Positions 1 to 64,000 of a DNA stretch of 64,000 bases are shown here, piece after piece. The DNA comes from a virus. The stretch spans positions 1-64,000 of IMG/VR virus record IMGVR_UViG_3300009173_000010, one strand, 5' to 3'. Within the stretch, counting starts at the first letter, position 1, and the number at the start of each line of letters is the position of its first letter. The notes below the pieces were generated by a model. That model was given only the letters and a program-made list of their open reading frames with translations. It made no database searches and was not told the origin of the DNA. The translations under genes were made by a program, and so were the position numbers.

Positions 1-1
1 C

Positions 2-478
2 TCTGCTGTTGAATCAATAATGGAGCGATTGCGTGAAGGACAAACAGTTCTTGGAGAAGCAGATCACCCAGAAGAACTGACAGTTAACTTGGACAGGGTT
101 AGTCACATCATTCAAGAAATGTGGATGGATGGACCTAATGGATATGGTAAACTTAAAATAGTTCCAACTCCAATGGGTAACATTGTAGCAACATTGCTTG
201 AAAGTGGTGCAAAATTAGGCGTATCCTCTAGAGGCAGCGGTAACGTAAACGAAGGCGGAGAAGTATCCGAATTTGAAATTGTTACTGTTGATATAGTAGC
301 TCAACCAAGTGCCCCGAAAGCATATCCAAAGACTGTTTATGAAAGTCTTCAGAATTATGAAAAGGGACAAAATTTACATAACCTAGCAGAAGCAATGGTG
401 CATGATAAAAAAGCTCAAAAATATTTACAAGATGGTATTGTAAAATTTCTTGAGGAATTAAGAAAAGGAAGTAATTAG
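2..478 (+). CDS. gp21: Prohead core protease gp21, 3' part (5' end outside window)
   Basis: The frame is open to the window edge, so the N-terminus is missing. What remains fits the T4 gp21 / S77 serine protease family. The segment LGEADHPE carries the likely catalytic His. GVSSRGSG about 65 residues later carries the likely catalytic Ser, in the order expected for the herpesvirus-protease-like fold. In T4 this protease sits in the prohead core, is activated during assembly, and cleaves scaffold, capsid and internal proteins after (L/I)xE sites. It is followed 9 nt later by the scaffold gene and then the capsid gene, the T4 order 21-22-23. Putative cleavage sites in gp23 and in the cargo-like proteins of this window are its expected substrates. 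Confidence 0.88.
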   Translation, partial: SAVESIMERLREGQTVLGEADHPEELTVNLDRVSHIIQEMWMDGPNGYGKLKIVPTPMGNIVATLLESGAKLGVSSRGSGNVNEGGEVSEFEIVTVDIVAQPSAPKAYPKTVYESLQNYEKGQNLHNLAEAMVHDKKAQKYLQDGIVKFLEELRKGSN

Positions 479-487
479 GAGAAACAC

Positions 488-1567
488 ATGGCCGAAGCAC
501 TCAAAGAATTACTAGAGAGCGATCTCCTAGACGAAAATACAAAAGCCAGTATTCAAGAAGCATGGGAAAGTAACATAGCAGAGGCGAAAGAAGCAATTGC
601 TTCAGAACTTCGCGAAGAGTTTGCCAATCGCTATGACAGTGACAAGGCACAACTTGTCGAGGCTATGGATAACATGCTTAATGATACTATTAAGGCCGAA
701 ATCGAAGAGTTCAATGAAGAACGCAAAGGTCTACTACAGGCCCGAGTTGATTATAAGAATGCAGTAAAAATTCATACTGAGGCTTTAAATCAATTTGTAA
801 TGGATTCACTTAAGGGTGAAATCAACGAACTCAGAGAAGATCGCAACCAACAATTTAGTAACTTTAACAAATTGGAAGGTTTTGTACTAAAGCAACTCGC
901 AGGCGAGATTGCCGAATTCAACGATGATAAGAAGTCACTCGCTGAAGCAAAAGTTAAATTAATTACGGAAGGTCGTTCAAAATTAAATGAGGCGAAAGCC
1001 AAATTTATTAAGCGTAGTGCAAAAACTGTGGAAGCAGTTATTGAAAAAGTACTACGTAGCGAAATGACGCAATTAAGAGAAGATATTAAGTCCGCACGTG
1101 AAAACAACTTCGGACGTAAGATTTTCGAATCATTTGCCGCAGAGTATATGACATCATATCTCGCAGAAGGTACAGAAATCCGAAAACTCAATTTAAATAT
1201 TGAGAAACAACAAAAATCAATCAATACGCTAACTGAAGCAAAAGAAAATGCAGAAATTGCCGGAAGGAAACTTCAGGGCAAAATCAACCGTGATAAAGTC
1301 ATGGGTGAACTGCTAGGCCCTCTAGCAAAAGCAAAGCGTGAGATTATGGAAGAATTACTTGAAAGTGTTCAGACAAAGAACCTTAAAGGTAGTTTCCAAA
1401 AATACTTACCAGCAGTTTTGAATGAAATCGCTGTTAAGGACGATACTTCAAAGAAGGCTACGCTCACCGAAAGAACTGGTGATAAAGTAGTAGCAAAATC
1501 AGAAGAAACCTCTAGAGATGGTACAGCGCAGGTTGTTCATCTTAAGAAATTAGCAGGAATCAATTAA
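488..1567 (+). CDS. gp22: Prohead scaffold core protein gp22
   Basis: This 359-residue protein is highly charged and almost entirely helical or coiled-coil, rich in Glu, Lys, Ala and Leu. It lies between the gp21 protease and the capsid gene, where T4 has its scaffold gene 22. The family forms the core on which the gp23 shell assembles and is degraded by gp21. An SD-like AGGAGAAA precedes the ATG. Several possible gp21 cut sites are visible, such as LLES near residue 9. The C-terminus ends VVHLKKLAGIN. That tail recurs at the end of the protein at 40049-42436 and of the disrupted small gene at 42448-42580. The function call rests mainly on position and composition. Confidence 0.82.
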   Translation: MAEALKELLESDLLDENTKASIQEAWESNIAEAKEAIASELREEFANRYDSDKAQLVEAMDNMLNDTIKAEIEEFNEERKGLLQARVDYKNAVKIHTEALNQFVMDSLKGEINELREDRNQQFSNFNKLEGFVLKQLAGEIAEFNDDKKSLAEAKVKLITEGRSKLNEAKAKFIKRSAKTVEAVIEKVLRSEMTQLREDIKSARENNFGRKIFESFAAEYMTSYLAEGTEIRKLNLNIEKQQKSINTLTEAKENAEIAGRKLQGKINRDKVMGELLGPLAKAKREIMEELLESVQTKNLKGSFQKYLPAVLNEIAVKDDTSKKATLTERTGDKVVAKSEETSRDGTAQVVHLKKLAGIN

Positions 1568-1577
1568 GGAGAGAACA

Positions 1578-2762
1578 ATGGCAGAAAACCTTATGGAAAA
1601 TGCAAACTGGGGTGCCACTAAAGAGGCTCTTCTAGAAGGACTAGAAGGCCAGCGTAAGCAGACAATGAATGTGATCTTAGAGAATACTAAGTCACATCTT
1701 ACAGAAGCGGCTACCGCTGGTGCTACTGCCTCAGGCAACGTAGCAACCTTGAATAAGGTCATTTTACCAGTAATTAGACGTGTAATGCCAACAGTAATCG
1801 CTAACGAGATTGTTGGTGTTCAGCCTATGACTGGTCCAGTTGGACAAATTCACACATTACGTGTACGTTACGCAGACACTTTTAATAGTGCCGGTGGCGT
1901 AGACACCGCGGCAGGCGAAGAGGCATTAAGCCCATTCAAGATTGCCGCAGGCTATTCAGGATCGGCCGCTGACGATAAGGCAGCAGGTACAGCCGCTCTT
2001 GAAGGTAACGCGGGTAACCGTTTATCAATTCAGATCGTAAAAGAAACAGTAGAAGCGAAGTCACGCAAAATGTCCGCACGTTGGACTTTTGAGGCAGCGC
2101 AGGATGCTCAAGCAATGCACGGCATTGATGTTGAAGCAGAAATTCTTGCCGCACTAGCACAAGAAATTACTACTGAAATCGATCAGGAAATTCTATCATC
2201 TTTGCGTTCACTTGCAGGCGCAGATGTAACTTACACACAGGGTAGTGTAACAGGTACACCAACATACGTAGGTGACCGTCACGCCGCTCTTGCAATTCTA
2301 ATGAACCAGCAGGCTAACCTAGTAGCGGCTCGCACAAGACGCGGCGCGGCTAACTGGGCAGTTGTTCCACCAAATGGACTAACAGTTCTACAAAGTGCAA
2401 CAACTTCGGCATTTGCTCGTACAACAGAAGGCACATTCGAAGCACCAACAAACGTCAAGTTTGTAGGTACATTGAATGGTACAATGCGTATCTATGTTGA
2501 TACATATTACACAGAAGACGGTTCGTCAGCAGACATTCTAATGGGCTATAAAGGCTCAACAGAGACAGACGCGGCGGCATTCTATTGCCCATACGTACCA
2601 CTAATGAGTAGTGGTGTCGTAATGGATCCAGCAACATTCGAGCCAGTCGTGTCATTTATGTCACGTTATGGTTACAAAGAGTTAACTAATACAGCGAACT
2701 CCTTTGGTAACGCAGGCGACTATGTATCTGGTATTGCACTAGCAGGTCTTGCATTCGTATAA
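1578..2762 (+). CDS. gp23: Major capsid protein gp23
   Basis: A 394-residue T4-type major capsid protein. The N-terminal stretch is a charged helix ending HLTEAATAG. Cleavage after E43 (LTE/A) would be the gp21 maturation site, matching the T4 pattern. After it comes the conserved NKVILPVIRRVMP region followed by PMTGPVGQIH. It is shorter than T4 gp23 (521 aa), as is common in marine relatives that lack the insertion domain. SD-like AAGGAGAG precedes the ATG by 8 nt. Codons are richer in GC-ending choices than in neighbouring genes, consistent with very high late expression. A strong hairpin terminator follows directly. Confidence 0.95.
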   Translation: MAENLMENANWGATKEALLEGLEGQRKQTMNVILENTKSHLTEAATAGATASGNVATLNKVILPVIRRVMPTVIANEIVGVQPMTGPVGQIHTLRVRYADTFNSAGGVDTAAGEEALSPFKIAAGYSGSAADDKAAGTAALEGNAGNRLSIQIVKETVEAKSRKMSARWTFEAAQDAQAMHGIDVEAEILAALAQEITTEIDQEILSSLRSLAGADVTYTQGSVTGTPTYVGDRHAALAILMNQQANLVAARTRRGAANWAVVPPNGLTVLQSATTSAFARTTEGTFEAPTNVKFVGTLNGTMRIYVDTYYTEDGSSADILMGYKGSTETDAAAFYCPYVPLMSSGVVMDPATFEPVVSFMSRYGYKELTNTANSFGNAGDYVSGIALAGLAFV

Positions 2763-2786
2763 AACATTACGCATGTTTATAGTTTA

Positions 2787-2814
2787 GAAGCCCGGGTTTA
2801 CCCGGGCTTCTTTT
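2787..2814 (+). terminator. Rho-independent terminator after gp23
   Basis: A perfect 10-bp stem GAAGCCCGGG/CCCGGGCTTC with a 4-nt loop (TTTA) is followed by TTTT. It closes the head operon 24 nt after the gp23 stop codon. Confidence 0.9.
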
Positions 2815-2837
2815 ATGAGCGTTCACCTTCCTTAATA

Positions 2838-2845
2838 GATAAATA
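2838..2845 (+). promoter_or_regulatory. T4-type late promoter box (GATAAATA)
   Basis: One mismatch to the T4 late consensus TATAAATA. It lies 30 nt before the fibre gene ATG at 2876 and just after the gp23 terminator. Confidence 0.75.
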
Positions 2846-2875
2846 TAATTAAAGCATCGCATTAAGGTGAAATAA

Positions 2876-5161
2876 ATGGCACAAAGTTCAATTAGAAATT
2901 TAAATATTGATGGAAATTTAGTTATTTCCGGTAGTACCACACAGTTAGATGTGAATACAATTGTTGTTGATGATAATAATATTACTATTAATGATATTAC
3001 AACACCAACTGATGCAACTGCTAATCAGGGTGGATTAACATTAAAAGGTACAACCGATAAAACAATTAACTGGGTTGATGCAAATGATGCATGGACATTA
3101 AGTGAGCATTTAGATATAGCAGATACTAAAGGATATCGAATTAATAATGTTTCAGTATTAACTGCAACTACACTTGGTAGTTCTGTTATTAATAGTAGTT
3201 TAACAAGCATTGGAACATTAACTGAATTAACTGTTGATAACATTAAAATTGATGGTTCTAATATTGGACTACTAACTGATTTAGATTTAATTACTCTAAC
3301 AAACAATACTGTTACAGTATTAGGTGCCGTTCATGCTACAACATTGCATGGCGATGGCAATGCAGTTACAAATTTAAATACATCATCATTTTCGGCACCA
3401 GGAAGTAATGGCGATATAATTATAAATTCATCTGGTGGATTGGGTGCAATATCTACAGTTCCTTTGGCCCAAGGTGGTACAGGTGGCACAGATGCTGATA
3501 CAGCAAAAACTAATTTAGGTTTAGGTACTGGTAGTTCACCAACCTTTGGTAGTACAAACGGCGGCCATGGCGCCGTTCACATTGAAGCACATCCAGATGG
3601 CTCAACACTTAAAACGGCTGGCCTTTTGCAACGAAGTCTTCCACCGGCTGCCGGCTCTGGCCATAGATTTTTTACTGGTATAGGCGACGCAAATGGTAGT
3701 TATTTAATTTCACATAAAGTTACAAGCGATGCTGGTGTCGATTCCGGAACTGCAAAAGTTTATTTTTGGACAACAGATATTGGAAATAAAGTATACCTTG
3801 GTGGTACTTATCCTTCCGCAACAACAACGAATGCTTATATTAATGGTTTAGCATATCCAACAGCAGATGGTTCTAATGGTCAAGTTATGACTACAAATGG
3901 CGCAGGCACATTAAGTTTTACAAGTGTTTCTGGAATAGGCGCATTGTTGGCGTCAAACAATTTAAGTGATTTAGCAAGTGCCGCAACATCAAGAACTAAC
4001 TTAGGATTAGGTACATCAGCAACACAAAATTCGGGTGTGTTTGCACAAGTTGCTAATAATTTAAGTGATGTTACAGCCGCAACAACAAGAACTAATTTAG
4101 GTATTACAGCAACAGGCGCAGATACTGCTTATGCATTTAGAGCAAATAATTTAAGTGATGTTACAGCCGCAACAGCAAGAACTAACTTAGGCGTAACAGC
4201 AACAGGTGCTGATACCGCTTATAGTTTTAGAGCAAATAATCTAAGTGATTTAGCAAATGCCGCAACAGCAAGAACTAACTTAGGCGTAACAGCAACAGGT
4301 GCTGATACTGCATATAATTTTCGAGCAAACAATTTAAGTGATTTAGCAAATGCCGCAACAGCAAGAACTAACTTAGGGTTAGGTACAATTGCTACACAAG
4401 CCGCTAATGCTGTTGACATTGACGGTGGTGCAATTGATGGCGCAACAATTGGCGCTAACTCAGCACAACCTGCAACAGTTACAACATTTACTTCAACTGG
4501 TATCGATGATAATGCTTCTTCAACTGCAATGACAATTGCTTCTAATCAAGATACAACGTTCGCGCAAGGCATTAAAGTTGGTAATATAGCAGGTGCCGCA
4601 GGCGCAGGTAACATACGTTGGTCAGGCACAGACTTCCAAGGACATGATGGTAGTAATTGGCAATCATTAACAAGTGCCGCAACTGCTTCGGTAAGTGGTA
4701 ACATTGCAACATTTACAACAACACAAGCAATAACAGGTACATCATATGCTGATGTTCCTGGGTATACAACAGCAATTACAGTAACAAATTCAAATATTAT
4801 TAATGTACAAGTTAACGTTGATTTACTCGCGCCCGCCACTTCCTTCCTGTCTTATCTTAAATTGGTAAGAGTTATAGGTGGTACACCTACAGATTTATAT
4901 GAAGATGAAAGCGGCTCGTCGTCTAATGAAAATCCCAATCATTTTAATATTTCATATGCAGATGCCCATGGCCAAGCAAACGGTACTGTTATTACATATA
5001 AACTAATGGCAAAAGTATCGGGTAATACATTAACTGTTAATCCGTATGCAAACAATGCACAAATTTTCGTTTATGAAATTACAACAAGTCCAACCGCAGT
5101 TACATCAGTATGGGGCCAGACTGGCGACGTTACTTCAGCCGACTGGGGCTCGGTAGCATAA
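2876..5161 (+). CDS. Tail-fibre-like virion structural protein with tandem repeats
   Basis: A 761-residue protein of low hydrophobicity, rich in Thr, Asn, Ala and Gly. Residues of roughly 360-510 hold about five tandem units of about 28 residues built on ANNLSDLANAATARTNLG, the type of repeat found in phage fibre shafts. A triple beta-helix shaft is the usual structure. The C-terminal part (about residue 570 on) has no repeat and may be the tip domain. The ATG is preceded by AAGGTGAAATAA. Upstream are a terminator and a late box, so the gene is its own late transcription unit. The exact role (long fibre, short fibre or whisker) cannot be told from sequence. Confidence 0.75.
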   Translation: MAQSSIRNLNIDGNLVISGSTTQLDVNTIVVDDNNITINDITTPTDATANQGGLTLKGTTDKTINWVDANDAWTLSEHLDIADTKGYRINNVSVLTATTLGSSVINSSLTSIGTLTELTVDNIKIDGSNIGLLTDLDLITLTNNTVTVLGAVHATTLHGDGNAVTNLNTSSFSAPGSNGDIIINSSGGLGAISTVPLAQGGTGGTDADTAKTNLGLGTGSSPTFGSTNGGHGAVHIEAHPDGSTLKTAGLLQRSLPPAAGSGHRFFTGIGDANGSYLISHKVTSDAGVDSGTAKVYFWTTDIGNKVYLGGTYPSATTTNAYINGLAYPTADGSNGQVMTTNGAGTLSFTSVSGIGALLASNNLSDLASAATSRTNLGLGTSATQNSGVFAQVANNLSDVTAATTRTNLGITATGADTAYAFRANNLSDVTAATARTNLGVTATGADTAYSFRANNLSDLANAATARTNLGVTATGADTAYNFRANNLSDLANAATARTNLGLGTIATQAANAVDIDGGAIDGATIGANSAQPATVTTFTSTGIDDNASSTAMTIASNQDTTFAQGIKVGNIAGAAGAGNIRWSGTDFQGHDGSNWQSLTSAATASVSGNIATFTTTQAITGTSYADVPGYTTAITVTNSNIINVQVNVDLLAPATSFLSYLKLVRVIGGTPTDLYEDESGSSSNENPNHFNISYADAHGQANGTVITYKLMAKVSGNTLTVNPYANNAQIFVYEITTSPTAVTSVWGQTGDVTSADWGSVA
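3955..4391 (+). repeat. In-frame tandem repeats in fibre gene
   Basis: About five imperfect copies of an 84-nt unit (start of unit near AATAATTTAAGTGAT) encode ANNLSD..AATARTNLG. Copies differ by synonymous and conservative changes, which points to protein-level selection and not to a CRISPR or a DNA-binding array. Confidence 0.85.
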
Positions 5162-5193
5162 CATACTATTAAACTTCATTCTCCCTAATAATC

Positions 5194-5201
5194 AATAAAT
5201 A
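5194..5201 (+). promoter_or_regulatory. Late promoter box (AATAAATA)
   Basis: Late-type box 104 nt upstream of the ATG at 5306. The resulting leader contains a GGGTG/CACCC hairpin at 5226-5239. Confidence 0.65.
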
Positions 5202-5305
5202 CATGCAGTTGTTAATTGTTCAAGAGGGTGTAGGCACCCAATTGTTTTAAAATATCAGAAATATTTTATAAAATATTTACGACTATATATACGGGAGAAT
5301 AATAA

Positions 5306-6739
5306 ATGCCAAATTATGCAGTACAACGTCGACGTGGTACTACTGCCCAACATAGCTCATTTACAGGCCTAGAAGGTGAATTGTCAGTTGATACAACGAA
5401 GGACATTGTTGTTGTTCATGATGGTTCAACAGCAGGCGGCCGAGCAATGCTACGTGAAGACGTAGACAATCTAGCAAATGACGCTATCTCAGGTGATAAA
5501 GTTCATGGTGGTACTATTAGTGGTAGCGTAATCTTAGATGATGGCGCTAACGCAACAACACAATCAGCAGGTAATGCTACAACTTTACTTGCTACAACAG
5601 CATTTGTAACAACAGCAGTTGCAGGTGAAAACACACTAGCGGAGATGGGCGATGTTGCTCTTTCAACTCCAGCAGATGCCGCATTACTATTATACGACAC
5701 AGGCTCTTCAACTTGGAGAGATGCGGCTATGTCAGGCGATGCAACAATCAGCGACACTGGTGCAATTACAGTTTCTGGTTCTGCTACAGCAGATGCATGG
5801 TCAACAGCAAGAACATTGTCCTTTACAGGCGATGTAACTGGCTCAGGTTCAGTAGATGGCTCAGGCAACGTAGCAACCGCTTTAACAATCGCAGCAGATT
5901 CAGTTGCACTAGGTACCGATACTACTGGTAACTATGTGTTGTCAGTTGCAGACTCAGGCGGCGGCAATATTACAGTTACTAATGGTGTAGCAGAGGGTGG
6001 TGCAGTAACACTTAATACCGCACAAGATATCGCTACAGGTGATTCACCAACATTTGTTGGTTTAACACTTACTGGCGACTTAACTGTTGGTGGTACAACA
6101 ACTACAGTTAACTCAACTGTTGTTTCAATTGCAGACGCAATGATTCAGTTAGCATCAGGTAACTCATCCGCGACAGCCGCTTACATTGGTATGCAGGCAG
6201 AGCGCGGTAGCGGCTCGTTCGGAGATCCAGATGCATACTTTGTTTGGGAAGAATCATCAGATCGTTGGAGAGCAACAACTTCACCAGATGGTACAAATCA
6301 CACAGATGCAAATATGCAATGTGGTACACTAAATGGTACAGCAACAGCCGCTCTATATTCTGACTTAGCAGAACGCTATTCATCAGATGCAGTATACGAA
6401 GCCGGCACAGTTGTTAGTTTTGGTGGCGCAAACGAAGTTACACAAAGTACAGAAATGTATGATACTCGTGTAGCAGGCGTTGTTTCTACTAATCCAGCAC
6501 ATTTAATGAATGCCGAAGCAGGCACAAACGAAACTCATCCAGCAATCGCACTAAGCGGTCGCGTTCCAGTAAAAGTTATGGGTACAGTACGCAAGGGCGA
6601 CCTAATGGTAACATCAGCACAAACTGGTGTAGCAATGGCCGCAGACGAGCGTGTAACAGGAGCAATCATTGGTAAGGCTATTGAAGCACATACTGGTGAA
6701 GGTATTGGTGTTATTGAAGTTCTAATTGCAATGATGTAA
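5306..6739 (+). CDS. Virion structural / fibre protein with RRGTT-type head domain and C-terminal SDLAERY domain
   Basis: A 477-residue structural protein. The N-terminus (VQRRRGTTAQHSSF, then GELSVDTTKDIVVVHDG) is the short beta domain that begins many phage fibre proteins. The middle is Thr/Ala/Gly/Asp-rich fibre-like sequence. From about residue 350, YSDLAERYSSDAVYEAGTVV begins a domain that I recognise from structural proteins of marine T4-like phages. GGGAGAATAATAA precedes the ATG. It is probably part of the adsorption apparatus. Related C-terminal domains often cap or chaperone fibre trimers, but no catalytic residues could be assigned here. Confidence 0.75.
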   Translation: MPNYAVQRRRGTTAQHSSFTGLEGELSVDTTKDIVVVHDGSTAGGRAMLREDVDNLANDAISGDKVHGGTISGSVILDDGANATTQSAGNATTLLATTAFVTTAVAGENTLAEMGDVALSTPADAALLLYDTGSSTWRDAAMSGDATISDTGAITVSGSATADAWSTARTLSFTGDVTGSGSVDGSGNVATALTIAADSVALGTDTTGNYVLSVADSGGGNITVTNGVAEGGAVTLNTAQDIATGDSPTFVGLTLTGDLTVGGTTTTVNSTVVSIADAMIQLASGNSSATAAYIGMQAERGSGSFGDPDAYFVWEESSDRWRATTSPDGTNHTDANMQCGTLNGTATAALYSDLAERYSSDAVYEAGTVVSFGGANEVTQSTEMYDTRVAGVVSTNPAHLMNAEAGTNETHPAIALSGRVPVKVMGTVRKGDLMVTSAQTGVAMAADERVTGAIIGKAIEAHTGEGIGVIEVLIAMM

Positions 6740-6764
6740 TTTATACTTTTAACATATAGATTAT

Positions 6765-6790
6765 AAAGAGGGCTAATTAGCCCTCTTTAT
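6765..6790. terminator. Bidirectional terminator between convergent genes
   Basis: Stem AAAGAGGGCT/AGCCCTCTTT with a short AATT loop and A/T tracts on both sides. It lies between the plus-strand fibre gene ending at 6739 and the minus-strand gene ending at 6777, whose stop codon is inside the hairpin. Confidence 0.85.
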
Positions 6791-7460
6791 TTTTGAGTTT
6801 AATAATAGTTAAAGGTTCATTCGGATCATATTCGTACATTGTATTAAATGCTTTAATCCAAAGATCAAATTCTTTTTGTTGTTCAAGTGCTTCATGGTAT
6901 ATAACAGGAAGCATATACATATTAGTATTCTTCCATCGTATAGCATGATGTTTAATTAATTGTTTTAAATTTTCATTGTCAAATTTAATTGATTCAATTA
7001 CCTCGTCAAGCCATTTATGATTTTTAAATAAACTTAAAAACCAGATGTGTGTTTTATTGTTCTCATCATATTCAAGTTGTGTTACTTGTAAGTCATAATA
7101 TAATGCTCTTACAGGATGAATCTCTGGACGATATTTTATTAAAACTGTTGGAAATTTAAAATCTGCTTTTTTTGATTTATATGTGTCTTGTAATACAAGG
7201 TAATCATTTGCAAAATCATTTTTATTTTTATGATATTTGTCTACTTTAAAGTTAATAATCTGCCTTTTAATTTCCTGCAGAAGTTTTCGAGTTTTTTTAT
7301 CCGTAAACTCTTTTTTCCAATAATCTATAGCAAGGTACGCTGAACTGAATTTATTCTTATACTTTCCTTCTGAAAAGTATTTTGGGATAGTTCCAGTTAT
7401 GTCGAATGCCTTTATTTGCCTATGTAATTCTGCCTTTATTAGATTAATTATAGTTGCCAT
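6777..7460 (-). CDS. Hypothetical protein, minus strand
   Basis: I do not recognise this 227-residue basic protein. It is rich in Lys, Tyr and Phe with alternating helical segments and no membrane span. Residues near 100-190 contain WFLSLFKNHKWLDEV and HEALEQQKEFDLWI. An SD-like AAGGAGCC lies 9 nt before the ATG, and a late-type box is at 7497-7504 on the same strand. It is an isolated inverted gene between a fibre gene and a 2OG oxygenase, a position often taken by moron-like accessory genes. Confidence 0.7.
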   Translation of the reverse strand: MATIINLIKAELHRQIKAFDITGTIPKYFSEGKYKNKFSSAYLAIDYWKKEFTDKKTRKLLQEIKRQIINFKVDKYHKNKNDFANDYLVLQDTYKSKKADFKFPTVLIKYRPEIHPVRALYYDLQVTQLEYDENNKTHIWFLSLFKNHKWLDEVIESIKFDNENLKQLIKHHAIRWKNTNMYMLPVIYHEALEQQKEFDLWIKAFNTMYEYDPNEPLTIIKLKNKEG

Positions 7461-7490
7461 TCATGGCTCCTTATACAATTTACAATTTAC

Positions 7491-7498
7491 TATAAATA
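7491..7498 (+). promoter_or_regulatory. Late promoter box (TATAAATA), overlapping an opposite-strand box
   Basis: Exact T4 late consensus on the plus strand, 124 nt before the ATG at 7623. It shares bases with the minus-strand box at 7497-7504. Confidence 0.65.
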
Positions 7499-7504
7499 TT
7501 TACA
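7497..7504 (-). promoter_or_regulatory. Late promoter box (TGTAAATA), minus strand
   Basis: Reads TGTAAATA on the minus strand, 36 nt before the minus-strand ATG at 7460. Confidence 0.55.
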
Positions 7505-7571
7505 ATTAATTGCTTGTTCGATAAAACTGGCTTTTAGTATTATAAGATCTTATAATTTAAAAAAGAATTCG

Positions 7572-7579
7572 TGTAAATA
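7572..7579 (+). promoter_or_regulatory. Late promoter box (TGTAAATA)
   Basis: Second late-like box, 43 nt before the 2OG-oxygenase ATG. Its spacing is more typical than that of the box at 7491. Confidence 0.55.
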
Positions 7580-7622
7580 CTACTGTTACACATTTGTAAG
7601 AATTGTAAATTGTGAGGGAAAA

Positions 7623-8204
7623 ATGGAAATCCAAAAACATCAGTTGTTCGCAACTGAAATCTATACCACTAACTTTGAAACATCAGATGATGTTAACAAA
7701 GTTATATTAGAACAGTTTGATGCAAGCAAAGAATATCATACTGTTTCACATCATAACACCATGAGGTATGAGAATACCTATGTTTCTGTACAACACGTTC
7801 CTGCTGTCCAAGCAATCTTAACATCTGCTGTAGCAGTAACAAGTGTTTTTACAAAACAACAATTTCAAATCAATGAAAATAATTGGTGGTTTAATATTAT
7901 GAAAGGTGGTGATGTTACTGATCCACATGGACATAGTCCTGGTCCTGTTTGGTCTGGCGTTTATTATGTCAAAGTACCCGCAGGGAGTGGAAAGTTATAT
8001 TTCACTTATAATCGTATGCATATTAAAGAACCAAATTTCTACAAGTATATTGGACATAATTTCCAAGATGTTGAAATTATTCCAGTCGAAGGTATGATGG
8101 TTATTTTTCCAAGTTGGTTAGATCATAGAGTTGGAATGCAACAAAATAATGAAGATCGCATTTCAATATCGTTTAATATGAGATACCCACATGGAATATT
8201 ATAA
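7623..8204 (+). CDS. 2OG-Fe(II) oxygenase family protein
   Basis: A 193-residue protein matching the short phage/cyanobacterial 2-oxoglutarate and Fe(II)-dependent oxygenase family. The core reads DPHGHSPGPVWSGVYYV, then PVEGMMVIFPSWLDHRV and EDRISISFN. Likely iron ligands are H102 and H168, with R179 as the 2-oxoglutarate anchor. The second metal ligand near residues 100-104 (D100 or H104) is uncertain. Such enzymes hydroxylate protein side chains or nucleobases. The substrate here is unknown. Its place between two fibre genes makes modification of a virion protein one possibility. GAGGGAAAA precedes the ATG. Confidence 0.85.
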   Translation: MEIQKHQLFATEIYTTNFETSDDVNKVILEQFDASKEYHTVSHHNTMRYENTYVSVQHVPAVQAILTSAVAVTSVFTKQQFQINENNWWFNIMKGGDVTDPHGHSPGPVWSGVYYVKVPAGSGKLYFTYNRMHIKEPNFYKYIGHNFQDVEIIPVEGMMVIFPSWLDHRVGMQQNNEDRISISFNMRYPHGIL

Positions 8205-8229
8205 TATCATACAATGCAAGTAATACTTC

Positions 8230-8237
8230 GATAAATA
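8230..8237 (+). promoter_or_regulatory. Late promoter box (GATAAATA)
   Basis: Late box about 200 nt before the giant fibre gene. The predicted start near 8243 gives a long, hairpin-rich leader. Confidence 0.65.
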
Positions 8238-8242
8238 CTTGT

Positions 8243-8435
8243 AACAAGTGCTCTAATTAGTACTTGTGTCTCGTTCCGTAACAGGAACTCCATGCGTTTA
8301 TCTGCCCCCGCCTGAGACCGGGGAGGTTTAGAGAGGCATCTCTTAACTAAGCCTAGGATAAGTCAACATATGCAGTTGGCCTAGTCTAGAGTGATAAACA
8401 AGCCTATTTATAGACTTAATGGAGGTAATCATAAA
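8243..8435 (+). other. Hairpin-rich 5' leader of the giant fibre gene
   Basis: No coding frame is supported here. Reading downstream from the late box, successive stems are ACAAGT/ACTTGT (8244-8267), GTTCC/GGAAC (8273-8288), CCCCG/CGGGG (8306-8323), AGAGA/TCTCT (8330-8343), and a two-part CTAGG-CAAC/GTTG-CCTAG stem (8353-8384). The SD sequence GGAGG lies after them. It could be a stability or translational control element, or carry a processed small RNA. Confidence 0.5.
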
Positions 8436-11400
8436 ATGGCAAATATCAAAAACTTTGGTATTGCTGGTGTTTCAGCCGACGTTCAGATGGGTAAGAGTGG
8501 TGGCCGCTTAGTATATGATAGCGGTAATACACTATTCAAATTTACTACATCAGACGGTTCAACATTAGCAAAACTACGTGTCGCTGAACCATCAGGTACA
8601 ACTGATGCTGCTTCGAAAGGATACGTTGATGGTGTTGCTTCTGGCTTAGATGTTAAAGATTCGGTACGTGTTGCTACTACAGCGGCAGGTACTCTCTCTT
8701 CATCTTTTGCTAACGGCAGTACAGTTGACGGCATTTCACTAGCAACCAACGACAGAATTTTAATTCAAGACCAAGTAAGTGGTGCAGAAAACGGTATCTA
8801 CACAGTTAACGCTTCTGGCGCACCAACTCGTGCAACAGATTTCGACGCTGACAGTGAAGTAACCGCTGGTGCATTTACATTCGTTGAAGAAGGTACAACA
8901 AACGCTGATAACGGTTTTGTACTAACAACAGATGGTACAATCACAGTAGGTACAACAGCAATAGCGTTCGCTCAGTTCTCTGGTGCGGGTTCAATTATTG
9001 CTGGTGCAGGTTTAACTAAATCTGGTAGCACATTGAATGTTATTGCAGGTACTGGTATTACAGTAAATGCTAACGATGTGCAGATTTCTGCCTCATACGC
9101 TGGTCAAAATACAATAACAACCCTCGGTACAGTTGCTACAGGTACATGGAACGGCACAGGCATTGCAAATGCTTATGTTGACAATGACCTAACAATTTCC
9201 GGTGGTACAGTAGACAATTCAATAATTGGTGGTACAACACCAGTTGCTGGTACGTTTACAACACTAACAGCCAATACATCTCTTGTAGGTACATTGGGAA
9301 CAGCCGCACAAGGTAGCGTTACATCTTTGGGTACACTAACAGCACTCAACGTTGATAACCTTAACTTAAACGGTAATGCAATTACATCAACAGACTCTAA
9401 TGGTAACATTGACCTAACCCCACACGGTGTTGGTGAAGTTAACATTACTAAAGTTGATATTGACGGCGGCGCAATCGACGGCACAATAATTGGTGCTAAC
9501 TCAGCAGTCGCTGGTACATTCGGTGCCTTAACATCAACTGGTACATCAACACACGCATCAGTAGATATTAATGGTGGTGCAATTGACGGAACTAACATTG
9601 GTGCGGCTTCGGTTGGTACTGGTGCGTTCTCAACAATTAGTGCAACTGGTACAACAACTGGTGTTGCCGCTAATTATAGTGGCGCAGTAGGCGTTGACGG
9701 TAACTTTGATGTTGCTACTAACAAGTTCACCGTAGCCGCGGCGACTGGTAATACAGTTGTTGCTGGTACACTTGGTGTAACTGGTCTATCAACATTGGCA
9801 ACAGTTGATGTTGGTGGTGGTGCAATTGACGGTACAATAGTTGGTGCCGCTTCGGCAGCCGCTGGTACGTTTACAGCATTAACTGCAACAGGCACATCGA
9901 CACTTCCAGTTATTAATGGTAGTGGTGCGTGGACCAACACTGGTACACTTACAGCAGGTACAGTTGACATTAATGGCGGTGCTATTGACGGCACTAACAT
10001 TGGTGCTAACGCACAAGGCACTGGTCGTTTTTCATCGTTGCAAGCAGATACACTTGCTGGCGCATTGAATGCTTCTAGTCAAGCCATTACAAACGTTAAT
10101 ATTGATAGTGGTGCAATCGACGGTACTCCAATTGGTGCAAATTCAGTATCAACTGGTGCTTTCGGCGCATTAACATCAACTAGTCATGTTTCCTCAGGTA
10201 ACATTTCTGGTGTTGACGGTACATTCTCCGGTAACCTCGCAGTTACAGGTAATATTGTTGGTAGCGGCAATTTAACAATCAGTGGTGATACTGTTACAGC
10301 AAACGTAACAACTATTACTATTGAAGATCCACTAATGCTACTTTCAAGTAGTGCAGCCGATGCTGGTACAGTTGACGCTGGTTTTGTTGTAGAGCGTGGT
10401 TCTTCTGCTAACGTAGCATTGCTATGGGACGAATCAGCAGATGAGTTCGCGGCAATTTCTACAACAGATACAGGTACTACAGCAGGTAACGTTACAATCG
10501 CTGCCTATGCAGACTTCAAGGCCAAAGATGTTCAGGCCGGAGGTGCATTAACAGCAGCCGGTGCTACAACACTTAGTGGTGCTCTTACTGTTTCAGGTGG
10601 TGGTGCAGTTGCTCTAGGTGCAAGTGCCTTAACAGGTTCTGGTGCGTGGACACATACTGGTACACTTACAGCAGGTACAGTTGACATTAACGGTGGTGCA
10701 ATTGATGGAACAGCAATTGGTGCGGCTTCGGCAAGCACTGGTGCGTTCTCAACATTGAGTGCAACCGGTACATCAACACTAACAACTGTTGATATCAATG
10801 CAGGTAATATTGATAATACAGTAATTGGTGCAAGTACAGCAGTCGCTGGTACATTTGCGGCGTTGACAGCAACTGGCACATCAACACTTTCAACTGTTGA
10901 TATTAACGCTGGTGCAATTGATGGAACAGCAATTGGTGCAAATTCAGTATCAACTGGTGCGTTCTCAACAATTAGTGCAACTGGTGCAATCACTGGTGAT
11001 TTAACTGGTGACGTAGCAGGTAACGTAACATCAACTGGTACTTCAACTTTCACAACCGTAGATATTAACGGTGGTGCAATTGACGGTACTAATATTGGTG
11101 CTAACCAAGTAGGTACTGGACACTTCTCAACATTAGGTGCAACCGGTACATTAACTGGTGTTGCCGCTAACTTTAGTGGTGCAGTAGGCGTTGATGGCAA
11201 CTTTGATGTTGCTACTAACAAGTTCACAGTAAATGCAACTAGTGGTAACACACAGGTTGCTGGTACACTGGGTTCAACAGGTGCAATTACAGCATCAGCA
11301 GGCGTAACTGGTGATTTAACTGGTAACGTTGCTGGTAACGTAACATCAACTGGTACTTCAACTTTCACAACCGTAGATATTAACGGTGGTGCAATTGATG

Positions 11401-13685
11401 GTACAGCAATTGGTGCTAACTCAGCATCAACTGGTGCGTTCTCAACATTGAGTGCAACAGGTACAACAACTGGTGTTGCCGCTAACTTTAGTGGTGCAGT
11501 AGGCGTTGATGGCAACTTTGATGTTGCAACCAACAAAATGACAGTCGCAGCCGCATCTGGTAATACAACTATTGCTGGTACACTTGGCGTAACTGGTGCA
11601 ATTACTGGTGCTTTAACTGGTAACGTAACTGGTAATGTAACTGGTGACTTAACTGGTAACAGTGCTGGTACACATACTGGTGCAGTATCTGGTAACGTAA
11701 CATCAACTGGTACTTCAACATTTACAACTGTTGACATTAATGGCTGTGCTATTGATGGTACAATTATTGGTGCTAACGCAGCCGTAGCAGCCGATTTTAC
11801 AACAATGGATGCAACTGGTAATGTTACAATTGGCGGTACTCTAGCAGTAACCGGTAATACAACACTAACAGGCAACCTAACTATAAACGGTACAACAACA
11901 GATGTTTCAACTGTTAATACAGTAATTGAAGACGCTGTTATTATGGTCAACAATGGCGAATCTGGTGCAAGCGTTACAGGCGTTTTCTCTGGTATCTCAG
12001 TTGACCGTGGTTCGTCAGCAAATGCCCATATGGTATTTGATGATGGACAAGATCGTTGGGAATTCCTAACAGGCCACGACACAATTGCTTCAGCCTCACT
12101 TGGCAACGTAGCATTTGGTACAGTCGGTGCAGGTACATGGCAAGGTACAGCAATTGCTGACACATATGTTGCTAACGATCTAACAATTAGTGGTGGTACA
12201 GTAAACAACTCAGTCATTGGTGGTTCAACTGCCGCGGCTGGTACATTTACAACACTTGGCTTTGATACACTAGGTTCTGCTGTTGATATGGGGAACCAAA
12301 ATCTTACTAATGTTGACATTGATAGCGGTGCTATTGATGGTACAGTAATTGGTGCCGCTTCGGCAGCCGCAATTACAGGTACTACTATTACAGCAAGTTC
12401 CTCATTAGTAGGTACACTAGGTACAGCATCTCAAACTAATGTTACCGGTCTCGGTACAATTGGTACAGGTGTATGGCAGGGTACAGCAGTAGCCGCAGGC
12501 TTCGGTGGTACCGGTATTGATACTTCAAGTTCAACTGGCGCAGTTCGCGTAGACAGTGGTACTTGGTCTGTAGGTGATGTAAGCCTAACAGCAGACGTAT
12601 CTGGTACACTTCCAGTTGCAAATGGTGGTACTGGTATTACATCAGGAACAACTAATCAGTTCTTGAAGTTTACAGGTTCTACAACAATTGGTGCAGGCTA
12701 TGCAGAAGACCTCTATGCTAATGATGTTAAAGTCTTTAGTGCAAGTGGTGCAACAACCTCAGGTGCTGGTGAAGGTGTAAAACTAACCAACGCTTCCGGT
12801 AAGGCATACTTCCGTTCAGTGAATACAGCAGGCTCAGGCGACGTTGATCTATATCTCGGCGCTCAAGACTCTGGTGACGTTGTTATTGAAGGTACAGGTA
12901 ATGGCGTAGTTAAAGGCGATAACGATCTCGACTTAACAGTACGAGGTGGTGATTCCTCTGCCGCAGACGCTGGTGATTTAATTCTCTCCGGTGGCAACGG
13001 CACAGGCTCAAATGCCTCTGGTAATGTATACATCCAGGGCGGTTTGGGTGGTTCTGCTAACGGTAATGTACAAATTCGTGATGCAAATGGCTTAGAAGTA
13101 TTGAAATTCACAGAGACAGGAAGTGCTGTCAATGAGATGACAATTGCTAACGCGGCCACATCAGGTACACCAACCTTAAGCACAACAGGTAGCGACACAA
13201 ACATTACATTGCTTATCAGTCCTAAGGGTTCGGGCGTTATTAACGTTCCAGCATCTTATGCGGCACGAGCAGGTTTTGGCACAAACTCACTAGCAACAAA
13301 AGAATATGTTGATAATAATTCTTCAACAGAAACTTTTGCTAGACGTGCGTCGTTCACAGCCAATAGTTCAGCAAATGATTTTGCTGTTGGTACTATTAAC
13401 TCAGGTACAACAAACTATATTAATCGAGTAACAGTAGCCGTTACAACTGCTTTAAGCGGTGGTAGCGTATCTGGCGTTCGACTACATGATGGTACAGCGT
13501 ACTTGACCGCTCTAGATGATTGTGATACATCAGAAACAGGAACTTATGTTATTGATCTTCCAACATCAACAGCAACAGCCGCAAGTGCGGTACTTACAGC
13601 AAAAGTTGTTCAGAGCAATGGCACAACTGCCTCTGTTCCAACAGCAGGCGTTGTAGTAGTAACAGCACAGTGGGTGAAAGTATAA
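8436..13685 (+). CDS. Giant repeat-rich tail fibre / virion structural protein
   Basis: About 1,749 residues. I chose ATG 8436 because GGAGG stands 10 nt before it and MANIKNFGIAGVSADVQMG is a typical start; a longer frame opens at 8391 without an SD. Residues 1-200 form a head domain (PSGTTDAASKGYVDGVASG; DRILIQDQVSGAENGIYTVN). Residues from about 300 to 1,310 are built from repeats of the VDINGGAIDGTNIGANS, FSTLSATGTST and FSGAVGVDGNFDVATNKFTV types. Two blocks near residues 640 and 1,170 contain an IEDPLML/IEDAVIM..VERGSSAN motif. The C-terminus has a SLATKEYVDNNSS segment and a separate beta-rich tip. It is probably the main receptor-binding fibre, but this is inferred from size and repeats. 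Confidence 0.8.
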   Translation: MANIKNFGIAGVSADVQMGKSGGRLVYDSGNTLFKFTTSDGSTLAKLRVAEPSGTTDAASKGYVDGVASGLDVKDSVRVATTAAGTLSSSFANGSTVDGISLATNDRILIQDQVSGAENGIYTVNASGAPTRATDFDADSEVTAGAFTFVEEGTTNADNGFVLTTDGTITVGTTAIAFAQFSGAGSIIAGAGLTKSGSTLNVIAGTGITVNANDVQISASYAGQNTITTLGTVATGTWNGTGIANAYVDNDLTISGGTVDNSIIGGTTPVAGTFTTLTANTSLVGTLGTAAQGSVTSLGTLTALNVDNLNLNGNAITSTDSNGNIDLTPHGVGEVNITKVDIDGGAIDGTIIGANSAVAGTFGALTSTGTSTHASVDINGGAIDGTNIGAASVGTGAFSTISATGTTTGVAANYSGAVGVDGNFDVATNKFTVAAATGNTVVAGTLGVTGLSTLATVDVGGGAIDGTIVGAASAAAGTFTALTATGTSTLPVINGSGAWTNTGTLTAGTVDINGGAIDGTNIGANAQGTGRFSSLQADTLAGALNASSQAITNVNIDSGAIDGTPIGANSVSTGAFGALTSTSHVSSGNISGVDGTFSGNLAVTGNIVGSGNLTISGDTVTANVTTITIEDPLMLLSSSAADAGTVDAGFVVERGSSANVALLWDESADEFAAISTTDTGTTAGNVTIAAYADFKAKDVQAGGALTAAGATTLSGALTVSGGGAVALGASALTGSGAWTHTGTLTAGTVDINGGAIDGTAIGAASASTGAFSTLSATGTSTLTTVDINAGNIDNTVIGASTAVAGTFAALTATGTSTLSTVDINAGAIDGTAIGANSVSTGAFSTISATGAITGDLTGDVAGNVTSTGTSTFTTVDINGGAIDGTNIGANQVGTGHFSTLGATGTLTGVAANFSGAVGVDGNFDVATNKFTVNATSGNTQVAGTLGSTGAITASAGVTGDLTGNVAGNVTSTGTSTFTTVDINGGAIDGTAIGANSASTGAFSTLSATGTTTGVAANFSGAVGVDGNFDVATNKMTVAAASGNTTIAGTLGVTGAITGALTGNVTGNVTGDLTGNSAGTHTGAVSGNVTSTGTSTFTTVDINGCAIDGTIIGANAAVAADFTTMDATGNVTIGGTLAVTGNTTLTGNLTINGTTTDVSTVNTVIEDAVIMVNNGESGASVTGVFSGISVDRGSSANAHMVFDDGQDRWEFLTGHDTIASASLGNVAFGTVGAGTWQGTAIADTYVANDLTISGGTVNNSVIGGSTAAAGTFTTLGFDTLGSAVDMGNQNLTNVDIDSGAIDGTVIGAASAAAITGTTITASSSLVGTLGTASQTNVTGLGTIGTGVWQGTAVAAGFGGTGIDTSSSTGAVRVDSGTWSVGDVSLTADVSGTLPVANGGTGITSGTTNQFLKFTGSTTIGAGYAEDLYANDVKVFSASGATTSGAGEGVKLTNASGKAYFRSVNTAGSGDVDLYLGAQDSGDVVIEGTGNGVVKGDNDLDLTVRGGDSSAADAGDLILSGGNGTGSNASGNVYIQGGLGGSANGNVQIRDANGLEVLKFTETGSAVNEMTIANAATSGTPTLSTTGSDTNITLLISPKGSGVINVPASYAARAGFGTNSLATKEYVDNNSSTETFARRASFTANSSANDFAVGTINSGTTNYINRVTVAVTTALSGGSVSGVRLHDGTAYLTALDDCDTSETGTYVIDLPTSTATAASAVLTAKVVQSNGTTASVPTAGVVVVTAQWVKV
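9450..12370 (+). repeat. Long array of degenerate in-frame fibre repeats
   Basis: Many copies of a DNA segment like GATATTAACGGTGGTGCAAT (encoding DINGGAID), interleaved with blocks encoding GVAANFSGAVGVDGNFDVATN near 9660, 11155 and 11475. Near-identical long stretches would allow recombination between copies and changes in fibre length. Confidence 0.8.
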
Positions 13686-13722
13686 GCGTTAATTCGCTAG
13701 TAGCGGATTAACTGCTACGAAT

Positions 13723-14178
13723 TTAAGGAGCCTCGGGGGAAACCCCGGGGTTTTCTTTTAATTCTCTTTGAAGAATAGAGGTAAGTTTGTTAACATTATT
13801 TTTATTATGAAGGATAAGTTTAGTTCCGGCATGTAATGGTTTCGGCCACGCTCCAATTTTAACCCAAGCATAACCATCATTTTCATCATTTAAAATAGGA
13901 TGGAATTCACTATTAATTATACTAACAAAACTTGCATATTTAAATGCTTCGTCGTTGCTAATAAAATTATCTAAAGGATATGTTTTAAGAATTTTTGGAA
14001 CGAAAATAAGTTCTTCTTTAATTTCTCGGGTTAATGCTATACCTAAAGATTCGCCCGGCTCGACCTTACCACCAAAAAAACTCCAGGTTAAAGGGTGCGA
14101 ACTTTCTGCACTTCGAAGTCCTAACATTACACGTTTTGTTTTTAAACTTAAAAATATGGTGCCTACGGCCTCAATCAC
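13723..14178 (-). CDS. Nudix hydrolase
   Basis: A 151-residue single-domain Nudix (MutT-like) protein. The Nudix box runs from G37 to E56 and fits GX5EX7REUXEE: G37, E43, R51, E52, E55 and E56 are present. Family members cleave nucleoside diphosphate-X compounds such as oxidised dNTPs or ADP-ribose; the substrate cannot be told. It starts with GTG, and the start overlaps the stop of the zinc-ribbon gene (GTGATTGA), so the two are translationally coupled. It is the last gene of the minus-strand gp14-gp15 unit and ends at a hairpin terminator shared with the giant fibre gene. Confidence 0.88.
   Translation of the reverse strand: MIEAVGTIFLSLKTKRVMLGLRSAESSHPLTWSFFGGKVEPGESLGIALTREIKEELIFVPKILKTYPLDNFISNDEAFKYASFVSIINSEFHPILNDENDGYAWVKIGAWPKPLHAGTKLILHNKNNVNKLTSILQRELKENPGVSPEAP
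13731..13757. terminator. Terminator hairpin between convergent fibre and Nudix genes
   Basis: Stem CCTCGGGG/CCCCGGGG (8 bp, one G-T pair) with a GAAA loop, then TTTTCTTTT. It lies 45 nt after the fibre stop codon and overlaps the Nudix 3' end. Confidence 0.75.
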
Positions 14179-14371
14179 TACTATGAACCTTTGTTTTAAA
14201 TGAACACTTGTTACAAGTATATATGCATTCTGTTGTTTCGTATAGAATTGTACCGCGACGGCATTGTGGACACTGAATTAGTGTTGGACGCAACTCATTT
14301 AATTTACAATTTTCCAGAAACCTGGATAATATCTTCCTTGGTAAGAATTTGCCCATTCTATACCGTCCCAT
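14171..14371 (-). CDS. Small zinc-ribbon protein
   Basis: Up to 66 residues. The C-terminal half has two Cys pairs, CPQC (34-37) and CNKC (53-56), forming a zinc ribbon. The start is uncertain. The ATG at 14371 overlaps the end of gp15 by 73 nt. A TTG near 14288, just after gp15, would give a tighter ribbon-only protein of about 39 residues. The stop codon overlaps the GTG of the Nudix gene. Function is unknown; small ribbons of this type usually bind nucleic acid or protein. Confidence 0.55.
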   Translation of the reverse strand: MGRYRMGKFLPRKILSRFLENCKLNELRPTLIQCPQCRRGTILYETTECIYTCNKCSFKTKVHSSD

Positions 14372-15696
14372 TTAAACTGTTCACCAGTAAAATTATTTTG
14401 AATATAAGTAGGGCCCGATGACCCTGACGAATCAAAATGCACTACCCACGCACCACCGTTGTATTGTATTAAATCGTTTTTGCTTGCTTGTAAATTTGCC
14501 CATGCATTGGTAACATCTGCGGCATCAGGCCCGCCAATATCATCTAAAATTAGATATCGCTGATTAACGGCGGCCGCAGGTAATGTACCATCACCTGGAT
14601 AATTGTTATGTGGATTAATTACTGCATTTACAGTAAGATCTGTTCCTGGCAATGTATCGGTATCAACCGTAAAATCAACGACGTTTGTTACTCCGGTTGT
14701 AGCGATAGTTCCAACAATGTCATTTGGATCTGTTTGTAATTCAGGATCAGATTGTAACCTTAATCTAACTTGTGTTACATTATTTGTTATACCACCATAT
14801 GGTAGTAAGTATTTTGCCCAATCAAATGCCGCGCCAGTTGAATCTTCATTAATACCAGCGTGAGTTAATAATTGTATTTGAGGGGGGGTTCCCGAAACCA
14901 CTTTGATTGAAGTATCTTCTGGTGTAACAATTTGCCTATTTAGATAAGTTGCATCACCAAAAAAGTCAAATGCTTCTGGATCATAATTAAGATCTATATC
15001 TTGTGTTCTAGTAGTAACTTGATGAATTAATTTTTGTTGTGTTATTTTGACCGGAGGACTAACCCAAACTGGCATTGTAAATGTTAATGACCCAACATCA
15101 ATTTGAGAATCAATACCTTGTGGGACACCTCTAGCAGACCAACTAATATCTGTTAGTTCAACTACAGTTAATGATGTCCAATCTAATATGTTTGTATTTG
15201 CTTGTAATTCAATTGCAGGATTAAACAGTACTAATATTTGTTCCATTAATTGTAATTTTTGATCGGTATTACTAGTCCATATATCAACTTGCATAGTTAA
15301 CGTATATGGTGTTGGCATTAATCTTTCGACGGTATACATATTACCAATTTCGTTTGTATATTTTCCTGTTTCTTGATCAAATTTTCGTTCTGTTACATGT
15401 TTTTGATCTGTATAAAATGGGTCAAGTGTTCGTGTTCTGTCTGGTTGTAGTGTTAATATATGAGATGTAATAAATGGACACGAGTTAACAACATTCTCAC
15501 TATTGTTTCGTAATATATGCCCAACCATTCTTTGCATATCAGCATATCTGCAAGGTACCTTTATAAATTTTTCTATGTCGTCTTTGCCCTTACCAGTTTT
15601 AATTAATAAGCCACCAAATAATCGCATAAATTGCAGAAGGTATCTGCGAAATTGCTCATCATAAAAGTATCCTGCTTCGTTATATCTAGTTGCCAT
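14299..15696 (-). CDS. gp15: Tail completion / sheath stabiliser gp15
   Basis: A 465-residue protein whose N-terminal 250 residues resemble T4 gp15. GYFYDEQFRRYLLQFMRLF aligns with the T4 GYFYNSSFRRY start, followed by KFIKVPCRYADMQRM and by LTMQVDIWTSNTDQKLQLME..LVLFNPAIEL. T4 gp15 caps the tail tube and sheath so the tail can join the head. The C-terminal 200 residues extend beyond the T4 protein (272 aa) and contain a small GDGTLPAAAVNQRYLILDD domain of the kind seen in marine sheath proteins. It lies 1 nt downstream of gp14 on the same strand, as expected for the neck module. Confidence 0.85.
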   Translation of the reverse strand: MATRYNEAGYFYDEQFRRYLLQFMRLFGGLLIKTGKGKDDIEKFIKVPCRYADMQRMVGHILRNNSENVVNSCPFITSHILTLQPDRTRTLDPFYTDQKHVTERKFDQETGKYTNEIGNMYTVERLMPTPYTLTMQVDIWTSNTDQKLQLMEQILVLFNPAIELQANTNILDWTSLTVVELTDISWSARGVPQGIDSQIDVGSLTFTMPVWVSPPVKITQQKLIHQVTTRTQDIDLNYDPEAFDFFGDATYLNRQIVTPEDTSIKVVSGTPPQIQLLTHAGINEDSTGAAFDWAKYLLPYGGITNNVTQVRLRLQSDPELQTDPNDIVGTIATTGVTNVVDFTVDTDTLPGTDLTVNAVINPHNNYPGDGTLPAAAVNQRYLILDDIGGPDAADVTNAWANLQASKNDLIQYNGGAWVVHFDSSGSSGPTYIQNNFTGEQFKWDGIEWANSYQGRYYPGFWKIVN

Positions 15697-15697
15697 T

Positions 15698-16795
15698 TTA
15701 GAAATCCGACTTTGGTTTTACTGCTTTACTTATACCTTGTTTTGAAGGAATAGTAGCACCAGTATTGCCATCAATAATTAAATTAGTATTTTTTGTAAAT
15801 TTATGTAGAATTGCATTACCAGCCGCCCATATACCACGTTGATCGTCTTCGACTTTAAGCCAATGATTACCTGATTTTTTATATAATCGATGAGGAGTAT
15901 AATCTGTGCGTAAATAATATGCACCGTCGGTGGCGTTTGTTGGAAATGTTGCGCCACTACCAACAACAGATGCACCGTTATCGGGTACAGCATCTTCAAG
16001 AAATATACCTTTCTTTTTATCAGTTTCATTAAAATATAAATGAGCAGTATCAAATCCGTGTTTTGGAACTTCATTTTCTGCTTGTTCAAGTACTGCTTCG
16101 CTTATATCAATTTCACTACTATATGTACTAAGAATATTTTTTAAATCATCTGCATCATCGCCGTCGCCGAGAATATCTCTATATTCGACTGTATCTTGCA
16201 ATGCTTGGCACTTGACACGTATCATGTGTGGCCACCAATTTGCATCAAATCCGCCTGCTTCTCTTACAACATCTTCTACAACATAAAATTTGCGTATCGG
16301 ACCTGCTGAATTATCAAGTCCTGTATCATCAGCCAAGTGTGGCAATTCTAAAACATCGCCGCTCATTATTTTACGACCTAAAATAGTCATATGATCATTT
16401 AAATGAAATGTCATATAAATGTTATCAGCAGATAGAAACATACCAAATTGTGTTAAATCAAAATCATTATCTTGTGGTTGATATACGCCTCGCATATCAT
16501 AAACAATTTCATCATATTTGCGATCTCTATTTTCTAAGAATAATAAATCTTGTATTTTTGTTTCTGCAACAATGTTTTTAGGATCTGTTGATTTCTTTGA
16601 CGCATAGTTAGGTTTTGTTGCATCTGCTTTATTTACAGTTCCGTCTGGGTTAATTGTTTCGCCCTGGTCATAGACACCTATATACTTGTGTATAAAAACA
16701 CCAGTACCGCCAGCATAAATATGTTCGCCGACTAACCGATCTACAAATTTGTAGTCATTGCCCTTTTCAGGCCTCCATAATCATAGTCGTGGCAT
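15698..16795 (-). CDS. gp14: Neck protein gp14, 5' end interrupted by an in-frame stop
   Basis: Residues from VDRLVGEHIYAGGTGVFIHKY to DNDFDLTQFGMFLS and SGDVLELPHL fit T4 gp14, the neck protein joining head and tail. The clear reading frame extends up to 16780 and has no ATG, GTG or TTG before the internal ATG at 16495. The only start with an SD (AAAGAGGT) and a late promoter is ATG 16795, which reads MPRL and then TGA, after which the frame continues LWRPEKGNDYKF. The other frame across this spot reads DYDYGG. So either the sequence has a point or indel error here, or the gene is disrupted. The gene is essential in T4, so an error is more likely. Starting at 16495 would lose about a quarter of the protein. 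Confidence 0.75.
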
Positions 16796-16815
16796 ATAAT
16801 GTAACCTCTTTATTG

Positions 16816-16823
16816 TATTTACC
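16816..16823 (-). promoter_or_regulatory. Late promoter box (GGTAAATA), minus strand
   Basis: Stands 20 nt upstream of the gp14 ATG at 16795, with an SD-like AAAGAGGT in between. It drives the minus-strand gp14-gp15-ribbon-Nudix unit. Confidence 0.65.
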
Positions 16824-16835
16824 GTTTTCTTTAGG

Positions 16836-16864
16836 TTGACAAATGGATAAATGTAGTTTATCAT
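16836..16864 (+). promoter_or_regulatory. Sigma70-type early promoter
   Basis: TTGACA, 17 nt, TATCAT. It is divergent from the gp14 late promoter and about 32 nt before the ATG at 16896. Confidence 0.7.
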
Positions 16865-16895
16865 ATATAAGTACATAAAATCTCGTGGAGATATA

Positions 16896-18197
16896 ATGGC
16901 CATTTATAAAACAACTAAAAAATCTAAAAAACGTAGACCTCGTAAAAAAACAGACCTCGGCGAGTCCCCCAATTGGCCAGTATTTTTAGCCGACGGCCCT
17001 ACGGATATGGCTATATATTCATATCATTCGCATTCTATGCAATGGTATAACTATAATCATAAAGCCAAAGATTTGCGTAAAGATGTTGAATTGTATCTAA
17101 AAAAGAACAAATATTCTAAAAAAGACATTAATGCTTGGAAGGCCGCAGATGTTTGGCGTACAGGTGTTACTGTTTCAGGTTTATGTAAAATGATGAATGA
17201 AGGAATGATTGAGGTTCTACCTAATCCGTATAAACAAGATAATAAGTATAAACATTCTTATGATAAAACTTGGGAGCCTGTATCTGGACATATATGGATA
17301 CAAAACAAACTTGCTGAAATAATTGATCATGGTAAAAAAGCAATTGCTGAAAACAAAGTAGTTGAAAAAGAAAATAAATTAAAAGCACCCCCAAAAACAA
17401 TTCAAGAACGTATGCACGAAAAACTTTTAGAATTTTTAGAAGAAACCGAAGGTGCAATAGAAGATTTTTTATATGGTGACAAGCCTTTTGTATCAGATTA
17501 TAGTATGTATAAACATCTTACAAGAGACGCATTGCCTCCTAAAATAGCATCGCAAATTGTTAAAATATATGAAGGCGAGGCCGAAGAATACCAAGAATTA
17601 GCAAAGCCTTGCACAGAATCACAATTAAAGAAAATGACTGAGCAGGATCAAGATTATCATATGCAACTGTTAGAAGGACATTCTCATACGACAAAACCTC
17701 AAGCAAAAAAAATTGCTACGTTTTATGAAACCCTTATTGCTGATGTTAATATGTATATTGATTCTGCTAAAGTTTCGAGAACACCTCGTAAGAAAAAAGC
17801 ACCAACAAAAGAAAAGTTAATAGCAAAACTTAAATTTAAAACAAATGATGAAAAATATAGGATAGCAAGTATTAATCCAATAGATATTATCGGTGCTGAT
17901 GAATTATGGGTGTTTAATACTAAAACACGTAAACTTGGAAAGTATATAGCATTGAATACCGATCCTATGGGACTTAAAAGAGATGGTTCGGGACTATCAG
18001 TAAAAGGTACTACAATTTTAGGTTTTCATGTTGAACAAAGTATTCAGAAGACTTTGCGTAAGCCTGAAGAACAATTAAAAGAATTTACAAAATCAGGAAA
18101 AGTAAAACTTCGAAAGTTTCTCGAAAAAATTAAGACTACAGATATTAAATTAACCGGTAGAATTAATAACGAGACGATTATACTCAAAGCCAGTTAA
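16896..18197 (+). CDS. Hypothetical protein, basic, early-promoter driven
   Basis: I do not recognise this 433-residue protein. It opens with a strongly basic stretch (KTTKKSKKRRPRKKTDLG). The middle is charged and helical, and the last 170 residues (KAPTKEKLIAKLKFKTNDEKY on) look like a compact domain with DELWVFNTKTRKLGKYIAL. GTGGAGATATA precedes the ATG. Basic N-terminus and an early sigma70 promoter suggest a nucleic-acid-binding early protein, which is only inference. It heads a plus-strand run leading into the aromatic-catabolism cassette. Confidence 0.75.
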   Translation: MAIYKTTKKSKKRRPRKKTDLGESPNWPVFLADGPTDMAIYSYHSHSMQWYNYNHKAKDLRKDVELYLKKNKYSKKDINAWKAADVWRTGVTVSGLCKMMNEGMIEVLPNPYKQDNKYKHSYDKTWEPVSGHIWIQNKLAEIIDHGKKAIAENKVVEKENKLKAPPKTIQERMHEKLLEFLEETEGAIEDFLYGDKPFVSDYSMYKHLTRDALPPKIASQIVKIYEGEAEEYQELAKPCTESQLKKMTEQDQDYHMQLLEGHSHTTKPQAKKIATFYETLIADVNMYIDSAKVSRTPRKKKAPTKEKLIAKLKFKTNDEKYRIASINPIDIIGADELWVFNTKTRKLGKYIALNTDPMGLKRDGSGLSVKGTTILGFHVEQSIQKTLRKPEEQLKEFTKSGKVKLRKFLEKIKTTDIKLTGRINNETIILKAS

Positions 18198-18233
18198 ATA
18201 CATATAGAAATGTATTTGAAGGAGATGGGTCTA

Positions 18234-18503
18234 ATGGGACACTTGAAAGATGCCGCGATCGCGGCGAATCGTAAATGTAACTTTTCTTATTACTGCTATC
18301 ATGCTTGGATAGCATGCCGAGCAGGAACCTTGTTGGGATATTTGTCACTAATGTCATATGTCCATGCTTTTTTTCCGTTCGTATATGCTAAGTTCGGCCT
18401 GGCTGAATTAATTATTCGTAATACTAATAATATACGTAGGTCTATACCCGATTGGGAAGGCTGGAAAGAGTTAGATAATTGGGATGATGAGAAATACAAA
18501 TAA
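18234..18503 (+). CDS. Small membrane-associated hypothetical protein
   Basis: An 89-residue protein starting at ATG 18234, chosen because AAGGAGA precedes it by 9 nt. A longer frame from 18210 has no SD. One hydrophobic segment (residues about 28-57, AGTLLGYLSLMSYVHAFFPF) could span the membrane, followed by a charged tail ending in DWEGWKELDNWDDEKYK. The pattern loosely resembles the DUF6356 family of small proteins, but I am not sure. Its stop codon lies inside the late box that precedes the IOR gene. Confidence 0.65.
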   Translation: MGHLKDAAIAANRKCNFSYYCYHAWIACRAGTLLGYLSLMSYVHAFFPFVYAKFGLAELIIRNTNNIRRSIPDWEGWKELDNWDDEKYK

Positions 18504-18506
18504 ATA
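18499..18506 (+). promoter_or_regulatory. Late promoter box (AATAAATA) ahead of the aromatic cassette
   Basis: One mismatch to TATAAATA. Exactly 5 nt separate it from the ATG of a 16-codon leader ORF at 18512. No terminator separates it from the three cassette genes, so they may be late-expressed. Confidence 0.5.
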
Positions 18507-18511
18507 ATACT

Positions 18512-18562
18512 ATGAAAAAACTTCTACTAATTATCATTGATAAGTCCGTAGTAAAGGAATAA
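18512..18562 (+). CDS. Putative 16-residue leader peptide rich in Leu and Ile
   Basis: Reads MKKLLLIIIDKSVVKE and stops 2 nt before the IOR start codon. The ATG is exactly 5 nt past the late box, so it would lie at the 5' end of the mRNA. The SD for IOR (AAAGGA) lies inside it, so translating the leader would expose or couple to the IOR start. The Leu3-Ile3 run recalls attenuator leaders, but no terminator/antiterminator pair is visible. Very short frames arise by chance, so confidence is low. Confidence 0.3.
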   Translation: MKKLLLIIIDKSVVKE

Positions 18563-18564
18563 TA

Positions 18565-21500
18565 ATGTTTAACTTGAACGATAGATATATCGTTTCGAGT
18601 GGTGAATTTGTTCTGTCAGGTGTACAAGCAATTGTAAAATTGTCCCTTCTTCAAAAAGAACTTGATAAGAAGAATGGGTTAAATACTGCCGGTTATGTAA
18701 CAGGATACAGAGGATCGCCGCTCGGAACAGTAGATAAGGAGTTTCTCGCCCAGAGAGACCTTTTAACTAAAAACAACATTACTTTTCATCCTAGCATTAA
18801 CGAAGATATTGCAGTTGCAACATTGCAAGGTACACAGCAATTAGGCATTGTATCCAAGGCTACTGTTGACGGCGTATTTGGATTCTGGTATGGCAAAGGC
18901 CCGGGTGTTGATAGATCCGGAGATCAATTTAAGCATACAAGTTTTTTTGGTACTTCGCAATATGGTGGCTGTTTAGCATTTGCTGGTGACGATCATTCAA
19001 ACAAAAGTTCTACTATCCCCCACGAGACTGGCCCCACGTTTAAAACGTGGCGTATACCCGTTATAACGCCCGCTACAGTGGAGGATGTTATCCGGCTGGG
19101 TCTAATGGGTATCGCTATGAGTCGATACAGTGGATTATGGTCTAGTATGAAGATTATTTCTAACTTAGCAGATGCGTATCAAACTGTTAGTATTAATTTA
19201 GATAGTTGGAAGCCAAATATCCCTAATAATCCTCCAGTGGTGTTTGATGTTCATGCACGGTGGCCTGATTTAGGTGTTGAGCAAGAAGCACGTATTACAG
19301 AACAAAAACTTCCTGCATTGCAAGAATTTATGCGGTATAATATGTTTGATAGTTATAACTTGCCAAAAGAAACGCATATGCGATTTAGTAGTGATAATCG
19401 CGTTGGCATTGTTGCTGTCGGAAAAAGTTATGTTGATACGTTAACTGCAATGCAAAAACTTGGAATTACAACAGATGATGTTGGTTTATATAAAGTTGGA
19501 ATAGCCTGGCCATTGCACGAAGAACACCTCATAAATTTTTGTACATCATATCATGATATTCTTGTTGTCGAAGAAAAATCTGGATTAGTTGAAGATCAAT
19601 TGTATAAACTTTTATATAATAAACAACATAAGTGTAATTCTAGTAGAGATCAAATAAAAATACATGGTAAGAATTTATTACCGCAAAATTTAGATTTTGA
19701 TGCATATGAAATAGCAAAAGCATTACAAGAATTATTTGATAAAACCGGCGGTGTTTGGGGTTGGGGTATTGGAAATGCTGACGGCGGCAAGAAAGCATTA
19801 GACGTAAAACTAGACGATAGTTACGAATCAGTAGAAAAAAGAGAACCGCATTTTTGTAGTGGTTGCCCACACAATTCAAGTACAGTATTACCAGAAGGTA
19901 GCAAAGCATTAATAGGCATTGGTTGTCATTATATGACAGCGTGGATGCCTGACAGGCCAAGTGTTACGTTAATGCCTATGGGCGGCGAAGGCGCAAACTG
20001 GATTGCGGCACAACATTATCAAGAAGCCAAACACGTATTTGTAAACTTAGGTGACGGTACATATTTTCATAGTGGATTGTTAGCAATTAGAGCAAGCGTT
20101 GCCGCTGATAGTACTATTACATATAAAATATTATATAATGATGCAGTAGCAATGACAGGCGGCCAGCCAATAGATGGTGACCTCTCGGTAGCACGTATAT
20201 GTGAACAAGTAATGGCAGAAGGGGTTAAAGACGTAGCAGTAGTTACAGTCGATGGTTATGCTAATGAAATTTTGCCGCGCGGAGTTACATTACATTCAAA
20301 AGACGAATATATACAGTTGCAAAAAAGTTATACAAAAATTAAAGGCACTAGTGTAATAGTATTTGATCAACAATGTGCTACAGAAAAAAGAAGAAAACGA
20401 AAACGAGGCTTACAACCACTAGCAGAAGAATTTGTATGGATTAATTCAGCAGTATGTGAGAACTGTGGTGACTGTTCAACACAATCAAATTGTCTAAGTA
20501 TAATTCCAACAGAAACTAAATTAGGAACAAAACGACAAATAGATTATGATAACTGTAACTATTCTTACGATTGCTTAGAAGGATTCTGTCCTTCGTTTGC
20601 TACAATTAAAGGACGTAAACCAGCAGTAGAACTTGTTAAACCAAAGTTCCCAAAGTTAGTTAATTATTTGCATCCAAAAATTTCAAAGCCGGAACGTTAT
20701 AATATACTTGTTGCTGGTATCGGCGGCACTGGCGTTATTAGCACTAGTCAAATGATGTGTGTTGCCTCACATATCGATGGCATAAAAGTTATCTCAACAG
20801 ATCAGACCGGGTTAGCACAAAAGTACGGAGCAGTAACATCTACAATTAGTTTAGGAGAGAAAGCATTTGGCAGAATGTTTCCAAAATCCTGTGATGTAGT
20901 AATAGGCATAGATCCACAAGTTACAGCAATGGAAGATTCAATGCGTTTTATTGGGCCGAATACAACAGTTATTCTTAATAAAAGTTTGGCGGCCAATGCT
21001 GAGATAATAAGAAATAGAGATTGGAAGTTAGAACTTGATGATATTGTTAATGTATTAAAAACACAATGTAAGGAAGTAATTATTATAGATGCTTCTAATT
21101 ACGCTAAAAAAATAACTGGTAATGCTGTAATGGTTAATATGTTGATGCTTGGTTACGCATATGAAAAATGCTTGTTACCATATAGTGAAAAAGCAATGAT
21201 AAAAGCAATTGAAGCAAACGGTGTCGCAGTAGATAGTAATAAAAATGCGTGGATGATTGGCAGGCAATCTGCTACAGTCGAAGGCCATGGCGCAATTGAA
21301 CGTTCTTTGAATCCAGAGGTAAAAGATACTTTTTATAGTGCAATGTATCATAGGCACGAATTGTTAAAGAAATATCAAGACGAAGAATATGCTAACATTT
21401 ATTTAGACATAGTTACGAGAGCAAAGTTAAAAGAAGATTTCTTAAATTCAGGCACTCACAGTCATTTTAATACAGAATTTTCCGAAGCAGTAATGCGTAA

Positions 21501-21918
21501 TTTATACAAGTTAATGGCATACAAAGATGAATATGAAGTAGCCCGTATTTGGAGTGCAACACCTGAAATTAACAAATATAAAACAATTAAATTTCATATG
21601 TGCTTGCCTTGGAATCGAAAGTCACAAAAGAAAACAAGAATAGGCACGTGGGCAAAATATGTATTTGCTGTATTACAACATGGTAAAAAACTTAGAGGTA
21701 AAATATATGATCCTCTTGGATTTACATATGAACGAAGGCTGGAAAGAAAAATAAGAGATTGCTATATTTTGTTGGTTGAAGAGTGGATCAAAAATATTAA
21801 GACGGATAACTATAGTAATACAGAAAGACTAGCAAAACTCCCTGATAACATTAGAGGATATGGACATATTAAGTTAGCAAGTATTTGTAATTGTGAATTA
21901 TTTAAGGACGTAATATGA
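18565..21918 (+). CDS. Fused indolepyruvate:ferredoxin oxidoreductase (IorAB type)
   Basis: A 1,117-residue, apparently complete 2-oxoacid:acceptor oxidoreductase of the fused proteobacterial kind. This family oxidatively decarboxylates aryl pyruvates (indolepyruvate, phenylpyruvate, 4-hydroxyphenylpyruvate) to aryl-acetyl-CoA, passing electrons to ferredoxin. The pyrimidine-side domain is at about residues 1-240 (GYRGSPLGTVDKEF, NEDIAVATLQGTQQLG). Then come HFCSGCPHNSS near 428 and the thiamine-diphosphate GDGT motif near 495. A [4Fe-4S] cluster region at about 630-676 has CENCGDC, SNC, CNYSYDC and GFCPSF. The gamma-type domain begins near 715 (GIGGTGV..DQTGLAQKYGAV), followed by the usual C-terminal region. 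All motifs look intact. Its stop overlaps the next start (ATGA). I know of no phage function for this enzyme. Confidence 0.93.
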   Translation: MFNLNDRYIVSSGEFVLSGVQAIVKLSLLQKELDKKNGLNTAGYVTGYRGSPLGTVDKEFLAQRDLLTKNNITFHPSINEDIAVATLQGTQQLGIVSKATVDGVFGFWYGKGPGVDRSGDQFKHTSFFGTSQYGGCLAFAGDDHSNKSSTIPHETGPTFKTWRIPVITPATVEDVIRLGLMGIAMSRYSGLWSSMKIISNLADAYQTVSINLDSWKPNIPNNPPVVFDVHARWPDLGVEQEARITEQKLPALQEFMRYNMFDSYNLPKETHMRFSSDNRVGIVAVGKSYVDTLTAMQKLGITTDDVGLYKVGIAWPLHEEHLINFCTSYHDILVVEEKSGLVEDQLYKLLYNKQHKCNSSRDQIKIHGKNLLPQNLDFDAYEIAKALQELFDKTGGVWGWGIGNADGGKKALDVKLDDSYESVEKREPHFCSGCPHNSSTVLPEGSKALIGIGCHYMTAWMPDRPSVTLMPMGGEGANWIAAQHYQEAKHVFVNLGDGTYFHSGLLAIRASVAADSTITYKILYNDAVAMTGGQPIDGDLSVARICEQVMAEGVKDVAVVTVDGYANEILPRGVTLHSKDEYIQLQKSYTKIKGTSVIVFDQQCATEKRRKRKRGLQPLAEEFVWINSAVCENCGDCSTQSNCLSIIPTETKLGTKRQIDYDNCNYSYDCLEGFCPSFATIKGRKPAVELVKPKFPKLVNYLHPKISKPERYNILVAGIGGTGVISTSQMMCVASHIDGIKVISTDQTGLAQKYGAVTSTISLGEKAFGRMFPKSCDVVIGIDPQVTAMEDSMRFIGPNTTVILNKSLAANAEIIRNRDWKLELDDIVNVLKTQCKEVIIIDASNYAKKITGNAVMVNMLMLGYAYEKCLLPYSEKAMIKAIEANGVAVDSNKNAWMIGRQSATVEGHGAIERSLNPEVKDTFYSAMYHRHELLKKYQDEEYANIYLDIVTRAKLKEDFLNSGTHSHFNTEFSEAVMRNLYKLMAYKDEYEVARIWSATPEINKYKTIKFHMCLPWNRKSQKKTRIGTWAKYVFAVLQHGKKLRGKIYDPLGFTYERRLERKIRDCYILLVEEWIKNIKTDNYSNTERLAKLPDNIRGYGHIKLASICNCELFKDVI

Positions 21919-22331
21919 AGTTGCAAGGATTACATCATTTTGCGTGGAAGTGCCGAAACGCAGATGAAACGATACATTTTTATTCACATATCTTAAAACT
22001 TCCACACGTTCATACTATCGAAAAGGATCATGTTCCGAGTACAGGAGCATATGCACCTTATAAACATATTTTCTTCCAAATGGAAGATGGCAGTAATATT
22101 GCTTTTTTTGATTTAGGTGATAATAAAGGAACCACAACAGATTGTGATGATTGGGTAGTGCATTTTGCTTTTAATGTTAGTACAAAAGAAGATGTTGATA
22201 ATTGGTGTCAATATTTAAAAAATAATAATATAGATGTTATAGGCCCTACTAATCATGATGATTGGATTTATAGCATTTATTTTTTCGATCCTAATGGATT
22301 GAGATTAGAGATTACAACACAGATAAACTAG
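21915..22331 (+). CDS. VOC / glyoxalase-fold protein
   Basis: A 138-residue single VOC domain. LHHFAWKCRNADETIHFYSH opens the first beta-alpha-beta-beta-beta module and DDWVVHFAFNV the second. FFDPNGLRLEI is the typical end. Likely metal ligands are a His of the N-terminal HH, the His of VVHFAF and the Glu of LRLEI. Members include glyoxalases, extradiol dioxygenases and epimerases; 4-hydroxyphenylpyruvate dioxygenase has the same fold but is about 350 residues, so this is not a full HPPD. The ATG overlaps the IOR stop codon, showing translational coupling. It could act on an aromatic ring or acyl intermediate, which is inference from neighbours. Confidence 0.85.
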   Translation: MKLQGLHHFAWKCRNADETIHFYSHILKLPHVHTIEKDHVPSTGAYAPYKHIFFQMEDGSNIAFFDLGDNKGTTTDCDDWVVHFAFNVSTKEDVDNWCQYLKNNNIDVIGPTNHDDWIYSIYFFDPNGLRLEITTQIN

Positions 22332-22347
22332 TATATGGAAATATTAA

Positions 22348-23106
22348 ATGACAGGCGGCCGAATAAAAGATTCAAGTAGTGTAAAAATAACACAGTTTTG
22401 TGATGGGAGCGCATATTTAATTCATGCGGAAAGAGTTCGAAAATCACGCGGAGAAGAATTACCTGAGCAATTGAGAACAGATCCGTTAATGTACCAAGGC
22501 GTTAGCGATAAATTTTTAGAATATAACGAACCAATATATCCTTATAAAGAGGCATATGGTTTAGATTTTGAAGCAGAAGTTGGTGTAATTTTAGATGATA
22601 CCCCAATGGGGGTATCTGTATCCGAAGCAACAGAATATATTAAATATGTTACAATTATTAATGACATTAGTTTGCGTAAATTAATACCTGCAGAATTAGC
22701 AAAAGGTTTTGGATTTTTACAAGGAAAACCTCATAGTTCCCTTGGATTAAAATGTATTCCTTTGCGTTTTTTAAATGGCACTTGGAAAGAACATGATGCT
22801 GTATTAGATGCAGACTTGGTTATTAATTATAATGGTGAGGAATTTGGTAGAATTAATACTGCAAATATGGATTTTAATTTTGCACAACTAATTTCACATG
22901 CGGCAAAAACTCGTCCATTGTCTTCAGGAACATTGATAGGAAGCGGCACTGTAAGCTCTCATGATCTTTCTGACGGTTATGGTTGTTTATTAGAACGCAA
23001 TGTAGTTGAAAGCATTAATGAATTTATGAATCCCGGCGATACAATTAAAATGTATATAGTTGGATATGAAGATACATTAATTATAGATCAACAAGTTGCT
23101 TTCTAG
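22348..23106 (+). CDS. Fumarylacetoacetase-family hydrolase, homogentisate-pathway type, short N-terminus
   Basis: A 252-residue FAH-fold hydrolase. Probable metal ligands E75, E77 (DFEAEVGVI) and D106 (INDISLR) are present, followed by KGFGFLQGKPHSS, LISHAAKTRPLSSGTLIGSG and PGDTIKM. The wording TDPLMYQG, ELAKGFGF and ISHAAKTR is typical of the bacterial subfamily of roughly 330 residues that ends the homogentisate (tyrosine) pathway. The phage protein begins about 70-80 residues later than those, at the equivalent of DGSAYLxHxERVRK, and an in-frame TAA just before the ATG rules out a longer form. It therefore keeps the catalytic domain and lacks the small N-terminal domain. It is 16 nt after the VOC gene. 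Confidence 0.9.
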   Translation: MTGGRIKDSSSVKITQFCDGSAYLIHAERVRKSRGEELPEQLRTDPLMYQGVSDKFLEYNEPIYPYKEAYGLDFEAEVGVILDDTPMGVSVSEATEYIKYVTIINDISLRKLIPAELAKGFGFLQGKPHSSLGLKCIPLRFLNGTWKEHDAVLDADLVINYNGEEFGRINTANMDFNFAQLISHAAKTRPLSSGTLIGSGTVSSHDLSDGYGCLLERNVVESINEFMNPGDTIKMYIVGYEDTLIIDQQVAF

Positions 23107-23113
23107 GTAAATA
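23106..23113 (+). promoter_or_regulatory. Late promoter box (GGTAAATA)
   Basis: Immediately after the FAH stop codon and 21 nt before the gp13 ATG, with SD AGAGGGA between. Confidence 0.65.
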
Positions 23114-23134
23114 CTACTGTATAGAGGGACACAG

Positions 23135-23887
23135 ATGCCACGAAAACCTACTTTAGCACGAAATGAAGTTATTCAGCGTTTAACAACACGTCTCGGCGGC
23201 GGCATGGTTGATGTGGAATTAGATCCAGATCATTATAATGTTGCTATCGATAGAGCAATTGATCGCTATAGACAGCGATCATCTAATGCTACCGAAGAAA
23301 GCGGAATGTTTTTAACGTTGCAACCAGACATAACAGAGTATATTCTACCAAATGAAGTATTAGAAGTACGTAAGTTATATAGACGTGCTATAGGCAGTGA
23401 TTCTGGCACAGGCGCTGGAATAGATCCATTTGATATGGCATTTACAAATCTTTATATTTTGCAAGCAGGCCGCGTTGGCGGCGTCGCTTTATATGATGCA
23501 TTTACTCAATACCAAGAAGTTGTAGGTAGAATTTTTGGTAGCGAAACAAATTTTATGTGGCATCCTAATACACACAAGTTAGAAATTATTCGAAGAGTAA
23601 AGAATGAAGAAAGCATTCTTTTACATGTTCATAACGAAAAACCAGAGAATGAAGTATTAAGAGATCGTAGAAGTAGATTATGGTTAGAGGATTATGCTTT
23701 GGCAAATTGTAAAATTATGTTAGGAGAAGCAAGAGGAAAATATCAATCCTTACCTGGTGCAGCCGGCGGCGTAGCCTTAAATGGCGAGACTTTAAAACAA
23801 GAAGGCCAAGCCGAGTTAGATCGGCTCGAAATGGAAATTACTCGTTACGGAGACGGCGGCGAACCACCTACTTTTATAATCGGTTAA
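23135..23887 (+). CDS. gp13: Neck protein gp13
   Basis: A 250-residue protein of the gp13 neck family of T4-like marine phages. NEVIQRLTTRLGGGMVDVEL, then AIDRAIDRYRQRSS and DRRSRLWLEDYALANCKIMLGEARGKY, match the family pattern. In T4, gp13 and gp14 form the neck ring onto which the tail docks. Here gp13 is on the plus strand with its own late box. Its partners gp14 and gp15 are about 6 kb away on the other strand, separated by the accessory cassette. AGAGGGACACAG precedes the ATG. Confidence 0.82.
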   Translation: MPRKPTLARNEVIQRLTTRLGGGMVDVELDPDHYNVAIDRAIDRYRQRSSNATEESGMFLTLQPDITEYILPNEVLEVRKLYRRAIGSDSGTGAGIDPFDMAFTNLYILQAGRVGGVALYDAFTQYQEVVGRIFGSETNFMWHPNTHKLEIIRRVKNEESILLHVHNEKPENEVLRDRRSRLWLEDYALANCKIMLGEARGKYQSLPGAAGGVALNGETLKQEGQAELDRLEMEITRYGDGGEPPTFIIG

Positions 23888-23896
23888 GGAGTTCAA

Positions 23897-24166
23897 ATGT
23901 TACCAACCGATTCCCGGGCCGAATGGCCCTATATAAATAAACCTCCCCAATATGGCACTATGGATGATCTGTCCACTGCTGATTTACTACAACTTGAAAA
24001 ATTAATTTTAAATACATTAAAAGGAAATACAAATAGAGGACCAACGTATGGTGAGTTTTCTATTGTAGGACTTAATGGTTGGTTAAACGAGTGTCGTAGT
24101 ATTTTACAAAAACGTAAGTATAAAAGTTCTTATAAAATATTAAAAAATATGGTGTTAACTGCTTGA
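23897..24166 (+). CDS. Small hypothetical protein after gp13
   Basis: An 89-residue soluble protein that I do not recognise. It has a proline-rich N-terminus (WPYINKPPQYGTMDDLS) and a helical C-terminus ending RKYKSSYKILKNMVLTA. AAGGAGTTCAA precedes the ATG, 9 nt after gp13, so it is co-transcribed with the neck gene. Its stop codon lies within the -35 box of the downstream early promoter. Confidence 0.65.
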   Translation: MLPTDSRAEWPYINKPPQYGTMDDLSTADLLQLEKLILNTLKGNTNRGPTYGEFSIVGLNGWLNECRSILQKRKYKSSYKILKNMVLTA

Positions 24167-24191
24167 CATAGACTAAGAATAATGTTATTAT
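24163..24191 (+). promoter_or_regulatory. Early promoter, apparently leaderless for dNMP kinase
   Basis: TTGACA, 17 nt, TATTAT, with only 6 nt to the kinase ATG at 24198. The predicted start coincides with the ATG. No SD is visible. Confidence 0.6.
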
Positions 24192-24197
24192 AATATT

Positions 24198-24887
24198 ATG
24201 ATTATTGGGTTATCTGGATTAGCAGGTAGTGGTAAAGATACAGTAGCATCTTTTATTGCTGAAAAGCACGAATTTGATAGAGTAAGTTTTGCCGGCGCCT
24301 TAAAAGATGCTACGGCCGCAGTTTTTTCCTGGCCGCGAGAATTACTTGAAGGCGACACAAATGAAAGTAGAGATTGGCGAGAACAAGTAGACACTTATTG
24401 GAGTGCAAAGTTTGGTTATGCTGTTACTCCTCGGACAATTCTTCAACAGTTTGGTACAAATGTATGCAGAGAACATTTAAATGATAATATCTGGATTTAT
24501 TGTGTAGAGAAAAAATTACAAGAAAATAACAAAAATAAATTAAATACAGTAATTACAGATGTGCGGTTTCCAAATGAAATAAAAATGATTAAACAGGCCG
24601 GCGGAAAGTGTTTTCATGTTAAACGTGGCCCAGAGCCTAAATGGTGGCACTTGGCAAAGGCAGCAAATGGGTTAGAAGAAAATTTTAAAAATGATGTCAT
24701 GTTCGAAGGAGATAGTGCTGTAATTTCTAATAAATTAGAGATTGAATATAATCTCCATATTAGTGAGTGGGCCTGGGTCGGGTCTTCGTTTGATAGTGTA
24801 ATAAATAATAATAGTACATTAGAGGCGTTAGATGAAAAAGTAACCAATCTATTAGCCGTTTATGATTTCTTTGGCAAGGATATATAG
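24198..24887 (+). CDS. gp1: Deoxynucleoside monophosphate kinase (gp1-like)
   Basis: A 229-residue P-loop kinase of the T4 gp1 dNMP kinase family. The Walker A is GLAGSGKDT at residues 6-14. PRTILQQFGTNVCREHLNDN and VITDVRFPNEIKMIKQAGG are characteristic of the family. It phosphorylates dNMPs to dNDPs to feed phage DNA synthesis. It has an early promoter although it sits among tail genes, and no SD, consistent with a leaderless early mRNA. A hairpin terminator follows. Confidence 0.9.
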   Translation: MIIGLSGLAGSGKDTVASFIAEKHEFDRVSFAGALKDATAAVFSWPRELLEGDTNESRDWREQVDTYWSAKFGYAVTPRTILQQFGTNVCREHLNDNIWIYCVEKKLQENNKNKLNTVITDVRFPNEIKMIKQAGGKCFHVKRGPEPKWWHLAKAANGLEENFKNDVMFEGDSAVISNKLEIEYNLHISEWAWVGSSFDSVINNNSTLEALDEKVTNLLAVYDFFGKDI

Positions 24888-24925
24888 TCAGCCAGTAATT
24901 AACGTAATATAGAATGATGAAAGGC

Positions 24926-24947
24926 AACCGGCTATATAGTCGGTTTT
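24926..24947 (+). terminator. Terminator after dNMP kinase
   Basis: Stem AACCGGCT/AGTCGGTT with a G-T pair, running into TTTT. It separates the early kinase gene from the late sheath gene. Confidence 0.65.
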
Positions 24948-24959
24948 ATAATGATTTCC

Positions 24960-24967
24960 AATAAATA
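24960..24967 (+). promoter_or_regulatory. Late promoter box (AATAAATA)
   Basis: 48 nt before the gp18 ATG; SD AAGGGGAAAG lies between. Confidence 0.7.
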
Positions 24968-25015
24968 CTGTTAACAACTTATATAAGTTATTATTAAGTT
25001 TAAGGGGAAAGATAA

Positions 25016-27715
25016 ATGCCAACATTAGTATCACCGGGCGTATCGGTTAGCGTAATCGATGAGTCCTTTTACGGATCCGCTGGTTCCGGTACTATACCTT
25101 TAATTGTATTCGCAACGGCTGCCACTAAGGCACACCCAAGCGGCACAGGTACAGCAACTGGTACAACAGCGATCACAGATGAAGTAAAACTTATTACTTC
25201 ACAACGAGAACTAATTCAAACATATGGCGATCCTTCCTTCAGGTCGGTTAGCGGAACACAAATTCATGCTGATAATCAGAATGAATATGGTCTATTAGCG
25301 GCACATAGTTACCTAGGAATTGCAAACAGAGCATATATGCTTCGTGCAAATCTTGATTTAGGTCAACTAGGTGCGGCTTCGACTGCTCCAGCCGGCGCAC
25401 CTGTTAATGGTACACACTGGTTAGATTTAACAACATCTACGATGGGCGTTTTTTCTTACAATGCGGGAACAGCAACTTGGGTTGCACAAACTGCATCTAA
25501 GTTAAACGCATCCACTGAGGTTGATGCTGGTACCGGTGCACCGTTAAATAGTATCGGCCTGGACGGAGCGTTCGCATGGGTTGCAACTGTAGGTGGCAAT
25601 GCTCATAATAGAATCTGGAACAAAGTAAGTGGTGTTTGGTATCACTTAGGTACAGATACTTGGAGAGCAGCCGCATCAAAAGACTTTCAGTTTGCCGCAC
25701 ATACTGCCATACCAACTGTAAAATCAACAGAAGGTGGCGGCGGTGCATTAGCAACCGGCGATGTATGGATTAAAACAACAGAATTCAATAACGGTACAAA
25801 AATGGTAGTGAAATCATATGATACATCTACCAAGAAATGGACCACAATTACTTGCCCAGTATTAGCAGATACAACCGCGGCTTGGACAAATTTTACAACT
25901 CCAGTTGCAGGTAACTTGTTTGCTAAGTACAATCACGAGCAAGGAGCACACACTTTAAAAGTTGCATCACATTCAATTTTACGATTTAATGGTAGTGCAA
26001 CACTAGCAGTTACAGGTAGTGCCAATCCAGCACCAACTGCAACGCACACAATGGTAATTAATGGTACAACCGTTACGTACTCATCGAGTGCAGATTCAGC
26101 AGTTATTAGGACGGCAGCACTTGTTAATTCGGCGGCGATCACAAATATTACCGCTAGTGTAGCAAGTAACAAACTAGTTATTACAAATACAGCAGGTAAG
26201 GACATTGTTCTTGCCGCGGGTTCAGGGACTTTGATTACTGATTTAGGTCTAACCGCAGGAACAAGTTCAAACTGGGTTGCACTCAGTTATGAGCCAAATT
26301 TAAATACTCCAGTTGGTGCCACACCTAATGGTACATTATGGTATGATAGCAGAATTACTACAGTAGATTTGCTTGAAACATATGATAATGCAGGTGTGAC
26401 AACATGGAGAACATTTAGTGGTACATTAACACCATCGGCATCAAAACCAACAACACCTTCTGCAGGTGATATATGGATTGATACAACTGACACTGAAAAT
26501 TATCCACTAATGTACAAATATAATGGTACAACATCTGTTTGGGATGTTATTGATAAGACAGACCAGACAACTAGCGAAGGTATTATATTTGGCGATTTCC
26601 GAGAAACTGCGTCTAGTTCATTGGAATCAGACGCACCAGTGCCAGCAACATATCCAGTTGGTATGTTGGGTTGGAACTTTATGGCTTCTGGCTATAATGT
26701 TAAGAAGTATAACTCAACTACTGCTAAATGGGTTAATGAATCCGGCACCAAAACAGCAGGTGATCCATATATGGGTCGTCATGCTACTAAGAAGGTTATT
26801 GTTAGAGCACTAGCGGCCGCACTTAACTCGAACCAGGATATTAGAGCAGAAACTAGATTCTTTAATCTAATTGCTTGCCCAGGTTTCCCAGAGTTAATTG
26901 ACGAAATGAAAACCTTGCACATTGATCGTAAGGAACAAACATTCGTTATTTGCGATGTTCCGTTTAGGCTTGCATCCTCTGGTACAGCAGTACAAAATTG
27001 GGCAACCAATGCGGCTAACGCGGCAGAGAATGGCGAAGACGCCCTACTAAGTTCAGGTCATGAACTAGGCGTATGGTATCCAGGCGGTTGCTTAGTATCA
27101 AATACTGATGGTACAAACGTTGTACAACCAGCATCTCATATTATGTTGAGACAGATGGCATACAACGATCAAGTAGCGTATCAGTGGTTTGCTCCAGCAG
27201 GTTATCAACGAGGCCTTGTGCAGAATGCAACAAGTGTTGGTTATATTAGTGCTGAACAAGAATATGTACCAGTAACACTAAACCAAGGTCAGCGTGATGT
27301 ACTTTATACAAATAAGGTTAATCCAATTGCATTTATGCCTAATAGAGGTTTAACTGTATTTGGTCAAAAGACACTTTATCCGTTAACAAGTGCATTAGAT
27401 CGTATTAATGTATCTCGTTTGGTTGCTTTTTTGCGTAAGCAGTATGATGATATGGCACAGCCATTCTTATTCGAGCCAAATGATACTTACACTAGAGATC
27501 AAGTACTAGAAGTATTCAATGGTTTTATGGCAGATCTTATTACAAAAAGAGCAGTATATGACTTCTTAGTTGTTTGTGATGATAGTAACAACACACCAAC
27601 AAGGATTGATCGTAACGAGCTTTGGATTGATGTAGCGATTCAGCCAGTTAAAGCAATTGAGTTTATTTACATTCCTGTAAGAATTAAGAATACAGGAGAG
27701 TCATTAACTACATAA
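25016..27715 (+). CDS. gp18: Tail sheath protein gp18
   Basis: An 899-residue contractile sheath protein. The N-terminus MPTLVSPGVSVSVIDESFYG and the C-terminal domain (DRINVSRLVAFLRKQYDDMAQPFLFEPND, then VAIQPVKAIEFIYIPVRI) are typical of T4-type sheaths. Between residues about 125 and 590 are several inserted small beta modules of the type PVNGTHWLDLTTSTMGVFSY and PSAGDIWIDTTDTENYP, making it longer than T4 gp18 (659 aa). Such modules decorate the sheath surface in marine myoviruses. It has its own late promoter and a strong terminator. Confidence 0.93.
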   Translation: MPTLVSPGVSVSVIDESFYGSAGSGTIPLIVFATAATKAHPSGTGTATGTTAITDEVKLITSQRELIQTYGDPSFRSVSGTQIHADNQNEYGLLAAHSYLGIANRAYMLRANLDLGQLGAASTAPAGAPVNGTHWLDLTTSTMGVFSYNAGTATWVAQTASKLNASTEVDAGTGAPLNSIGLDGAFAWVATVGGNAHNRIWNKVSGVWYHLGTDTWRAAASKDFQFAAHTAIPTVKSTEGGGGALATGDVWIKTTEFNNGTKMVVKSYDTSTKKWTTITCPVLADTTAAWTNFTTPVAGNLFAKYNHEQGAHTLKVASHSILRFNGSATLAVTGSANPAPTATHTMVINGTTVTYSSSADSAVIRTAALVNSAAITNITASVASNKLVITNTAGKDIVLAAGSGTLITDLGLTAGTSSNWVALSYEPNLNTPVGATPNGTLWYDSRITTVDLLETYDNAGVTTWRTFSGTLTPSASKPTTPSAGDIWIDTTDTENYPLMYKYNGTTSVWDVIDKTDQTTSEGIIFGDFRETASSSLESDAPVPATYPVGMLGWNFMASGYNVKKYNSTTAKWVNESGTKTAGDPYMGRHATKKVIVRALAAALNSNQDIRAETRFFNLIACPGFPELIDEMKTLHIDRKEQTFVICDVPFRLASSGTAVQNWATNAANAAENGEDALLSSGHELGVWYPGGCLVSNTDGTNVVQPASHIMLRQMAYNDQVAYQWFAPAGYQRGLVQNATSVGYISAEQEYVPVTLNQGQRDVLYTNKVNPIAFMPNRGLTVFGQKTLYPLTSALDRINVSRLVAFLRKQYDDMAQPFLFEPNDTYTRDQVLEVFNGFMADLITKRAVYDFLVVCDDSNNTPTRIDRNELWIDVAIQPVKAIEFIYIPVRIKNTGESLTT

Positions 27716-27736
27716 CGTAGTTATTAACACCCATTA

Positions 27737-27765
27737 GAAAGGGGCCTTGTGCCCCTTTCTTTTTT
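27737..27765 (+). terminator. Rho-independent terminator after gp18
   Basis: Perfect 9-bp stem GAAAGGGGC/GCCCCTTTC with a CTTGT loop, followed by TTTTTT. Confidence 0.93.
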
Positions 27766-27776
27766 GGCGGTAAATT

Positions 27777-27784
27777 GATAAATA
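27777..27784 (+). promoter_or_regulatory. Late promoter box (GATAAATA)
   Basis: 43 nt before the gp19 ATG; SD GAGGAGA lies between. Confidence 0.75.
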
Positions 27785-27827
27785 ACTACAGTAGACACTT
27801 ATTCTAAAAGTGAGGAGATAAAATAAG

Positions 27828-28418
27828 ATGGTAACTCTTAATAAATTCGGTATTAATGTCGACGACAGCCAACGAGGTATTTTACAGCCAAAACTTAAAT
27901 ATAAGTTTCGCGTAGTATTCTTTAATTATGGCGGCGCCGGCGGTGGTCGAGAGTATACACAAAATGTTGTATCTGTTGATCGCCCAAAACTTTCATACGC
28001 TGAAGTTCCAATTCATTCGTATAACTCAATTGCATATGCTATGGGTAAGCACGAATGGGCAACAATGACTTGTGCAATTCGAGATGACGTTAGCAATGAT
28101 GTTGTCGGCCTAACTGGTCGTCAAGTTCAGCGCCAAGTTGATCATCACAACCAAACATCGGCACTTAGTGGTGCAGATTTTAAATTTGGTATGAGAATTG
28201 ACATTATGACAGGTGCGGCAAATTCTATTCTTGAGCAGTGGACCTTAGAAGGTTGCTTCTTGCAGAATGTTGATTATGACGGCGGCGATTACTCCGCAAG
28301 TGAACCATTGATTGTAACATTAACTGTGCGCTTTGATAATGCAACGCATTTTGGAGCAAATGGGTCCGATCAATTGACACCAGCAGGACTAACCCAACAG
28401 AATACGGGCACGGCATAA
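27828..28418 (+). CDS. gp19: Tail tube protein gp19
   Basis: A 196-residue tube protein. PKLKYKFRVVFFNYG, then VVSVDRPKLSYAEVPIHSYN and EQWTLEGCFLQNVDYD..LIVTLTVRFDNA, is the gp19 family pattern (beta-sandwich tube subunit). It directly follows the sheath gene, the T4 order 18-19. It polymerises on the baseplate to form the inner tube through which DNA passes. Confidence 0.93.
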   Translation: MVTLNKFGINVDDSQRGILQPKLKYKFRVVFFNYGGAGGGREYTQNVVSVDRPKLSYAEVPIHSYNSIAYAMGKHEWATMTCAIRDDVSNDVVGLTGRQVQRQVDHHNQTSALSGADFKFGMRIDIMTGAANSILEQWTLEGCFLQNVDYDGGDYSASEPLIVTLTVRFDNATHFGANGSDQLTPAGLTQQNTGTA

Positions 28419-28445
28419 TATTAATATTCGGAGGCATACAACCTA

Positions 28446-30473
28446 ATGGCTACCTATATAGATCCGAAGGGTTATAAACCTAAAGATAGTGGTAAATCAT
28501 TTGTTGTAGGCTCATCCGAAGCACCACGTGTTCACGGGTTTTCAGGAACGAAATGGCAAAAGTACGATTCGGCTCCTCGCTTTAAGAATCAATTTTTTGT
28601 ACATTTTCAGTTTAGACCTCAAGTGACATATTCGGGTGGTTTTGAAACTTTGAAGGGCGTTTCGTATAAAGTTATAACGTTTGACGCCCCAAAGTTTGAA
28701 ATCCAAAACGAAACAATGATGCAATATAATAAACGTCGCATTATTCCTACACAGATACAATTTAGCCCGTGCAATATTACTTGGCATGATACTAAAGATG
28801 CTCAGGTCCAGCAATTTTGGCAATTTATCTATAACTTTTATTTTAAAGATGGCATGAAGAAAAAGCCTGGCCTATATGAAATGTCAGCATCTACAAAGAT
28901 AGTTGAAGGCGCTGATGCAGGCGCAATTAAAACGCCGCTTCCACATGAACAGTTTGGTTATCATTTAGGTAATAAAGAAGAATATCCGAACTTGTTTAGT
29001 GCAATCTCATTATATCTTGTTGCAAATTCAAAATATACTCGTATAGATTTAGTAAATCCATATTTACAAGCATTTAATCATGATTCATTAAGTCAAGAAG
29101 ATCCAAATACTCTTATGACTTTAACAGCAACCTTTCAACCCGAAACAGTTGTTTATGTTGCTGAAAACAAAACCCTTAATGAGGCCGACGATTATAATGG
29201 AACAGTACGAGCATTACTGGGCATGAGCGATAAAAATACGGCTATTTTTAATCATTATAGTTATGATGATACAATACCAGAAGTAAAAAATGGCCCAAAA
29301 AATATTGCTATTGTTCGTGATTCGATTGGCATGGGAACAAACCCAACAGATGGAACACTTGAGAAGAAAATTGGTAGGCGGAGTGCAGGAATGGCAACAG
29401 ATAGTGGAGATTTAGATACTATGTTCTCACCCACTTTAGTCTCTTCATCAAAGGATTATATGCAATGGTGGCACACAGGCGATGTTGAAGAAATGGAAGT
29501 AATACTTCAAAACATTGGTGTTACAATAGCCGTTGACGATTTTTCATTTTTAACGCAGACAATGACAAATCTGTTTAAAGGTACAAAACCTCCACAACAT
29601 ATTGAAAAACTAGCAAAGTCATTACAAACAGCAGTAGCAACCGACCCTGCAATTGCATCTAATCCAGCAACATTGGGCGGTAATGCCGGTGCCGTTGATA
29701 CGACGCCGCCCTTCGCCTTAGAAAAAGCCAATGTTGCGGCCTTTGATGATTTAAATGCGGCGATGTCATCAGTTACTGATCCTGGCGTTGTGCCAAGTGA
29801 AAAAAGCACAGCCGCTTTAAAAACTGCTATTACTAATGTTAAGACAGCACCACCGGGTACAGTTGGCAAAGCACTTTCAACCGCTCTATCATATGGCCAA
29901 TCGTCAATAGCCGTTAACGTATCAGGCGCACGGGCATCATTAATGGGCGGAACAGTACCGTCTTTTAATGCTCCGGGACTGAGTAATATAGGATTTGGTT
30001 CGTTGTTGCCATCAGGGCTGTCTGGTTTAAATCAAACTTTGCAAACATTAAGTACAATAGCAAGTGTTGTAAATGTTGTTGCTGGCGGAAATTCTTTTGG
30101 TAAATTTTCAACTGGTGCAAGTACATTAGCAAATGTAGTACAAGGATTATCAACTGGTAATTTAAGACAGGCGGCATTATCGGTTGGTACGCAAACACAT
30201 TTTTCACCAAATATAGGAAAGGCAATCACAGTTATTGATATGGTAACAGCAAGCCAAGCAACGTCTCAAAGATTGGTAGGTTCTAATTTCAATAATAGCG
30301 TAGTTTCAAGTTCACGAGGCGCCGCCAAGCCGTGGGTTAATCCGGATTCATTAGGTAATAAAACAGTTAATACAACATTGTTAACAACACAAGGAAAAGT
30401 TGCTCCCACATCATTTAATAAAACATTCGGCCCAGCCACATCAACGCAAAATAAAAATATTCATCCTTGGTAA
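28446..30473 (+). CDS. Tail-tube-associated / baseplate protein (gp48 or gp54-like candidate)
   Basis: A 675-residue protein 27 nt after gp19. Residues about 35-260 resemble a tube-fold domain (KNQFFVHFQFRPQ, VITFDAPKFEIQNET, QFWQFIYNFYFKDG, then LNPYLQAFNHDSL-type sequence and TLTATFQPETVVYV). The remaining 400 residues are low-complexity Ala/Thr/Gly/Ser-rich. In T4-like phages proteins that cap the tube at the baseplate (gp48, gp54) have tube-like domains, so one of these is my best guess. It is not a portal protein. Confidence 0.6.
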   Translation: MATYIDPKGYKPKDSGKSFVVGSSEAPRVHGFSGTKWQKYDSAPRFKNQFFVHFQFRPQVTYSGGFETLKGVSYKVITFDAPKFEIQNETMMQYNKRRIIPTQIQFSPCNITWHDTKDAQVQQFWQFIYNFYFKDGMKKKPGLYEMSASTKIVEGADAGAIKTPLPHEQFGYHLGNKEEYPNLFSAISLYLVANSKYTRIDLVNPYLQAFNHDSLSQEDPNTLMTLTATFQPETVVYVAENKTLNEADDYNGTVRALLGMSDKNTAIFNHYSYDDTIPEVKNGPKNIAIVRDSIGMGTNPTDGTLEKKIGRRSAGMATDSGDLDTMFSPTLVSSSKDYMQWWHTGDVEEMEVILQNIGVTIAVDDFSFLTQTMTNLFKGTKPPQHIEKLAKSLQTAVATDPAIASNPATLGGNAGAVDTTPPFALEKANVAAFDDLNAAMSSVTDPGVVPSEKSTAALKTAITNVKTAPPGTVGKALSTALSYGQSSIAVNVSGARASLMGGTVPSFNAPGLSNIGFGSLLPSGLSGLNQTLQTLSTIASVVNVVAGGNSFGKFSTGASTLANVVQGLSTGNLRQAALSVGTQTHFSPNIGKAITVIDMVTASQATSQRLVGSNFNNSVVSSSRGAAKPWVNPDSLGNKTVNTTLLTTQGKVAPTSFNKTFGPATSTQNKNIHPW

Positions 30474-30476
30474 ATA
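30469..30476 (+). promoter_or_regulatory. Late promoter box (GGTAAATA), leaderless spacing
   Basis: Exactly 5 nt before ATG 30482, overlapping the stop codon of the previous gene. No SD is present. Confidence 0.55.
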
Positions 30477-30481
30477 TTAAT

Positions 30482-30886
30482 ATGAGTACACAATTAACAG
30501 GAGCAACCGGTTTAGTTAAATCTTTTGGTAAGACAAAAAAGTCTGAGCCAGGCAGTACATTTTTAAGTAATATTAATATGGGCGAAATGCAGATTAATGG
30601 AGCCGAGTTTGATATTGTTCGTGGTATACTTGAAGCAGATCATAATGTATCAAGCGAAGTCAAGAATGTTTTAGCAGTTCTTATGTTAGAAGCGGCAAAA
30701 GGCCTTAATATTAGTGTTACTGAATTGGTCGAATTAGGTAGCATAAATCCTAATAAAATTAGTATACCAGAAGTAGGTCTCGAGATGATTAATCGATTGA
30801 GACCGATTACGAGCCAAATTGGAATGAAAACTGTTAATGCCAAAGCATCTGATGTTGTGTACATTGACAGGAATATTATTTCATAA
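30482..30886 (+). CDS. Hypothetical protein between tube/baseplate gene and gp4
   Basis: A 134-residue protein. I took ATG 30482 and not the TTG 15 nt earlier, because the late box plus 5 nt points to this ATG. The N-terminal 30 residues are flexible (GATGLVKSFGKTKKSEPGS). The rest is helical (AEFDIVRGILEADHNVSSEV, EAAKGLNISVTELVELG). I do not recognise the family. Its stop overlaps the gp4 start codon (TAATGG), so the two are coupled. A head or tail completion role is possible from context only. Confidence 0.65.
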   Translation: MSTQLTGATGLVKSFGKTKKSEPGSTFLSNINMGEMQINGAEFDIVRGILEADHNVSSEVKNVLAVLMLEAAKGLNISVTELVELGSINPNKISIPEVGLEMINRLRPITSQIGMKTVNAKASDVVYIDRNIIS

Positions 30887-31347
30887 TGGCCAAACAACCC
30901 AAGTTTGCAAGAGGGTTATTCACTCCTCAAAATCATAAAAAATATGTTGGTTTAAAACAGCCAAGATACAGATCTGGCTGGGAATTAGCATTTATGAGAA
31001 TGTGTGATGCTCATCCTAATATAGTTAGTTGGGCAAGCGAACCATTACGAATTCCATATATTAATCCAATGACAGGACGCAAAACAAATTATATTCCAGA
31101 TTTTGTAATACAGTATAGAGATCGGCATGGTAAAGCACATAATGAAGTAATTGAAATTAAACCATTTGCCCAGACTACAGACGAAAGAGCAGGTAGCCAA
31201 ACAGAAAAAGCAATGGCTTTAGTTAACAAGGCCAAATGGCAAGCCGCATACGAATGGTCAAGTCAACGTGGCCTACGATTTCGAGTATTAACTGAAAATG
31301 AAATTTTTATGAATCCTCAAAAAAAGAAATCTCGTAAACGTAGATAA
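30886..31347 (+). CDS. gp4: Head completion protein gp4
   Basis: A 153-residue homologue of T4 gp4 (gp50/65). KYVGLKQPRYRSGWELAFMR aligns with the T4 KYRGDPKKITYRSNWEKFFFEW start. Then come IVSWASEPLRIPY, NYIPDFVIQY, VIEIKPFAQ, KAKWQAAYEWSSQRGLRFRVLTE. The E..D..EIK pattern is that of a PD-(D/E)XK nuclease fold. In T4 the protein is needed to complete DNA-filled heads before tail joining. The C-terminus is very basic. Confidence 0.88.
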   Translation: MAKQPKFARGLFTPQNHKKYVGLKQPRYRSGWELAFMRMCDAHPNIVSWASEPLRIPYINPMTGRKTNYIPDFVIQYRDRHGKAHNEVIEIKPFAQTTDERAGSQTEKAMALVNKAKWQAAYEWSSQRGLRFRVLTENEIFMNPQKKKSRKRR

Positions 31348-31356
31348 TGTTATATC

Positions 31357-31364
31357 TATAAATA
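31357..31364 (+). promoter_or_regulatory. Late promoter box (TATAAATA)
   Basis: Exact T4 late consensus, 13 nt before the ATG at 31378. Confidence 0.75.
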
Positions 31365-31377
31365 ATATGGGTAGTTA

Positions 31378-31914
31378 ATGATGACAAAAAAACTTGAAGA
31401 AGAATTTAATTTGCCTCCATTAAAAGAGGCCCTTGCTGATGCCGAAAATCATAACGGTTTGGAAACGCCTGATGATATATCTGAAGATGAAGAAGTAATT
31501 GAAAAAGAAAAACTTCCTATTGATGCTATTGAAATACAAACAGCATTACGAGCGGCAGATAAAATTGATCAAGCACTGCCAACTGTTAGAGGATTGGAAT
31601 CACATGATTTAGATATGGATTCATATGCTACACAGGCAGAACAAGCATTTAAAGACTTAATGGATTTAGGAATGAACGTAGAAACTCGCCATGCAGGCGA
31701 TATTTTTGCGGCCGCCCAACGTATGTTAAAGAATTCAATTGAAGCAAAAGCAAATAAAGCAGATAAAAAATTAAAAATGATTGAAATGCAACTTAAAAAG
31801 ATGAAATTAGATCAAGAAAAAAACGGAGATTCGGGCGCAATTCAAGGCAAAGGTTATGTGATTGCTGACAGAAATGATATTCTTAAAAGTTTTCTAGATC
31901 AAGAAAATGAATAA
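31378..31914 (+). CDS. gp16: Terminase small subunit gp16
   Basis: A 178-residue helical protein. SYATQAEQAFKDLMDLGMNV, RHAGDIFAAAQRMLKNSIEA and DKKLKMIEMQLKKMKLDQEK follow the gp16 layout (a central helix pair forming the oligomeric core, then a coiled coil). YVIADRNDILKSFLDQ near the C-terminus may contact the large terminase. T4 gp16 regulates gp17 packaging and cos/pac recognition. Two consecutive ATGs occur; either could start. The large terminase is 6.5 kb downstream instead of adjacent, with cargo-like genes in between. Confidence 0.75.
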   Translation: MMTKKLEEEFNLPPLKEALADAENHNGLETPDDISEDEEVIEKEKLPIDAIEIQTALRAADKIDQALPTVRGLESHDLDMDSYATQAEQAFKDLMDLGMNVETRHAGDIFAAAQRMLKNSIEAKANKADKKLKMIEMQLKKMKLDQEKNGDSGAIQGKGYVIADRNDILKSFLDQENE

Positions 31915-31917
31915 ATA
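31910..31917 (+). promoter_or_regulatory. Late promoter box (AATAAATA)
   Basis: Overlaps the gp16 stop codon; 30 nt before ATG 31948, with SD AAGAGGG between. Confidence 0.65.
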
Positions 31918-31947
31918 GTAAAAAGAACTCTTAAGAGGGAAAACAAA

Positions 31948-32484
31948 ATGAAAAAATTATCAGATTATTTGGCCGAGTCTGTTAAAGAATTTAATTATAA
32001 AATTAAGATTCTTGGTGAAGTAGAAGATGGCATGATGGATGCTATTGAAAATGAATTAAAGAAATACGATCTCAAATCAATGGGCTCACCAACAAGAACA
32101 ATGTTCCAGAAAAATCCTTTAGATTTTGAGGAAGGTGTATCAGGCGAAGTTAATATTGCTAGTTTTAAAACAGGTATTGCATTACCAAAAGATGCAGTAC
32201 GAGATGTTATTGCACATAAGTTAGGAATTCCGGAAAAATATTTAAAGATCCGATCAGAAAACGATCCACTTGAATATTCTCTTGTTGACAATGCAGTTGA
32301 TACTGAAATTACAGTAGGCGAAAGCGATCCTGCAGATTCAGCATTAATGAATGAATATGAAGCAGATGAACATAAAGCAGAAGATTATCATGGCAATGAA
32401 TTTAATACAAAATTTGTTGATGAATTAATGAAGTTAGTAAAAGATAGAGATCAACATGTATCTAAATACATGAAGGAAGAATAA
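31948..32484 (+). CDS. Putative capsid-targeted internal protein (MKKLSDYLAES start)
   Basis: A 178-residue acidic protein. Its first 11 residues, MKKLSDYLAES, resemble the T4 internal-protein capsid-targeting sequence MKTYQEFIAEA, with a possible gp21 cut after LAE. The rest has alternating charge, with ITVGESDPADSALMNEYEAD and KDRDQHVSKYMKEE near the end. I do not recognise the mature domain. It is the first of a run of genes with such starts between the two terminase genes. Injection with the DNA or a role in head structure would follow from that. Confidence 0.65.
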   Translation: MKKLSDYLAESVKEFNYKIKILGEVEDGMMDAIENELKKYDLKSMGSPTRTMFQKNPLDFEEGVSGEVNIASFKTGIALPKDAVRDVIAHKLGIPEKYLKIRSENDPLEYSLVDNAVDTEITVGESDPADSALMNEYEADEHKAEDYHGNEFNTKFVDELMKLVKDRDQHVSKYMKEE

Positions 32485-32500
32485 TTCCGGAGTGGATGAA

Positions 32501-33805
32501 ATGACAAATAATGGAACTAAGTATAATGCAGATTTATATCGTGCATTGGATATTATAAAGAAGTATAATATGCCTAATCAACCTAAAGCAGTTGATGAAG
32601 CACCATATGGATTGATAAATCGTGCAAAAGATGCTGTAAAGGGTGGCGTCGGTGCAATGGTGGGCAAAGGACAGATGTCTAAAGGTAGAATAGAAGCAGG
32701 TCGATTGTCGGATGATTTAAATAAACAATATTTACAATTTTTAGGACAACGCGGACATAAGAATCAAAAGACTCAAACAGTTCAGGATATTACAGATTTC
32801 TTTTCTAAATTTCAAGTTGATCCGGCTTCGTATTTTGCAAAAGCAGGAGTTGCCGCAGGCGAGCCAACCACAGTACTTACAAAAAAACAATCCGATAATG
32901 TTGTATTACAAATTGGTCAAGGAATGGCGTCAAGCGGAAAAGTCCCACCAGGCATGGGCGCCGCAGAAGATCCAGCCACGGCCGGTAAAGCCGCAACTGA
33001 TACAGCACCAACATCAGCAGGCGCAAAGGCCGCAGGAGCGGCAGGAGCCGCAGGCGCAGCCGGCGCTTCATTTGGTAGAAAATCTGATGGTACAGCGGCC
33101 GCAACAGGCGGAGCAGGCGCAACAGGAGCCGCAGGCGGAGCAGGCGCAACAGGCGGAGCAGGCACAACAGGAGCCGCAGCCGAACCAGGCACAACAGGAG
33201 CCGCAGGCGAACCAGGAGCCGCAGGAGCGGCAGGAGCCGCAGGAGCGGCAGGAGCCGCAGGAGCGGCAGGAGCGGCAGGAGCCGCAGGCGAACCAGGAGC
33301 CGCAGGAGCCGCAGGAGCCGCAGGCGAACCAGGAGCCGCAGGCGAACCAGGAGCCGCAGGCGAACCAGGAGCCGCAGGCGAACCAGAAACGCCAGCCACG
33401 CCAGCCACGCCAGCACAAAAGTTTAATAATGGTGATGAAGTTAGTTATATAACTTCAAAAGGCAAACCACAAGATGGCATATTTGTACAATATTTAGATA
33501 CTAAAGATGCCGAAGGCGACCCACAAGCACAGGTTCGACAACCTAATCAAACAGATGCTCAAGCCTATGCAATTGATGCGGACAGTATCGGCCCTAAAGG
33601 TTCTCCACCAGTTAATAATGATGCGGCAAAAGCAAGTACACCAGCACAAAATAAGGTACTTGGCCAAGTTGAAAAATTAAATGACAGTGATCGCGTAAAA
33701 TTAAAAAATACTATTGGTAGAATTTTAACAAGCCAAGCAATGAAAGCAAGTCCTGGACGATTAGCCGCCAGCAAGAAGCCAGCCGGGGAGGTATCAGCAG
33801 GATGA
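32501..33805 (+). CDS. Hypothetical protein with collagen-like Gly-X-Y tract
   Basis: A 434-residue protein. I chose ATG 32501, 8 nt after GGAG; a GTG 9 nt earlier is in frame. Residues about 1-170 are basic and helical. Residues about 170-305 are nearly all Gly, Ala, Pro, Glu and Thr in triplets such as GAAGEPGAAGEP, like phage collagen-like repeats. A small domain follows (FNNGDEVSYITSKGKPQDGIFVQYL), then a helical tail. Collagen-like segments in phages usually form trimeric stalks in virion proteins. Its stop overlaps the next start (ATGA). Confidence 0.65.
   Translation: MTNNGTKYNADLYRALDIIKKYNMPNQPKAVDEAPYGLINRAKDAVKGGVGAMVGKGQMSKGRIEAGRLSDDLNKQYLQFLGQRGHKNQKTQTVQDITDFFSKFQVDPASYFAKAGVAAGEPTTVLTKKQSDNVVLQIGQGMASSGKVPPGMGAAEDPATAGKAATDTAPTSAGAKAAGAAGAAGAAGASFGRKSDGTAAATGGAGATGAAGGAGATGGAGTTGAAAEPGTTGAAGEPGAAGAAGAAGAAGAAGAAGAAGAAGEPGAAGAAGAAGEPGAAGEPGAAGEPGAAGEPETPATPATPAQKFNNGDEVSYITSKGKPQDGIFVQYLDTKDAEGDPQAQVRQPNQTDAQAYAIDADSIGPKGSPPVNNDAAKASTPAQNKVLGQVEKLNDSDRVKLKNTIGRILTSQAMKASPGRLAASKKPAGEVSAG
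33018..33400 (+). repeat. Collagen-like codon repeat
   Basis: Tandem GCAGGAGC and GGCGAACCAGGAGCCGCA units encode Gly-X-Y triplets. All six frames are open across it because of the short repeat period, which creates spurious reading frames on both strands. The local GC content is far above the surroundings. Confidence 0.9.
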
Positions 33806-36309
33806 AACTAACAGAATTAAAAAATAAAAAAATGTATCTATATGAGAGCGAACTTGGATCTGATTTAGATAATTTTACATCTGAACAAAAAGAAGTAATG
33901 CGTCAAGTTGAAGAAACATTGATGCCTTATATTAATGAGTATAAACGGTTAATTTTATCAGAAGCGGCAGTTACACCAGACCAAGTAAATGCTATTTTTC
34001 AACAAGCAGTTGATGGCCATATAGAAGCAACCGGTAATCCAGGTTTATTAAAGAAAAGTACACAAGCAATTGGTAAAAGTTTACCAGTTAAAGCGGTAAA
34101 AGCGGCCAATAAGGCACTTAACGACTTAGGTAAAAAGATTCAAGATACTGAACCAGTACAAAATTTTGATGCTTTAGTTGCTAAAAAGATTGGAGAAATG
34201 AAAGTTAAACTAGAAGACAGTCCAATGGGGGCGGCTCTAGTTAAACAAGTACAAGCATATGGTAAGTGGGGTAAAGAGAACCCAGGTAAACAAGCAATTA
34301 TTGTTGCTGTAATTACATTAGCAGGCGGCATGATCGCTGGCCCAGCCGGCGGCGCTATTGCTGGTTTTGTAATGAGAGCAGGTAACGATTTGATTGCAGG
34401 CGAAAAGTTAAGTACAGCAGTTGGTAGAGCAGGAAAAACAGCGGCAATTGGTGCTCTTGTTGGTTTTGCGGCCAATTGGCTTGGCGACGGTGTTATTTCT
34501 AATATTGAAATGGCAGGTATCGAAGACATTGAAGGAATGGAAGCGGCCATGAAAGCGATCAATGTTGAGGATGCAATGGCCGGAGTAACTGATCAATATG
34601 GTGATCTTGTTGCTGAATTAGATGGTGCTATGTCAATTCAATCGACGGGTAGTATTAATGCTTTCCATTATAGTTATGATATTATTATGCCACCTGATGT
34701 ATATGAACAATTTGAAGCCGCAAAAGCGGCAGTCTCGGCCACCGGCGGTAATTGGTCGCCAGAATGGTATACAGAAGTAGCAAAATATCATGAAATGATG
34801 GCAGGTTTGCAAAACGACCCTATCCAAGGAACAATGCGAGCGGCAGTAGATGCAATTAAATCGGCACAAGAAACAGGAATGTCAATTGATCAATTAGAAC
34901 AAGTTATAGGTCAATATGATAATCTCGACGGTTTATTAACTAATTTAGAAGCGGCACAAGGCCCTGTTGCGGCCGCGGCACAAGCGGCGGTTCAACAAGC
35001 AGATCAATTAAAGGCAGCCGCAACAAAAGCAGGCGAACCAGAAGAACCTGAAAAACCAGTTCCAGCCGAAATGATTCCAGCAGGTGCTGGAGAAGAAACT
35101 GCTAAAGAAAGTTTTGAAGAAAATGACGATCATTTATATGAACTTAATTTTGCTGGAATAAAAACAGCAATGGGTGGTGTGCTGGCCAAGGCCGCCGCTG
35201 CCGTAGCCGATGTTGGCGCAATATCAGTAGATGGTTTAGTAAACGCATGGAAAAAAGCAGGTTCACCAGAAGATTCAGCAAGTATTAGAAATATAGTAGT
35301 TGATGCTGGAATTGGCGCTGATACAGTTGATAATGCATTTTCATCAGCAGGAATTGACGTAAGTGCAGAACCAGAAGCAGGTGCAGATGCCGAAGCAGAA
35401 GCAGGTGCAGAAGCAGGTGCAGAAGCAGGCGCGGATGCCGAAGCAGAAGCAGGTGCAGAAGCAGGTGCAGAAGCAGGCGCGGATGCCGAAGCAGGCGCAG
35501 ATGCCGATGCCGAAGCAGGCGCAGATGCCGATGCCGAAGCCGGCGCCGAAGCAGGCGCTGAAGAACCAGCAGGCCCAGCAGACGATCAAGTATTGCAAGA
35601 TTTAGCACAAATGATTATTGATAATGGTATGGTACAAGTACCACAAGGCAATGTAACCCATGCAGGCCTTATGGCCCTAATTGGTGAATCAGTTAGTAAT
35701 GAAGAGTTAAATGATTTAATGGAGAGAATAATGAAAATCGATGAAATGTGTGGTGTTTGTGATCCAACAGGTCCTGAGGTAATGCCAGAACCTAAAACAA
35801 ATTACAATCTAAACATCACCCAAGATGATGGTAATACTCATAAAACTATGAATGTTACTAGTGATGCTCCTGATGAATTAATGAAAGTATTAAGTTTGGC
35901 GGGCGTTTCAACCGGCCATTCAGAACCAGATGGTGATGAAATTGTTGGCGTTGACCTTGATGGCGATGAGCCAGCAGGCCCACAAAGTATGGGCGACTTA
36001 GTACAGAAGTTAAACAACATTGGAAGCAATAGCGATGAACATGACCACGACGGTATGACACATTCACATCCAAATGATGGCGAGCACGACCATGATGATG
36101 ATGGCGAAGAGTATGAAAGTGTTGAACAAGACCCACGTAGTAAGCCAAAATATTGGTCCAGATCTGATTTACCGATACATGGCGCAGGCGAGAAAAAGCA
36201 ACCAAAGCAACGCACAGTAAGTGCAAGACAAGGCGACAATCCTTATCTTAATGCAGAATCGTTAGAGGAAAAATTCTCAAAAGCATACACAGACTATAAA
36301 AGCGAGTAA
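33802..36309 (+). CDS. Large putative internal head protein with glycine-zipper segment and His/Asp-rich region
   Basis: An 835-residue acidic protein beginning MKLTELKNKKMYLYES, a possible targeting peptide with a gp21-like LYE site. Residues about 175-225 are hydrophobic and glycine-rich (ITLAGGMIAGPAGGAIAGFV), a glycine-zipper pattern compatible with membrane insertion. Residues about 520-590 are repeats of EAGAEAGADAEAEAG. Near residue 750 a DHDGMTHSHP..GEHDHDDD cluster could bind metal ions. No enzyme domain was recognised. A T4-like phage that ejects a large internal protein with a membrane-active segment would use something of this kind; this is inference. Confidence 0.6.
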   Translation: MKLTELKNKKMYLYESELGSDLDNFTSEQKEVMRQVEETLMPYINEYKRLILSEAAVTPDQVNAIFQQAVDGHIEATGNPGLLKKSTQAIGKSLPVKAVKAANKALNDLGKKIQDTEPVQNFDALVAKKIGEMKVKLEDSPMGAALVKQVQAYGKWGKENPGKQAIIVAVITLAGGMIAGPAGGAIAGFVMRAGNDLIAGEKLSTAVGRAGKTAAIGALVGFAANWLGDGVISNIEMAGIEDIEGMEAAMKAINVEDAMAGVTDQYGDLVAELDGAMSIQSTGSINAFHYSYDIIMPPDVYEQFEAAKAAVSATGGNWSPEWYTEVAKYHEMMAGLQNDPIQGTMRAAVDAIKSAQETGMSIDQLEQVIGQYDNLDGLLTNLEAAQGPVAAAAQAAVQQADQLKAAATKAGEPEEPEKPVPAEMIPAGAGEETAKESFEENDDHLYELNFAGIKTAMGGVLAKAAAAVADVGAISVDGLVNAWKKAGSPEDSASIRNIVVDAGIGADTVDNAFSSAGIDVSAEPEAGADAEAEAGAEAGAEAGADAEAEAGAEAGAEAGADAEAGADADAEAGADADAEAGAEAGAEEPAGPADDQVLQDLAQMIIDNGMVQVPQGNVTHAGLMALIGESVSNEELNDLMERIMKIDEMCGVCDPTGPEVMPEPKTNYNLNITQDDGNTHKTMNVTSDAPDELMKVLSLAGVSTGHSEPDGDEIVGVDLDGDEPAGPQSMGDLVQKLNNIGSNSDEHDHDGMTHSHPNDGEHDHDDDGEEYESVEQDPRSKPKYWSRSDLPIHGAGEKKQPKQRTVSARQGDNPYLNAESLEEKFSKAYTDYKSE
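35373..35560 (+). repeat. Glu/Ala/Gly/Asp codon repeat
   Basis: Tandem GAAGCAGGTGCAGAAGCAGG-like units encode an acidic low-complexity linker in the 835-residue protein. Confidence 0.85.
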
Positions 36310-36314
36310 CTACT

Positions 36315-36647
36315 GTGAAGTTTTTTGAGATTGTAAATGAGGATTGGGAATCTGATGCCGCAGAACGCGAAAAGCGTGAGCGCGGCCATGATGCCTTTGA
36401 TGCTTCACATGATCAAGCATTGTGGCGCCGCCGCCCAGCCGATCGTTCCCCAGAAGTAGGTGATCACCGAGTGTGGGGCGGCATGAGTGGCAGTCTTATT
36501 AAACAAGCAAAGCGGTTAGAACATATTGTAGACGAACTTGAAGGGTTTAATGTTGAAGAAGCAGATCCAATAGTATTAAAACGTTTTCGAGATGCTCTCA
36601 TGGATCTTAATGAAATTGAAATGGGCGACGACGATGAAAGCGAGTGA
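36315..36647 (+). CDS. Small acidic hypothetical protein, possible capsid-targeted (GTG start)
   Basis: A 110-residue protein starting at GTG 36315. The first residues MKFFEIVNED resemble a capsid-targeting peptide with a VNE site. The middle is rich in Arg, Asp and Trp (DQALWRRRPADRSPEVGDHR). The C-terminal 45 residues form a probable coiled coil. I do not recognise the family. Its end overlaps the start of the next gene by 14 nt. Confidence 0.6.
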   Translation: MKFFEIVNEDWESDAAEREKRERGHDAFDASHDQALWRRRPADRSPEVGDHRVWGGMSGSLIKQAKRLEHIVDELEGFNVEEADPIVLKRFRDALMDLNEIEMGDDDESE

Positions 36648-38121
36648 GTTTATATTTTTAATTGAAAAAGGCTTATCACATGGTGATCTTGCTAAAAGAT
36701 ATGGAGAGTATCTTGATCAATTAATTACGTTTATTAATAACGGCGAGGAAGTTGAATTAGAAGGCGCCTCATGGAAGAAATATGGTAATTTTGTAACATT
36801 TGAGAAAGAAGACGCAAAAAAACTTGCTCAAGTATATTATGGCCAAGATGAGATACCAACGGACAAAACCAACGTGGAAGTGACCGATGCAGGACCTGAT
36901 CGAATTGTTCCTGTCGGCAACTATAAAACTTTAAGATTAACCATTCAAGGTACTAAAGATACAGTGCCGGTGGGTCATGTACATAAATCGGATAAATTTA
37001 AATCCGGTAAAGGATTTAATGCAGGTGATGTCGGCGAAGCATTTTTAGGTGCCGCGGCAACTGCTAAATTTAGATCACCTAATGTTGATATTACCGAAGA
37101 GGATATTATAAACGTTCTTAAATCGATGACGATTACCGAAGCCGCAAAAACTTTACAGGGCGAAGTTTGGACCGAGGTTAATCTCGGCCCTAATAACATT
37201 CCGAATTCTGACGCCGATGAGTTATACTTTAAATTAGTTTTGAATAGATCGGGTTTTACAGCAATTCAAAAAGCAATCAAATCAGGCACCTGGCATCCTA
37301 AAATGGCTGGATTGAATAGATCAGCAGTCATGTGGGCAAATACTAATCAAACTGTTACAAACGCAGTTAAAACAATAATTGAAAATGGCAAAAAAAATAT
37401 GGTAAAAGTTACATCAGATGGTACAATGGATCAAAAAGGCACTAAAGCAGATTTATTTTTAACTGTTGATGATATAACAATTAGTTTATTAAGTGCTAAA
37501 ACAGGTGATGTAAAACAGTTTGGCCAAGTTAGTGGAGATACATTTGAGGTTTTTCAAGAATATTTTAACAAGATTCTTGGAGTAGATATACCCGATACTT
37601 GGATTGACCAGTTAGAGGGAGTCGGCCGAAAAGAGAGTTTCGAGATTTTACAGAAAATATATGAAAAAGTATTTACTGAGTTAAAAGCCGAACTTGCAGG
37701 TAATACAAAGAAAGAAGTTACATTTTTAGACAGACTTTATTCAGGTATTAAGCATTTCGCCACAAACAACGACCCAAACGTTAGCATGGTTATTTTAAAA
37801 ACTACACCAAACGCACCCGGATATAAAGAATTATTCTTTGGTCCAGAGTTACATGAAGCAATGAAACAGTTTGATTTAAAGATAGATTATCAAGCAACCC
37901 CTCCAGTAATTAAAATCTTTGGCGTTCCGGTAGGATCGGATGCAAAAGAAGTATTCGCAGGCAAAGAAATGTTGGTTCAAATTAGATCGAATCTTAAACC
38001 TTCAGAAAGTTATTTAAGAAATACCATCGAAATGGGCGATCTATTAAAACATATTGCGGATGTTAAATATAAGATTGAGCGGGACGATCCCATCACTCAA
38101 ATAAACCCAACTAAACCTTAA
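36634..38121 (+). CDS. Hypothetical 495-residue protein, possible capsid-targeted, nuclease-like segment
   Basis: I start this gene at ATG 36634, giving MKASEFIFLIEKG. This looks like the targeting peptides of its neighbours and overlaps the previous gene by 14 nt. Residues about 275-300 read GTKADLFLTVDDITISLLSAK followed by FGQVSG. A D followed by an [I/L]S.[K] strand before a QFG turn resembles the core of some PD-(D/E)XK nucleases, but this is weak. The C-terminal third is helical and soluble. No firm function. It ends shortly before an exact late promoter. Confidence 0.65.
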   Translation: MKASEFIFLIEKGLSHGDLAKRYGEYLDQLITFINNGEEVELEGASWKKYGNFVTFEKEDAKKLAQVYYGQDEIPTDKTNVEVTDAGPDRIVPVGNYKTLRLTIQGTKDTVPVGHVHKSDKFKSGKGFNAGDVGEAFLGAAATAKFRSPNVDITEEDIINVLKSMTITEAAKTLQGEVWTEVNLGPNNIPNSDADELYFKLVLNRSGFTAIQKAIKSGTWHPKMAGLNRSAVMWANTNQTVTNAVKTIIENGKKNMVKVTSDGTMDQKGTKADLFLTVDDITISLLSAKTGDVKQFGQVSGDTFEVFQEYFNKILGVDIPDTWIDQLEGVGRKESFEILQKIYEKVFTELKAELAGNTKKEVTFLDRLYSGIKHFATNNDPNVSMVILKTTPNAPGYKELFFGPELHEAMKQFDLKIDYQATPPVIKIFGVPVGSDAKEVFAGKEMLVQIRSNLKPSESYLRNTIEMGDLLKHIADVKYKIERDDPITQINPTKP

Positions 38122-38132
38122 ATCTCCAATCA

Positions 38133-38140
38133 TATAAATA
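38133..38140 (+). promoter_or_regulatory. Late promoter box (TATAAATA)
   Basis: Exact consensus, 32 nt before ATG 38173, with SD AAGGAGG between. It probably drives the small gene and gp17. Confidence 0.8.
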
Positions 38141-38172
38141 AATTACAGTTGTATTTGTCAAGGAGGGTTCTT

Positions 38173-38433
38173 ATGCTTTTAAAGGAGTATCGTCTAACTA
38201 CAATGTCAGTGTATTATTGGATGCCTGACTATAATCATATACTGCAACAATTTATATGGCAGTACATGGATGTTCCACCTGCTTTTGCTCGATCATATCG
38301 TTTTTTAGATTTTTGGAAAGAAAATATAGAAGCAGTAATTGAAGAAGTAACAATCGCACATGGCGATCACAATCCATGGGATCTACAGGTTACTAATGAT
38401 TACCGTGTTGTGGATTTTGAGAAGAAATTTTAA
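38173..38433 (+). CDS. Small hypothetical protein upstream of the large terminase
   Basis: An 86-residue protein. ATG 38173 is chosen because AAGGAGG lies just upstream. It is aromatic-rich (MSVYYWMPDYNHILQQFIWQYMDV) and ends with DHNPWDLQVTNDYRVVDFEKKF. I do not recognise it. It is 8 nt before gp17 and co-transcribed with it, so a packaging-related role is possible. Confidence 0.65.
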   Translation: MLLKEYRLTTMSVYYWMPDYNHILQQFIWQYMDVPPAFARSYRFLDFWKENIEAVIEEVTIAHGDHNPWDLQVTNDYRVVDFEKKF

Positions 38434-38441
38434 AGGATAAC

Positions 38442-40037
38442 ATGCCACAAGGTACAGACAGTAAATTAATTAAATCTGCTCATAAGTCGATAAAGTATAC
38501 TAAAGAAGAAATAACACATTTAAAAGAATGTATGGACAAGACAACGGGTCCTTTATACTTTATGAGTAATTTTATGTATATACAGCATCCGGTTCGCGGA
38601 AGGCTATTATTTGACCCATATGATTATCAGGTAGAATTGGTAGACAATTATCATGAGAATAGATTTAGTATTAATATGTGTGGACGACAGATGGGTAAAA
38701 CTACTGTTGCCGCAGGCTATTTGTTGTGGTATGCAATGTTCATTCCAGACAGTACAATATTAATTGCCGCACACAAATATCAAGGTTCTGCTGAAATTAT
38801 GCAACGTGTGCGTTATGCTTATGAGAGCGTACCGGATTTTATTCGGCCTGGTGTGACTAACTACAATAGAAATAGTATAGATTTTGATAATGGGTCGAGA
38901 ATACAATCATCAACAACTACAGATAATACTGGACGCGGTATGTCCTTGTCACTTATTTACTGTGACGAGTTTGCATTTGTGCAACCAAGAGTAGCACAAG
39001 AGTTCTGGACTTCCTTATCTCCAACATTAGCAACAGGTGGTAAATGTATTATTACATCTACACCTAATAGTGATGATGATCAATTTGCATCAATTTGGCG
39101 AGAAGCAAATAATACAATTGATGAACACGGCGACCATCAAAAATTAGGACGCAATGGATTCTCAGGTTTTAAAGTTACTTGGCAAGAGCACCCAGACCGT
39201 GATGACGAATGGGCAAAGGGGGAAAGATCCCGCGTTGGTGAAGAACGTTTTAGACGAGAGCATTTGTGTGAGTTTATTATTTACGATGAAACATTAATTG
39301 ATCCATTAAAGTTAGTTGGTTTAAAAGGAAGAGAACCAGTATTGAGAACTGGAGAAGTGCGTTGGTTTAAGAAACCGACGAAAGGCGGTATTTATCTTGT
39401 TGGCTTAGATCCAAGTTTGGGCACAGGCGGAAATTCAGCGGCCATTGAAGTTTATGATGGTACAACAATGGAGCAGATTGCGGAATGGCAACATAATAAG
39501 TCTCCAGTAAAACGCCAATTAAAAATTATGCAAGACATTTTAATGTATATTGCAAAAGAAACAGATTATAAAGAAGGTACACATTTAGAAACAGAAATTT
39601 ATTGGAGTGTAGAAAACAACACACTCGGTGAAGCCGCATTAACTGTTATTGAATATACTGGGGAAGAAAATTTTCCTGGACAAATGATAAGTCAACCAAA
39701 AGCAGGAAGCGCCACCCGACGATTTAGAAAAGGCTTTACTACTACAGCAAAGACAAAAATAGCAATGTGTTCGATGCTTAAAAATTTAGTAGAGTCTAAT
39801 AAAATAAAAATATATAGTAATAATTTAGTAAGAGAATTAAAGAATTTTGTAGCACACGGATTAAAATTTCAGGCAAAATTGGGGGAATCTGATGATTTAG
39901 TAGCGGCAACGTTATTGGTACTTCGAATTAGTCATCATTTAGCAAAATATGACGACAGAATTCACGAAAGAATGGCTCAAAACGCCGCTGATGACGATAC
40001 TGGCTTCGAACTGCCCCTCCCATTAGGTCTAATTTAA
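38442..40037 (+). CDS. gp17: Terminase large subunit gp17
   Basis: A 531-residue packaging motor. The ATPase Walker A is GRQMGKTT (81-88) and the Walker B is SLIYCDEFAF (D175-E176). The C-terminal RNase H-like nuclease has LVGLDPSLGTGG and SDDLVAATLLVL, holding the acidic metal ligands. It pumps DNA through the portal and cuts the concatemer. AAGGATAAC precedes the ATG. Confidence 0.96.
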   Translation: MPQGTDSKLIKSAHKSIKYTKEEITHLKECMDKTTGPLYFMSNFMYIQHPVRGRLLFDPYDYQVELVDNYHENRFSINMCGRQMGKTTVAAGYLLWYAMFIPDSTILIAAHKYQGSAEIMQRVRYAYESVPDFIRPGVTNYNRNSIDFDNGSRIQSSTTTDNTGRGMSLSLIYCDEFAFVQPRVAQEFWTSLSPTLATGGKCIITSTPNSDDDQFASIWREANNTIDEHGDHQKLGRNGFSGFKVTWQEHPDRDDEWAKGERSRVGEERFRREHLCEFIIYDETLIDPLKLVGLKGREPVLRTGEVRWFKKPTKGGIYLVGLDPSLGTGGNSAAIEVYDGTTMEQIAEWQHNKSPVKRQLKIMQDILMYIAKETDYKEGTHLETEIYWSVENNTLGEAALTVIEYTGEENFPGQMISQPKAGSATRRFRKGFTTTAKTKIAMCSMLKNLVESNKIKIYSNNLVRELKNFVAHGLKFQAKLGESDDLVAATLLVLRISHHLAKYDDRIHERMAQNAADDDTGFELPLPLGLI

Positions 40038-40043
40038 TAAATA
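40036..40043 (+). promoter_or_regulatory. Late promoter box (AATAAATA), leaderless spacing
   Basis: Exactly 5 nt before ATG 40049, overlapping the gp17 stop. No SD is present. Confidence 0.6.
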
Positions 40044-40048
40044 CATAT

Positions 40049-42436
40049 ATGAGTTCGAGTATAGAAAATATAGCCACCGAAGTTCGCAAGGTGATCAAAG
40101 GTACAGGCTTTCGTTTAGAAATGTTTTCTGAAAACGGAGATAAAACTCTTGACGATCGTGAAGCCAGAAGGTTCTTTTTAAAGCCTTCTAATGTTATGAT
40201 TACACTTGACGAAACTTTAAAAACTATAAAATTGCACAAACCAGATTCGGTAGAATTAGATGAAATTGAGAATTTACGTAAAACGTTGCAAAGTATTGCA
40301 ACTAAAAACAGATGGAATTTTGATCTACGAACGTTTGGACATACCTTAAAACCAAAGGATTATGTGCATCAAGCAGTTAAATCAATGAATGATGAGGAAT
40401 TAGCAATGAAAAATATGGCAGAGGGAATGTCTCCGATGTCAGGAAGTAGTAAATCTAGTTATCAGTTACATGATAACAAAGTAAAATTAATCGTGAGACA
40501 TACAAAATCAATTGACGAAGAAGTACGCGGTTCACGAAGCCGTCACATTAAGGCACTGTTTATCGAAAATGGCGCCGGAGAAAGATTTCAATATCCGCAT
40601 ATACATTTAGCAGGTGCGAGAGCAATGGCAAGACATGTAAGTATGGGAGGCATTACACATGATGATGTAGGAAGCCACATTACAGGATTGTCAGAGGAAT
40701 ATGCTCAAGTACAAAAGTTTTTGCGTTATGCACGATCACCTAAGTTTGTTAGTGAGGAAACAGGTGATGCTGTTGAAGCAGTCAAAGAACGTTATGCAAA
40801 TATTAAAGAACAATTAGTTGCACTCACTAGTGTTAAGAATTATGGTCAAGCAGTAGAATCAATTGATAATACAGTACGAGAAACTACTGATGAGAAAGTT
40901 ACAGAACTTAAAGATATGTTTACTACAAGAGAATTCCCTGAGTCTCTTGAAGAGTCACTACCGCTAATTTCCAAAATTATAGAATATCGTGTTAAACCAC
41001 AGCCATCAGTTGGCGATCAGTTAAAGGACATTGATTTACTTAAGAGCAAAGCCGAAGAAGCAGAGTTTCATACACCATCAGCAGGCCAAGATGAATATTC
41101 GAGTGCGAATATTATGAAGTTTGCAAGTGTAAGAGATGAGATCTCTTACAAAGTTAGAGAGTTATCAGCAATTATTAAGGATGACTTGTTATCAGCATTT
41201 TTGGCACGTACAGGTGAGAAAATGCAAGACGAGGGAGCAAGCATTTCGAGTGAAGAAGTTGATATAGTTAAAACTGTTATGCAACGAGCCGGAGATAAAG
41301 GGTTGTTTGCTAAAAAAGCCTCTGCTGATGCTGACGCAGGCCCAAGTATCGATGATGAGAATCCCGAAGAAATGCCGGATGATATGTATGCACCAGAAGG
41401 TAAGCAATTTGAAAGTTGGTTAGAAGATGTTGCTAGTGATAAAGCATTGTTTGAAACAGTTAAAATTTCAGAAGATGAGTTTGTAGACTTTAGTCGCGCA
41501 GTTGCTGATGCAAAACAACGTATGGCAAACTTGCCACGTATGAGTGACGGTTCACCATTAATCCGTAAGATTAAAGGTATGTGTGAAGAAGTTGCAAAGG
41601 AATATGATCTTAAAACAGAAGATGTTTATTCTGCATTAAGTGGTGAGGAAGTTATTAACGAAGGCGAGCCACGCCAATATAAAGGCGACGGCACTGATGC
41701 AATGGTAGTTAAGGACGGCGAAGTAAAAGTGATTGACGCCGAAGAATTAGACAGTGCATTAGTTGACGGTTGGGAATTAGCAGAATCAGTAATTCGTGAA
41801 GATAAGTTTTCAGAAACAGAAATTACTGTTAATAAAGATATTCCATTAGCAGGTGATAGTATTTGGATGAATTCTGAACATGGTATTGATGAACCAGTTG
41901 ATTCGGTTCATGTTTCGACTATTAGTGTTAGAACTGGCGATGAAGACGACGAGGATGATAATACCATAAGTGTTTATGTTGACCATGATGGTCCATATCA
42001 AATTTATACTGATTCGGGTTTTGAAAAAGCAATTAGTGACATTACTGGATATGATCTTGGCTTTAGTGAGCAAGGTATGCAGGAAGACGAACTTGCACAT
42101 CTAGAAGGTTATCTTGACAACACAGGGCAAGAAGAAGAGCTAGATGATTTAGGCCAAAATCTTGAATATGATGCAGACCCAGCCCTTGAAACGCGAAACC
42201 GTGTTAGACATTTAGCAGGTATAGATCCAGTTATTGAAGACGCCGAAACTGATGATGACGAAGAACAAATAGACGAAGCACAAAGCGAAGCACAAAAAGC
42301 CGCTTTCCAGAAAATGCTTGATGCTAAAAATGGCAAGAAGGAAGAAACTGACGATGATAATGACGACGATAATGACGACGAAGACGACGAAGTCTCAGAA
42401 ACATTAGATCGTGTTAAGCATTTAGCAGGCGTTTAA
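40049..42436 (+). CDS. Large putative head-associated protein with C-terminal HLAGV tail
   Basis: A 795-residue acidic protein directly after gp17. Residues about 30-240 are a basic-acidic globular region (LDDREARRFFLKPSNVMI, RHIKALFIENGAGERFQYPHIHLAG). The middle is helical. The last 150 residues are extremely acidic (EETDDDNDDDNDDEDDEVSE). Two copies of a short motif occur: RNRVRHLAGI about 80 residues before the end, and ETLDRVKHLAGV as the C-terminus. The gp22 scaffold ends with a related tail. I infer that the tail is a head-core docking signal. No enzymatic domain recognised. Confidence 0.65.
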   Translation: MSSSIENIATEVRKVIKGTGFRLEMFSENGDKTLDDREARRFFLKPSNVMITLDETLKTIKLHKPDSVELDEIENLRKTLQSIATKNRWNFDLRTFGHTLKPKDYVHQAVKSMNDEELAMKNMAEGMSPMSGSSKSSYQLHDNKVKLIVRHTKSIDEEVRGSRSRHIKALFIENGAGERFQYPHIHLAGARAMARHVSMGGITHDDVGSHITGLSEEYAQVQKFLRYARSPKFVSEETGDAVEAVKERYANIKEQLVALTSVKNYGQAVESIDNTVRETTDEKVTELKDMFTTREFPESLEESLPLISKIIEYRVKPQPSVGDQLKDIDLLKSKAEEAEFHTPSAGQDEYSSANIMKFASVRDEISYKVRELSAIIKDDLLSAFLARTGEKMQDEGASISSEEVDIVKTVMQRAGDKGLFAKKASADADAGPSIDDENPEEMPDDMYAPEGKQFESWLEDVASDKALFETVKISEDEFVDFSRAVADAKQRMANLPRMSDGSPLIRKIKGMCEEVAKEYDLKTEDVYSALSGEEVINEGEPRQYKGDGTDAMVVKDGEVKVIDAEELDSALVDGWELAESVIREDKFSETEITVNKDIPLAGDSIWMNSEHGIDEPVDSVHVSTISVRTGDEDDEDDNTISVYVDHDGPYQIYTDSGFEKAISDITGYDLGFSEQGMQEDELAHLEGYLDNTGQEEELDDLGQNLEYDADPALETRNRVRHLAGIDPVIEDAETDDDEEQIDEAQSEAQKAAFQKMLDAKNGKKEETDDDNDDDNDDEDDEVSETLDRVKHLAGV

Positions 42437-42447
42437 GGGATTGATCT

Positions 42448-42580
42448 ATGTTAGTCGAAGAAATACTTGAAGTATGTTGATGCCTTAAATAAACATTGGA
42501 AAGAACACCCAGAAGACTTTGGACCCAAAACAAAAAAGAGTGAAGCAATAAATCATCTTAAACATTTAGCAGGGATATAA
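42448..42580 (+). pseudogene. Frameshifted small gene with HLAGI tail
   Basis: ATG 42448 reads MLVEEILEVC and stops at TGA. One frame over, from the same spot, the sequence reads KYVDALNKHWKEHPEDF and continues to EAINHLKHLAGI, then TAA at 42578. Joined by a +1 shift near CTTGAAG (42465-42471), this would be a protein of about 43 residues with a short targeting-like start and the HLAGI tail shared by gp22 and the preceding gene. Either a sequencing indel, a decayed gene or a recoding site explains it. Confidence 0.5.
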
Positions 42581-42583
42581 ATA
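42576..42583 (+). promoter_or_regulatory. Late promoter box (TATAAATA), leaderless spacing
   Basis: Exact consensus, exactly 5 nt before ATG 42589, overlapping the stop of the preceding small gene. Confidence 0.7.
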
Positions 42584-42588
42584 TTATT

Positions 42589-42942
42589 ATGAAACTCAAT
42601 GATTTATTAAACGAGACTATACAAGAGGAAGAGGAAACGCAATACATTGTATTAGACGTTGCCCGTCCTGGTCGTTCTTGGGTTGCAGATAGTAAAAAAG
42701 ATGTTGTTGATGCAATTTTAACTAATGCTATTAAGCAATGGCAAGTACTTGAAGCCGACGACAATGAAATTATTGCTGATTATCATCATGATACAATTTA
42801 CTCCGGTACTATTACACCAAAAGATAAATCACTAGAAAGAGTAAAAGAATTAATGTTTACAGTTAAGGATGATCTACCAGATCATTCAGCATTTCCAAAA
42901 GTTAAAGCAGATATGGAAATAGTTGATTCTGATGAGATTTGA
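42589..42942 (+). CDS. Putative capsid-targeted small protein (MKLNDLLNET start)
   Basis: A 117-residue acidic protein. MKLNDLLNETIQEEEET looks like a capsid-targeting peptide with a gp21-like LNE site. The remainder is a compact alpha/beta domain (TQYIVLDVARPGRSWVADSK, YHHDTIYSGTITP). The late box 5 nt upstream and the absence of an SD predict a leaderless late mRNA. I do not recognise the domain. Confidence 0.65.
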   Translation: MKLNDLLNETIQEEEETQYIVLDVARPGRSWVADSKKDVVDAILTNAIKQWQVLEADDNEIIADYHHDTIYSGTITPKDKSLERVKELMFTVKDDLPDHSAFPKVKADMEIVDSDEI

Positions 42943-42989
42943 TCAGCCGGATATATTATTGTTAATTTGTTTATGTCACAAAAAAATGG

Positions 42990-43018
42990 TTGACATTTGT
43001 TGAATTAGATACTATACT
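42990..43018 (+). promoter_or_regulatory. Early promoter of gp32
   Basis: TTGACA, 17 nt, TATACT, about 65 nt before the gp32 ATG, with SD AGGAGA between. Confidence 0.85.
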
Positions 43019-43083
43019 GTATCTAGTTAAGTATATAAAACTCAACTTAAAACTAACATTAGGCTAATACAGGAGAACTAATA

Positions 43084-44055
43084 ATGGCTACATTGGCAGA
43101 ACTAAGGGCAAAACTCGCGGCACAGGATCAGCGTCAGTCTGGACCTCGCGAAACAGATAACGCAATTTATGCGTTTTGGAATATCCCCAACGATACTACA
43201 GCAACGATGCGTTTTCTTCCCGACGGGGACGAAAGCAATACATTCTTTTGGCAAGAGCGTCAAATGATTCGTATTACTTTCCCTGGAGTAAAAGGGCAAG
43301 ACGAAGCAAGACCAGTTACGGTTAACGTACCGTGCATTGAAATGTGGGGAGAAACCTGTCCAGTACACGCAAAAATCCGTCCATGGTTTAAGGACCCGAC
43401 ACTTGAAGACATTGGTCGCAAGTATTGGAAAAAGCGTTCATACATCTTTCAAGGGTTTGTTGTAAATAATCCATTGGAAGGTGATGCAAAACCAGAGAAT
43501 CCAGTTCGACGCTTTGTTATTAATCCGTCTATTTTTAAGATTATTAAAGCGGCGTTAATGGATCCTGAAATGGAAAACTTACCAACTGATTATACAAGCG
43601 GTACAGATTTCCGACTTACTAAAACACAGAAAGGTCAGTATGCTGATTATTCAACTTCGAACTGGGCTCGTCGTGAGCGTACTTTGGGAGAAGAGGAACT
43701 TGAGGCAATTAATACACATGGTCTGTTCACACTTAATGATTATCTACCAAAGCGTCCAGACGCAAGAGGAGTAGAGGTAATCTATGAAATGTTTGAAGCA
43801 TCAGTTGATGGCGAACTTTATGATGCTAATAAATGGGGCGATTATTATCGCCCATATGGTGTTGATAATCCAAATAAAACAACTTCAAAACCTACTGTAA
43901 CTGTGTCAGCCGACACATCAAAGTCTGTTGAAGAGGTTGATACACCGGTACCTGATAAGGAAGAGGTTACAGAAACTGCTACTAATAATACTGAGAAATC
44001 AAGTGCAGAAGATATTCTTGCTATGATTCGTAGTCGTAAGAATGCATCTGAATAG
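43084..44055 (+). CDS. gp32: Single-stranded DNA-binding protein gp32
   Basis: A 323-residue gp32 homologue. The basic N-terminus (LAELRAKLAAQDQRQ) is the cooperativity domain. The OB-fold core includes NDTTATMRFLPDGDESNTFFW and VPCIEMWGETCPVHAKI, whose Cys/Cys/His are probable zinc ligands. KYWKKRSYIFQGFVV is the DNA-binding strand. The acidic C-terminus (about residue 265 on) is the protein-docking tail that recruits recombination and replication partners. It coats single-stranded DNA at forks. Confidence 0.94.
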   Translation: MATLAELRAKLAAQDQRQSGPRETDNAIYAFWNIPNDTTATMRFLPDGDESNTFFWQERQMIRITFPGVKGQDEARPVTVNVPCIEMWGETCPVHAKIRPWFKDPTLEDIGRKYWKKRSYIFQGFVVNNPLEGDAKPENPVRRFVINPSIFKIIKAALMDPEMENLPTDYTSGTDFRLTKTQKGQYADYSTSNWARRERTLGEEELEAINTHGLFTLNDYLPKRPDARGVEVIYEMFEASVDGELYDANKWGDYYRPYGVDNPNKTTSKPTVTVSADTSKSVEEVDTPVPDKEEVTETATNNTEKSSAEDILAMIRSRKNASE

Positions 44056-44060
44056 TAGTT

Positions 44061-44086
44061 ATTGGGAGGGGGGAACCCCTCCCAAT
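44061..44086 (+). terminator. Strong hairpin between gp32 and uvsX
   Basis: A perfect 11-bp stem ATTGGGAGGGG/CCCCTCCCAAT with a GGAA loop. There is no long U run, so it may be an attenuator, RNA-processing site or 3' stabiliser that makes gp32 more abundant than uvsX. Confidence 0.65.
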
Positions 44087-44106
44087 CATTCACATGGAGG
44101 ACGCAA

Positions 44107-45192
44107 ATGGTAAGACCGTACGATTTTTCTAAATTAAGAAAAAGTTTAACAAAAAACATTGATGGCTTAAGTCTCGGCTTCAATGATCCTAAGGACTGGA
44201 TTGACACTGGCAGTTATGCATTAAATTATCTTATTAGCGGAGACTTTTATAAAGGTGTTCCTCTCGGTAAGGTAACAATGTTTGCTGGCGAATCTGGATC
44301 CGGAAAAAGTTTAGTGGTGAGCGGTAATTTAGCCCGTAATGCACAAGCGTCCGATTGCTTTGTTGTTATGATGGATAGCGAAAATGCACTTGACAATACT
44401 TGGCTACAAGCACTTGGTGTAGATACAAGCGAAGATAAACTTCTAAAAATTAATGTATCTATGATTGATAGTGTTGCTAAAACATTATCAGAATTTCTTA
44501 AAGGATACAAAGAAGAAAACGGGGGCAAGCAATACGACGAATGCCCAAAAGTAGTAATTATTATTGATAGTTTAGGTATGTTGTTATCGCCAACGGATAT
44601 TAAACAATTTGAAGCCGGCGATCTAAAAGGTGATTTAGGACGCAAGCCTAAGGCGCTTACAGCATTAATTCGTAATACAGTTAATAATATTGCTCCATAT
44701 CCAATTGGATTTATAGTTACAAACCATACATATTCTTCTCAGGATATGTTTAATCCAGATGACAAGATATCAGGCGGCCAAGGGTTTGTGTATGCAAGTT
44801 CTATTGTTGTTGCTATGCGGAAATTAAAACTTAAGGTTGATGCAGATGGTAATAAGGTTTCTGAGGTTTTAGGAATTAGAGCCGCAATGAAAGTCATGAA
44901 AACAAGATTTTCAAAACCATTTGAATCAGTGCAAGTTGAGATTCCGTATGAGACAGGAATGAGCCCATACAGTGGATTAATTGATCTATTTGAAAAATCT
45001 GGTGATCTTGTTAAGCAAGGTAATAGGTTATTATATAAAGACAATACTGGAAAAGAACATATATACTTTAGAAAGGGATGGAATGCAGAGACATTACCGA
45101 TTATTTTGCAAGAAAAAGCAAATGGAGTAGTATTAGAACCGGTAATTGAAGTTGAGAATGATCCTATTTCTTCAGAAATAAATGAGGAATAG
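44107..45192 (+). CDS. uvsX: UvsX RecA-like recombinase
   Basis: A 361-residue RecA-family protein. ATG 44107 is chosen because CATGGAGG precedes it; a longer frame from 44062 runs through the hairpin. Walker A is GESGSGKS (61-68). VVIIIDSLGMLL is the Walker B strand, and GFIVTNHTYSSQDMFNPDDKISGGQG includes loop L2. It performs strand exchange in recombination-dependent replication together with gp32 and UvsY. Confidence 0.95.
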   Translation: MVRPYDFSKLRKSLTKNIDGLSLGFNDPKDWIDTGSYALNYLISGDFYKGVPLGKVTMFAGESGSGKSLVVSGNLARNAQASDCFVVMMDSENALDNTWLQALGVDTSEDKLLKINVSMIDSVAKTLSEFLKGYKEENGGKQYDECPKVVIIIDSLGMLLSPTDIKQFEAGDLKGDLGRKPKALTALIRNTVNNIAPYPIGFIVTNHTYSSQDMFNPDDKISGGQGFVYASSIVVAMRKLKLKVDADGNKVSEVLGIRAAMKVMKTRFSKPFESVQVEIPYETGMSPYSGLIDLFEKSGDLVKQGNRLLYKDNTGKEHIYFRKGWNAETLPIILQEKANGVVLEPVIEVENDPISSEINEE

Positions 45193-45199
45193 GTAAATA
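45192..45199 (+). promoter_or_regulatory. Late-type box (GGTAAATA)
   Basis: Just after the uvsX stop and 33 nt before ATG 45233. Confidence 0.5.
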
Positions 45200-45232
45200 T
45201 CCACGATTGCATATATTATTGCGGAGAAAAGT

Positions 45233-45472
45233 ATGAGTGAATTACCTGATTTCTTTACAGAAATGTGGACGGCAATTAAAAATTATATCCCCCAAAAGGA
45301 TAGATATGATGCCGCAAGAAGAATCGTTGATGTTTATGATGGCCTCGGCGACGTTGAAGAGTTAAAAGATTATACAGGACAAGATGATTATTTAGATAAT
45401 GCATTAAGTGATTATTTTAATGAAGTAGAAGAATTTGAAGATTCGGACGAAGAAACGGATGACGAATATTAA
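45233..45472 (+). CDS. Small acidic hypothetical protein
   Basis: A 79-residue protein. The N-terminal 50 residues are ordered-looking (YIPQKDRYDAARRIVDVYDG). The last 30 are very acidic (VEEFEDSDEETDDEY). GCGGAGAAAAGT precedes the ATG. The stop overlaps the start of the UvsY-like gene by 1 nt. I do not recognise the family; similar small proteins between uvsX and uvsY occur in marine relatives. Confidence 0.7.
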   Translation: MSELPDFFTEMWTAIKNYIPQKDRYDAARRIVDVYDGLGDVEELKDYTGQDDYLDNALSDYFNEVEEFEDSDEETDDEY

Positions 45473-45957
45473 TGGCTAATTGGTATGAGAAAGTTTCAAG
45501 TAACATTAGTAATCTTCCTGATTGTATCGAGTATTACGAAGAACAATTAGTAGAAGCACGTAAGGAGATACCCATGCATGGGTCAATTGAAAAATCTTCA
45601 AGTGTGCTTCCTGCTATTGTTGAGACTCGTTTTTCTCAGTTACAAGAAATTGAAGCAATTCTTGAGCATCTTAATATTCAGTTACGAAGAATTAGAGCAC
45701 GAACCTTTAGAAAATTTTTAGAGAAATATGAACGGGCATTGACTAGTAGAGATGCCGGAGCGTATGTTGATGGGGAATCCGAAGTAGTTGATCAAACAGA
45801 ATTAATTAACCAGTTTGGACTTTTACGAAATCAATTTCTTGGTGTATTAAAAGCACTGGAAGCAAAGCAATTCCAAATTAATAATATTGTTAAATTGAGA
45901 GTTGCTGGTTTGGAAGATTCTGAAATTAATATATTTTATGGGAATCCAAATAAATAA
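45472..45957 (+). CDS. uvsY: UvsY-like recombination mediator
   Basis: A 161-residue helical protein two genes after uvsX. The C-terminal portion, NQFGLLRNQFLGVLKALEAKQFQINNIVKLRVAGLED, resembles the end of T4 UvsY (LLDFCSGALDAIKSRGFAIKHIQDMRAFEAG). The central RRIRARTFRKFLEKYERAL matches its basic helix region. UvsY loads UvsX onto gp32-covered DNA. The identification relies on pattern and position. Confidence 0.65.
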   Translation: MANWYEKVSSNISNLPDCIEYYEEQLVEARKEIPMHGSIEKSSSVLPAIVETRFSQLQEIEAILEHLNIQLRRIRARTFRKFLEKYERALTSRDAGAYVDGESEVVDQTELINQFGLLRNQFLGVLKALEAKQFQINNIVKLRVAGLEDSEINIFYGNPNK

Positions 45958-45960
45958 CTA

Positions 45961-45989
45961 TTGACAAGTTGATAAACATAGTATATAAT
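45961..45989 (+). promoter_or_regulatory. Early promoter, perfect consensus
   Basis: TTGACA, 17 nt, TATAAT. This is the best sigma70 promoter in the window, 34 nt before ATG 46024, with SD AAAGGAG between. Confidence 0.9.
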
Positions 45990-46023
45990 GGTTTGACACA
46001 TTGTAATTAAAAGGAGTGTATAA

Positions 46024-46434
46024 ATGAAAATCAATTTACGTAGAGCCGCAACTTTGCAAGAGCAAATTCGTCAAGCGGTATCAGATGTTAATCTTGCTCA
46101 CGGCCAAGGTGAAGAGACCGCCGATTTAGAACAGAAATTAACCCATCTAGAAGAGGTTGAATCTGTATTGTATAGTTTGCGTGATAAAGTTGGTAAAGCA
46201 AACGTTGAAACGGGTGTTAGTACGCTATTAACAAAACGAGTCCAACTTAATAATTTAATCGGACGTTATGAGAAACTTGTACGTCACGGTATGGAATCTT
46301 TTCAATCAAAGTTATCAGATCTTCGCAAGGAGAGAGTAACAATTAGTGAAAAGATTTTAGAATTAAATGTTGGATCTTCGGTAGAGTTAACTGATACAGA
46401 TGAACAAATTCTTGCAAGAGAGAATATACTTTAA
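46024..46434 (+). CDS. Hypothetical coiled-coil protein
   Basis: A 136-residue, almost entirely helical protein (LRRAATLQEQIRQAV, LEQKLTHLEEVESVLYSL, SKLSDLRKERVTISEKILEL). No enzymatic motif. It is driven by a consensus early promoter, so it is probably abundant early. I do not recognise it. The stop codon lies next to an exact late promoter that fires into the noncoding RNA region. Confidence 0.7.
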   Translation: MKINLRRAATLQEQIRQAVSDVNLAHGQGEETADLEQKLTHLEEVESVLYSLRDKVGKANVETGVSTLLTKRVQLNNLIGRYEKLVRHGMESFQSKLSDLRKERVTISEKILELNVGSSVELTDTDEQILARENIL

Positions 46435-46442
46435 TATAAATA
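46435..46442 (+). promoter_or_regulatory. Late promoter box (TATAAATA) for the noncoding RNA
   Basis: Exact consensus. With the usual 5-nt spacing, transcription starts at G46448, the first base of a hairpin. Confidence 0.8.
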
Positions 46443-46447
46443 ACATT

Positions 46448-46617
46448 GATGCATAGGCATCAATCGCGATACGCTAAACACTATAATGATGAAATTAGAA
46501 GTATTAAGTAAAAGATAACACGGTATGATTGTTAATTGTCACAGACGTAACAATAACGAGCGAGTGTTTAGTTAACTTTTAGGCGGGTGACTAGAAATAG
46601 TCACTCGCTTTTTTTTT
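46448..46617 (+). ncRNA. Candidate structured late small RNA (about 170 nt)
   Basis: The region lies between an exact late promoter and a strong terminator and holds no credible reading frame. From the predicted 5' end: hairpin GATGC/GCATC (46448-46461, extendable to TTGATGC/GCATCAA in DNA). Then a long-range 9-bp helix CTAAACACT (46474-46482) with AGTGTTTAG (46563-46571). Inside it is a hairpin ATTGTTA/TAACAAT (46528-46554). The terminator hairpin closes the RNA. Nested perfect helices over 130 nt suggest a folded RNA and not a plain leader. It could also be the leader of the downstream membrane gene if termination is incomplete. Confidence 0.6.
46583..46617 (+). terminator. Rho-independent terminator of the small RNA
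   Basis: An 11-bp stem GCGGGTGACTA/TAGTCACTCGC (one G-T pair) with a GAAA tetraloop, followed by nine T. Confidence 0.95.
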
Positions 46618-46633
46618 GGAGTCTTTATAATAT

Positions 46634-47596
46634 ATGGATATAACTTTGTTATGGATGATCCTAGGTTTTATGTTAGCCGCATATTCTGTTGTTGCTAATG
46701 ATAGTGTACAAACCTTAGGTCCATGGCTAGCATCAAATTCAGAAAAATTTAAATGGTATACTTTATGGGCCGCCGCTTCGATTGGTCTATTAATAACTAT
46801 GTGGTATGGGTGGTATATTAATGCAGGTGATATATCATTTGGTAGATTAAATAAAATACCATTTCAAGAAGTGCAATGGTATCATGCTACAGCACCAGCC
46901 ATACTTTTATTGTTAACGCGAATAGGCGTTCCAGTTTCAACCTCATTCCTAGTGTTATCGGCATTTGCTAGTACATTTGTATTGGAAAAAATGCTTGTAA
47001 AATCTGTTATGGGTTATGCATTGGCCGCAGTTGTTGCGTATTGTTTATGGATTGTTTTAGAACGATTAATTGATGAAAAACATGATAAAGTAAAAGAACA
47101 CCATAAAAGATATTGGCGTGTTGCTCAATGGGGCACAACTGGGTTTTTATGGTATACTTGGTTATCACACGATATGGCAAATATTGCTGTATTCCTCCCA
47201 CGAGCATTGTCTATAGAATGGATGCTTTTTATATCTGTTGTATTTGTAGTGTTCTTAGGATATACATTTCGAGAACATGGCGGCAAAATTCAAGAAATTG
47301 TTTTAGAAAAAACAGGCACTAGGTATGTTCGATCAGCAACAATAATTAATTTAGTTTATGCATTCATATTGTTATTCTTTAAAGAATTAAATGACATTCC
47401 TATGAGTACAACTTGGGTGTTTGTTGGATTGCTATGTGGACGAGAACTTGCTATATCAACTGTTATGGAAAATTATAAATTCAAGCACGTATTTCCAATT
47501 GTAGGAAGAGACTTTCTTAAAATGATGTTAGGATTAATAGTTTCAGTTGGAATAGTATTGGCAATACATTATGTAATTATACCTTACGGTTATTGA
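46634..47596 (+). CDS. Polytopic membrane protein, PiT phosphate-permease-like
   Basis: A 320-residue protein with about eight to nine hydrophobic spans. Two features suggest the PiT/PHO4 family. The first repeat has VVANDSVQTLGPWLASN followed later by RIGVPVSTSFLVLSAF. The second half has MSTTWVFVGLLCGRELAIS. PiT transporters carry paired GANDxxN and PVSTT(H) signatures in inverted repeats. The central region EKHDKVKEHHKRYWR is a basic loop. GGAG lies 12 nt before the ATG. If it is a permease it would import phosphate (or sulphate) for nucleotide synthesis; the match is partial, so other transport roles are possible. Confidence 0.6.
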   Translation: MDITLLWMILGFMLAAYSVVANDSVQTLGPWLASNSEKFKWYTLWAAASIGLLITMWYGWYINAGDISFGRLNKIPFQEVQWYHATAPAILLLLTRIGVPVSTSFLVLSAFASTFVLEKMLVKSVMGYALAAVVAYCLWIVLERLIDEKHDKVKEHHKRYWRVAQWGTTGFLWYTWLSHDMANIAVFLPRALSIEWMLFISVVFVVFLGYTFREHGGKIQEIVLEKTGTRYVRSATIINLVYAFILLFFKELNDIPMSTTWVFVGLLCGRELAISTVMENYKFKHVFPIVGRDFLKMMLGLIVSVGIVLAIHYVIIPYGY

Positions 47597-47603
47597 TCAA
47601 TTG

Positions 47604-47611
47604 TATAAATA
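47604..47611 (+). promoter_or_regulatory. Late promoter box (TATAAATA)
   Basis: Exact consensus, 57 nt before the aaRS-like ATG. TGGAGAAAAC is the SD. Confidence 0.75.
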
Positions 47612-47668
47612 AAATAAAAGAAAATTTAGTTCTATTCCGAGCAAAATTTTTTTGACTGGAGAAAACAT

Positions 47669-48499
47669 ATGACACAACTTATTAATCCGGAGAAATTCAC
47701 GGATAGCGTGGGCCGTTTACGGTCCTTTTTTTTGAACAAAGGATTTCAAGAAGTACATACGCAAAATCGTTTAAGTATATTAGCGGCATGCGAAGATCCA
47801 ACAACTGTCTCAACATATAATTACGCCGGCCAAGTTTGGCCGTTACCGCAAACAGGACAGATGTGGTTAGAATACGAGTTACTTACTAAGCCTGAGGTTC
47901 CGGGCTTTTTTTGTGTCTCAACATCATATAGGCAAGAGCCTAATGCTATACCTGGTAGGCATGATCTTATATTTCCTATGTTTGAATTCGAAATGCCAGG
48001 GGATATTAATGACTTATATCGAATGGAATTGGATTTATGCGAAGCAGTAGGCTTTTCATCAATTGATGCAATTACATCAAAAGATTACACTGATTGGTCA
48101 GCGGAATTTGGCGTTGAAGAATTAACACATGCAGAAGAAACTGCAATGTATGAAAAGTACGGTAATGTACAAATGATTCGAAACTTTCCAAATTACACAA
48201 GTCCATTTTGGAACATGAAACAAAATGGTGATGGAACAGCCGCAAAAATTGATGTAATTATTTGTGGACAAGAAACAATTGGTTCTGCAGAACGGTCAGC
48301 AGATACAACAGAAATGCATGATATGTTTCACACAATTAGTGATGGGCAATATGCTAGTTTGTTGCATGGAACGTTTGGCAAGGACAGAGTTAACAAAGAA
48401 TTGGACGAATTTTTAAGTCATGATTTTATACCACGTGTAGGCGGCGGCATTGGAATGACTAGATTTATTCGTGCAATGGAAATGTGTAACTTGTTCTAA
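47669..48499 (+). CDS. Class II aminoacyl-tRNA synthetase-like enzyme, catalytic core only
   Basis: A 276-residue protein with the class IIb fold (Asp/Asn/Lys synthetases). Motif 2 is SYRQEPNAIPGRHDLIFPMF (R and E binding ATP and amino acid). GQETIGSAERSADTTEMHD follows, and motif 3 is GGGIGMTRFIRAM with its Arg. There is no N-terminal OB anticodon-binding domain, so it cannot read an anticodon in the normal class IIb way. Stand-alone cores of this kind include archaeal asparagine synthetase (an AspRS paralogue) and EpmA/PoxA, which modifies protein. The substrate is unknown. It lies 9 nt before a tRNA-like gene and is under a late promoter. Confidence 0.82.
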   Translation: MTQLINPEKFTDSVGRLRSFFLNKGFQEVHTQNRLSILAACEDPTTVSTYNYAGQVWPLPQTGQMWLEYELLTKPEVPGFFCVSTSYRQEPNAIPGRHDLIFPMFEFEMPGDINDLYRMELDLCEAVGFSSIDAITSKDYTDWSAEFGVEELTHAEETAMYEKYGNVQMIRNFPNYTSPFWNMKQNGDGTAAKIDVIICGQETIGSAERSADTTEMHDMFHTISDGQYASLLHGTFGKDRVNKELDEFLSHDFIPRVGGGIGMTRFIRAMEMCNLF

Positions 48500-48777
48500 A
48501 GAATTTGTTCCGGAGTGATGGAATTGGTAGACATGCTGGGCGGTTTACTCAGTGTCCTTGGCAGGGCGTGAAGGTTCGAATCCTTCCTCCGGAGCCAGTT
48601 TTTAATTTTAAGACTTAGGCTTCTTCGGCTTCTTTTTTTCTTTCTTGGGTTTGTCTCTATTTTTACTTTCCATCCTTGTTTTCCTATGGTTCGTGTTGTA
48701 TCTACATCTCCGAACTCGCCCATACTTTTACCAGTTTGTATTTGCCTACTATAATCGTATGGATCTTTACCGTTCAT
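48496..48777 (-). CDS. Small basic hypothetical protein; 3' end overlaps tRNA antisense
   Basis: The start ATG 48777 overlaps the end of the CCA-enzyme gene, so it could be coupled. MNGKDPYDYSRQIQTGKSMG and GDVDTTRTIGKQGWKVKIET look like a real small domain. After the Lys run (48640-48655) the frame continues through the antisense of the tRNA (RKDSNLHALPR), an artefact typical of tRNA antisense. Shifting one base in the A-run would end the protein at about 58 residues with KEAEEA. The real 3' end is therefore doubtful. Confidence 0.4.
   Translation of the reverse strand: MNGKDPYDYSRQIQTGKSMGEFGDVDTTRTIGKQGWKVKIETNPRKKKRSRRSLSLKIKNWLRRKDSNLHALPRTLSKPPSMSTNSITPEQIL
48509..48597 (+). tRNA. tRNA-Leu-like gene with aberrant anticodon loop
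   Basis: Acceptor stem TCCGGAG/CTCCGGA (7 bp), Leu-type D arm GGAATTGGTAGACAT, anticodon stem CTGGG/CTCAG, variable arm GTCCT/AGGGC, T arm GAAGG-TTCGAAT-CCTTC, then G and encoded CCA. The class II shape fits Leu. The 7-nt anticodon loop (48541-48547) is CGGTTTA. It lacks U33 and a purine at 37, and no register of the stem gives a Leu anticodon. Either the loop has changed so that the RNA no longer decodes, or there is a sequence error. It follows the aaRS-like gene and precedes the opposite-strand CCA-adding enzyme. Confidence 0.8.
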
Positions 48778-49963
48778 CGATCACTGTTGATAATAATTCT
48801 TCTTTGCTAGGTTTGTAGTTTTTAGACTTCCATTCGTCTCGTAACTTTGTTAGTAAAGCACCCATGTTAGGACCAGGTTTTACATCTGCACTAATTAAGT
48901 CTTTTCCTGTTACAGGAAATTCTGGTACTTGCCAACTTCTAATATGATTTGCAATAGCATCTTTGTCTTGTATTTTAGCAAGAGCATAAACAAAATATTG
49001 ATGAGTTTCATCAACTAAAAATTCTTCTGCACTTTGCTGTGTTAGAGGTGTATTTTTAAATTCAGTTAAAAAAGATAAAAGTTGCATTTCTGCATTTGAT
49101 AGTTTCCATGCATTACCTATCGCGTCTACATCTTTTATATTACGCATAAGACTTGCTAAAGGAACAATAGGACTTTGCATTGTACTAACTTTTTCTGCTA
49201 GTGCAATATCATCTAATGGTAGATTAATATTTTTTGTAACGCCTGTTTTTTCTAAATGTACTAATATGTCTTTTACATTGTTACCTAACAGTATCTTTTG
49301 CATTTCCATCCATATACGTTCACCAGAAATTTGTGTTAAACCTTTAACATTGCTTTTTATAGCATCTAATGTATCTTTCTCCCAAGTAGGATTATTAATG
49401 CGTCCTTGGAATCTAAAGTAGCGCAAAATTCTTAAATAATCTTCTTGTATACGTTGTTCCGGTTCACCTACAAATTTACTTACTTTATCTTGTAAGTCAT
49501 TTGCTCCATTAAAATAATCATATACTGTACCGTCTAAATCTAATGACATAGCATTGTATGTTAAATCTCTGCGTTTAGCATCTTCTTCCCAACTACGTAT
49601 AAATTCAACAGTAGCGTGTCTACCAGTATGTTCTGCGTCTGCACGTAACGTTGTAATTTCTAATTGTTCTTTATTAATTACAGCGGTAATTGTTCCGTGC
49701 TGTAATCCTGTTGGAATATACTTAATATTGCCCTTTTCAAACATTTCAACCATTTCGTCTGGTGTAGCATCTGATGCTAAGTCTGTATCTTTGGGCAATT
49801 TGCCAAGCATTAGGTCTCGAACTGCACCACCAACAATACGTAGTTCAAATCCGTTTTTATGAAAAAGGTTACCGAGTGAAACTACACCAGCAGTAAGAAT
49901 TTGTTTAAATTCGTCACTATCTAGTTTTTCTTGTGCCTCAACTAAAAATTCTAATGCTCTCAT
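48767..49963 (-). CDS. cca: CCA-adding enzyme / poly(A) polymerase family, with capsid-targeting-like N-terminus
   Basis: A 398-residue class II tRNA nucleotidyltransferase. The signature GGAVRDLMLGKLPKDTDLAS has the GG-motif and catalytic DxD. RRDLTYNAMSLDL and RIQEDYLRILRYFRFQGRI follow as in the family. It adds or repairs tRNA 3' CCA. I start it at ATG 49963, exactly 5 nt after a late box. This gives MRALEFLVEAQEKLD, very like the T4 capsid-targeting peptide, with a LVE/A site. The enzyme might thus be late-made and packaged. An upstream in-frame TTG at 49978 has no support. Confidence 0.9.
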   Translation of the reverse strand: MRALEFLVEAQEKLDSDEFKQILTAGVVSLGNLFHKNGFELRIVGGAVRDLMLGKLPKDTDLASDATPDEMVEMFEKGNIKYIPTGLQHGTITAVINKEQLEITTLRADAEHTGRHATVEFIRSWEEDAKRRDLTYNAMSLDLDGTVYDYFNGANDLQDKVSKFVGEPEQRIQEDYLRILRYFRFQGRINNPTWEKDTLDAIKSNVKGLTQISGERIWMEMQKILLGNNVKDILVHLEKTGVTKNINLPLDDIALAEKVSTMQSPIVPLASLMRNIKDVDAIGNAWKLSNAEMQLLSFLTEFKNTPLTQQSAEEFLVDETHQYFVYALAKIQDKDAIANHIRSWQVPEFPVTGKDLISADVKPGPNMGALLTKLRDEWKSKNYKPSKEELLSTVIDER

Positions 49964-49968
49964 ACATA

Positions 49969-49976
49969 TATTTACC
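49969..49976 (-). promoter_or_regulatory. Late promoter box (GGTAAATA), leaderless spacing, minus strand
   Basis: Exactly 5 nt before the minus-strand ATG at 49963. No SD. Confidence 0.6.
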
Positions 49977-49996
49977 AAGATATATATTTGTAATGA

Positions 49997-50024
49997 TTGA
50001 CAAACTGTTATTTTCTGTTATTAT
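49997..50024 (+). promoter_or_regulatory. Early promoter
   Basis: TTGACA, 16 nt, TATTAT. Divergent from the CCA-enzyme late promoter and about 27 nt before ATG 50051, with SD AAGGAGAATAAC. Confidence 0.75.
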
Positions 50025-50050
50025 TATATAACATAATAAGGAGAATAACA

Positions 50051-50311
50051 ATGTCCCAAGATAATATTATACAATTAAATCCAAATAAATCTGTTTTAGA
50101 TACTGATGATTTGGATACTATTGTAGCCGAGGTAATTGATTACATTGGCGAGGTTGCTGATAACCGCAATCTTCCGTTAAATGATGAATTTGCCAGAGAT
50201 ATGGCTATTGCTATGAGGTTTGTAAGAGCTGGATTTGCCCGTCAAATGGGTGCAGAAACTGACGTAATCCAGGAAGAAATGACAAAATTAGCCGATTTTA
50301 TGCTAAAATAA
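50051..50311 (+). CDS. Small hypothetical early protein
   Basis: An 86-residue acidic helical protein starting at ATG 50051 after AAGGAG. LDTIVAEVIDYIGEVADNRN and DEFARDMAIAMRFVRAGFAR are amphipathic helices. No family recognised. It is the first of a run of small, early-promoter genes. Confidence 0.75.
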   Translation: MSQDNIIQLNPNKSVLDTDDLDTIVAEVIDYIGEVADNRNLPLNDEFARDMAIAMRFVRAGFARQMGAETDVIQEEMTKLADFMLK

Positions 50312-50345
50312 TTTAAAAACCCTTATATTTCAATGACTTATATGA

Positions 50346-50373
50346 TTGACAAACCAAGATATCATGCTATAAT
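50346..50373 (+). promoter_or_regulatory. Early promoter
   Basis: TTGACA, 16 nt, TATAAT, 27 nt before ATG 50401. Confidence 0.8.
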
Positions 50374-50400
50374 GTATACATAATGAGAAATGAGGGAAAT

Positions 50401-50745
50401 ATGTTTAAATTGTTTCAGGTTCATCTTACAGATGAAGAGGTTGCCCAGGTTAATGCTACTGGACATGATTCAGTTCCTAAGCAGAAAGCCCGGTTGCAAG
50501 CCAGTGTTTTTGGTGATCCGAGCGAAGCAATTGCTGGCGGATTTTTTGAGCACGTTGCCAACATTGATGCATTGACGTTAGAGGGCGTATTCCATATTGG
50601 GAATCAAGGCCCAGAAGAGAAAATTGAACGGCTTGGCCCAATGTCCTCAACGAGCGTTGGCGATATAGTCGAAGACCCAGACGGAAAACAGTGGGTAGTT
50701 GCTAAGTGTGGTTTCGATCCAATTGAGGAGAAAATAGTATGTTAG
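50401..50745 (+). CDS. Small hypothetical early protein
   Basis: A 114-residue alpha/beta protein. ATG 50401 follows GAGGGAAAT. An ATG 18 nt earlier has no SD. MFKLFQVHLTDEEVAQVNAT, FFEHVANIDALTLEGVFHIGN, then GDIVEDPDGKQWVVAKCGF look like a compact domain; the last part resembles small phage proteins that report DxxGxxW motifs. Function unknown. Its stop overlaps the next ATG. Confidence 0.75.
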   Translation: MFKLFQVHLTDEEVAQVNATGHDSVPKQKARLQASVFGDPSEAIAGGFFEHVANIDALTLEGVFHIGNQGPEEKIERLGPMSSTSVGDIVEDPDGKQWVVAKCGFDPIEEKIVC

Positions 50746-50879
50746 AGATTTTGTTGTTTTTAATACTGCTAGTTTTAGTAGTTGCATTTTTGCCAAATAT
50801 CGCAAAATTTATTGTATCGTTAATATTGATATCATGTGCAATAATTGGCTTAATAGTTCTTGTTAGTGTTTTTATTTAA
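50739..50879 (+). CDS. 46-residue membrane microprotein
   Basis: ATG 50739 overlaps the preceding stop. The sequence is almost wholly hydrophobic with two candidate spans (ILLFLILLVLVVAFL and FIVSLILISCAIIGLIVLVS) divided by PNIAK. GGAG lies about 9 nt upstream. It and the next small gene form a pair of tiny membrane proteins. Possible roles include membrane modification or holin-like activity, none shown by sequence. Confidence 0.6.
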   Translation: MLEILLFLILLVLVVAFLPNIAKFIVSLILISCAIIGLIVLVSVFI

Positions 50880-50889
50880 GGAGTCTAAC

Positions 50890-51048
50890 ATGATTAGATT
50901 TATTGCAGGTTTGTTCTTGTGTATGGGTGCCGTTGGCGGCCTTGAACAGGATACAATGACGTTCGCCCAGTTCTTTATGTTTGCTGGTATTGGTTTAGGC
51001 TTAATGTTTTGGGCAGTGCCAACGTTGGCCGCACAAGCCAGTGACTAA
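50890..51048 (+). CDS. 52-residue membrane microprotein
   Basis: Start ATG 50890 after AAGGAGTCTAAC. Two hydrophobic segments (FIAGLFLCMGAVGG and FFMFAGIGLGLMFWAVPTL) flank EQDTMTFAQ. It is 10 nt after the previous microprotein gene and overlaps the next start. Unknown function. Confidence 0.65.
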   Translation: MIRFIAGLFLCMGAVGGLEQDTMTFAQFFMFAGIGLGLMFWAVPTLAAQASD

Positions 51049-51298
51049 CGAAATTAATTTTGTCCATCCGAGCATTTCTGATAAAGATATAGAACTGTTT
51101 GGTTTTGATGATATTGAAAATGTTCCGATTCAGGAGCATTGGATCATGGCCCATATTATGGTTGAGGCAGGCCTATTTACTAGTATAAGCAATGCTCGCA
51201 AAAATGGTTGGAACACGCCTATACCAAAAGGCTTCTGGCAGAAAAAAGTTGGCAAGATGAGAAAGTTGATAAGTATACTAAATGAGTTGGAAGGATAG
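51041..51298 (+). CDS. Small hypothetical protein (GTG start)
   Basis: An 85-residue protein starting at GTG 51041, which overlaps the previous stop. DKDIELFGFDDIENVPIQEH, then HIMVEAGLFTSISNARKNGW, resembles an S4-like or tyrosyl-type small RNA-binding element (GLFxSxSxARxxxx), but this is weak. It ends in a basic helix. It is translationally linked to the SpoT-like gene. Confidence 0.6.
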   Translation: MTNEINFVHPSISDKDIELFGFDDIENVPIQEHWIMAHIMVEAGLFTSISNARKNGWNTPIPKGFWQKKVGKMRKLISILNELEG

Positions 51299-51299
51299 T

Positions 51300-51854
51300 A
51301 TGCGAATTATAGAGGTAGATCAAGAGAACGTGGTTAATAAGGCTTTGGCGTTTGCTAAAGATGCCCACGAATCCATCGGCCAGAAACGAAAGTACACTGG
51401 CGAGGATTACATTGTCCATCCAATAGAAGTTTCACAGATTGTTAAATCGGTTGGCGGATCCGAAGCAATGCAAGCGGCCGCCCTTTTGCACGATACCGTT
51501 GAAGACACAAATGTCACGAATGCGGAAATTGTTGAGCATTTCGGTCCTGCGATCGCTAAACTAGTAAATGAACTAACTGATATAAGTAAACTCGAAGATG
51601 GAAATCGAGCCCTTAGGAAAGAAATGGACAGAGAGCATTCTGCTAGTGCTAGTGCTGATGCACAAACGGTAAAATTGGCTGATTTGATCAGCAACAGCAA
51701 AAGCATCGTAAAACACGATCCAAATTTTGCTAAAGTTTATATTAGAGAAAAAGAGGCTCTTTTGCAGGTGCTAGATAAGGGCAATTCTCGTTTACACGCA
51801 ATCGCGACGAAACAAGTTGCAGATGCGAAAGAAACCCTAAAAATATCAGGGTAA
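51300..51854 (+). CDS. SpoT/MESH1-type HD hydrolase
   Basis: A 184-residue stand-alone HD-domain protein of the SpoT hydrolase family. I start at ATG 51300 after GAAGGATA. Metal ligands fit the family: H40 (YIVHP), H64-D65 (LLHDTVEDT), D128 (VKLADLISN); H23 and QKRK at 28-31 are also typical. Family members hydrolyse (p)ppGpp, and MESH1 also NADPH. A phage copy could lower host alarmone levels and keep transcription and translation going during infection. No synthetase domain. Confidence 0.88.
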   Translation: MRIIEVDQENVVNKALAFAKDAHESIGQKRKYTGEDYIVHPIEVSQIVKSVGGSEAMQAAALLHDTVEDTNVTNAEIVEHFGPAIAKLVNELTDISKLEDGNRALRKEMDREHSASASADAQTVKLADLISNSKSIVKHDPNFAKVYIREKEALLQVLDKGNSRLHAIATKQVADAKETLKISG

Positions 51855-51919
51855 TCTGTTGTATTTTTGCAACAATCCAAGAAATCTTGCATTTAACCGT
51901 CAAAATAGCCCAGTTAAGG

Positions 51920-51947
51920 TTGACAGATCACCCAGATGTGTTATTAT
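51920..51947 (+). promoter_or_regulatory. Early promoter
   Basis: TTGACA, 16 nt, TATTAT, about 55 nt before ATG 52003, with SD GAAAGGTA. Confidence 0.65.
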
Positions 51948-52002
51948 TATACTATAGTTAATGAGAACTATTTAATTCACCAACCAACCGAAAGGTAATT
52001 AT

Positions 52003-53046
52003 ATGTCCGCTCAAATGGTAAAGGTTTTTGGAGAGTATCGTAACACTCCAATTGAGGGTGTAGTTTTTCCTCTTACAAAAGGTTTCACAGAAGGCAAGAA
52101 GCATAATTTCATCACTGTTGATGGAACGCCGGTTGCTGGATTTCCCAATCGCTTTATTCGAGTCAGGGTTGCTGACAAAAACGCTTTTTCGTTTGTTGGT
52201 AAAGACGTACCTGCTGGTACAGTAGACCCAACTCTAGTTTCAAAAGAAACCGAAGCAGAAGCAATTGAACGAATTCGTGAGCGTTTCGAAATTCTAAATG
52301 AGATGACCGAAGCAACAATGGAAGGTACCGTACGAGGTATGGTTGTAACAGGCCCTCCGGGTGTTGGTAAGTCATTTGGTGTCGAAAGTACGCTCGAGAA
52401 GCATCACACTTTTAATAAACTTGCTGGCAAGAAGGCCAAGTATGAGGTTATTAAAGGAGCAATGACTCCGTTGGGCCTTTATGCTCTATTATTTAAGAAC
52501 AGTGATCCGGGCATGGTGCTGGTACTTGATGATTGTGACACAGTTCTTTGGGACGAGTTGTCACTAAACATCCTTAAGGGTGCGTTGGATTCAGGTAAGC
52601 ATCGTAGGATTTATTGGAACGCTGATTCATCTAAATTGCGGAATGAAGGTATTCCGGATCATTTTGAGTTTAAGGGTTCGATTATCTTTATTTCAAACTT
52701 GAAGTTCGATGCTCATATGAAGGGCAACCGGATGGGCAAAATCAAAGATCATTTAGAAGCAATTATTTCTAGGTGTCATTATTTGGATCTAACATTGGAT
52801 ACAATGCAAGACAAGATGCTTCGTATTCATCAGATTGTTGGTGACGGGATGCTGGATGATCATAAACTTTCCGACGACGAAGAAAAAATGATTGTTAAGT
52901 ACATCGAAGATAATAAGGAAAAACTGCGCGAAGTGTCATTGCGAATGGTACTCAAAATTGCAGACTTGTTTAAAATGGCTCCTAACAATGAGAAGTGGAA
53001 GCGTCTAGCAGAAACGACTTGCATGGTTAGGAAGATTATGAGTTAA
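52003..53046 (+). CDS. AAA-family ATPase
   Basis: A 347-residue P-loop ATPase. Walker A GPPGVGKS (117-124), Walker B MVLVLDDCDT (171-180), sensor-like SIIFISNLKF, and an Arg-finger region HLEAIISRC. The N-terminal 100 residues include GKKHNFITVDGTPVAGFPNR. It is a single AAA domain with a helical lid, common in T4-like marine phages but without assigned function. Strong early promoter and terminator bracket it, so it is its own unit. Confidence 0.85.
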   Translation: MSAQMVKVFGEYRNTPIEGVVFPLTKGFTEGKKHNFITVDGTPVAGFPNRFIRVRVADKNAFSFVGKDVPAGTVDPTLVSKETEAEAIERIRERFEILNEMTEATMEGTVRGMVVTGPPGVGKSFGVESTLEKHHTFNKLAGKKAKYEVIKGAMTPLGLYALLFKNSDPGMVLVLDDCDTVLWDELSLNILKGALDSGKHRRIYWNADSSKLRNEGIPDHFEFKGSIIFISNLKFDAHMKGNRMGKIKDHLEAIISRCHYLDLTLDTMQDKMLRIHQIVGDGMLDDHKLSDDEEKMIVKYIEDNKEKLREVSLRMVLKIADLFKMAPNNEKWKRLAETTCMVRKIMS

Positions 53047-53065
53047 CTTGCCGAGCGGGCAGGTG

Positions 53066-53096
53066 GGGGTCGGTCTCATTGCCGGCCCCTTTTTTT
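53066..53096 (+). terminator. Rho-independent terminator after the AAA ATPase
   Basis: An 8-bp stem GGGGTCGG/CCGGCCCC with one G-T pair, 8-nt loop, followed by seven T. Confidence 0.9.
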
Positions 53097-53099
53097 AAC

Positions 53100-53126
53100 T
53101 TGACATTAAGGGCAATTTCATATAAA
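53100..53126 (+). promoter_or_regulatory. Early promoter
   Basis: TTGACA, 15 nt, TATAAA, directly after the terminator and before ATG 53136; a 17-nt spacing to TAAACT is also possible. The leader is very short and has no SD. Confidence 0.55.
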
Positions 53127-53135
53127 CTTACTGTA

Positions 53136-53318
53136 ATGGAAAAAGTAATAGTTTATACAAGTTCGAATAGTATTTCTTGTATAGGAGAGGACAATGTGGG
53201 TTCTCATCCTATTGTTTATTATCGTGTAAGCAAAAAATCACCGGAAGCAATATGTGGATATTGTGGTGTAATATTTAGGTACGACAAAGATGCCGACAGC
53301 AAAACTCGTTATCCGTGA
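53136..53318 (+). CDS. zf-CHCC zinc-finger protein (NDUFS6-like domain)
   Basis: A 60-residue protein with the CHCC finger: C15, H24, C40, C43 in the order ISCIGED..VGSHPIVYYRV..AICGYCGVIFRY. This matches the zf-CHCC family found in the respiratory Complex I accessory subunit NDUFS6 and in small alphaproteobacterial proteins. The start at ATG 53136 follows the promoter by about 10 nt. The 3' end overlaps UvsW by 29 nt. A role in the phage is unknown; a transferred host gene or regulatory zinc finger is possible. Confidence 0.8.
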   Translation: MEKVIVYTSSNSISCIGEDNVGSHPIVYYRVSKKSPEAICGYCGVIFRYDKDADSKTRYP

Positions 53319-54744
53319 CGAAGTAAACATTAAATTTGAAAACGTTGACCCGTCTACGAGGCGTAAGTTATCAGCGGCCGTCAAGTTTATGCTACCATAT
53401 GCATACCATATGCCTGCGTATAAGTTAGGACGCTGGGATGGTATGATACGTTTCTGCGATGTAGGTGGTAGGACATACCTTAATTTGTTAGATACATTGC
53501 TACCAATACTACAGCAATCGGGATACGAATTAGACATAGAGGATCATAGGCAACAATGGAATTTTAAGTTTGATCAAATTGATGAGAATGTATTAAGTGA
53601 TATTACGTGGCCTAAGGGGCATGTTAATGAGGGAGAGGCTATTGTTCTACGAGACTACCAAGTAGATGTTGTTAATAACTCGCTGTCACACTTACAAAGC
53701 CTACAAGAGGTTGCTACAGGTGCTGGCAAAACGATTATAACTGCTACGCTAAGTAAGTTAGTAGGAGAATACGGGCGTAGCATTGTTATAGTACCTAACA
53801 AGAGTTTAGTAACGCAGACAGAAGAGGATTATATTAATATTGGCCTCGACGTGGGTGTATTTTATGGTGATCGTAAAGAGTTTGGCCGCCAACATACTAT
53901 TTGTACATGGCAATCTTTGAATGTTCTACTTAAAAAGAGCAAAAAGAAAACAGCCGGAATTGATATACAACAATTTATTGAAGGCGTTGTATGTGTAATG
54001 GTAGATGAAGTACATCAAGCAAAAGCAGATGTGCTAAAAGAATTACTTACAGGCGTCTTTGCAAATATTCCTATTCGTTGGGGACTAACAGGTACAATAC
54101 CAAAAGAGGATTACGAGTTCTGTAGTCTTAAAGCAAGTTTGGGCGAGGTAATTAATTCTATTAGTGCCCACGAATTGCAAGAAAGAGGTGTGCTGAGTAA
54201 TTGTGAAGTTAAGGTATTGCAGTTAAAAGACGATGTTGAGTATCCAAATTATCCAAGTGAATTAAAATATTTGGTATCTGATCCTAAGCGTATTGATTAT
54301 CTTTCTGGTGTAATAGGTGATATTGCAGAAACAGGAAATACTTTAGTCTTAATTGGACAAATTAAAACTGGAGAAATGTTAATTGAACGATTACCAAAGG
54401 CTGTATTTGTAAGAGGAGCGACTAAAAATGAAGACCGTAAAGAAACTTATGACGAAGTTGCAACAAGCGATACGAAACTTATTGTTGCAACCTACGGCGT
54501 GGCCTCTGTGGGAATCAATATTCCTAGGATTTTTAATCTTGTTCTTATTGAGCCCGGTAAGTCATTTGTAAGAGTTATTCAAAGTATAGGTAGAGGCATA
54601 CGTAAAGCACACGATAAAAACTTTGTGCAGATATGGGATGTTACTAGCAATTGTAAATATAGTAAAAGGCATCTAACGACACGTAAAAAGTATTATAGAG
54701 AAGCACAGTATCCGTTTGATATTGAAAAAGTGTCATTTAAATGA
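53290..54744 (+). CDS. uvsW: UvsW helicase
   Basis: A 484-residue superfamily 2 helicase. The N-terminal domain (KFMLPYAYHMPAYKLGRWDG) is the UvsW double-stranded DNA-binding part. Helicase motif I is ATGAGKT (142-148), motif II DEVH (239-242), motif III GLTGT, motif VI QSIGRGIR. It remodels stalled forks and D-loops and in T4 controls the switch between replication modes. Confidence 0.95.
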   Translation: MPTAKLVIRDEVNIKFENVDPSTRRKLSAAVKFMLPYAYHMPAYKLGRWDGMIRFCDVGGRTYLNLLDTLLPILQQSGYELDIEDHRQQWNFKFDQIDENVLSDITWPKGHVNEGEAIVLRDYQVDVVNNSLSHLQSLQEVATGAGKTIITATLSKLVGEYGRSIVIVPNKSLVTQTEEDYINIGLDVGVFYGDRKEFGRQHTICTWQSLNVLLKKSKKKTAGIDIQQFIEGVVCVMVDEVHQAKADVLKELLTGVFANIPIRWGLTGTIPKEDYEFCSLKASLGEVINSISAHELQERGVLSNCEVKVLQLKDDVEYPNYPSELKYLVSDPKRIDYLSGVIGDIAETGNTLVLIGQIKTGEMLIERLPKAVFVRGATKNEDRKETYDEVATSDTKLIVATYGVASVGINIPRIFNLVLIEPGKSFVRVIQSIGRGIRKAHDKNFVQIWDVTSNCKYSKRHLTTRKKYYREAQYPFDIEKVSFK

Positions 54745-54773
54745 TTGCACTTTTAAAAAAAAGATGTTATAAT
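54745..54773 (+). promoter_or_regulatory. Early promoter
   Basis: TTGCAC, 17 nt, TATAAT. About 20 nt before ATG 54794, with SD AGGAAGAG. Confidence 0.75.
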
Positions 54774-54793
54774 AACAATCGTAGGAAGAGTGT

Positions 54794-55297
54794 ATGCAAA
54801 TATTAACAGTAGAAAATGAACCGTATAGTTTAAATAATTTACCTGACGAAATTGACGATGTAAGATATTGTGTTCTCGATGTAACAGACCCAACATTTAT
54901 TGATTACTATTTCTTACCTTTGATATTTTTGGAGAGTTTTAGTTCTCCGGCAGTAGTTTTACAGATCGGCGAGTTTCAAATTCAAATGCCGTTAGATTGG
55001 AATATTTTAGTAGGCGATCCAGGCCAAGGAATGTTAGAAGTATTACCTTTAACAAATTTAAATGATAGAGGTTTTGAAACGTTATTATACAACCCATTGA
55101 AAGGATATATGCCTAGTTGGGCACCTGTACAAATCGTAAACGTGTTTGTTGAACTTAAATGGTATTTTCCAAAATTAAAATTTGGCCATTTATTAGCAAT
55201 GCCATTGCAAAATAAGTTTAATCCATTATGTGCATTTTTTATAAAAGAAACAAACAAAATTCCAGATCAAATTGACATCGGTGATGTAATAACATGA
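54794..55297 (+). CDS. Hypothetical protein after UvsW
   Basis: A 167-residue protein that I cannot place. It starts MQILTVENEPYSLNNLPDEIDD and has alternating beta strands (AVVLQIGEFQIQMPLDWNILVGD), then LKFGHLLAMPLQNKFNPLCAFF near the end. No catalytic motif seen. It has an early promoter and lies in the recombination/replication block. Confidence 0.7.
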   Translation: MQILTVENEPYSLNNLPDEIDDVRYCVLDVTDPTFIDYYFLPLIFLESFSSPAVVLQIGEFQIQMPLDWNILVGDPGQGMLEVLPLTNLNDRGFETLLYNPLKGYMPSWAPVQIVNVFVELKWYFPKLKFGHLLAMPLQNKFNPLCAFFIKETNKIPDQIDIGDVIT

Positions 55298-55311
55298 AGA
55301 AATAATTGACA

Positions 55312-55797
55312 ATGAAAGTTGATATGTTTAAAGACATACTTCCTGCAATTAATAAGGGAGATAGAAATTTTTATAATAAGTTGCCTCCTGAAATGAAGAA
55401 AAGCAGTCAAGTAAATTTTTGGATGATACATCGTTGGGCAACGTGTACACACCGAAACAAAGAACATTATCTAATGTTTATTAATGAACTATGTAATGAT
55501 CATTACAGCGATATAAGTAACCATCCAGAGTTGCAATGGTTGTTATTAAGTGTAATAGGCATCGGTCCTGAAAAATATTTTGGACAATGGGTTGGAACCC
55601 CAAATAGTAGAACTAAGGAAAACGCTATCGATAAATTTCTATTAGATGTATATCCAACTATAAACGATGAAGAATTAACTTTGTTAAAGGAAATGAACAC
55701 AAAAGATGACCTCCAAGACCTTGCCTGTAAACTCGGATACAACGACAAGCAAATTTCTGATATCTTTAATGACAAACGTAGAAGTAAAAAGAAGTAA
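55312..55797 (+). CDS. Possible clamp-loader small subunit (gp62-like)
   Basis: A 161-residue helical protein; ATG 55312. VNFWMIHRWATCTHRNKEHYLMFINELCNDHY, then PELQWLLLSVIGIGPEKYFGQWVG and DDLQDLACKLGYNDKQISDIF, follows the layout of marine gp62 proteins (vnR-ls..N..., a W/F-rich core, basic end). T4 gp62 pairs with gp44 to load the gp45 clamp. gp44 and gp45 are not in the window, so support is limited. It overlaps the next gene by 29 nt. Confidence 0.45.
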   Translation: MKVDMFKDILPAINKGDRNFYNKLPPEMKKSSQVNFWMIHRWATCTHRNKEHYLMFINELCNDHYSDISNHPELQWLLLSVIGIGPEKYFGQWVGTPNSRTKENAIDKFLLDVYPTINDEELTLLKEMNTKDDLQDLACKLGYNDKQISDIFNDKRRSKKK

Positions 55798-56476
55798 CGG
55801 ATTTAAATGTAAATTTTGTAACCGAGAATTTAAAAGTGTTAAAACTCTCGGTAACCATACCTGTGAACAAAAACGAAGGCACATGGGCCAGGATGAAAAG
55901 TATGTGCAATTAGGATTTAGAGCGTTTCAGCGTTTTCATCATTTAAATTCAACTGCGGTTAGACCAAAAGATAAACCGTTTGATGAGTTTCGCAAATCAC
56001 AATTTTATTTAGGATTTACAAAATTTGGAAAGTTTGCACAAGACGCAAATTGTTTAGATTTTGAAGTATTTGTCGATTGGCTTATTAAGCATGAAGTTAA
56101 AATGGATGATTGGGCCAAAGATGCCGCATACGAATTATATGTAAGAGATCATTCTAAAAGAGAAAGTGCAGATGTTGCAATGGAACGTAGTATTAAGTTT
56201 ATGCAAAAATGGGCAGAACAATCTGGAAAACTATGGTATTATTTTTTTAGAGAAGTAAATCCAAATTTATTTACATACTGGATTAGGACAGGGAGAATTT
56301 CACCATGGGTTGTATTTAATTGTCAAAGTGGTACGAGTATGTTAGGACAACTTAATGATGAACAAATGTCATTAGTAGCAGATGCATTAGATCCCGGAAC
56401 GTGGAGTCATAAATTTCAAAATGATCCAAACGAAGTTGAATTTGTACAAAAAGTTTTAACAGAGGCCGGCCTATGA
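55769..56476 (+). CDS. Zinc-finger protein, conserved hypothetical
   Basis: A 235-residue protein from ATG 55769. The N-terminus has a C2H2/C2HC-type finger: CKFCNREFKSVKTLGNHTC. The rest is helical and basic, with FRKSQFYLGFTKFGKFAQD, FVDWLIKHEVKMDDW, YELYVRDHSKRESADVAMER, and ends VEFVQKVLTEAGL. Probably nucleic-acid binding. It overlaps both neighbours (29 nt upstream, 4 nt downstream), forming a tightly coupled unit with the DnaE-like gene. Confidence 0.75.
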   Translation: MTNVEVKRSNGFKCKFCNREFKSVKTLGNHTCEQKRRHMGQDEKYVQLGFRAFQRFHHLNSTAVRPKDKPFDEFRKSQFYLGFTKFGKFAQDANCLDFEVFVDWLIKHEVKMDDWAKDAAYELYVRDHSKRESADVAMERSIKFMQKWAEQSGKLWYYFFREVNPNLFTYWIRTGRISPWVVFNCQSGTSMLGQLNDEQMSLVADALDPGTWSHKFQNDPNEVEFVQKVLTEAGL

Positions 56477-57036
56477 AATTACCTGATATTGATGTTGATT
56501 TAAAAAATAGAGATGATGTGTTAACGGTATTAAAACATATTCCAGCAAGTATTACTGATGATAAAAAGCATAACACTGGCGTATATTTTAATAGCATACC
56601 AGTAAATCCATTGACAGGATCCTCAACTATTGATTATAAAATGGCTGAGGAGCGAGGATATTTTAAGTTAGATCTTTTGAATGTTAATCTTTATAAAGAT
56701 ATCAATGATGAGAAACATTTAGATAGTTTAATGAATAAAGAACCAATGTGGGAGTTGCTTGACCATAAAGATTTTGTTGAACAGTTATTTCATATACACG
56801 CTCATTATAAAATAGTATCTCAGTTAAAGCCACGAACAGTTGAACAATTAGCATCTGTGTTAGCAATTATAAGACCATCTAAGCGTTATTTGTTAAATGA
56901 AGAGTGGGATACAATAAACAAGGAAGTTTGGATTGCACCAATTGACGGTGGATATTATTTCAAAAAATCTCATTCGATTGCTTATGCAGTTGCGATTGTA
57001 GTACAAATGAATTTAATAGTGGAACAATGTAGTTAA
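56473..57036 (+). CDS. Miniature DnaE / DNA polymerase III alpha-like protein
   Basis: A 187-residue protein whose short motifs follow bacterial Pol III alpha in order. LPDIDVDLKNRDD (3-15) corresponds to the palm PDxDxDF with two catalytic Asp. HNTGVYFNSIPVNPL (33-47) corresponds to HAGGVVIAP. GYFKLDLLNVNLYKDI (62-77) corresponds to LVKFDFLGLRTLTxI with the third Asp at D67. VSQLKPRTVEQLASVLAIIRPSKR (about 115-138) corresponds to LQPxxFEDxIALxALxRPGP. YFKKSHSIAYA (162-172) corresponds to GFNKSHSAAYA. The roughly 400 residues these motifs span in E. coli DnaE are squeezed into 190. Whether it polymerises, or acts as a decoy or structural subunit, is unknown. Confidence 0.7.
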   Translation: MKLPDIDVDLKNRDDVLTVLKHIPASITDDKKHNTGVYFNSIPVNPLTGSSTIDYKMAEERGYFKLDLLNVNLYKDINDEKHLDSLMNKEPMWELLDHKDFVEQLFHIHAHYKIVSQLKPRTVEQLASVLAIIRPSKRYLLNEEWDTINKEVWIAPIDGGYYFKKSHSIAYAVAIVVQMNLIVEQCS

Positions 57037-57413
57037 GTTTTATCTATCTTACGTACTAATTGTACTGTTCGTCTCTTAATACGTTTTCTAACTATGTTAT
57101 GCAGACTTGTAATTGGCCCAAACAAAAATTCAACATCTTTACTTATATAGTTTCGTAAGCAAAAACGAAATTGTTCCATTTCGTACGGAAGGAATAAATT
57201 TATTGGCGTAATACGATTACTTTCCCACCACCAAGTATCACCTACGTGTAAGAACTTTTTCTTAAGATCGCTATCTCCAATTAAATCAAAAGAATAGATA
57301 CTAGTAATGTGAGAATTATGATTTTGTATAATGCCGATAATTTCTTTACTGGCATATTTAATACCAGTTAAGAATGGATATTTTTCGATCAATTGTTTTA
57401 TGTCATCATTCAT
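57033..57413 (-). CDS. Hypothetical protein, minus strand
   Basis: A 126-residue basic protein. It has IEKYPFLTGIKYASKEIIGII, VGDTWWWESNRITPINLFLPYEMEQF and NIVRKRIKRRTVQLVRK. The WWWES...L stretch looks like a folded core. The 3' end overlaps the DnaE-like gene by 4 nt on the opposite strand. No family recognised and no clear promoter. The frame is open and codon use is like that of neighbours. Confidence 0.6.
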   Translation of the reverse strand: MNDDIKQLIEKYPFLTGIKYASKEIIGIIQNHNSHITSIYSFDLIGDSDLKKKFLHVGDTWWWESNRITPINLFLPYEMEQFRFCLRNYISKDVEFLFGPITSLHNIVRKRIKRRTVQLVRKIDKT

Positions 57414-57429
57414 TGCTATTACTTATTCC

Positions 57430-57437
57430 GATAAATA
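57430..57437 (+). promoter_or_regulatory. Late promoter box (GATAAATA)
   Basis: 26 nt before ATG 57464, with SD TTGGAGTG. Confidence 0.75.
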
Positions 57438-57463
57438 CTTTATGAGTGTTGGAGTGAAAGCAA

Positions 57464-58255
57464 ATGGCTGTTAATAATATTTACACATATAAAATAAATC
57501 ATTCTTTAACATTAACAGACGGAGGATTAAGCGGAACTATGTACAATGACGTAATAAAAGTACACAAAGGAATTGATGATAAAATATCATTTCAAGTGTT
57601 TGATGAAAATCGCAGGCCCGCTAATATTTCTTTGTTAACGTTATATTTAAATGTTATGAATGCAAATACTGGCGACTTAGCAGTACAAAAAGTGCCAACG
57701 ATTACCGATGGATCCAATGGAAAATTTGATGTACTTTTTTCATGGACAGATACAGTTAATTTAGATCAAGGATTTTATGAATTCAGTGTAACGTCAACAG
57801 ATTTAAATGATGAACAAAACGTTATGTATGTTGATACATCTCAAAATGCTATAGGTGCGATTGAACTTATTGAGGGAGTTATACCAACACCTTCGGCTAG
57901 TGCAATAGTAACAACGTTTGTTTTAAATGGTACACGATATGAAAGTGCCGGAATTGATGTTAGTCCAACAAAAAATTATCAAACTAATTTACATACTTGT
58001 GCCCTTTATGCTACAACTTGGGCAGGAAGTTTTTGGGTTGAAGGCAGTCTCGATCTAGACGCCCCAACGAATTGGTTTATAGTGGATTTATATCCTAACA
58101 ATGCTACAGCAGACCATTTAACGTTTTCAACATCATCGCCATTAACTGGAATTGATGCTAGTAACTTTAGATTATCATGTAATTGGCTTAGGTTTGTTTA
58201 TGAACATGATGCTGGTAATACTGGCACAATAGATAAGGTATTACATAGAAGTTAA
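57464..58255 (+). CDS. Putative virion structural protein
   Basis: A 263-residue beta-rich protein (ISFQVFDENRRPANISLLTLYL, FSWTDTVNLDQGFYEFSVTSTD, FRLSCNWLRFVYEHDAG). The composition and the late promoter suggest a virion component, perhaps a baseplate or fibre accessory protein; the first 140 residues look like an Ig-like or BppU-type N-terminal domain. Not recognised to family. It lies between early replication genes, so it is a late gene island within them, together with the oxygenase-like gene 3 nt downstream. Confidence 0.65.
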   Translation: MAVNNIYTYKINHSLTLTDGGLSGTMYNDVIKVHKGIDDKISFQVFDENRRPANISLLTLYLNVMNANTGDLAVQKVPTITDGSNGKFDVLFSWTDTVNLDQGFYEFSVTSTDLNDEQNVMYVDTSQNAIGAIELIEGVIPTPSASAIVTTFVLNGTRYESAGIDVSPTKNYQTNLHTCALYATTWAGSFWVEGSLDLDAPTNWFIVDLYPNNATADHLTFSTSSPLTGIDASNFRLSCNWLRFVYEHDAGNTGTIDKVLHRS

Positions 58256-58258
58256 ACA

Positions 58259-58831
58259 ATGATACAGAACTTTTACAAGGACCCTGATATAGAATTTGAT
58301 ATTGGGAAACTTCAGAAAGACTTACAACTCATCGATGATAGAGTGGCACGGCAATCTCCTCTCATCGAATGTGATATTAATGCAATTTGTTTAACTCAAA
58401 TTCCTGGTGACCCGAATTCAATTACTGGTGGTAATGTAAGAGGACTATTTTGGACCAAGCCTGATAGTACAGGCGTCGAAGTTCAACGTGAAGAAGTAAT
58501 TGATGAATCACAATATACTGAATTTGTTAAATTATTTGAAGATACTTATTATAAAGAAGTCTACGATACATTATTAACCAAATATAAATTAGGTAGAGTT
58601 AGGTTACTTTGGAAGTTACCTCGTACTACATTAAGTTGGCATCGAGATCCGGAAAAGAGATTGCACATTCCTATTATAACTAACCCTGGTGCATTAATGG
58701 TTATTGATAATGAGGTAATGCATATGCCAGCAGATGGTAAAGTATGGATTACTGATAATACAAAGTACCATAATGCGTTTAATGGCGGCGAAGTGGATCG
58801 TGTTCATTTGGTAGCCACAGTAATTGGTTGA
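58259..58831 (+). CDS. Aspartyl/asparaginyl beta-hydroxylase-like cupin oxygenase
   Basis: A 190-residue protein with a double-stranded beta-helix core. TLSWHRDPEKRLHIPII has the HxD pair H128/D130. MHMPADGKVWITDNTKYHNAFN supplies the distal H171, and GEVDRVHLVATV the 2-oxoglutarate-binding R181. This is the layout of Asp/Asn beta-hydroxylases. A protein substrate in host or virion is likely; identity unknown. It is 3 nt after a structural gene, which could be its substrate. Confidence 0.8.
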   Translation: MIQNFYKDPDIEFDIGKLQKDLQLIDDRVARQSPLIECDINAICLTQIPGDPNSITGGNVRGLFWTKPDSTGVEVQREEVIDESQYTEFVKLFEDTYYKEVYDTLLTKYKLGRVRLLWKLPRTTLSWHRDPEKRLHIPIITNPGALMVIDNEVMHMPADGKVWITDNTKYHNAFNGGEVDRVHLVATVIG

Positions 58832-58856
58832 CAAATTGCACTTTTTCTTATACTAT
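58828..58856 (+). promoter_or_regulatory. Early promoter of the primase gene, apparently leaderless
   Basis: TTGACA, 17 nt, TACTAT (overlapping TATAAT at 58854). Predicted start is within a few nt of ATG 58864; no SD. Confidence 0.6.
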
Positions 58857-58863
58857 AATATAG

Positions 58864-59856
58864 ATGTTTGCTGACAATTTAAGATCAACAATTCTAACAA
58901 GAATTCCTGGTAAGAAAGCAAGTCCTGGCGGCTGGATGTCGTTGAATTGCCCTATGTGTACTGCAATGGGTGAAACTCGTCCTGACATACGTAAACGAGG
59001 CGGTTTTAACATGACTGCTGATAATTCAATTGTGTTTAACTGTTTTAATTGTGGATTTAAAACAGGCTGGAAACCTGGAGGTATTTTAGGTAGTAAGTTT
59101 GTTGAATTGTTAAAAGGGTTGGGCATAACGGATACTACAGTAAACAAATTAAAAATTCAAAGTTATAATGAACGAGAAATTAATCCAATATTTAATACAA
59201 AAATTGAAGAGATAAAATTAGATTGGGAAGAAAAAGCATTACCAAAAGATGCAAAACCAATAGATGAGAATACACCAGAGTATATTTTAGAATATTTGCA
59301 ATCTAGAGGAGAAGGAGTATATAGTAGTTGGAATTATTATTGGACACCTAATACCTATATGAATTTAAATGAACGTATAATTATACCATGCTATTTTAAG
59401 AAAAAAGTTGTTGGCTGGATTACAAGACATGTATATCCAAATAAAACTGATAGACCAAAATATTATGTTCAAACACAAAAAAATTATATGTTTAATTTAG
59501 ATCAATTATATACAACAGAACGCAAGTATGCTATACTAGTTGAAGGACCATTTGATGCTATCGGTATCGATGGAATTGGTTTACTCGGCTCAAAAATAAA
59601 TCAAGTACAAGCAGATTACTTAAATACATTTAATAGAAAATTTATTTTAGTTCCGGACAGGGACAAAACAGGTGAACGATTAATTGAGGAAGCACTTCGT
59701 TATAATTGGGGAGTTAGTTTTCCACAATGGGATGATGAAATAAAAGATGTTGCCGATGCAGTTAAGAAATATGGAAGAATTTTTACATTAAAGAGTATAT
59801 TAGAGTCAGTTGAGAATAATCCAACAAAGATTGGGATTAAGAAAAGGATAGCATAA
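58864..59856 (+). CDS. gp61: DNA primase gp61
   Basis: A 330-residue primase. A zinc ribbon at the N-terminus has CPMC (29-32) and CFNC (60-63). The TOPRIM domain has VEGPFDAIG with its Glu near residue 221 and VPDRDKTGERL with the Asp pair near 262. It makes RNA primers on the lagging strand and works with gp41, encoded one gene downstream. The stop overlaps the next start by 1 nt (TAATGG). Confidence 0.92.
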   Translation: MFADNLRSTILTRIPGKKASPGGWMSLNCPMCTAMGETRPDIRKRGGFNMTADNSIVFNCFNCGFKTGWKPGGILGSKFVELLKGLGITDTTVNKLKIQSYNEREINPIFNTKIEEIKLDWEEKALPKDAKPIDENTPEYILEYLQSRGEGVYSSWNYYWTPNTYMNLNERIIIPCYFKKKVVGWITRHVYPNKTDRPKYYVQTQKNYMFNLDQLYTTERKYAILVEGPFDAIGIDGIGLLGSKINQVQADYLNTFNRKFILVPDRDKTGERLIEEALRYNWGVSFPQWDDEIKDVADAVKKYGRIFTLKSILESVENNPTKIGIKKRIA

Positions 59857-60218
59857 TGGGACATATAGGAGATTTGTTTAAAAGAGTAGATGAGTTACAA
59901 AAAGAAATTGATGTTATGAAAGAAGAAAATCAAAATTTAAAAGATTTAATTAAAGATAAAACTGGTGTAGATGTTAATGCAACAAGTGATGAGAAGACTG
60001 ATAATATTGACGGCGTTCCAGTTCCAAAGCCTGTTGTAACAACTAAACCTAATTGCCCAGTTAATTTGAATTATAATCAAGGATTAATTGCTGGAAGAAT
60101 TATGCAACATTTGCGACGGAAAGCATTGAGTGTAACACAGTTATTCAATTTGATAGAAGATAAATTAATAAAAGATCCAAAATTTATATTAGATATAAGG
60201 CGACAGAAGAAAAATTAA
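59856..60218 (+). CDS. Small coiled-coil hypothetical protein between primase and helicase
   Basis: A 120-residue protein. DLFKRVDELQKEIDVMKEENQNLKDLI is a coiled coil. A flexible linker follows, then YNQGLIAGRIMQHLRRKALSVTQLFNLIEDKL. It overlaps both neighbours by 1 nt, so the three are translationally coupled. It may bridge primase and helicase or help helicase loading, which is inference. Confidence 0.7.
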   Translation: MGHIGDLFKRVDELQKEIDVMKEENQNLKDLIKDKTGVDVNATSDEKTDNIDGVPVPKPVVTTKPNCPVNLNYNQGLIAGRIMQHLRRKALSVTQLFNLIEDKLIKDPKFILDIRRQKKN

Positions 60219-61600
60219 TGGTAAAAGAATTTAAAGAAGATCTCCAAAAACTCTTTTTGGGGTTTTTAATTAGTGATAAAGAGTTATATGTTAGAGTGCA
60301 ATCATTAGTTGTACCTACATATTTTAATAATAAATTAAGACCAACGGTTGAATTTATTAATAAACATGCTGATGAATATAACAGTATGCCTACTATTGAT
60401 CAGATTAAAGCAAAAACAGAAATAGGATTAGAATTAGATGCTGAGGTTACAGCAAGGCATAAAGAATGGTTTTTAGATGAGTTTCAAGATTTTGCAAAGT
60501 TTAAAGCACTTGAGCAAGCAATTTTAGCAAGTGCTGATGATATTGAAAAGGGAGAATATTTCTCTGTAGAAAAACGTGTTAAGGAAGCAAGTAGCGTAGG
60601 GTTGGCAAAGAATTTAGGTACAGATTATTTTGCAAATCCAAAAGAAAGATTACAGAAGTTAAAAGATAATAATGGGCAAGTAAGTACAGGATGGACATCA
60701 ATTGATAAAAAATTATTTGGTGGATTTAATAAAGGTGAGTTAAGTATTTTTGCTGGCACATCTGGTGCAGGCAAAAGTTTATTTTTGCAAAATCTTGCAT
60801 TGAATTGGGTGCAAGCAGGTTTAAATGTTGTTTATATTACACTTGAACTTAGTGAAGAATTGGTTGCAATGCGTATTGATAGTATGGCAACTGGGTTAAG
60901 CAGTAGAAGTTTATTTAAAAGTTTAGATGATGTTGATTTAAAAGTCCGAATGATGAAAAAGTCCTCAGGTAATTTACAACTTGTATATTTGCCAAGTGGT
61001 GTTAATACTGGGCAAATTAAAGCATTCCTCAAAGAATTAGAAATACAACACGGTAAGCAAGCACAAGCAATATTAATAGATTATTTAGATCTAATGATGC
61101 CAAATGATAAACGAGTAAGTCCAAGTGATTTGTTTGTTAAAGACAAATATGTTGCAGAAGAATTACGTAATTTAGCAGTAGACCTTGATACATTATTAAT
61201 AACAGCGTCTCAGTTAAACAGAACAGCAGTTGAGGAAATTGAATTTGATCATAGTCATATTGCTGGCGGACTAAGTAAAGTACAAACAGCAGATAATGTT
61301 ATTGGTATTTTCACAAGTGCGCCAATGCGTGAACGAGGGCGTTATCAAGTACAGTTTATGAAAACACGTAGTAGCAGTGGTGTAGGGCAACGAGTTGATC
61401 TGGGATTTAATTTAGAAAGTTTGCGTATTGAAGATTTGTCTGATGAAGACCAGGAAGATGATAATACAACTCCGATATATAAAAATGTATTACGTACAAG
61501 TAATGTTACTGATGATAAAGAAGTAAATGGTAAAACTGTTGAAACAAAATCAGCAGATATTCGTAAAATGATATCTAATATGAATAAGCTCAATAAGTAA
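60218..61600 (+). CDS. gp41: Replicative DNA helicase gp41 (DnaB family)
   Basis: A 460-residue DnaB-type helicase. The RecA core has Walker A AGTSGAGKS (179-187), Walker B AILIDYLDLM, and LDTLLITASQLNRTAVE as motif H3. VQFMKTRSSSGVG is motif H4. It unwinds DNA at the phage fork in the primosome with gp61. Confidence 0.95.
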   Translation: MVKEFKEDLQKLFLGFLISDKELYVRVQSLVVPTYFNNKLRPTVEFINKHADEYNSMPTIDQIKAKTEIGLELDAEVTARHKEWFLDEFQDFAKFKALEQAILASADDIEKGEYFSVEKRVKEASSVGLAKNLGTDYFANPKERLQKLKDNNGQVSTGWTSIDKKLFGGFNKGELSIFAGTSGAGKSLFLQNLALNWVQAGLNVVYITLELSEELVAMRIDSMATGLSSRSLFKSLDDVDLKVRMMKKSSGNLQLVYLPSGVNTGQIKAFLKELEIQHGKQAQAILIDYLDLMMPNDKRVSPSDLFVKDKYVAEELRNLAVDLDTLLITASQLNRTAVEEIEFDHSHIAGGLSKVQTADNVIGIFTSAPMRERGRYQVQFMKTRSSSGVGQRVDLGFNLESLRIEDLSDEDQEDDNTTPIYKNVLRTSNVTDDKEVNGKTVETKSADIRKMISNMNKLNK

Positions 61601-61605
61601 CTCAG

Positions 61606-61613
61606 CATAAATA
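61606..61613 (+). promoter_or_regulatory. Late promoter box (CATAAATA)
   Basis: 22 nt before ATG 61636, with SD AGGAATTG. Confidence 0.55.
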
Positions 61614-61635
61614 TATATAATCAGGAATTGTTAAA

Positions 61636-61878
61636 ATGAAAATAAAAAGTATTTTAAATGAAATAGATAGTATTTTACCGCAGAAAAACAAGGCATTGAT
61701 AGTCGAAAGCCGCGCAAGCCACGTTATTACTTCTGCATCAAATATTATGAATATGATTTCTGAGAATTATGATACTGATACAGCAGAAAAATTACAAAAA
61801 AAGTTTTTAAATGCAATCCGCACAGGCAATGTAGATAAATTTAGTAATGCTTTAAAAAGGATTAATAATGAAGGTTAA
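61636..61878 (+). CDS. Small putative capsid-targeted protein (MKIKSILNEI start)
   Basis: An 80-residue helical protein. MKIKSILNEIDSIL looks like a targeting peptide with a gp21-like LNE site. The remainder (ASHVITSASNIMNMISENYD, KLQKKFLNAIRTGNVDKFSN) looks like a small helical bundle. No family recognised. Overlaps the next gene by 11 nt. Confidence 0.6.
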   Translation: MKIKSILNEIDSILPQKNKALIVESRASHVITSASNIMNMISENYDTDTAEKLQKKFLNAIRTGNVDKFSNALKRINNEG

Positions 61879-63259
61879 TGAACTTATACTTAATATTAAA
61901 CAAAAACGTAAGTTCCGTGGACCTCGAATCCCTCGTAAAAAAGGTATAGAATTCCATAAACTTGCAAAAGTACGCAGGGCTATTAAAGATGATATGGAAA
62001 TGGCCGGCATTACCGAAGCAGAAGCGGAAGGTAAAAATCTTCATTTAACTCATTTTGAAGATAGTTTAATACATGGTGGTTATAAAGGTGCCGAAGATGC
62101 ATTAAATATTGCCGCAGGCCTACTAGATATGCTCGAAGGTAGTGCCACCGAAAGCGTAAACATTACAACTAAGTGGGATGGAGCACCTGCTATATTTGCA
62201 GGTATTAATCCTGAGACTGGTAAGTTTGTAATGGGCGACAAAGGATTGTTTGCTAAAACTCCTCGCATAATGGACACACCAGATGCTATTGACCAAAACA
62301 AAGCAGACAGAACAAATAAAGGCGAAGCAGTTGATTTAAGTGGGTTGCGTAGTAAATTAAAAGAAGTATTAGAGCATCTACCTAAAGTTTTTCCGCCTGA
62401 TTATCGAGGTATTTTACAAGGCGATTTATTGTTTACATCTGATATTAAACAGGTAAAAGAGATTGATGGAGAAAAATATCTTACATTTACTCCAAATAGT
62501 TTAACTTATGCTGTTCCGGTTGGCAGTGATATAGCAAACCAAATTGAGCAAGCAACAATTGGTATTGTTTTTCATACAAAGTATGATGGTGATACTATTC
62601 CTACAATGAAAGCAAGTTTTGGCGCAAGCGTTGATGATTTAAAACCAAGTTCAGATGTTTGGTTCCAAGATGCTAAAATACATGACGTAAGTGGGCAAGT
62701 AACATTAACAAAAGAAGAAACTAATAAGATTAGTTCAGCAATTAATACCGCGCATAAAAGTCTTCTCGGAGCCGGCCAGAAAGTTTTTCAGTTTCTTGAG
62801 AGCGAAGAAATGGGTAAAGATTTTAAGAAATCTTTAGAGTCAACAATTAATGCTAGTATTAAATCTGATGGTACTATCCCTGAAAATCCTTTAGCATTTG
62901 CATCAAGTCATGTTGCTCGTTTTGAAGATAAGTATGAAAAAATAATTTCTGGTTCAAAAAGACAAGATACTGTTGATAGGAAAACAGAAGAACTTCAAAA
63001 AGGCCTAGACTTTTTTGAAGCAAATAAAGAAAACTTTACACAATTATATCATGTATGGTTATCGTTGTTTGCTGTAAAATCCATGTTTGCAGAAAAAATG
63101 AGCAAAATTAAAGCAATGGATACATTTAAAATTATGCCAGATGGCTCTATCGAAGTACGAGACCCAGAGGGTTTTGTAGCAGTTGACCATATTGGTAATG
63201 CTGTAAAGATTGTTGATCGTTTAGTCTTTAGTGCTGAAAATTTTCAAAAGTCGTTTTAG
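61868..63259 (+). CDS. Ligase / nucleotidyltransferase-like protein with KWDG motif (DUF6267-like)
   Basis: A 463-residue protein of a family I know from T4-like marine phages as DUF6267-like. TTKWDGAPAIFAGINPET (100-118) is close to the KxDG active site of ATP-dependent DNA ligases and mRNA cappers. K102 would be the AMP/GMP-accepting Lys. FVMGDKGLFAKTP, RGILQGDLLF and IGIVFHTKYDG could be the later nucleotidyltransferase motifs. The C-terminal 200 residues are helical. The start MKVNELILNIKQKRK is basic. Substrate unknown: nucleic acid or protein adenylylation. Confidence 0.75.
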   Translation: MKVNELILNIKQKRKFRGPRIPRKKGIEFHKLAKVRRAIKDDMEMAGITEAEAEGKNLHLTHFEDSLIHGGYKGAEDALNIAAGLLDMLEGSATESVNITTKWDGAPAIFAGINPETGKFVMGDKGLFAKTPRIMDTPDAIDQNKADRTNKGEAVDLSGLRSKLKEVLEHLPKVFPPDYRGILQGDLLFTSDIKQVKEIDGEKYLTFTPNSLTYAVPVGSDIANQIEQATIGIVFHTKYDGDTIPTMKASFGASVDDLKPSSDVWFQDAKIHDVSGQVTLTKEETNKISSAINTAHKSLLGAGQKVFQFLESEEMGKDFKKSLESTINASIKSDGTIPENPLAFASSHVARFEDKYEKIISGSKRQDTVDRKTEELQKGLDFFEANKENFTQLYHVWLSLFAVKSMFAEKMSKIKAMDTFKIMPDGSIEVRDPEGFVAVDHIGNAVKIVDRLVFSAENFQKSF

Positions 63260-63277
63260 AATCGAAAACGCCAATCA

Positions 63278-63285
63278 GATAAATA
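63278..63285 (+). promoter_or_regulatory. Late promoter box (GATAAATA), leaderless spacing
   Basis: Exactly 5 nt before ATG 63291; no SD. Confidence 0.65.
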
Positions 63286-63290
63286 CTATT

Positions 63291-64000
63291 ATGGAATTAG
63301 AATTTATCAATGAACTCTGTGAAAGCAGATTAGTAAGGCAAAAAAAGCAGATAAAGAAATTTACTGCTAAAGATGCCGCTGATCTAGTTTTCCTTTATGC
63401 CTGTACTATAACAATTCTTAAAAATGAATTCAAATATGCTCCAACGGGTATGGCTTATGCACATAAGACTCGTATGTATTCTAACTGGAATGTATTCCGT
63501 ACCAACGGTACAGATATGTATGTTTTGTTATGCGGTCTAGTCGGTACAGATGATACAAATACATTAATGGCAGACCAAGAAGCCAGCCAAATTTTTCGTA
63601 ATTCATTGAATGTTAACCAACCTCAGTTGAAACAATGGTTAGCATATTCTGCTAAAGGAAAAGTTAATGCCCAAGTTGATGGTCAATTTCTATTTAGATT
63701 TGAGAAACAATTGCGTGTAGATAATGCACAATATAAAGCGATTCGTAGATTAGCATCAGATTGGTCTAACTTAAAGCATGGACAAAAAACATTAATTATT
63801 ACGCGATGTATGCAAGCCTTTCGTATACGTGCCCGTAGATCGGAATTATATCCAGTCTTAATGAAATTATCTAAAGAGAAGAAATTTATTCCAGTTAATA
63901 AGAAAGGTAAAGTCGTTGCCCCACGTGATATGGAATTAGCACAACCAGCCGGAACAAAAGGCGGTATGAGTACACGGTCTAAGATTGCTATTGGTATAGG
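63291..64000 (+). CDS. Conserved hypothetical protein, 3' end outside window
   Basis: At least 236 residues, open at the window end. The start MELEFINELCESRLVRQKKQ is again like a targeting peptide (INE site). It then reads FTAKDAADLVFLYACTITIL, YAPTGMAYAHKTRMYSNWNVF and a basic region RRLASDWSNLKHGQKTLIIT. I do not recognise the family. The late box at 5 nt predicts a leaderless late mRNA. Confidence 0.65.
   Translation, partial: MELEFINELCESRLVRQKKQIKKFTAKDAADLVFLYACTITILKNEFKYAPTGMAYAHKTRMYSNWNVFRTNGTDMYVLLCGLVGTDDTNTLMADQEASQIFRNSLNVNQPQLKQWLAYSAKGKVNAQVDGQFLFRFEKQLRVDNAQYKAIRRLASDWSNLKHGQKTLIITRCMQAFRIRARRSELYPVLMKLSKEKKFIPVNKKGKVVAPRDMELAQPAGTKGGMSTRSKIAIGI

Follow-up and report, generated by a model that had tools for sequence, protein, structure and literature searches.

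A probable cargo hotspot for predicted aromatic amino acid catabolism genes in jumbo T4-like phages

Known phage cargo and the cassette in the window

The known auxiliary metabolic genes of phages mostly serve photosynthesis, central carbon, nucleotide, sulfur or phosphate metabolism. The cassette described here resembles these cases (e.g. the cyanophage genes for photosynthesis and carbon metabolism) in that host-type enzymes under purifying selection occupy a variable slot between virion genes, but it differs from them in being a predicted catabolic module for aromatic amino acids. The open-licence full-text literature contained no phage or auxiliary-metabolic-gene case of 4-hydroxyphenylpyruvate dioxygenase (HPPD), homogentisate, tyrosine degradation or indolepyruvate:ferredoxin oxidoreductase (IOR), in agreement with the initial annotation, to which no described phage cassette of this composition was known. 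The phage genes for HPPD, a fumarylacetoacetate hydrolase-family protein (FAH) and a haem-oxygenase-like protein are homologues of genes in the bacterial hpd-hmgA-FAH-maiA operons. In contrast to these operons, HmgA and MaiA were not found in the phage set and ring cleavage is assigned to a VOC-fold protein; the phage FAH is truncated at the N-terminus, and the phage set also includes an IOR and an aminotransferase of class III. A group of uncultured jumbo T4-like phages has, with a probability of about 0.78, a hotspot for cargo at this slot among the neck genes, in which the genes for aromatic amino acid catabolism form an exchangeable module.

The window, i.e. the whole 64,000-nucleotide stretch analysed, is derived from a T4-like jumbo phage (IMG/VR record IMGVR_UViG_3300009173_000010). 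The region 18565-23106 contains, as originally described, three adjacent ORFs encoding IOR, VOC and FAH (Table 1). All three were full-length and intact, with matches to NF009589, PF00903 and PF01557. The start of the VOC gene overlaps the stop of the IOR gene by 4 bases. The genes had been placed between gp14 and gp13. The right border is indeed gp13-like, its product being matched at 78-80% in the related contigs L002-L006, whereas the left border is not clearly gp14. In relatives lacking cargo the phrog_11903 gene adjoins gp13. The small gene upstream of the IOR gene, whose PF19883 score lies under the cut-off of 24.4 bits, is probably also part of the cargo, because in contig L128 a 62% homologue stands directly before a haem-oxygenase-like gene and a VOC gene.

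Table 1. Features of the slot and its borders in the window
Feature	Position	Strand	Remarks
Left slot border, protein without known function; conserved phage gene, not cargo	16896..18197	+	433 aa; phrog_11903, E 2e-58
97-aa protein weakly matching DUF6356; probably cargo	18210..18503	+	PF19883, 21.3 bits
Fused IOR family protein	18565..21918	+	1117 aa; NF009589 match, TPP and Fe-S motifs intact
VOC-fold protein, predicted VOC-type homogentisate 1,2-dioxygenase	21915..22331	+	138 aa; PF00903
FAH, catalytic domain only	22348..23106	+	252 aa; PF01557
Right slot border, gp13-like head-tail adaptor Ad2; not cargo	23135..23887	+	phrog_211, E 1.5e-31

The GC3 of the IOR, VOC and FAH genes resembled that of phage genes, and dN/dS values of 0.06-0.26 indicated purifying selection on the cassette. 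The rest of the 72.8-kb record, which is itself a genome fragment, was scanned; further cargo was not found, and neither HPPD nor an aminotransferase was present. The window therefore has a partial set, unless the missing steps are supplied by the host or by phage genes outside the sequenced part. The T4 late promoter (TATAAATA) was not enriched, and none was detected upstream of the cassette.

Assignment of the three proteins

The predicted metal ligands of the VOC protein (His8, His83 and Glu132) and two second-sphere residues (His114 and Tyr122) align to H153, H214, E265, H246 and Y255 of XylE, respectively, the residues of a 2-His-1-Glu extradiol dioxygenase. When the AlphaFold model was compared with the PDB, the top match was 9u42 (E 8e-13, 38-39% identity, TM 0.88 on the query), the VOC-type homogentisate 1,2-dioxygenase of Acinetobacter. 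A gene near-identical to that of the 9u42 protein stands in a FAH-MaiA-VOC-hpd cluster. The Acinetobacter and phage proteins have the fold and the operon context in common, but the former type has 182 aa, whereas the 138-aa phage branch is without the C-terminal extension.

The bacterial homologues of the phage FAH, VOC, HPPD and haem-oxygenase-like genes are operon neighbours: VOC relatives occur in HPPD-VOC-FAH-MaiA operons, and orthologues of the phage FAH in HPPD-HmgA-FAH-MaiA-haem-oxygenase-like operons. HmgA, the homogentisate dioxygenase, was found in none of the 12 genomes in which VOC adjoins FAH, as opposed to 101 of 116 genomes in which FAH has no VOC beside it (raw counts, unweighted for kinship and completeness). 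Among 27 genomes with FAH and without HmgA, a strong VOC was present but not beside FAH in 10, and in 5 there was none. On account of the extradiol residues, the HmgA-less bacterial operons and the structural match to 9u42, VOC and FAH appear to represent two steps of the homogentisate pathway. The VOC fold recognized in the initial annotation was retained, but instead of an accessory role the protein is predicted, from sequence and model, to be a homogentisate ring-cleaving dioxygenase. A search of the open-licence literature on homogentisate together with VOC, glyoxalase or phage revealed no earlier VOC-type enzyme or phage module.

The FAH scored 102 bits against PF01557 and 189 bits against 3lzk. 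In the latter match, phage residue 13 is the first and aligns with residue 98 of 3lzk, and about 85 N-terminal residues of the full-length type (~330-345 aa) are absent. The metal-site residues E75, E77 and D106 (E-x-E / D) are conserved, and identity to bacterial FAHs, many of them from tyrosine operons, reached 55%. The score against the TIGR01266 fumarylacetoacetase equivalog was only 25 bits (cut-off 375). By these comparisons the protein is of the proteobacterial tyrosine-operon (3lzk) type and not the TIGR01266 equivalog, which refines the earlier term homogentisate-type fumarylacetoacetase.

That the fused IOR is complete was confirmed: it belongs to NF009589 (1142 bits, cut-off 816, residues 2-1109) and contains the POR, TPP_enzyme_C and DUF6537 domains. 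Loss of TPP or Fe-S residues was looked for by alignment; the TPP motif (GDG at 496, ND at 525-526) and the Fe-S cysteines C631, C634, C637, C643, C664, C670 and C675 (CxxCxxC...C starting at 631) were intact and invariant in 6 homologues. The scores were below the alpha and beta equivalog cut-offs (TIGR03336, 132 vs 651 bits; TIGR03334, 84 vs 206 bits), and the substrate is therefore not implied by the family assignment. Homologues sharing the slot in L005, L110, L111 and L114 matched at 55-57%. An alignment-based scan of IMG/VR detected eight IOR loci; a single-protein scan with overly specific patterns gave no match. Like the phage protein, fused IORs of the NF009589/PRK13030 family combine DUF6537 with the TPP, Fe-S and gamma domains in one full-length chain, but the sampled bacterial members are only ~40% identical to the phage clade, which forms a separate deep group in the tree. 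The donor that phylogeny had been proposed to reveal was not found among the sampled bacteria. In 9 Burkholderiales HPPD is located directly upstream of a fused IOR. The IOR and VOC matches in 'Acinetobacter phage MD-2021a' were discarded because the DNA is bacterial despite the phage name, and L116, whose IOR is close to those of Halieaceae and Pseudomonas, was excluded as probable bacterial DNA.

Fused IORs can also take 2-oxo acids arising from ring cleavage, as EdcC is an IOR-family protein working after a ring-cleaving dioxygenase (PMC7793797). By the precedent of EdcB and EdcC in oestrogen degradation, the module might break down another aromatic ring: VOC would act as a catechol extradiol dioxygenase, IOR would form a CoA ester by decarboxylating the 2-oxo acid from meta-cleavage, and FAH would serve as a C-C hydrolase or hydratase. 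The extradiol residues of VOC are generic and the IOR and VOC genes overlap, both in keeping with such a role. However, VOC and FAH relatives sit in bacterial operons where VOC replaces HmgA, the closest solved structure is that of a homogentisate dioxygenase, and HPPD belongs to the same set in related phages; degradation of another ring was thus considered improbable. Far less credible is a role of VOC in resistance or detoxification, as a thiol transferase of the Fos type or as a glyoxalase, with a function unrelated to that of FAH: homologues bear the FosB annotation and weak FosB matches exist, but the best Fos score was 41 bits (cut-off 171), and the assignment was dropped in view of the operon and HmgA data, the conserved extradiol residues and the 9u42 match.

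Contents of the slot in related phages

The slot was empty in twelve relatives, with 56-257 bp between the matches. In L005 it contains IOR followed by gp13, in L004 and L006 an aminotransferase followed by gp13, in L111 the genes for aminotransferase, IOR, VOC and FAH, and in L003 those for FAH, the haem-oxygenase-like protein and HPPD, then gp13. L111 and L003 share an overlap of 269 identical bp. Joining these two contigs, which come from different samples, gave the fullest set, with the implied six-gene order aminotransferase, IOR, VOC, FAH, haem-oxygenase-like protein, HPPD. The L003 HPPD scored 298.5 bits against TIGR01263 (cut-off 277), and its His-His-Glu iron ligands align to those of 1cjx. 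The aminotransferase is of class III, and among its relatives of known structure are putrescine, polyamine and GABA transaminases. Subsets of the cassette recur in other phage contigs of up to 322 kb: in the 322-kb viral contig the VOC-FAH pair adjoins an aminotransferase, and in another HPPD, FAH and VOC stand together. HmgA or MaiA was not seen on any phage contig examined. With HPPD and aminotransferase in the same slot and the bacterial homologues in common operons, the aromatic amino acid theme of the initial annotation was largely right, although its interpretation as a whole was supported only in part.

The cassette is located in the phage genome and is not a chimera, the junctions being common to independent IMG/VR contigs; this bore out the phage origin claimed earlier and, by location, makes the genes candidate auxiliary metabolic genes. 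It is accordingly very unlikely that the genes are neutral passengers or were joined to the phage by chimeric assembly: slot content does differ among relatives, and L005 and L114 agree to 99.8% over 6.3 kb yet diverge at the cargo, but the shared junctions, the purifying selection, the phage-like GC3 and the clustering of the phage cargo copies in trees argue against it.

Proposed chemistry and its meaning

The substrates, flux and phage benefit given here are those that the gene content would imply. Transamination would yield 4-hydroxyphenylpyruvate, which HPPD would convert to homogentisate. The VOC protein would open the homogentisate ring to form maleylacetoacetate; after isomerization by host MaiA or non-enzymatically, FAH would yield fumarate and acetoacetate. 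In a parallel branch IOR would oxidatively decarboxylate the same arylpyruvates to arylacetyl-CoA, with reduction of ferredoxin, and would thereby compete with the homogentisate route for its 2-oxo acid substrate. With the aminotransferase and HPPD of the relatives included, the set would cover nearly the whole path from tyrosine to acetoacetate and fumarate. The window encodes the IOR branch and the predicted last homogentisate steps (VOC and FAH); these enzymes would therefore strengthen or fill out a pathway of the host and not form one by themselves. The benefit to the phage may lie in the carbon and electrons released from free aromatic amino acids or from host protein. The gain in acetyl-CoA and reduced ferredoxin that the initial annotation had put forward would be of this kind.

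These data suggest that the jumbo phages of this group burn host aromatic amino acids during infection. Even odds are given to the broader proposal that several jumbo phage lineages share a mobile, near-complete tyrosine module with an IOR branch and run it in infection, as a virus-directed amino acid respiration yielding acetoacetate, fumarate, arylacetyl-CoA and reduced ferredoxin. A VOC family whose members may carry the FosB annotation receives a directly testable function, and fosfomycin-resistance calls on such genes would then be false. If true, a multi-gene module built around an alternative homogentisate dioxygenase and shuffled among jumbo phages would add the respiration of aromatic amino acids to the host processes that viruses reprogram.

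Cassette genes, ancestry and selection

The genes for the fused indolepyruvate:ferredoxin oxidoreductase (IOR), the VOC-fold protein (VOC) and the fumarylacetoacetate hydrolase-family protein (FAH) are adjacent, as the initial annotation had stated, and intact. IOR runs 4 bases into VOC, and gaps of 16 and 28 bases separate FAH from VOC and from the gp13-like adaptor gene, respectively. The IOR, containing POR, TPP_enzyme_C and DUF6537 domains, scored 1142 bits against the fused-IOR profile NF009589 (cut-off 816); VOC and FAH matched PF00903 and PF01557. The TPP motif and seven cysteines of the Fe-S region were invariant in the phage and bacterial homologues compared, and the residue loss that the annotation had cautioned against was not seen. 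GC3 of the three genes (0.18-0.25) was like that of virion genes. Neither IOR nor FAH matched a PHROG family. With the small p97 gene these are the module genes present in the window; 4-hydroxyphenylpyruvate dioxygenase (HPPD) was not found in the 72,806-base IMG/VR record of which the window is part. This record is probably a fragment, since its adaptor and tail sheath are closest (53% and 42%) to those of jumbo phages, among them PA5oct (286 kb).

Coordinates of the cassette genes and of other features in the window and in retrieved contigs (L-numbers)
Feature	Sequence	Position	Length	Remarks
IOR	window	18565-21918	1117 aa	complete ORF
VOC	window	21915-22331	138 aa	complete ORF
FAH	window	22348-23106	252 aa	complete ORF
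p97	window	18210-18503	97 aa	probable cargo
Repeat protein	window	8391-13685	1764 aa	built of numerous degenerate repeats (VDINGGAIDGT); probable tail fibre
Class II tRNA synthetase core	window	47669-48499	276 aa	PF00152; directly before tRNA-Asn gene
tRNA-Asn gene	window	48509-48597
Poly(A) polymerase or CCA-adding enzyme-like	window	48767-49978		minus strand
HD_4 protein	window	51282-51854		resembles small (p)ppGpp hydrolases
Similar tRNA synthetase core ORF	L128	6107-6979		adjoins VOC
Glutamine synthetase-like	L128	3461-4420	319 aa	short; phage contig, near VOC gene
TctA and TctC-like (tripartite tricarboxylate transporter)	L127; L120	1093-3614; 937-3511		phage contigs, near HPPD or VOC-FAH; possibly uptake genes of the same module
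FolE (GTP cyclohydrolase I), then QueD/QueE-like ORFs (by eye)	L129	10463-14647		FolE adjoins HPPD-FAH-VOC; possibly 7-deazaguanine DNA modification
Haem-oxygenase-like	L003	376-1197		homologues L207, L206, L209, L211
VOC homologue labelled 'fosfomycin resistance protein FosB'	L271	5989-6537		in tyrosine-catabolism cluster

The phage VOCs formed one clade (support 97/90), whose nearest bacterial row by path was an alphaproteobacterial VOC adjoining FAH (57% identity). The IORs of the window's group also formed one clade (support 99), those of contigs L113 and L115 likewise fell outside the bacterial set, and bacterial IORs were about 40% identical to the phage proteins. The proposed phylogenetic search for a donor recovered phage clades, and no recent donor was visible in the IOR and VOC trees or in identities to the sampled bacteria. 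Between phage copies dN/dS was 0.06-0.26 where estimable; the gene products are therefore maintained.

Auxiliary metabolic genes are a familiar kind of phage gene, and for VOC-type homogentisate dioxygenase there is at least a PDB entry. The open-licence papers searched described no module for aromatic amino acid catabolism in a phage. INPHARED held no record encoding an FAH relative at E 1e-5, no true phage with an IOR close to that of the window, and VOC relatives only in mislabelled Acinetobacter records. Within these two sources the claim that no such phage cassette had been described was upheld. Two INPHARED entries named 'Acinetobacter phage MD-2021a', L029 and L271, were rejected as phages: they contain long bacterial catabolic clusters and resemble bacterial assemblies filed under a phage taxon.

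The cargo slot in related contigs

Using gp13 as anchor, 24 loci were retrieved from IMG/VR. In twelve relatives only 56-257 bases lie between the matches to the phrog_11903 gene and gp13, for which reason the slot between these genes is a hotspot. The linkage to phage genes is not chimeric, being shared by independent contigs. L005, from a different metagenome, joins the phrog_11903 gene to gp13 through a thioredoxin-like gene followed by IOR (55%). A class III aminotransferase occupies the slot in L004 and L006, and L003 has the order FAH, haem-oxygenase-like gene, HPPD, gp13. Alignment-based scans added five contigs (L110, L111, L114, L131 and L132), all with the aminotransferase, which is followed by IOR in all except L132; VOC is also present in L110 and L111, and FAH in L111. 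Because the last 269 bases of L111 are the first 269 of L003, one population probably carries aminotransferase-IOR-VOC-FAH-haem-oxygenase-like-HPPD-gp13, an order joined from two contigs. L005 and L114 match at 99.8% identity through the 6.3 kb that lead to the cargo and differ from there on, which suggests recent cargo exchange.

Module genes were not confined to this lineage. VOC-FAH-aminotransferase were contiguous in L118-L122 (contigs up to 322,647 bases, different gene neighbourhood), HPPD-FAH-VOC adjoined folE in a 45.5-kb contig, and p97, a haem-oxygenase-like gene and VOC were contiguous in L128. IOR was found without other module genes in L113 and L115, the latter with terminase-, DNA polymerase- and clamp-like ORFs (judged by eye).

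Predicted pathway and function of the VOC

The sequences document the genes, their conserved sites, their context and selection on them; the substrates, flux and benefit of the module are inferred. The route would run from tyrosine via 4-hydroxyphenylpyruvate, homogentisate and maleylacetoacetate to fumarate and acetoacetate, the VOC and FAH steps being joined with HPPD and aminotransferase, both present in relatives. For the isomerisation step the phage would rely on host MaiA, unless that step proceeds without an enzyme. The IOR, which belongs to a family of arylpyruvate decarboxylases, would divert the 2-oxo acid into a side branch; IOR genes adjoin HPPD in nine Burkholderiales. A less likely alternative is that the phage IOR acts on a ring-cleavage 2-oxo acid, for which the IOR-type enzyme EdcC offers a precedent (PMC7793797).

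The assignment of VOC as homogentisate 1,2-dioxygenase draws on bacterial operons. In bacteria, orthologues of FAH are found in operons of the type HPPD-HmgA-FAH-MaiA, HmgA being a homogentisate dioxygenase; different genomes instead have HPPD-VOC-FAH(-MaiA), where VOC takes the HmgA position. Among 563 alpha- and gammaproteobacterial genomes, 128 had an FAH orthologue. HmgA (the query also picks up the canonical type) was found in none of the 12 with VOC within 3 kb of FAH and in 101 of the other 116; a strong VOC was found in 22 of 27 FAH-positive, HmgA-negative genomes. The exclusion gave Fisher p 3.8e-9 in alphaproteobacteria and 5.7e-5 in the gammaproteobacterial strong-VOC test, statistics that ignore phylogeny. 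Several of the HmgA-containing operons continue after MaiA with a haem-oxygenase-like homologue 52-57% identical to the phage protein, whose place in the phage module and in these operons suggests an unassigned member of the homogentisate pathway.

Conserved VOC residues H8, H83, E132, H114 and Y122 align with H153, H214, E265, H246 and Y255 of catechol 2,3-dioxygenase XylE, residues with established catalytic roles in that enzyme. The AlphaFold model (pLDDT 87) had as its best PDB match 9u42, entitled homogentisate 1,2-dioxygenase from Acinetobacter. The operon inference was reached before this title was known, which makes the two lines of evidence independent. A near-identical gene of Acinetobacter carries the annotation FosB and stands in an aroP-FAH-MaiA-VOC-IclR-hpd cluster. 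The FosB label on VOC-type homogentisate dioxygenase homologues may be a common misannotation, leading to false resistance calls.
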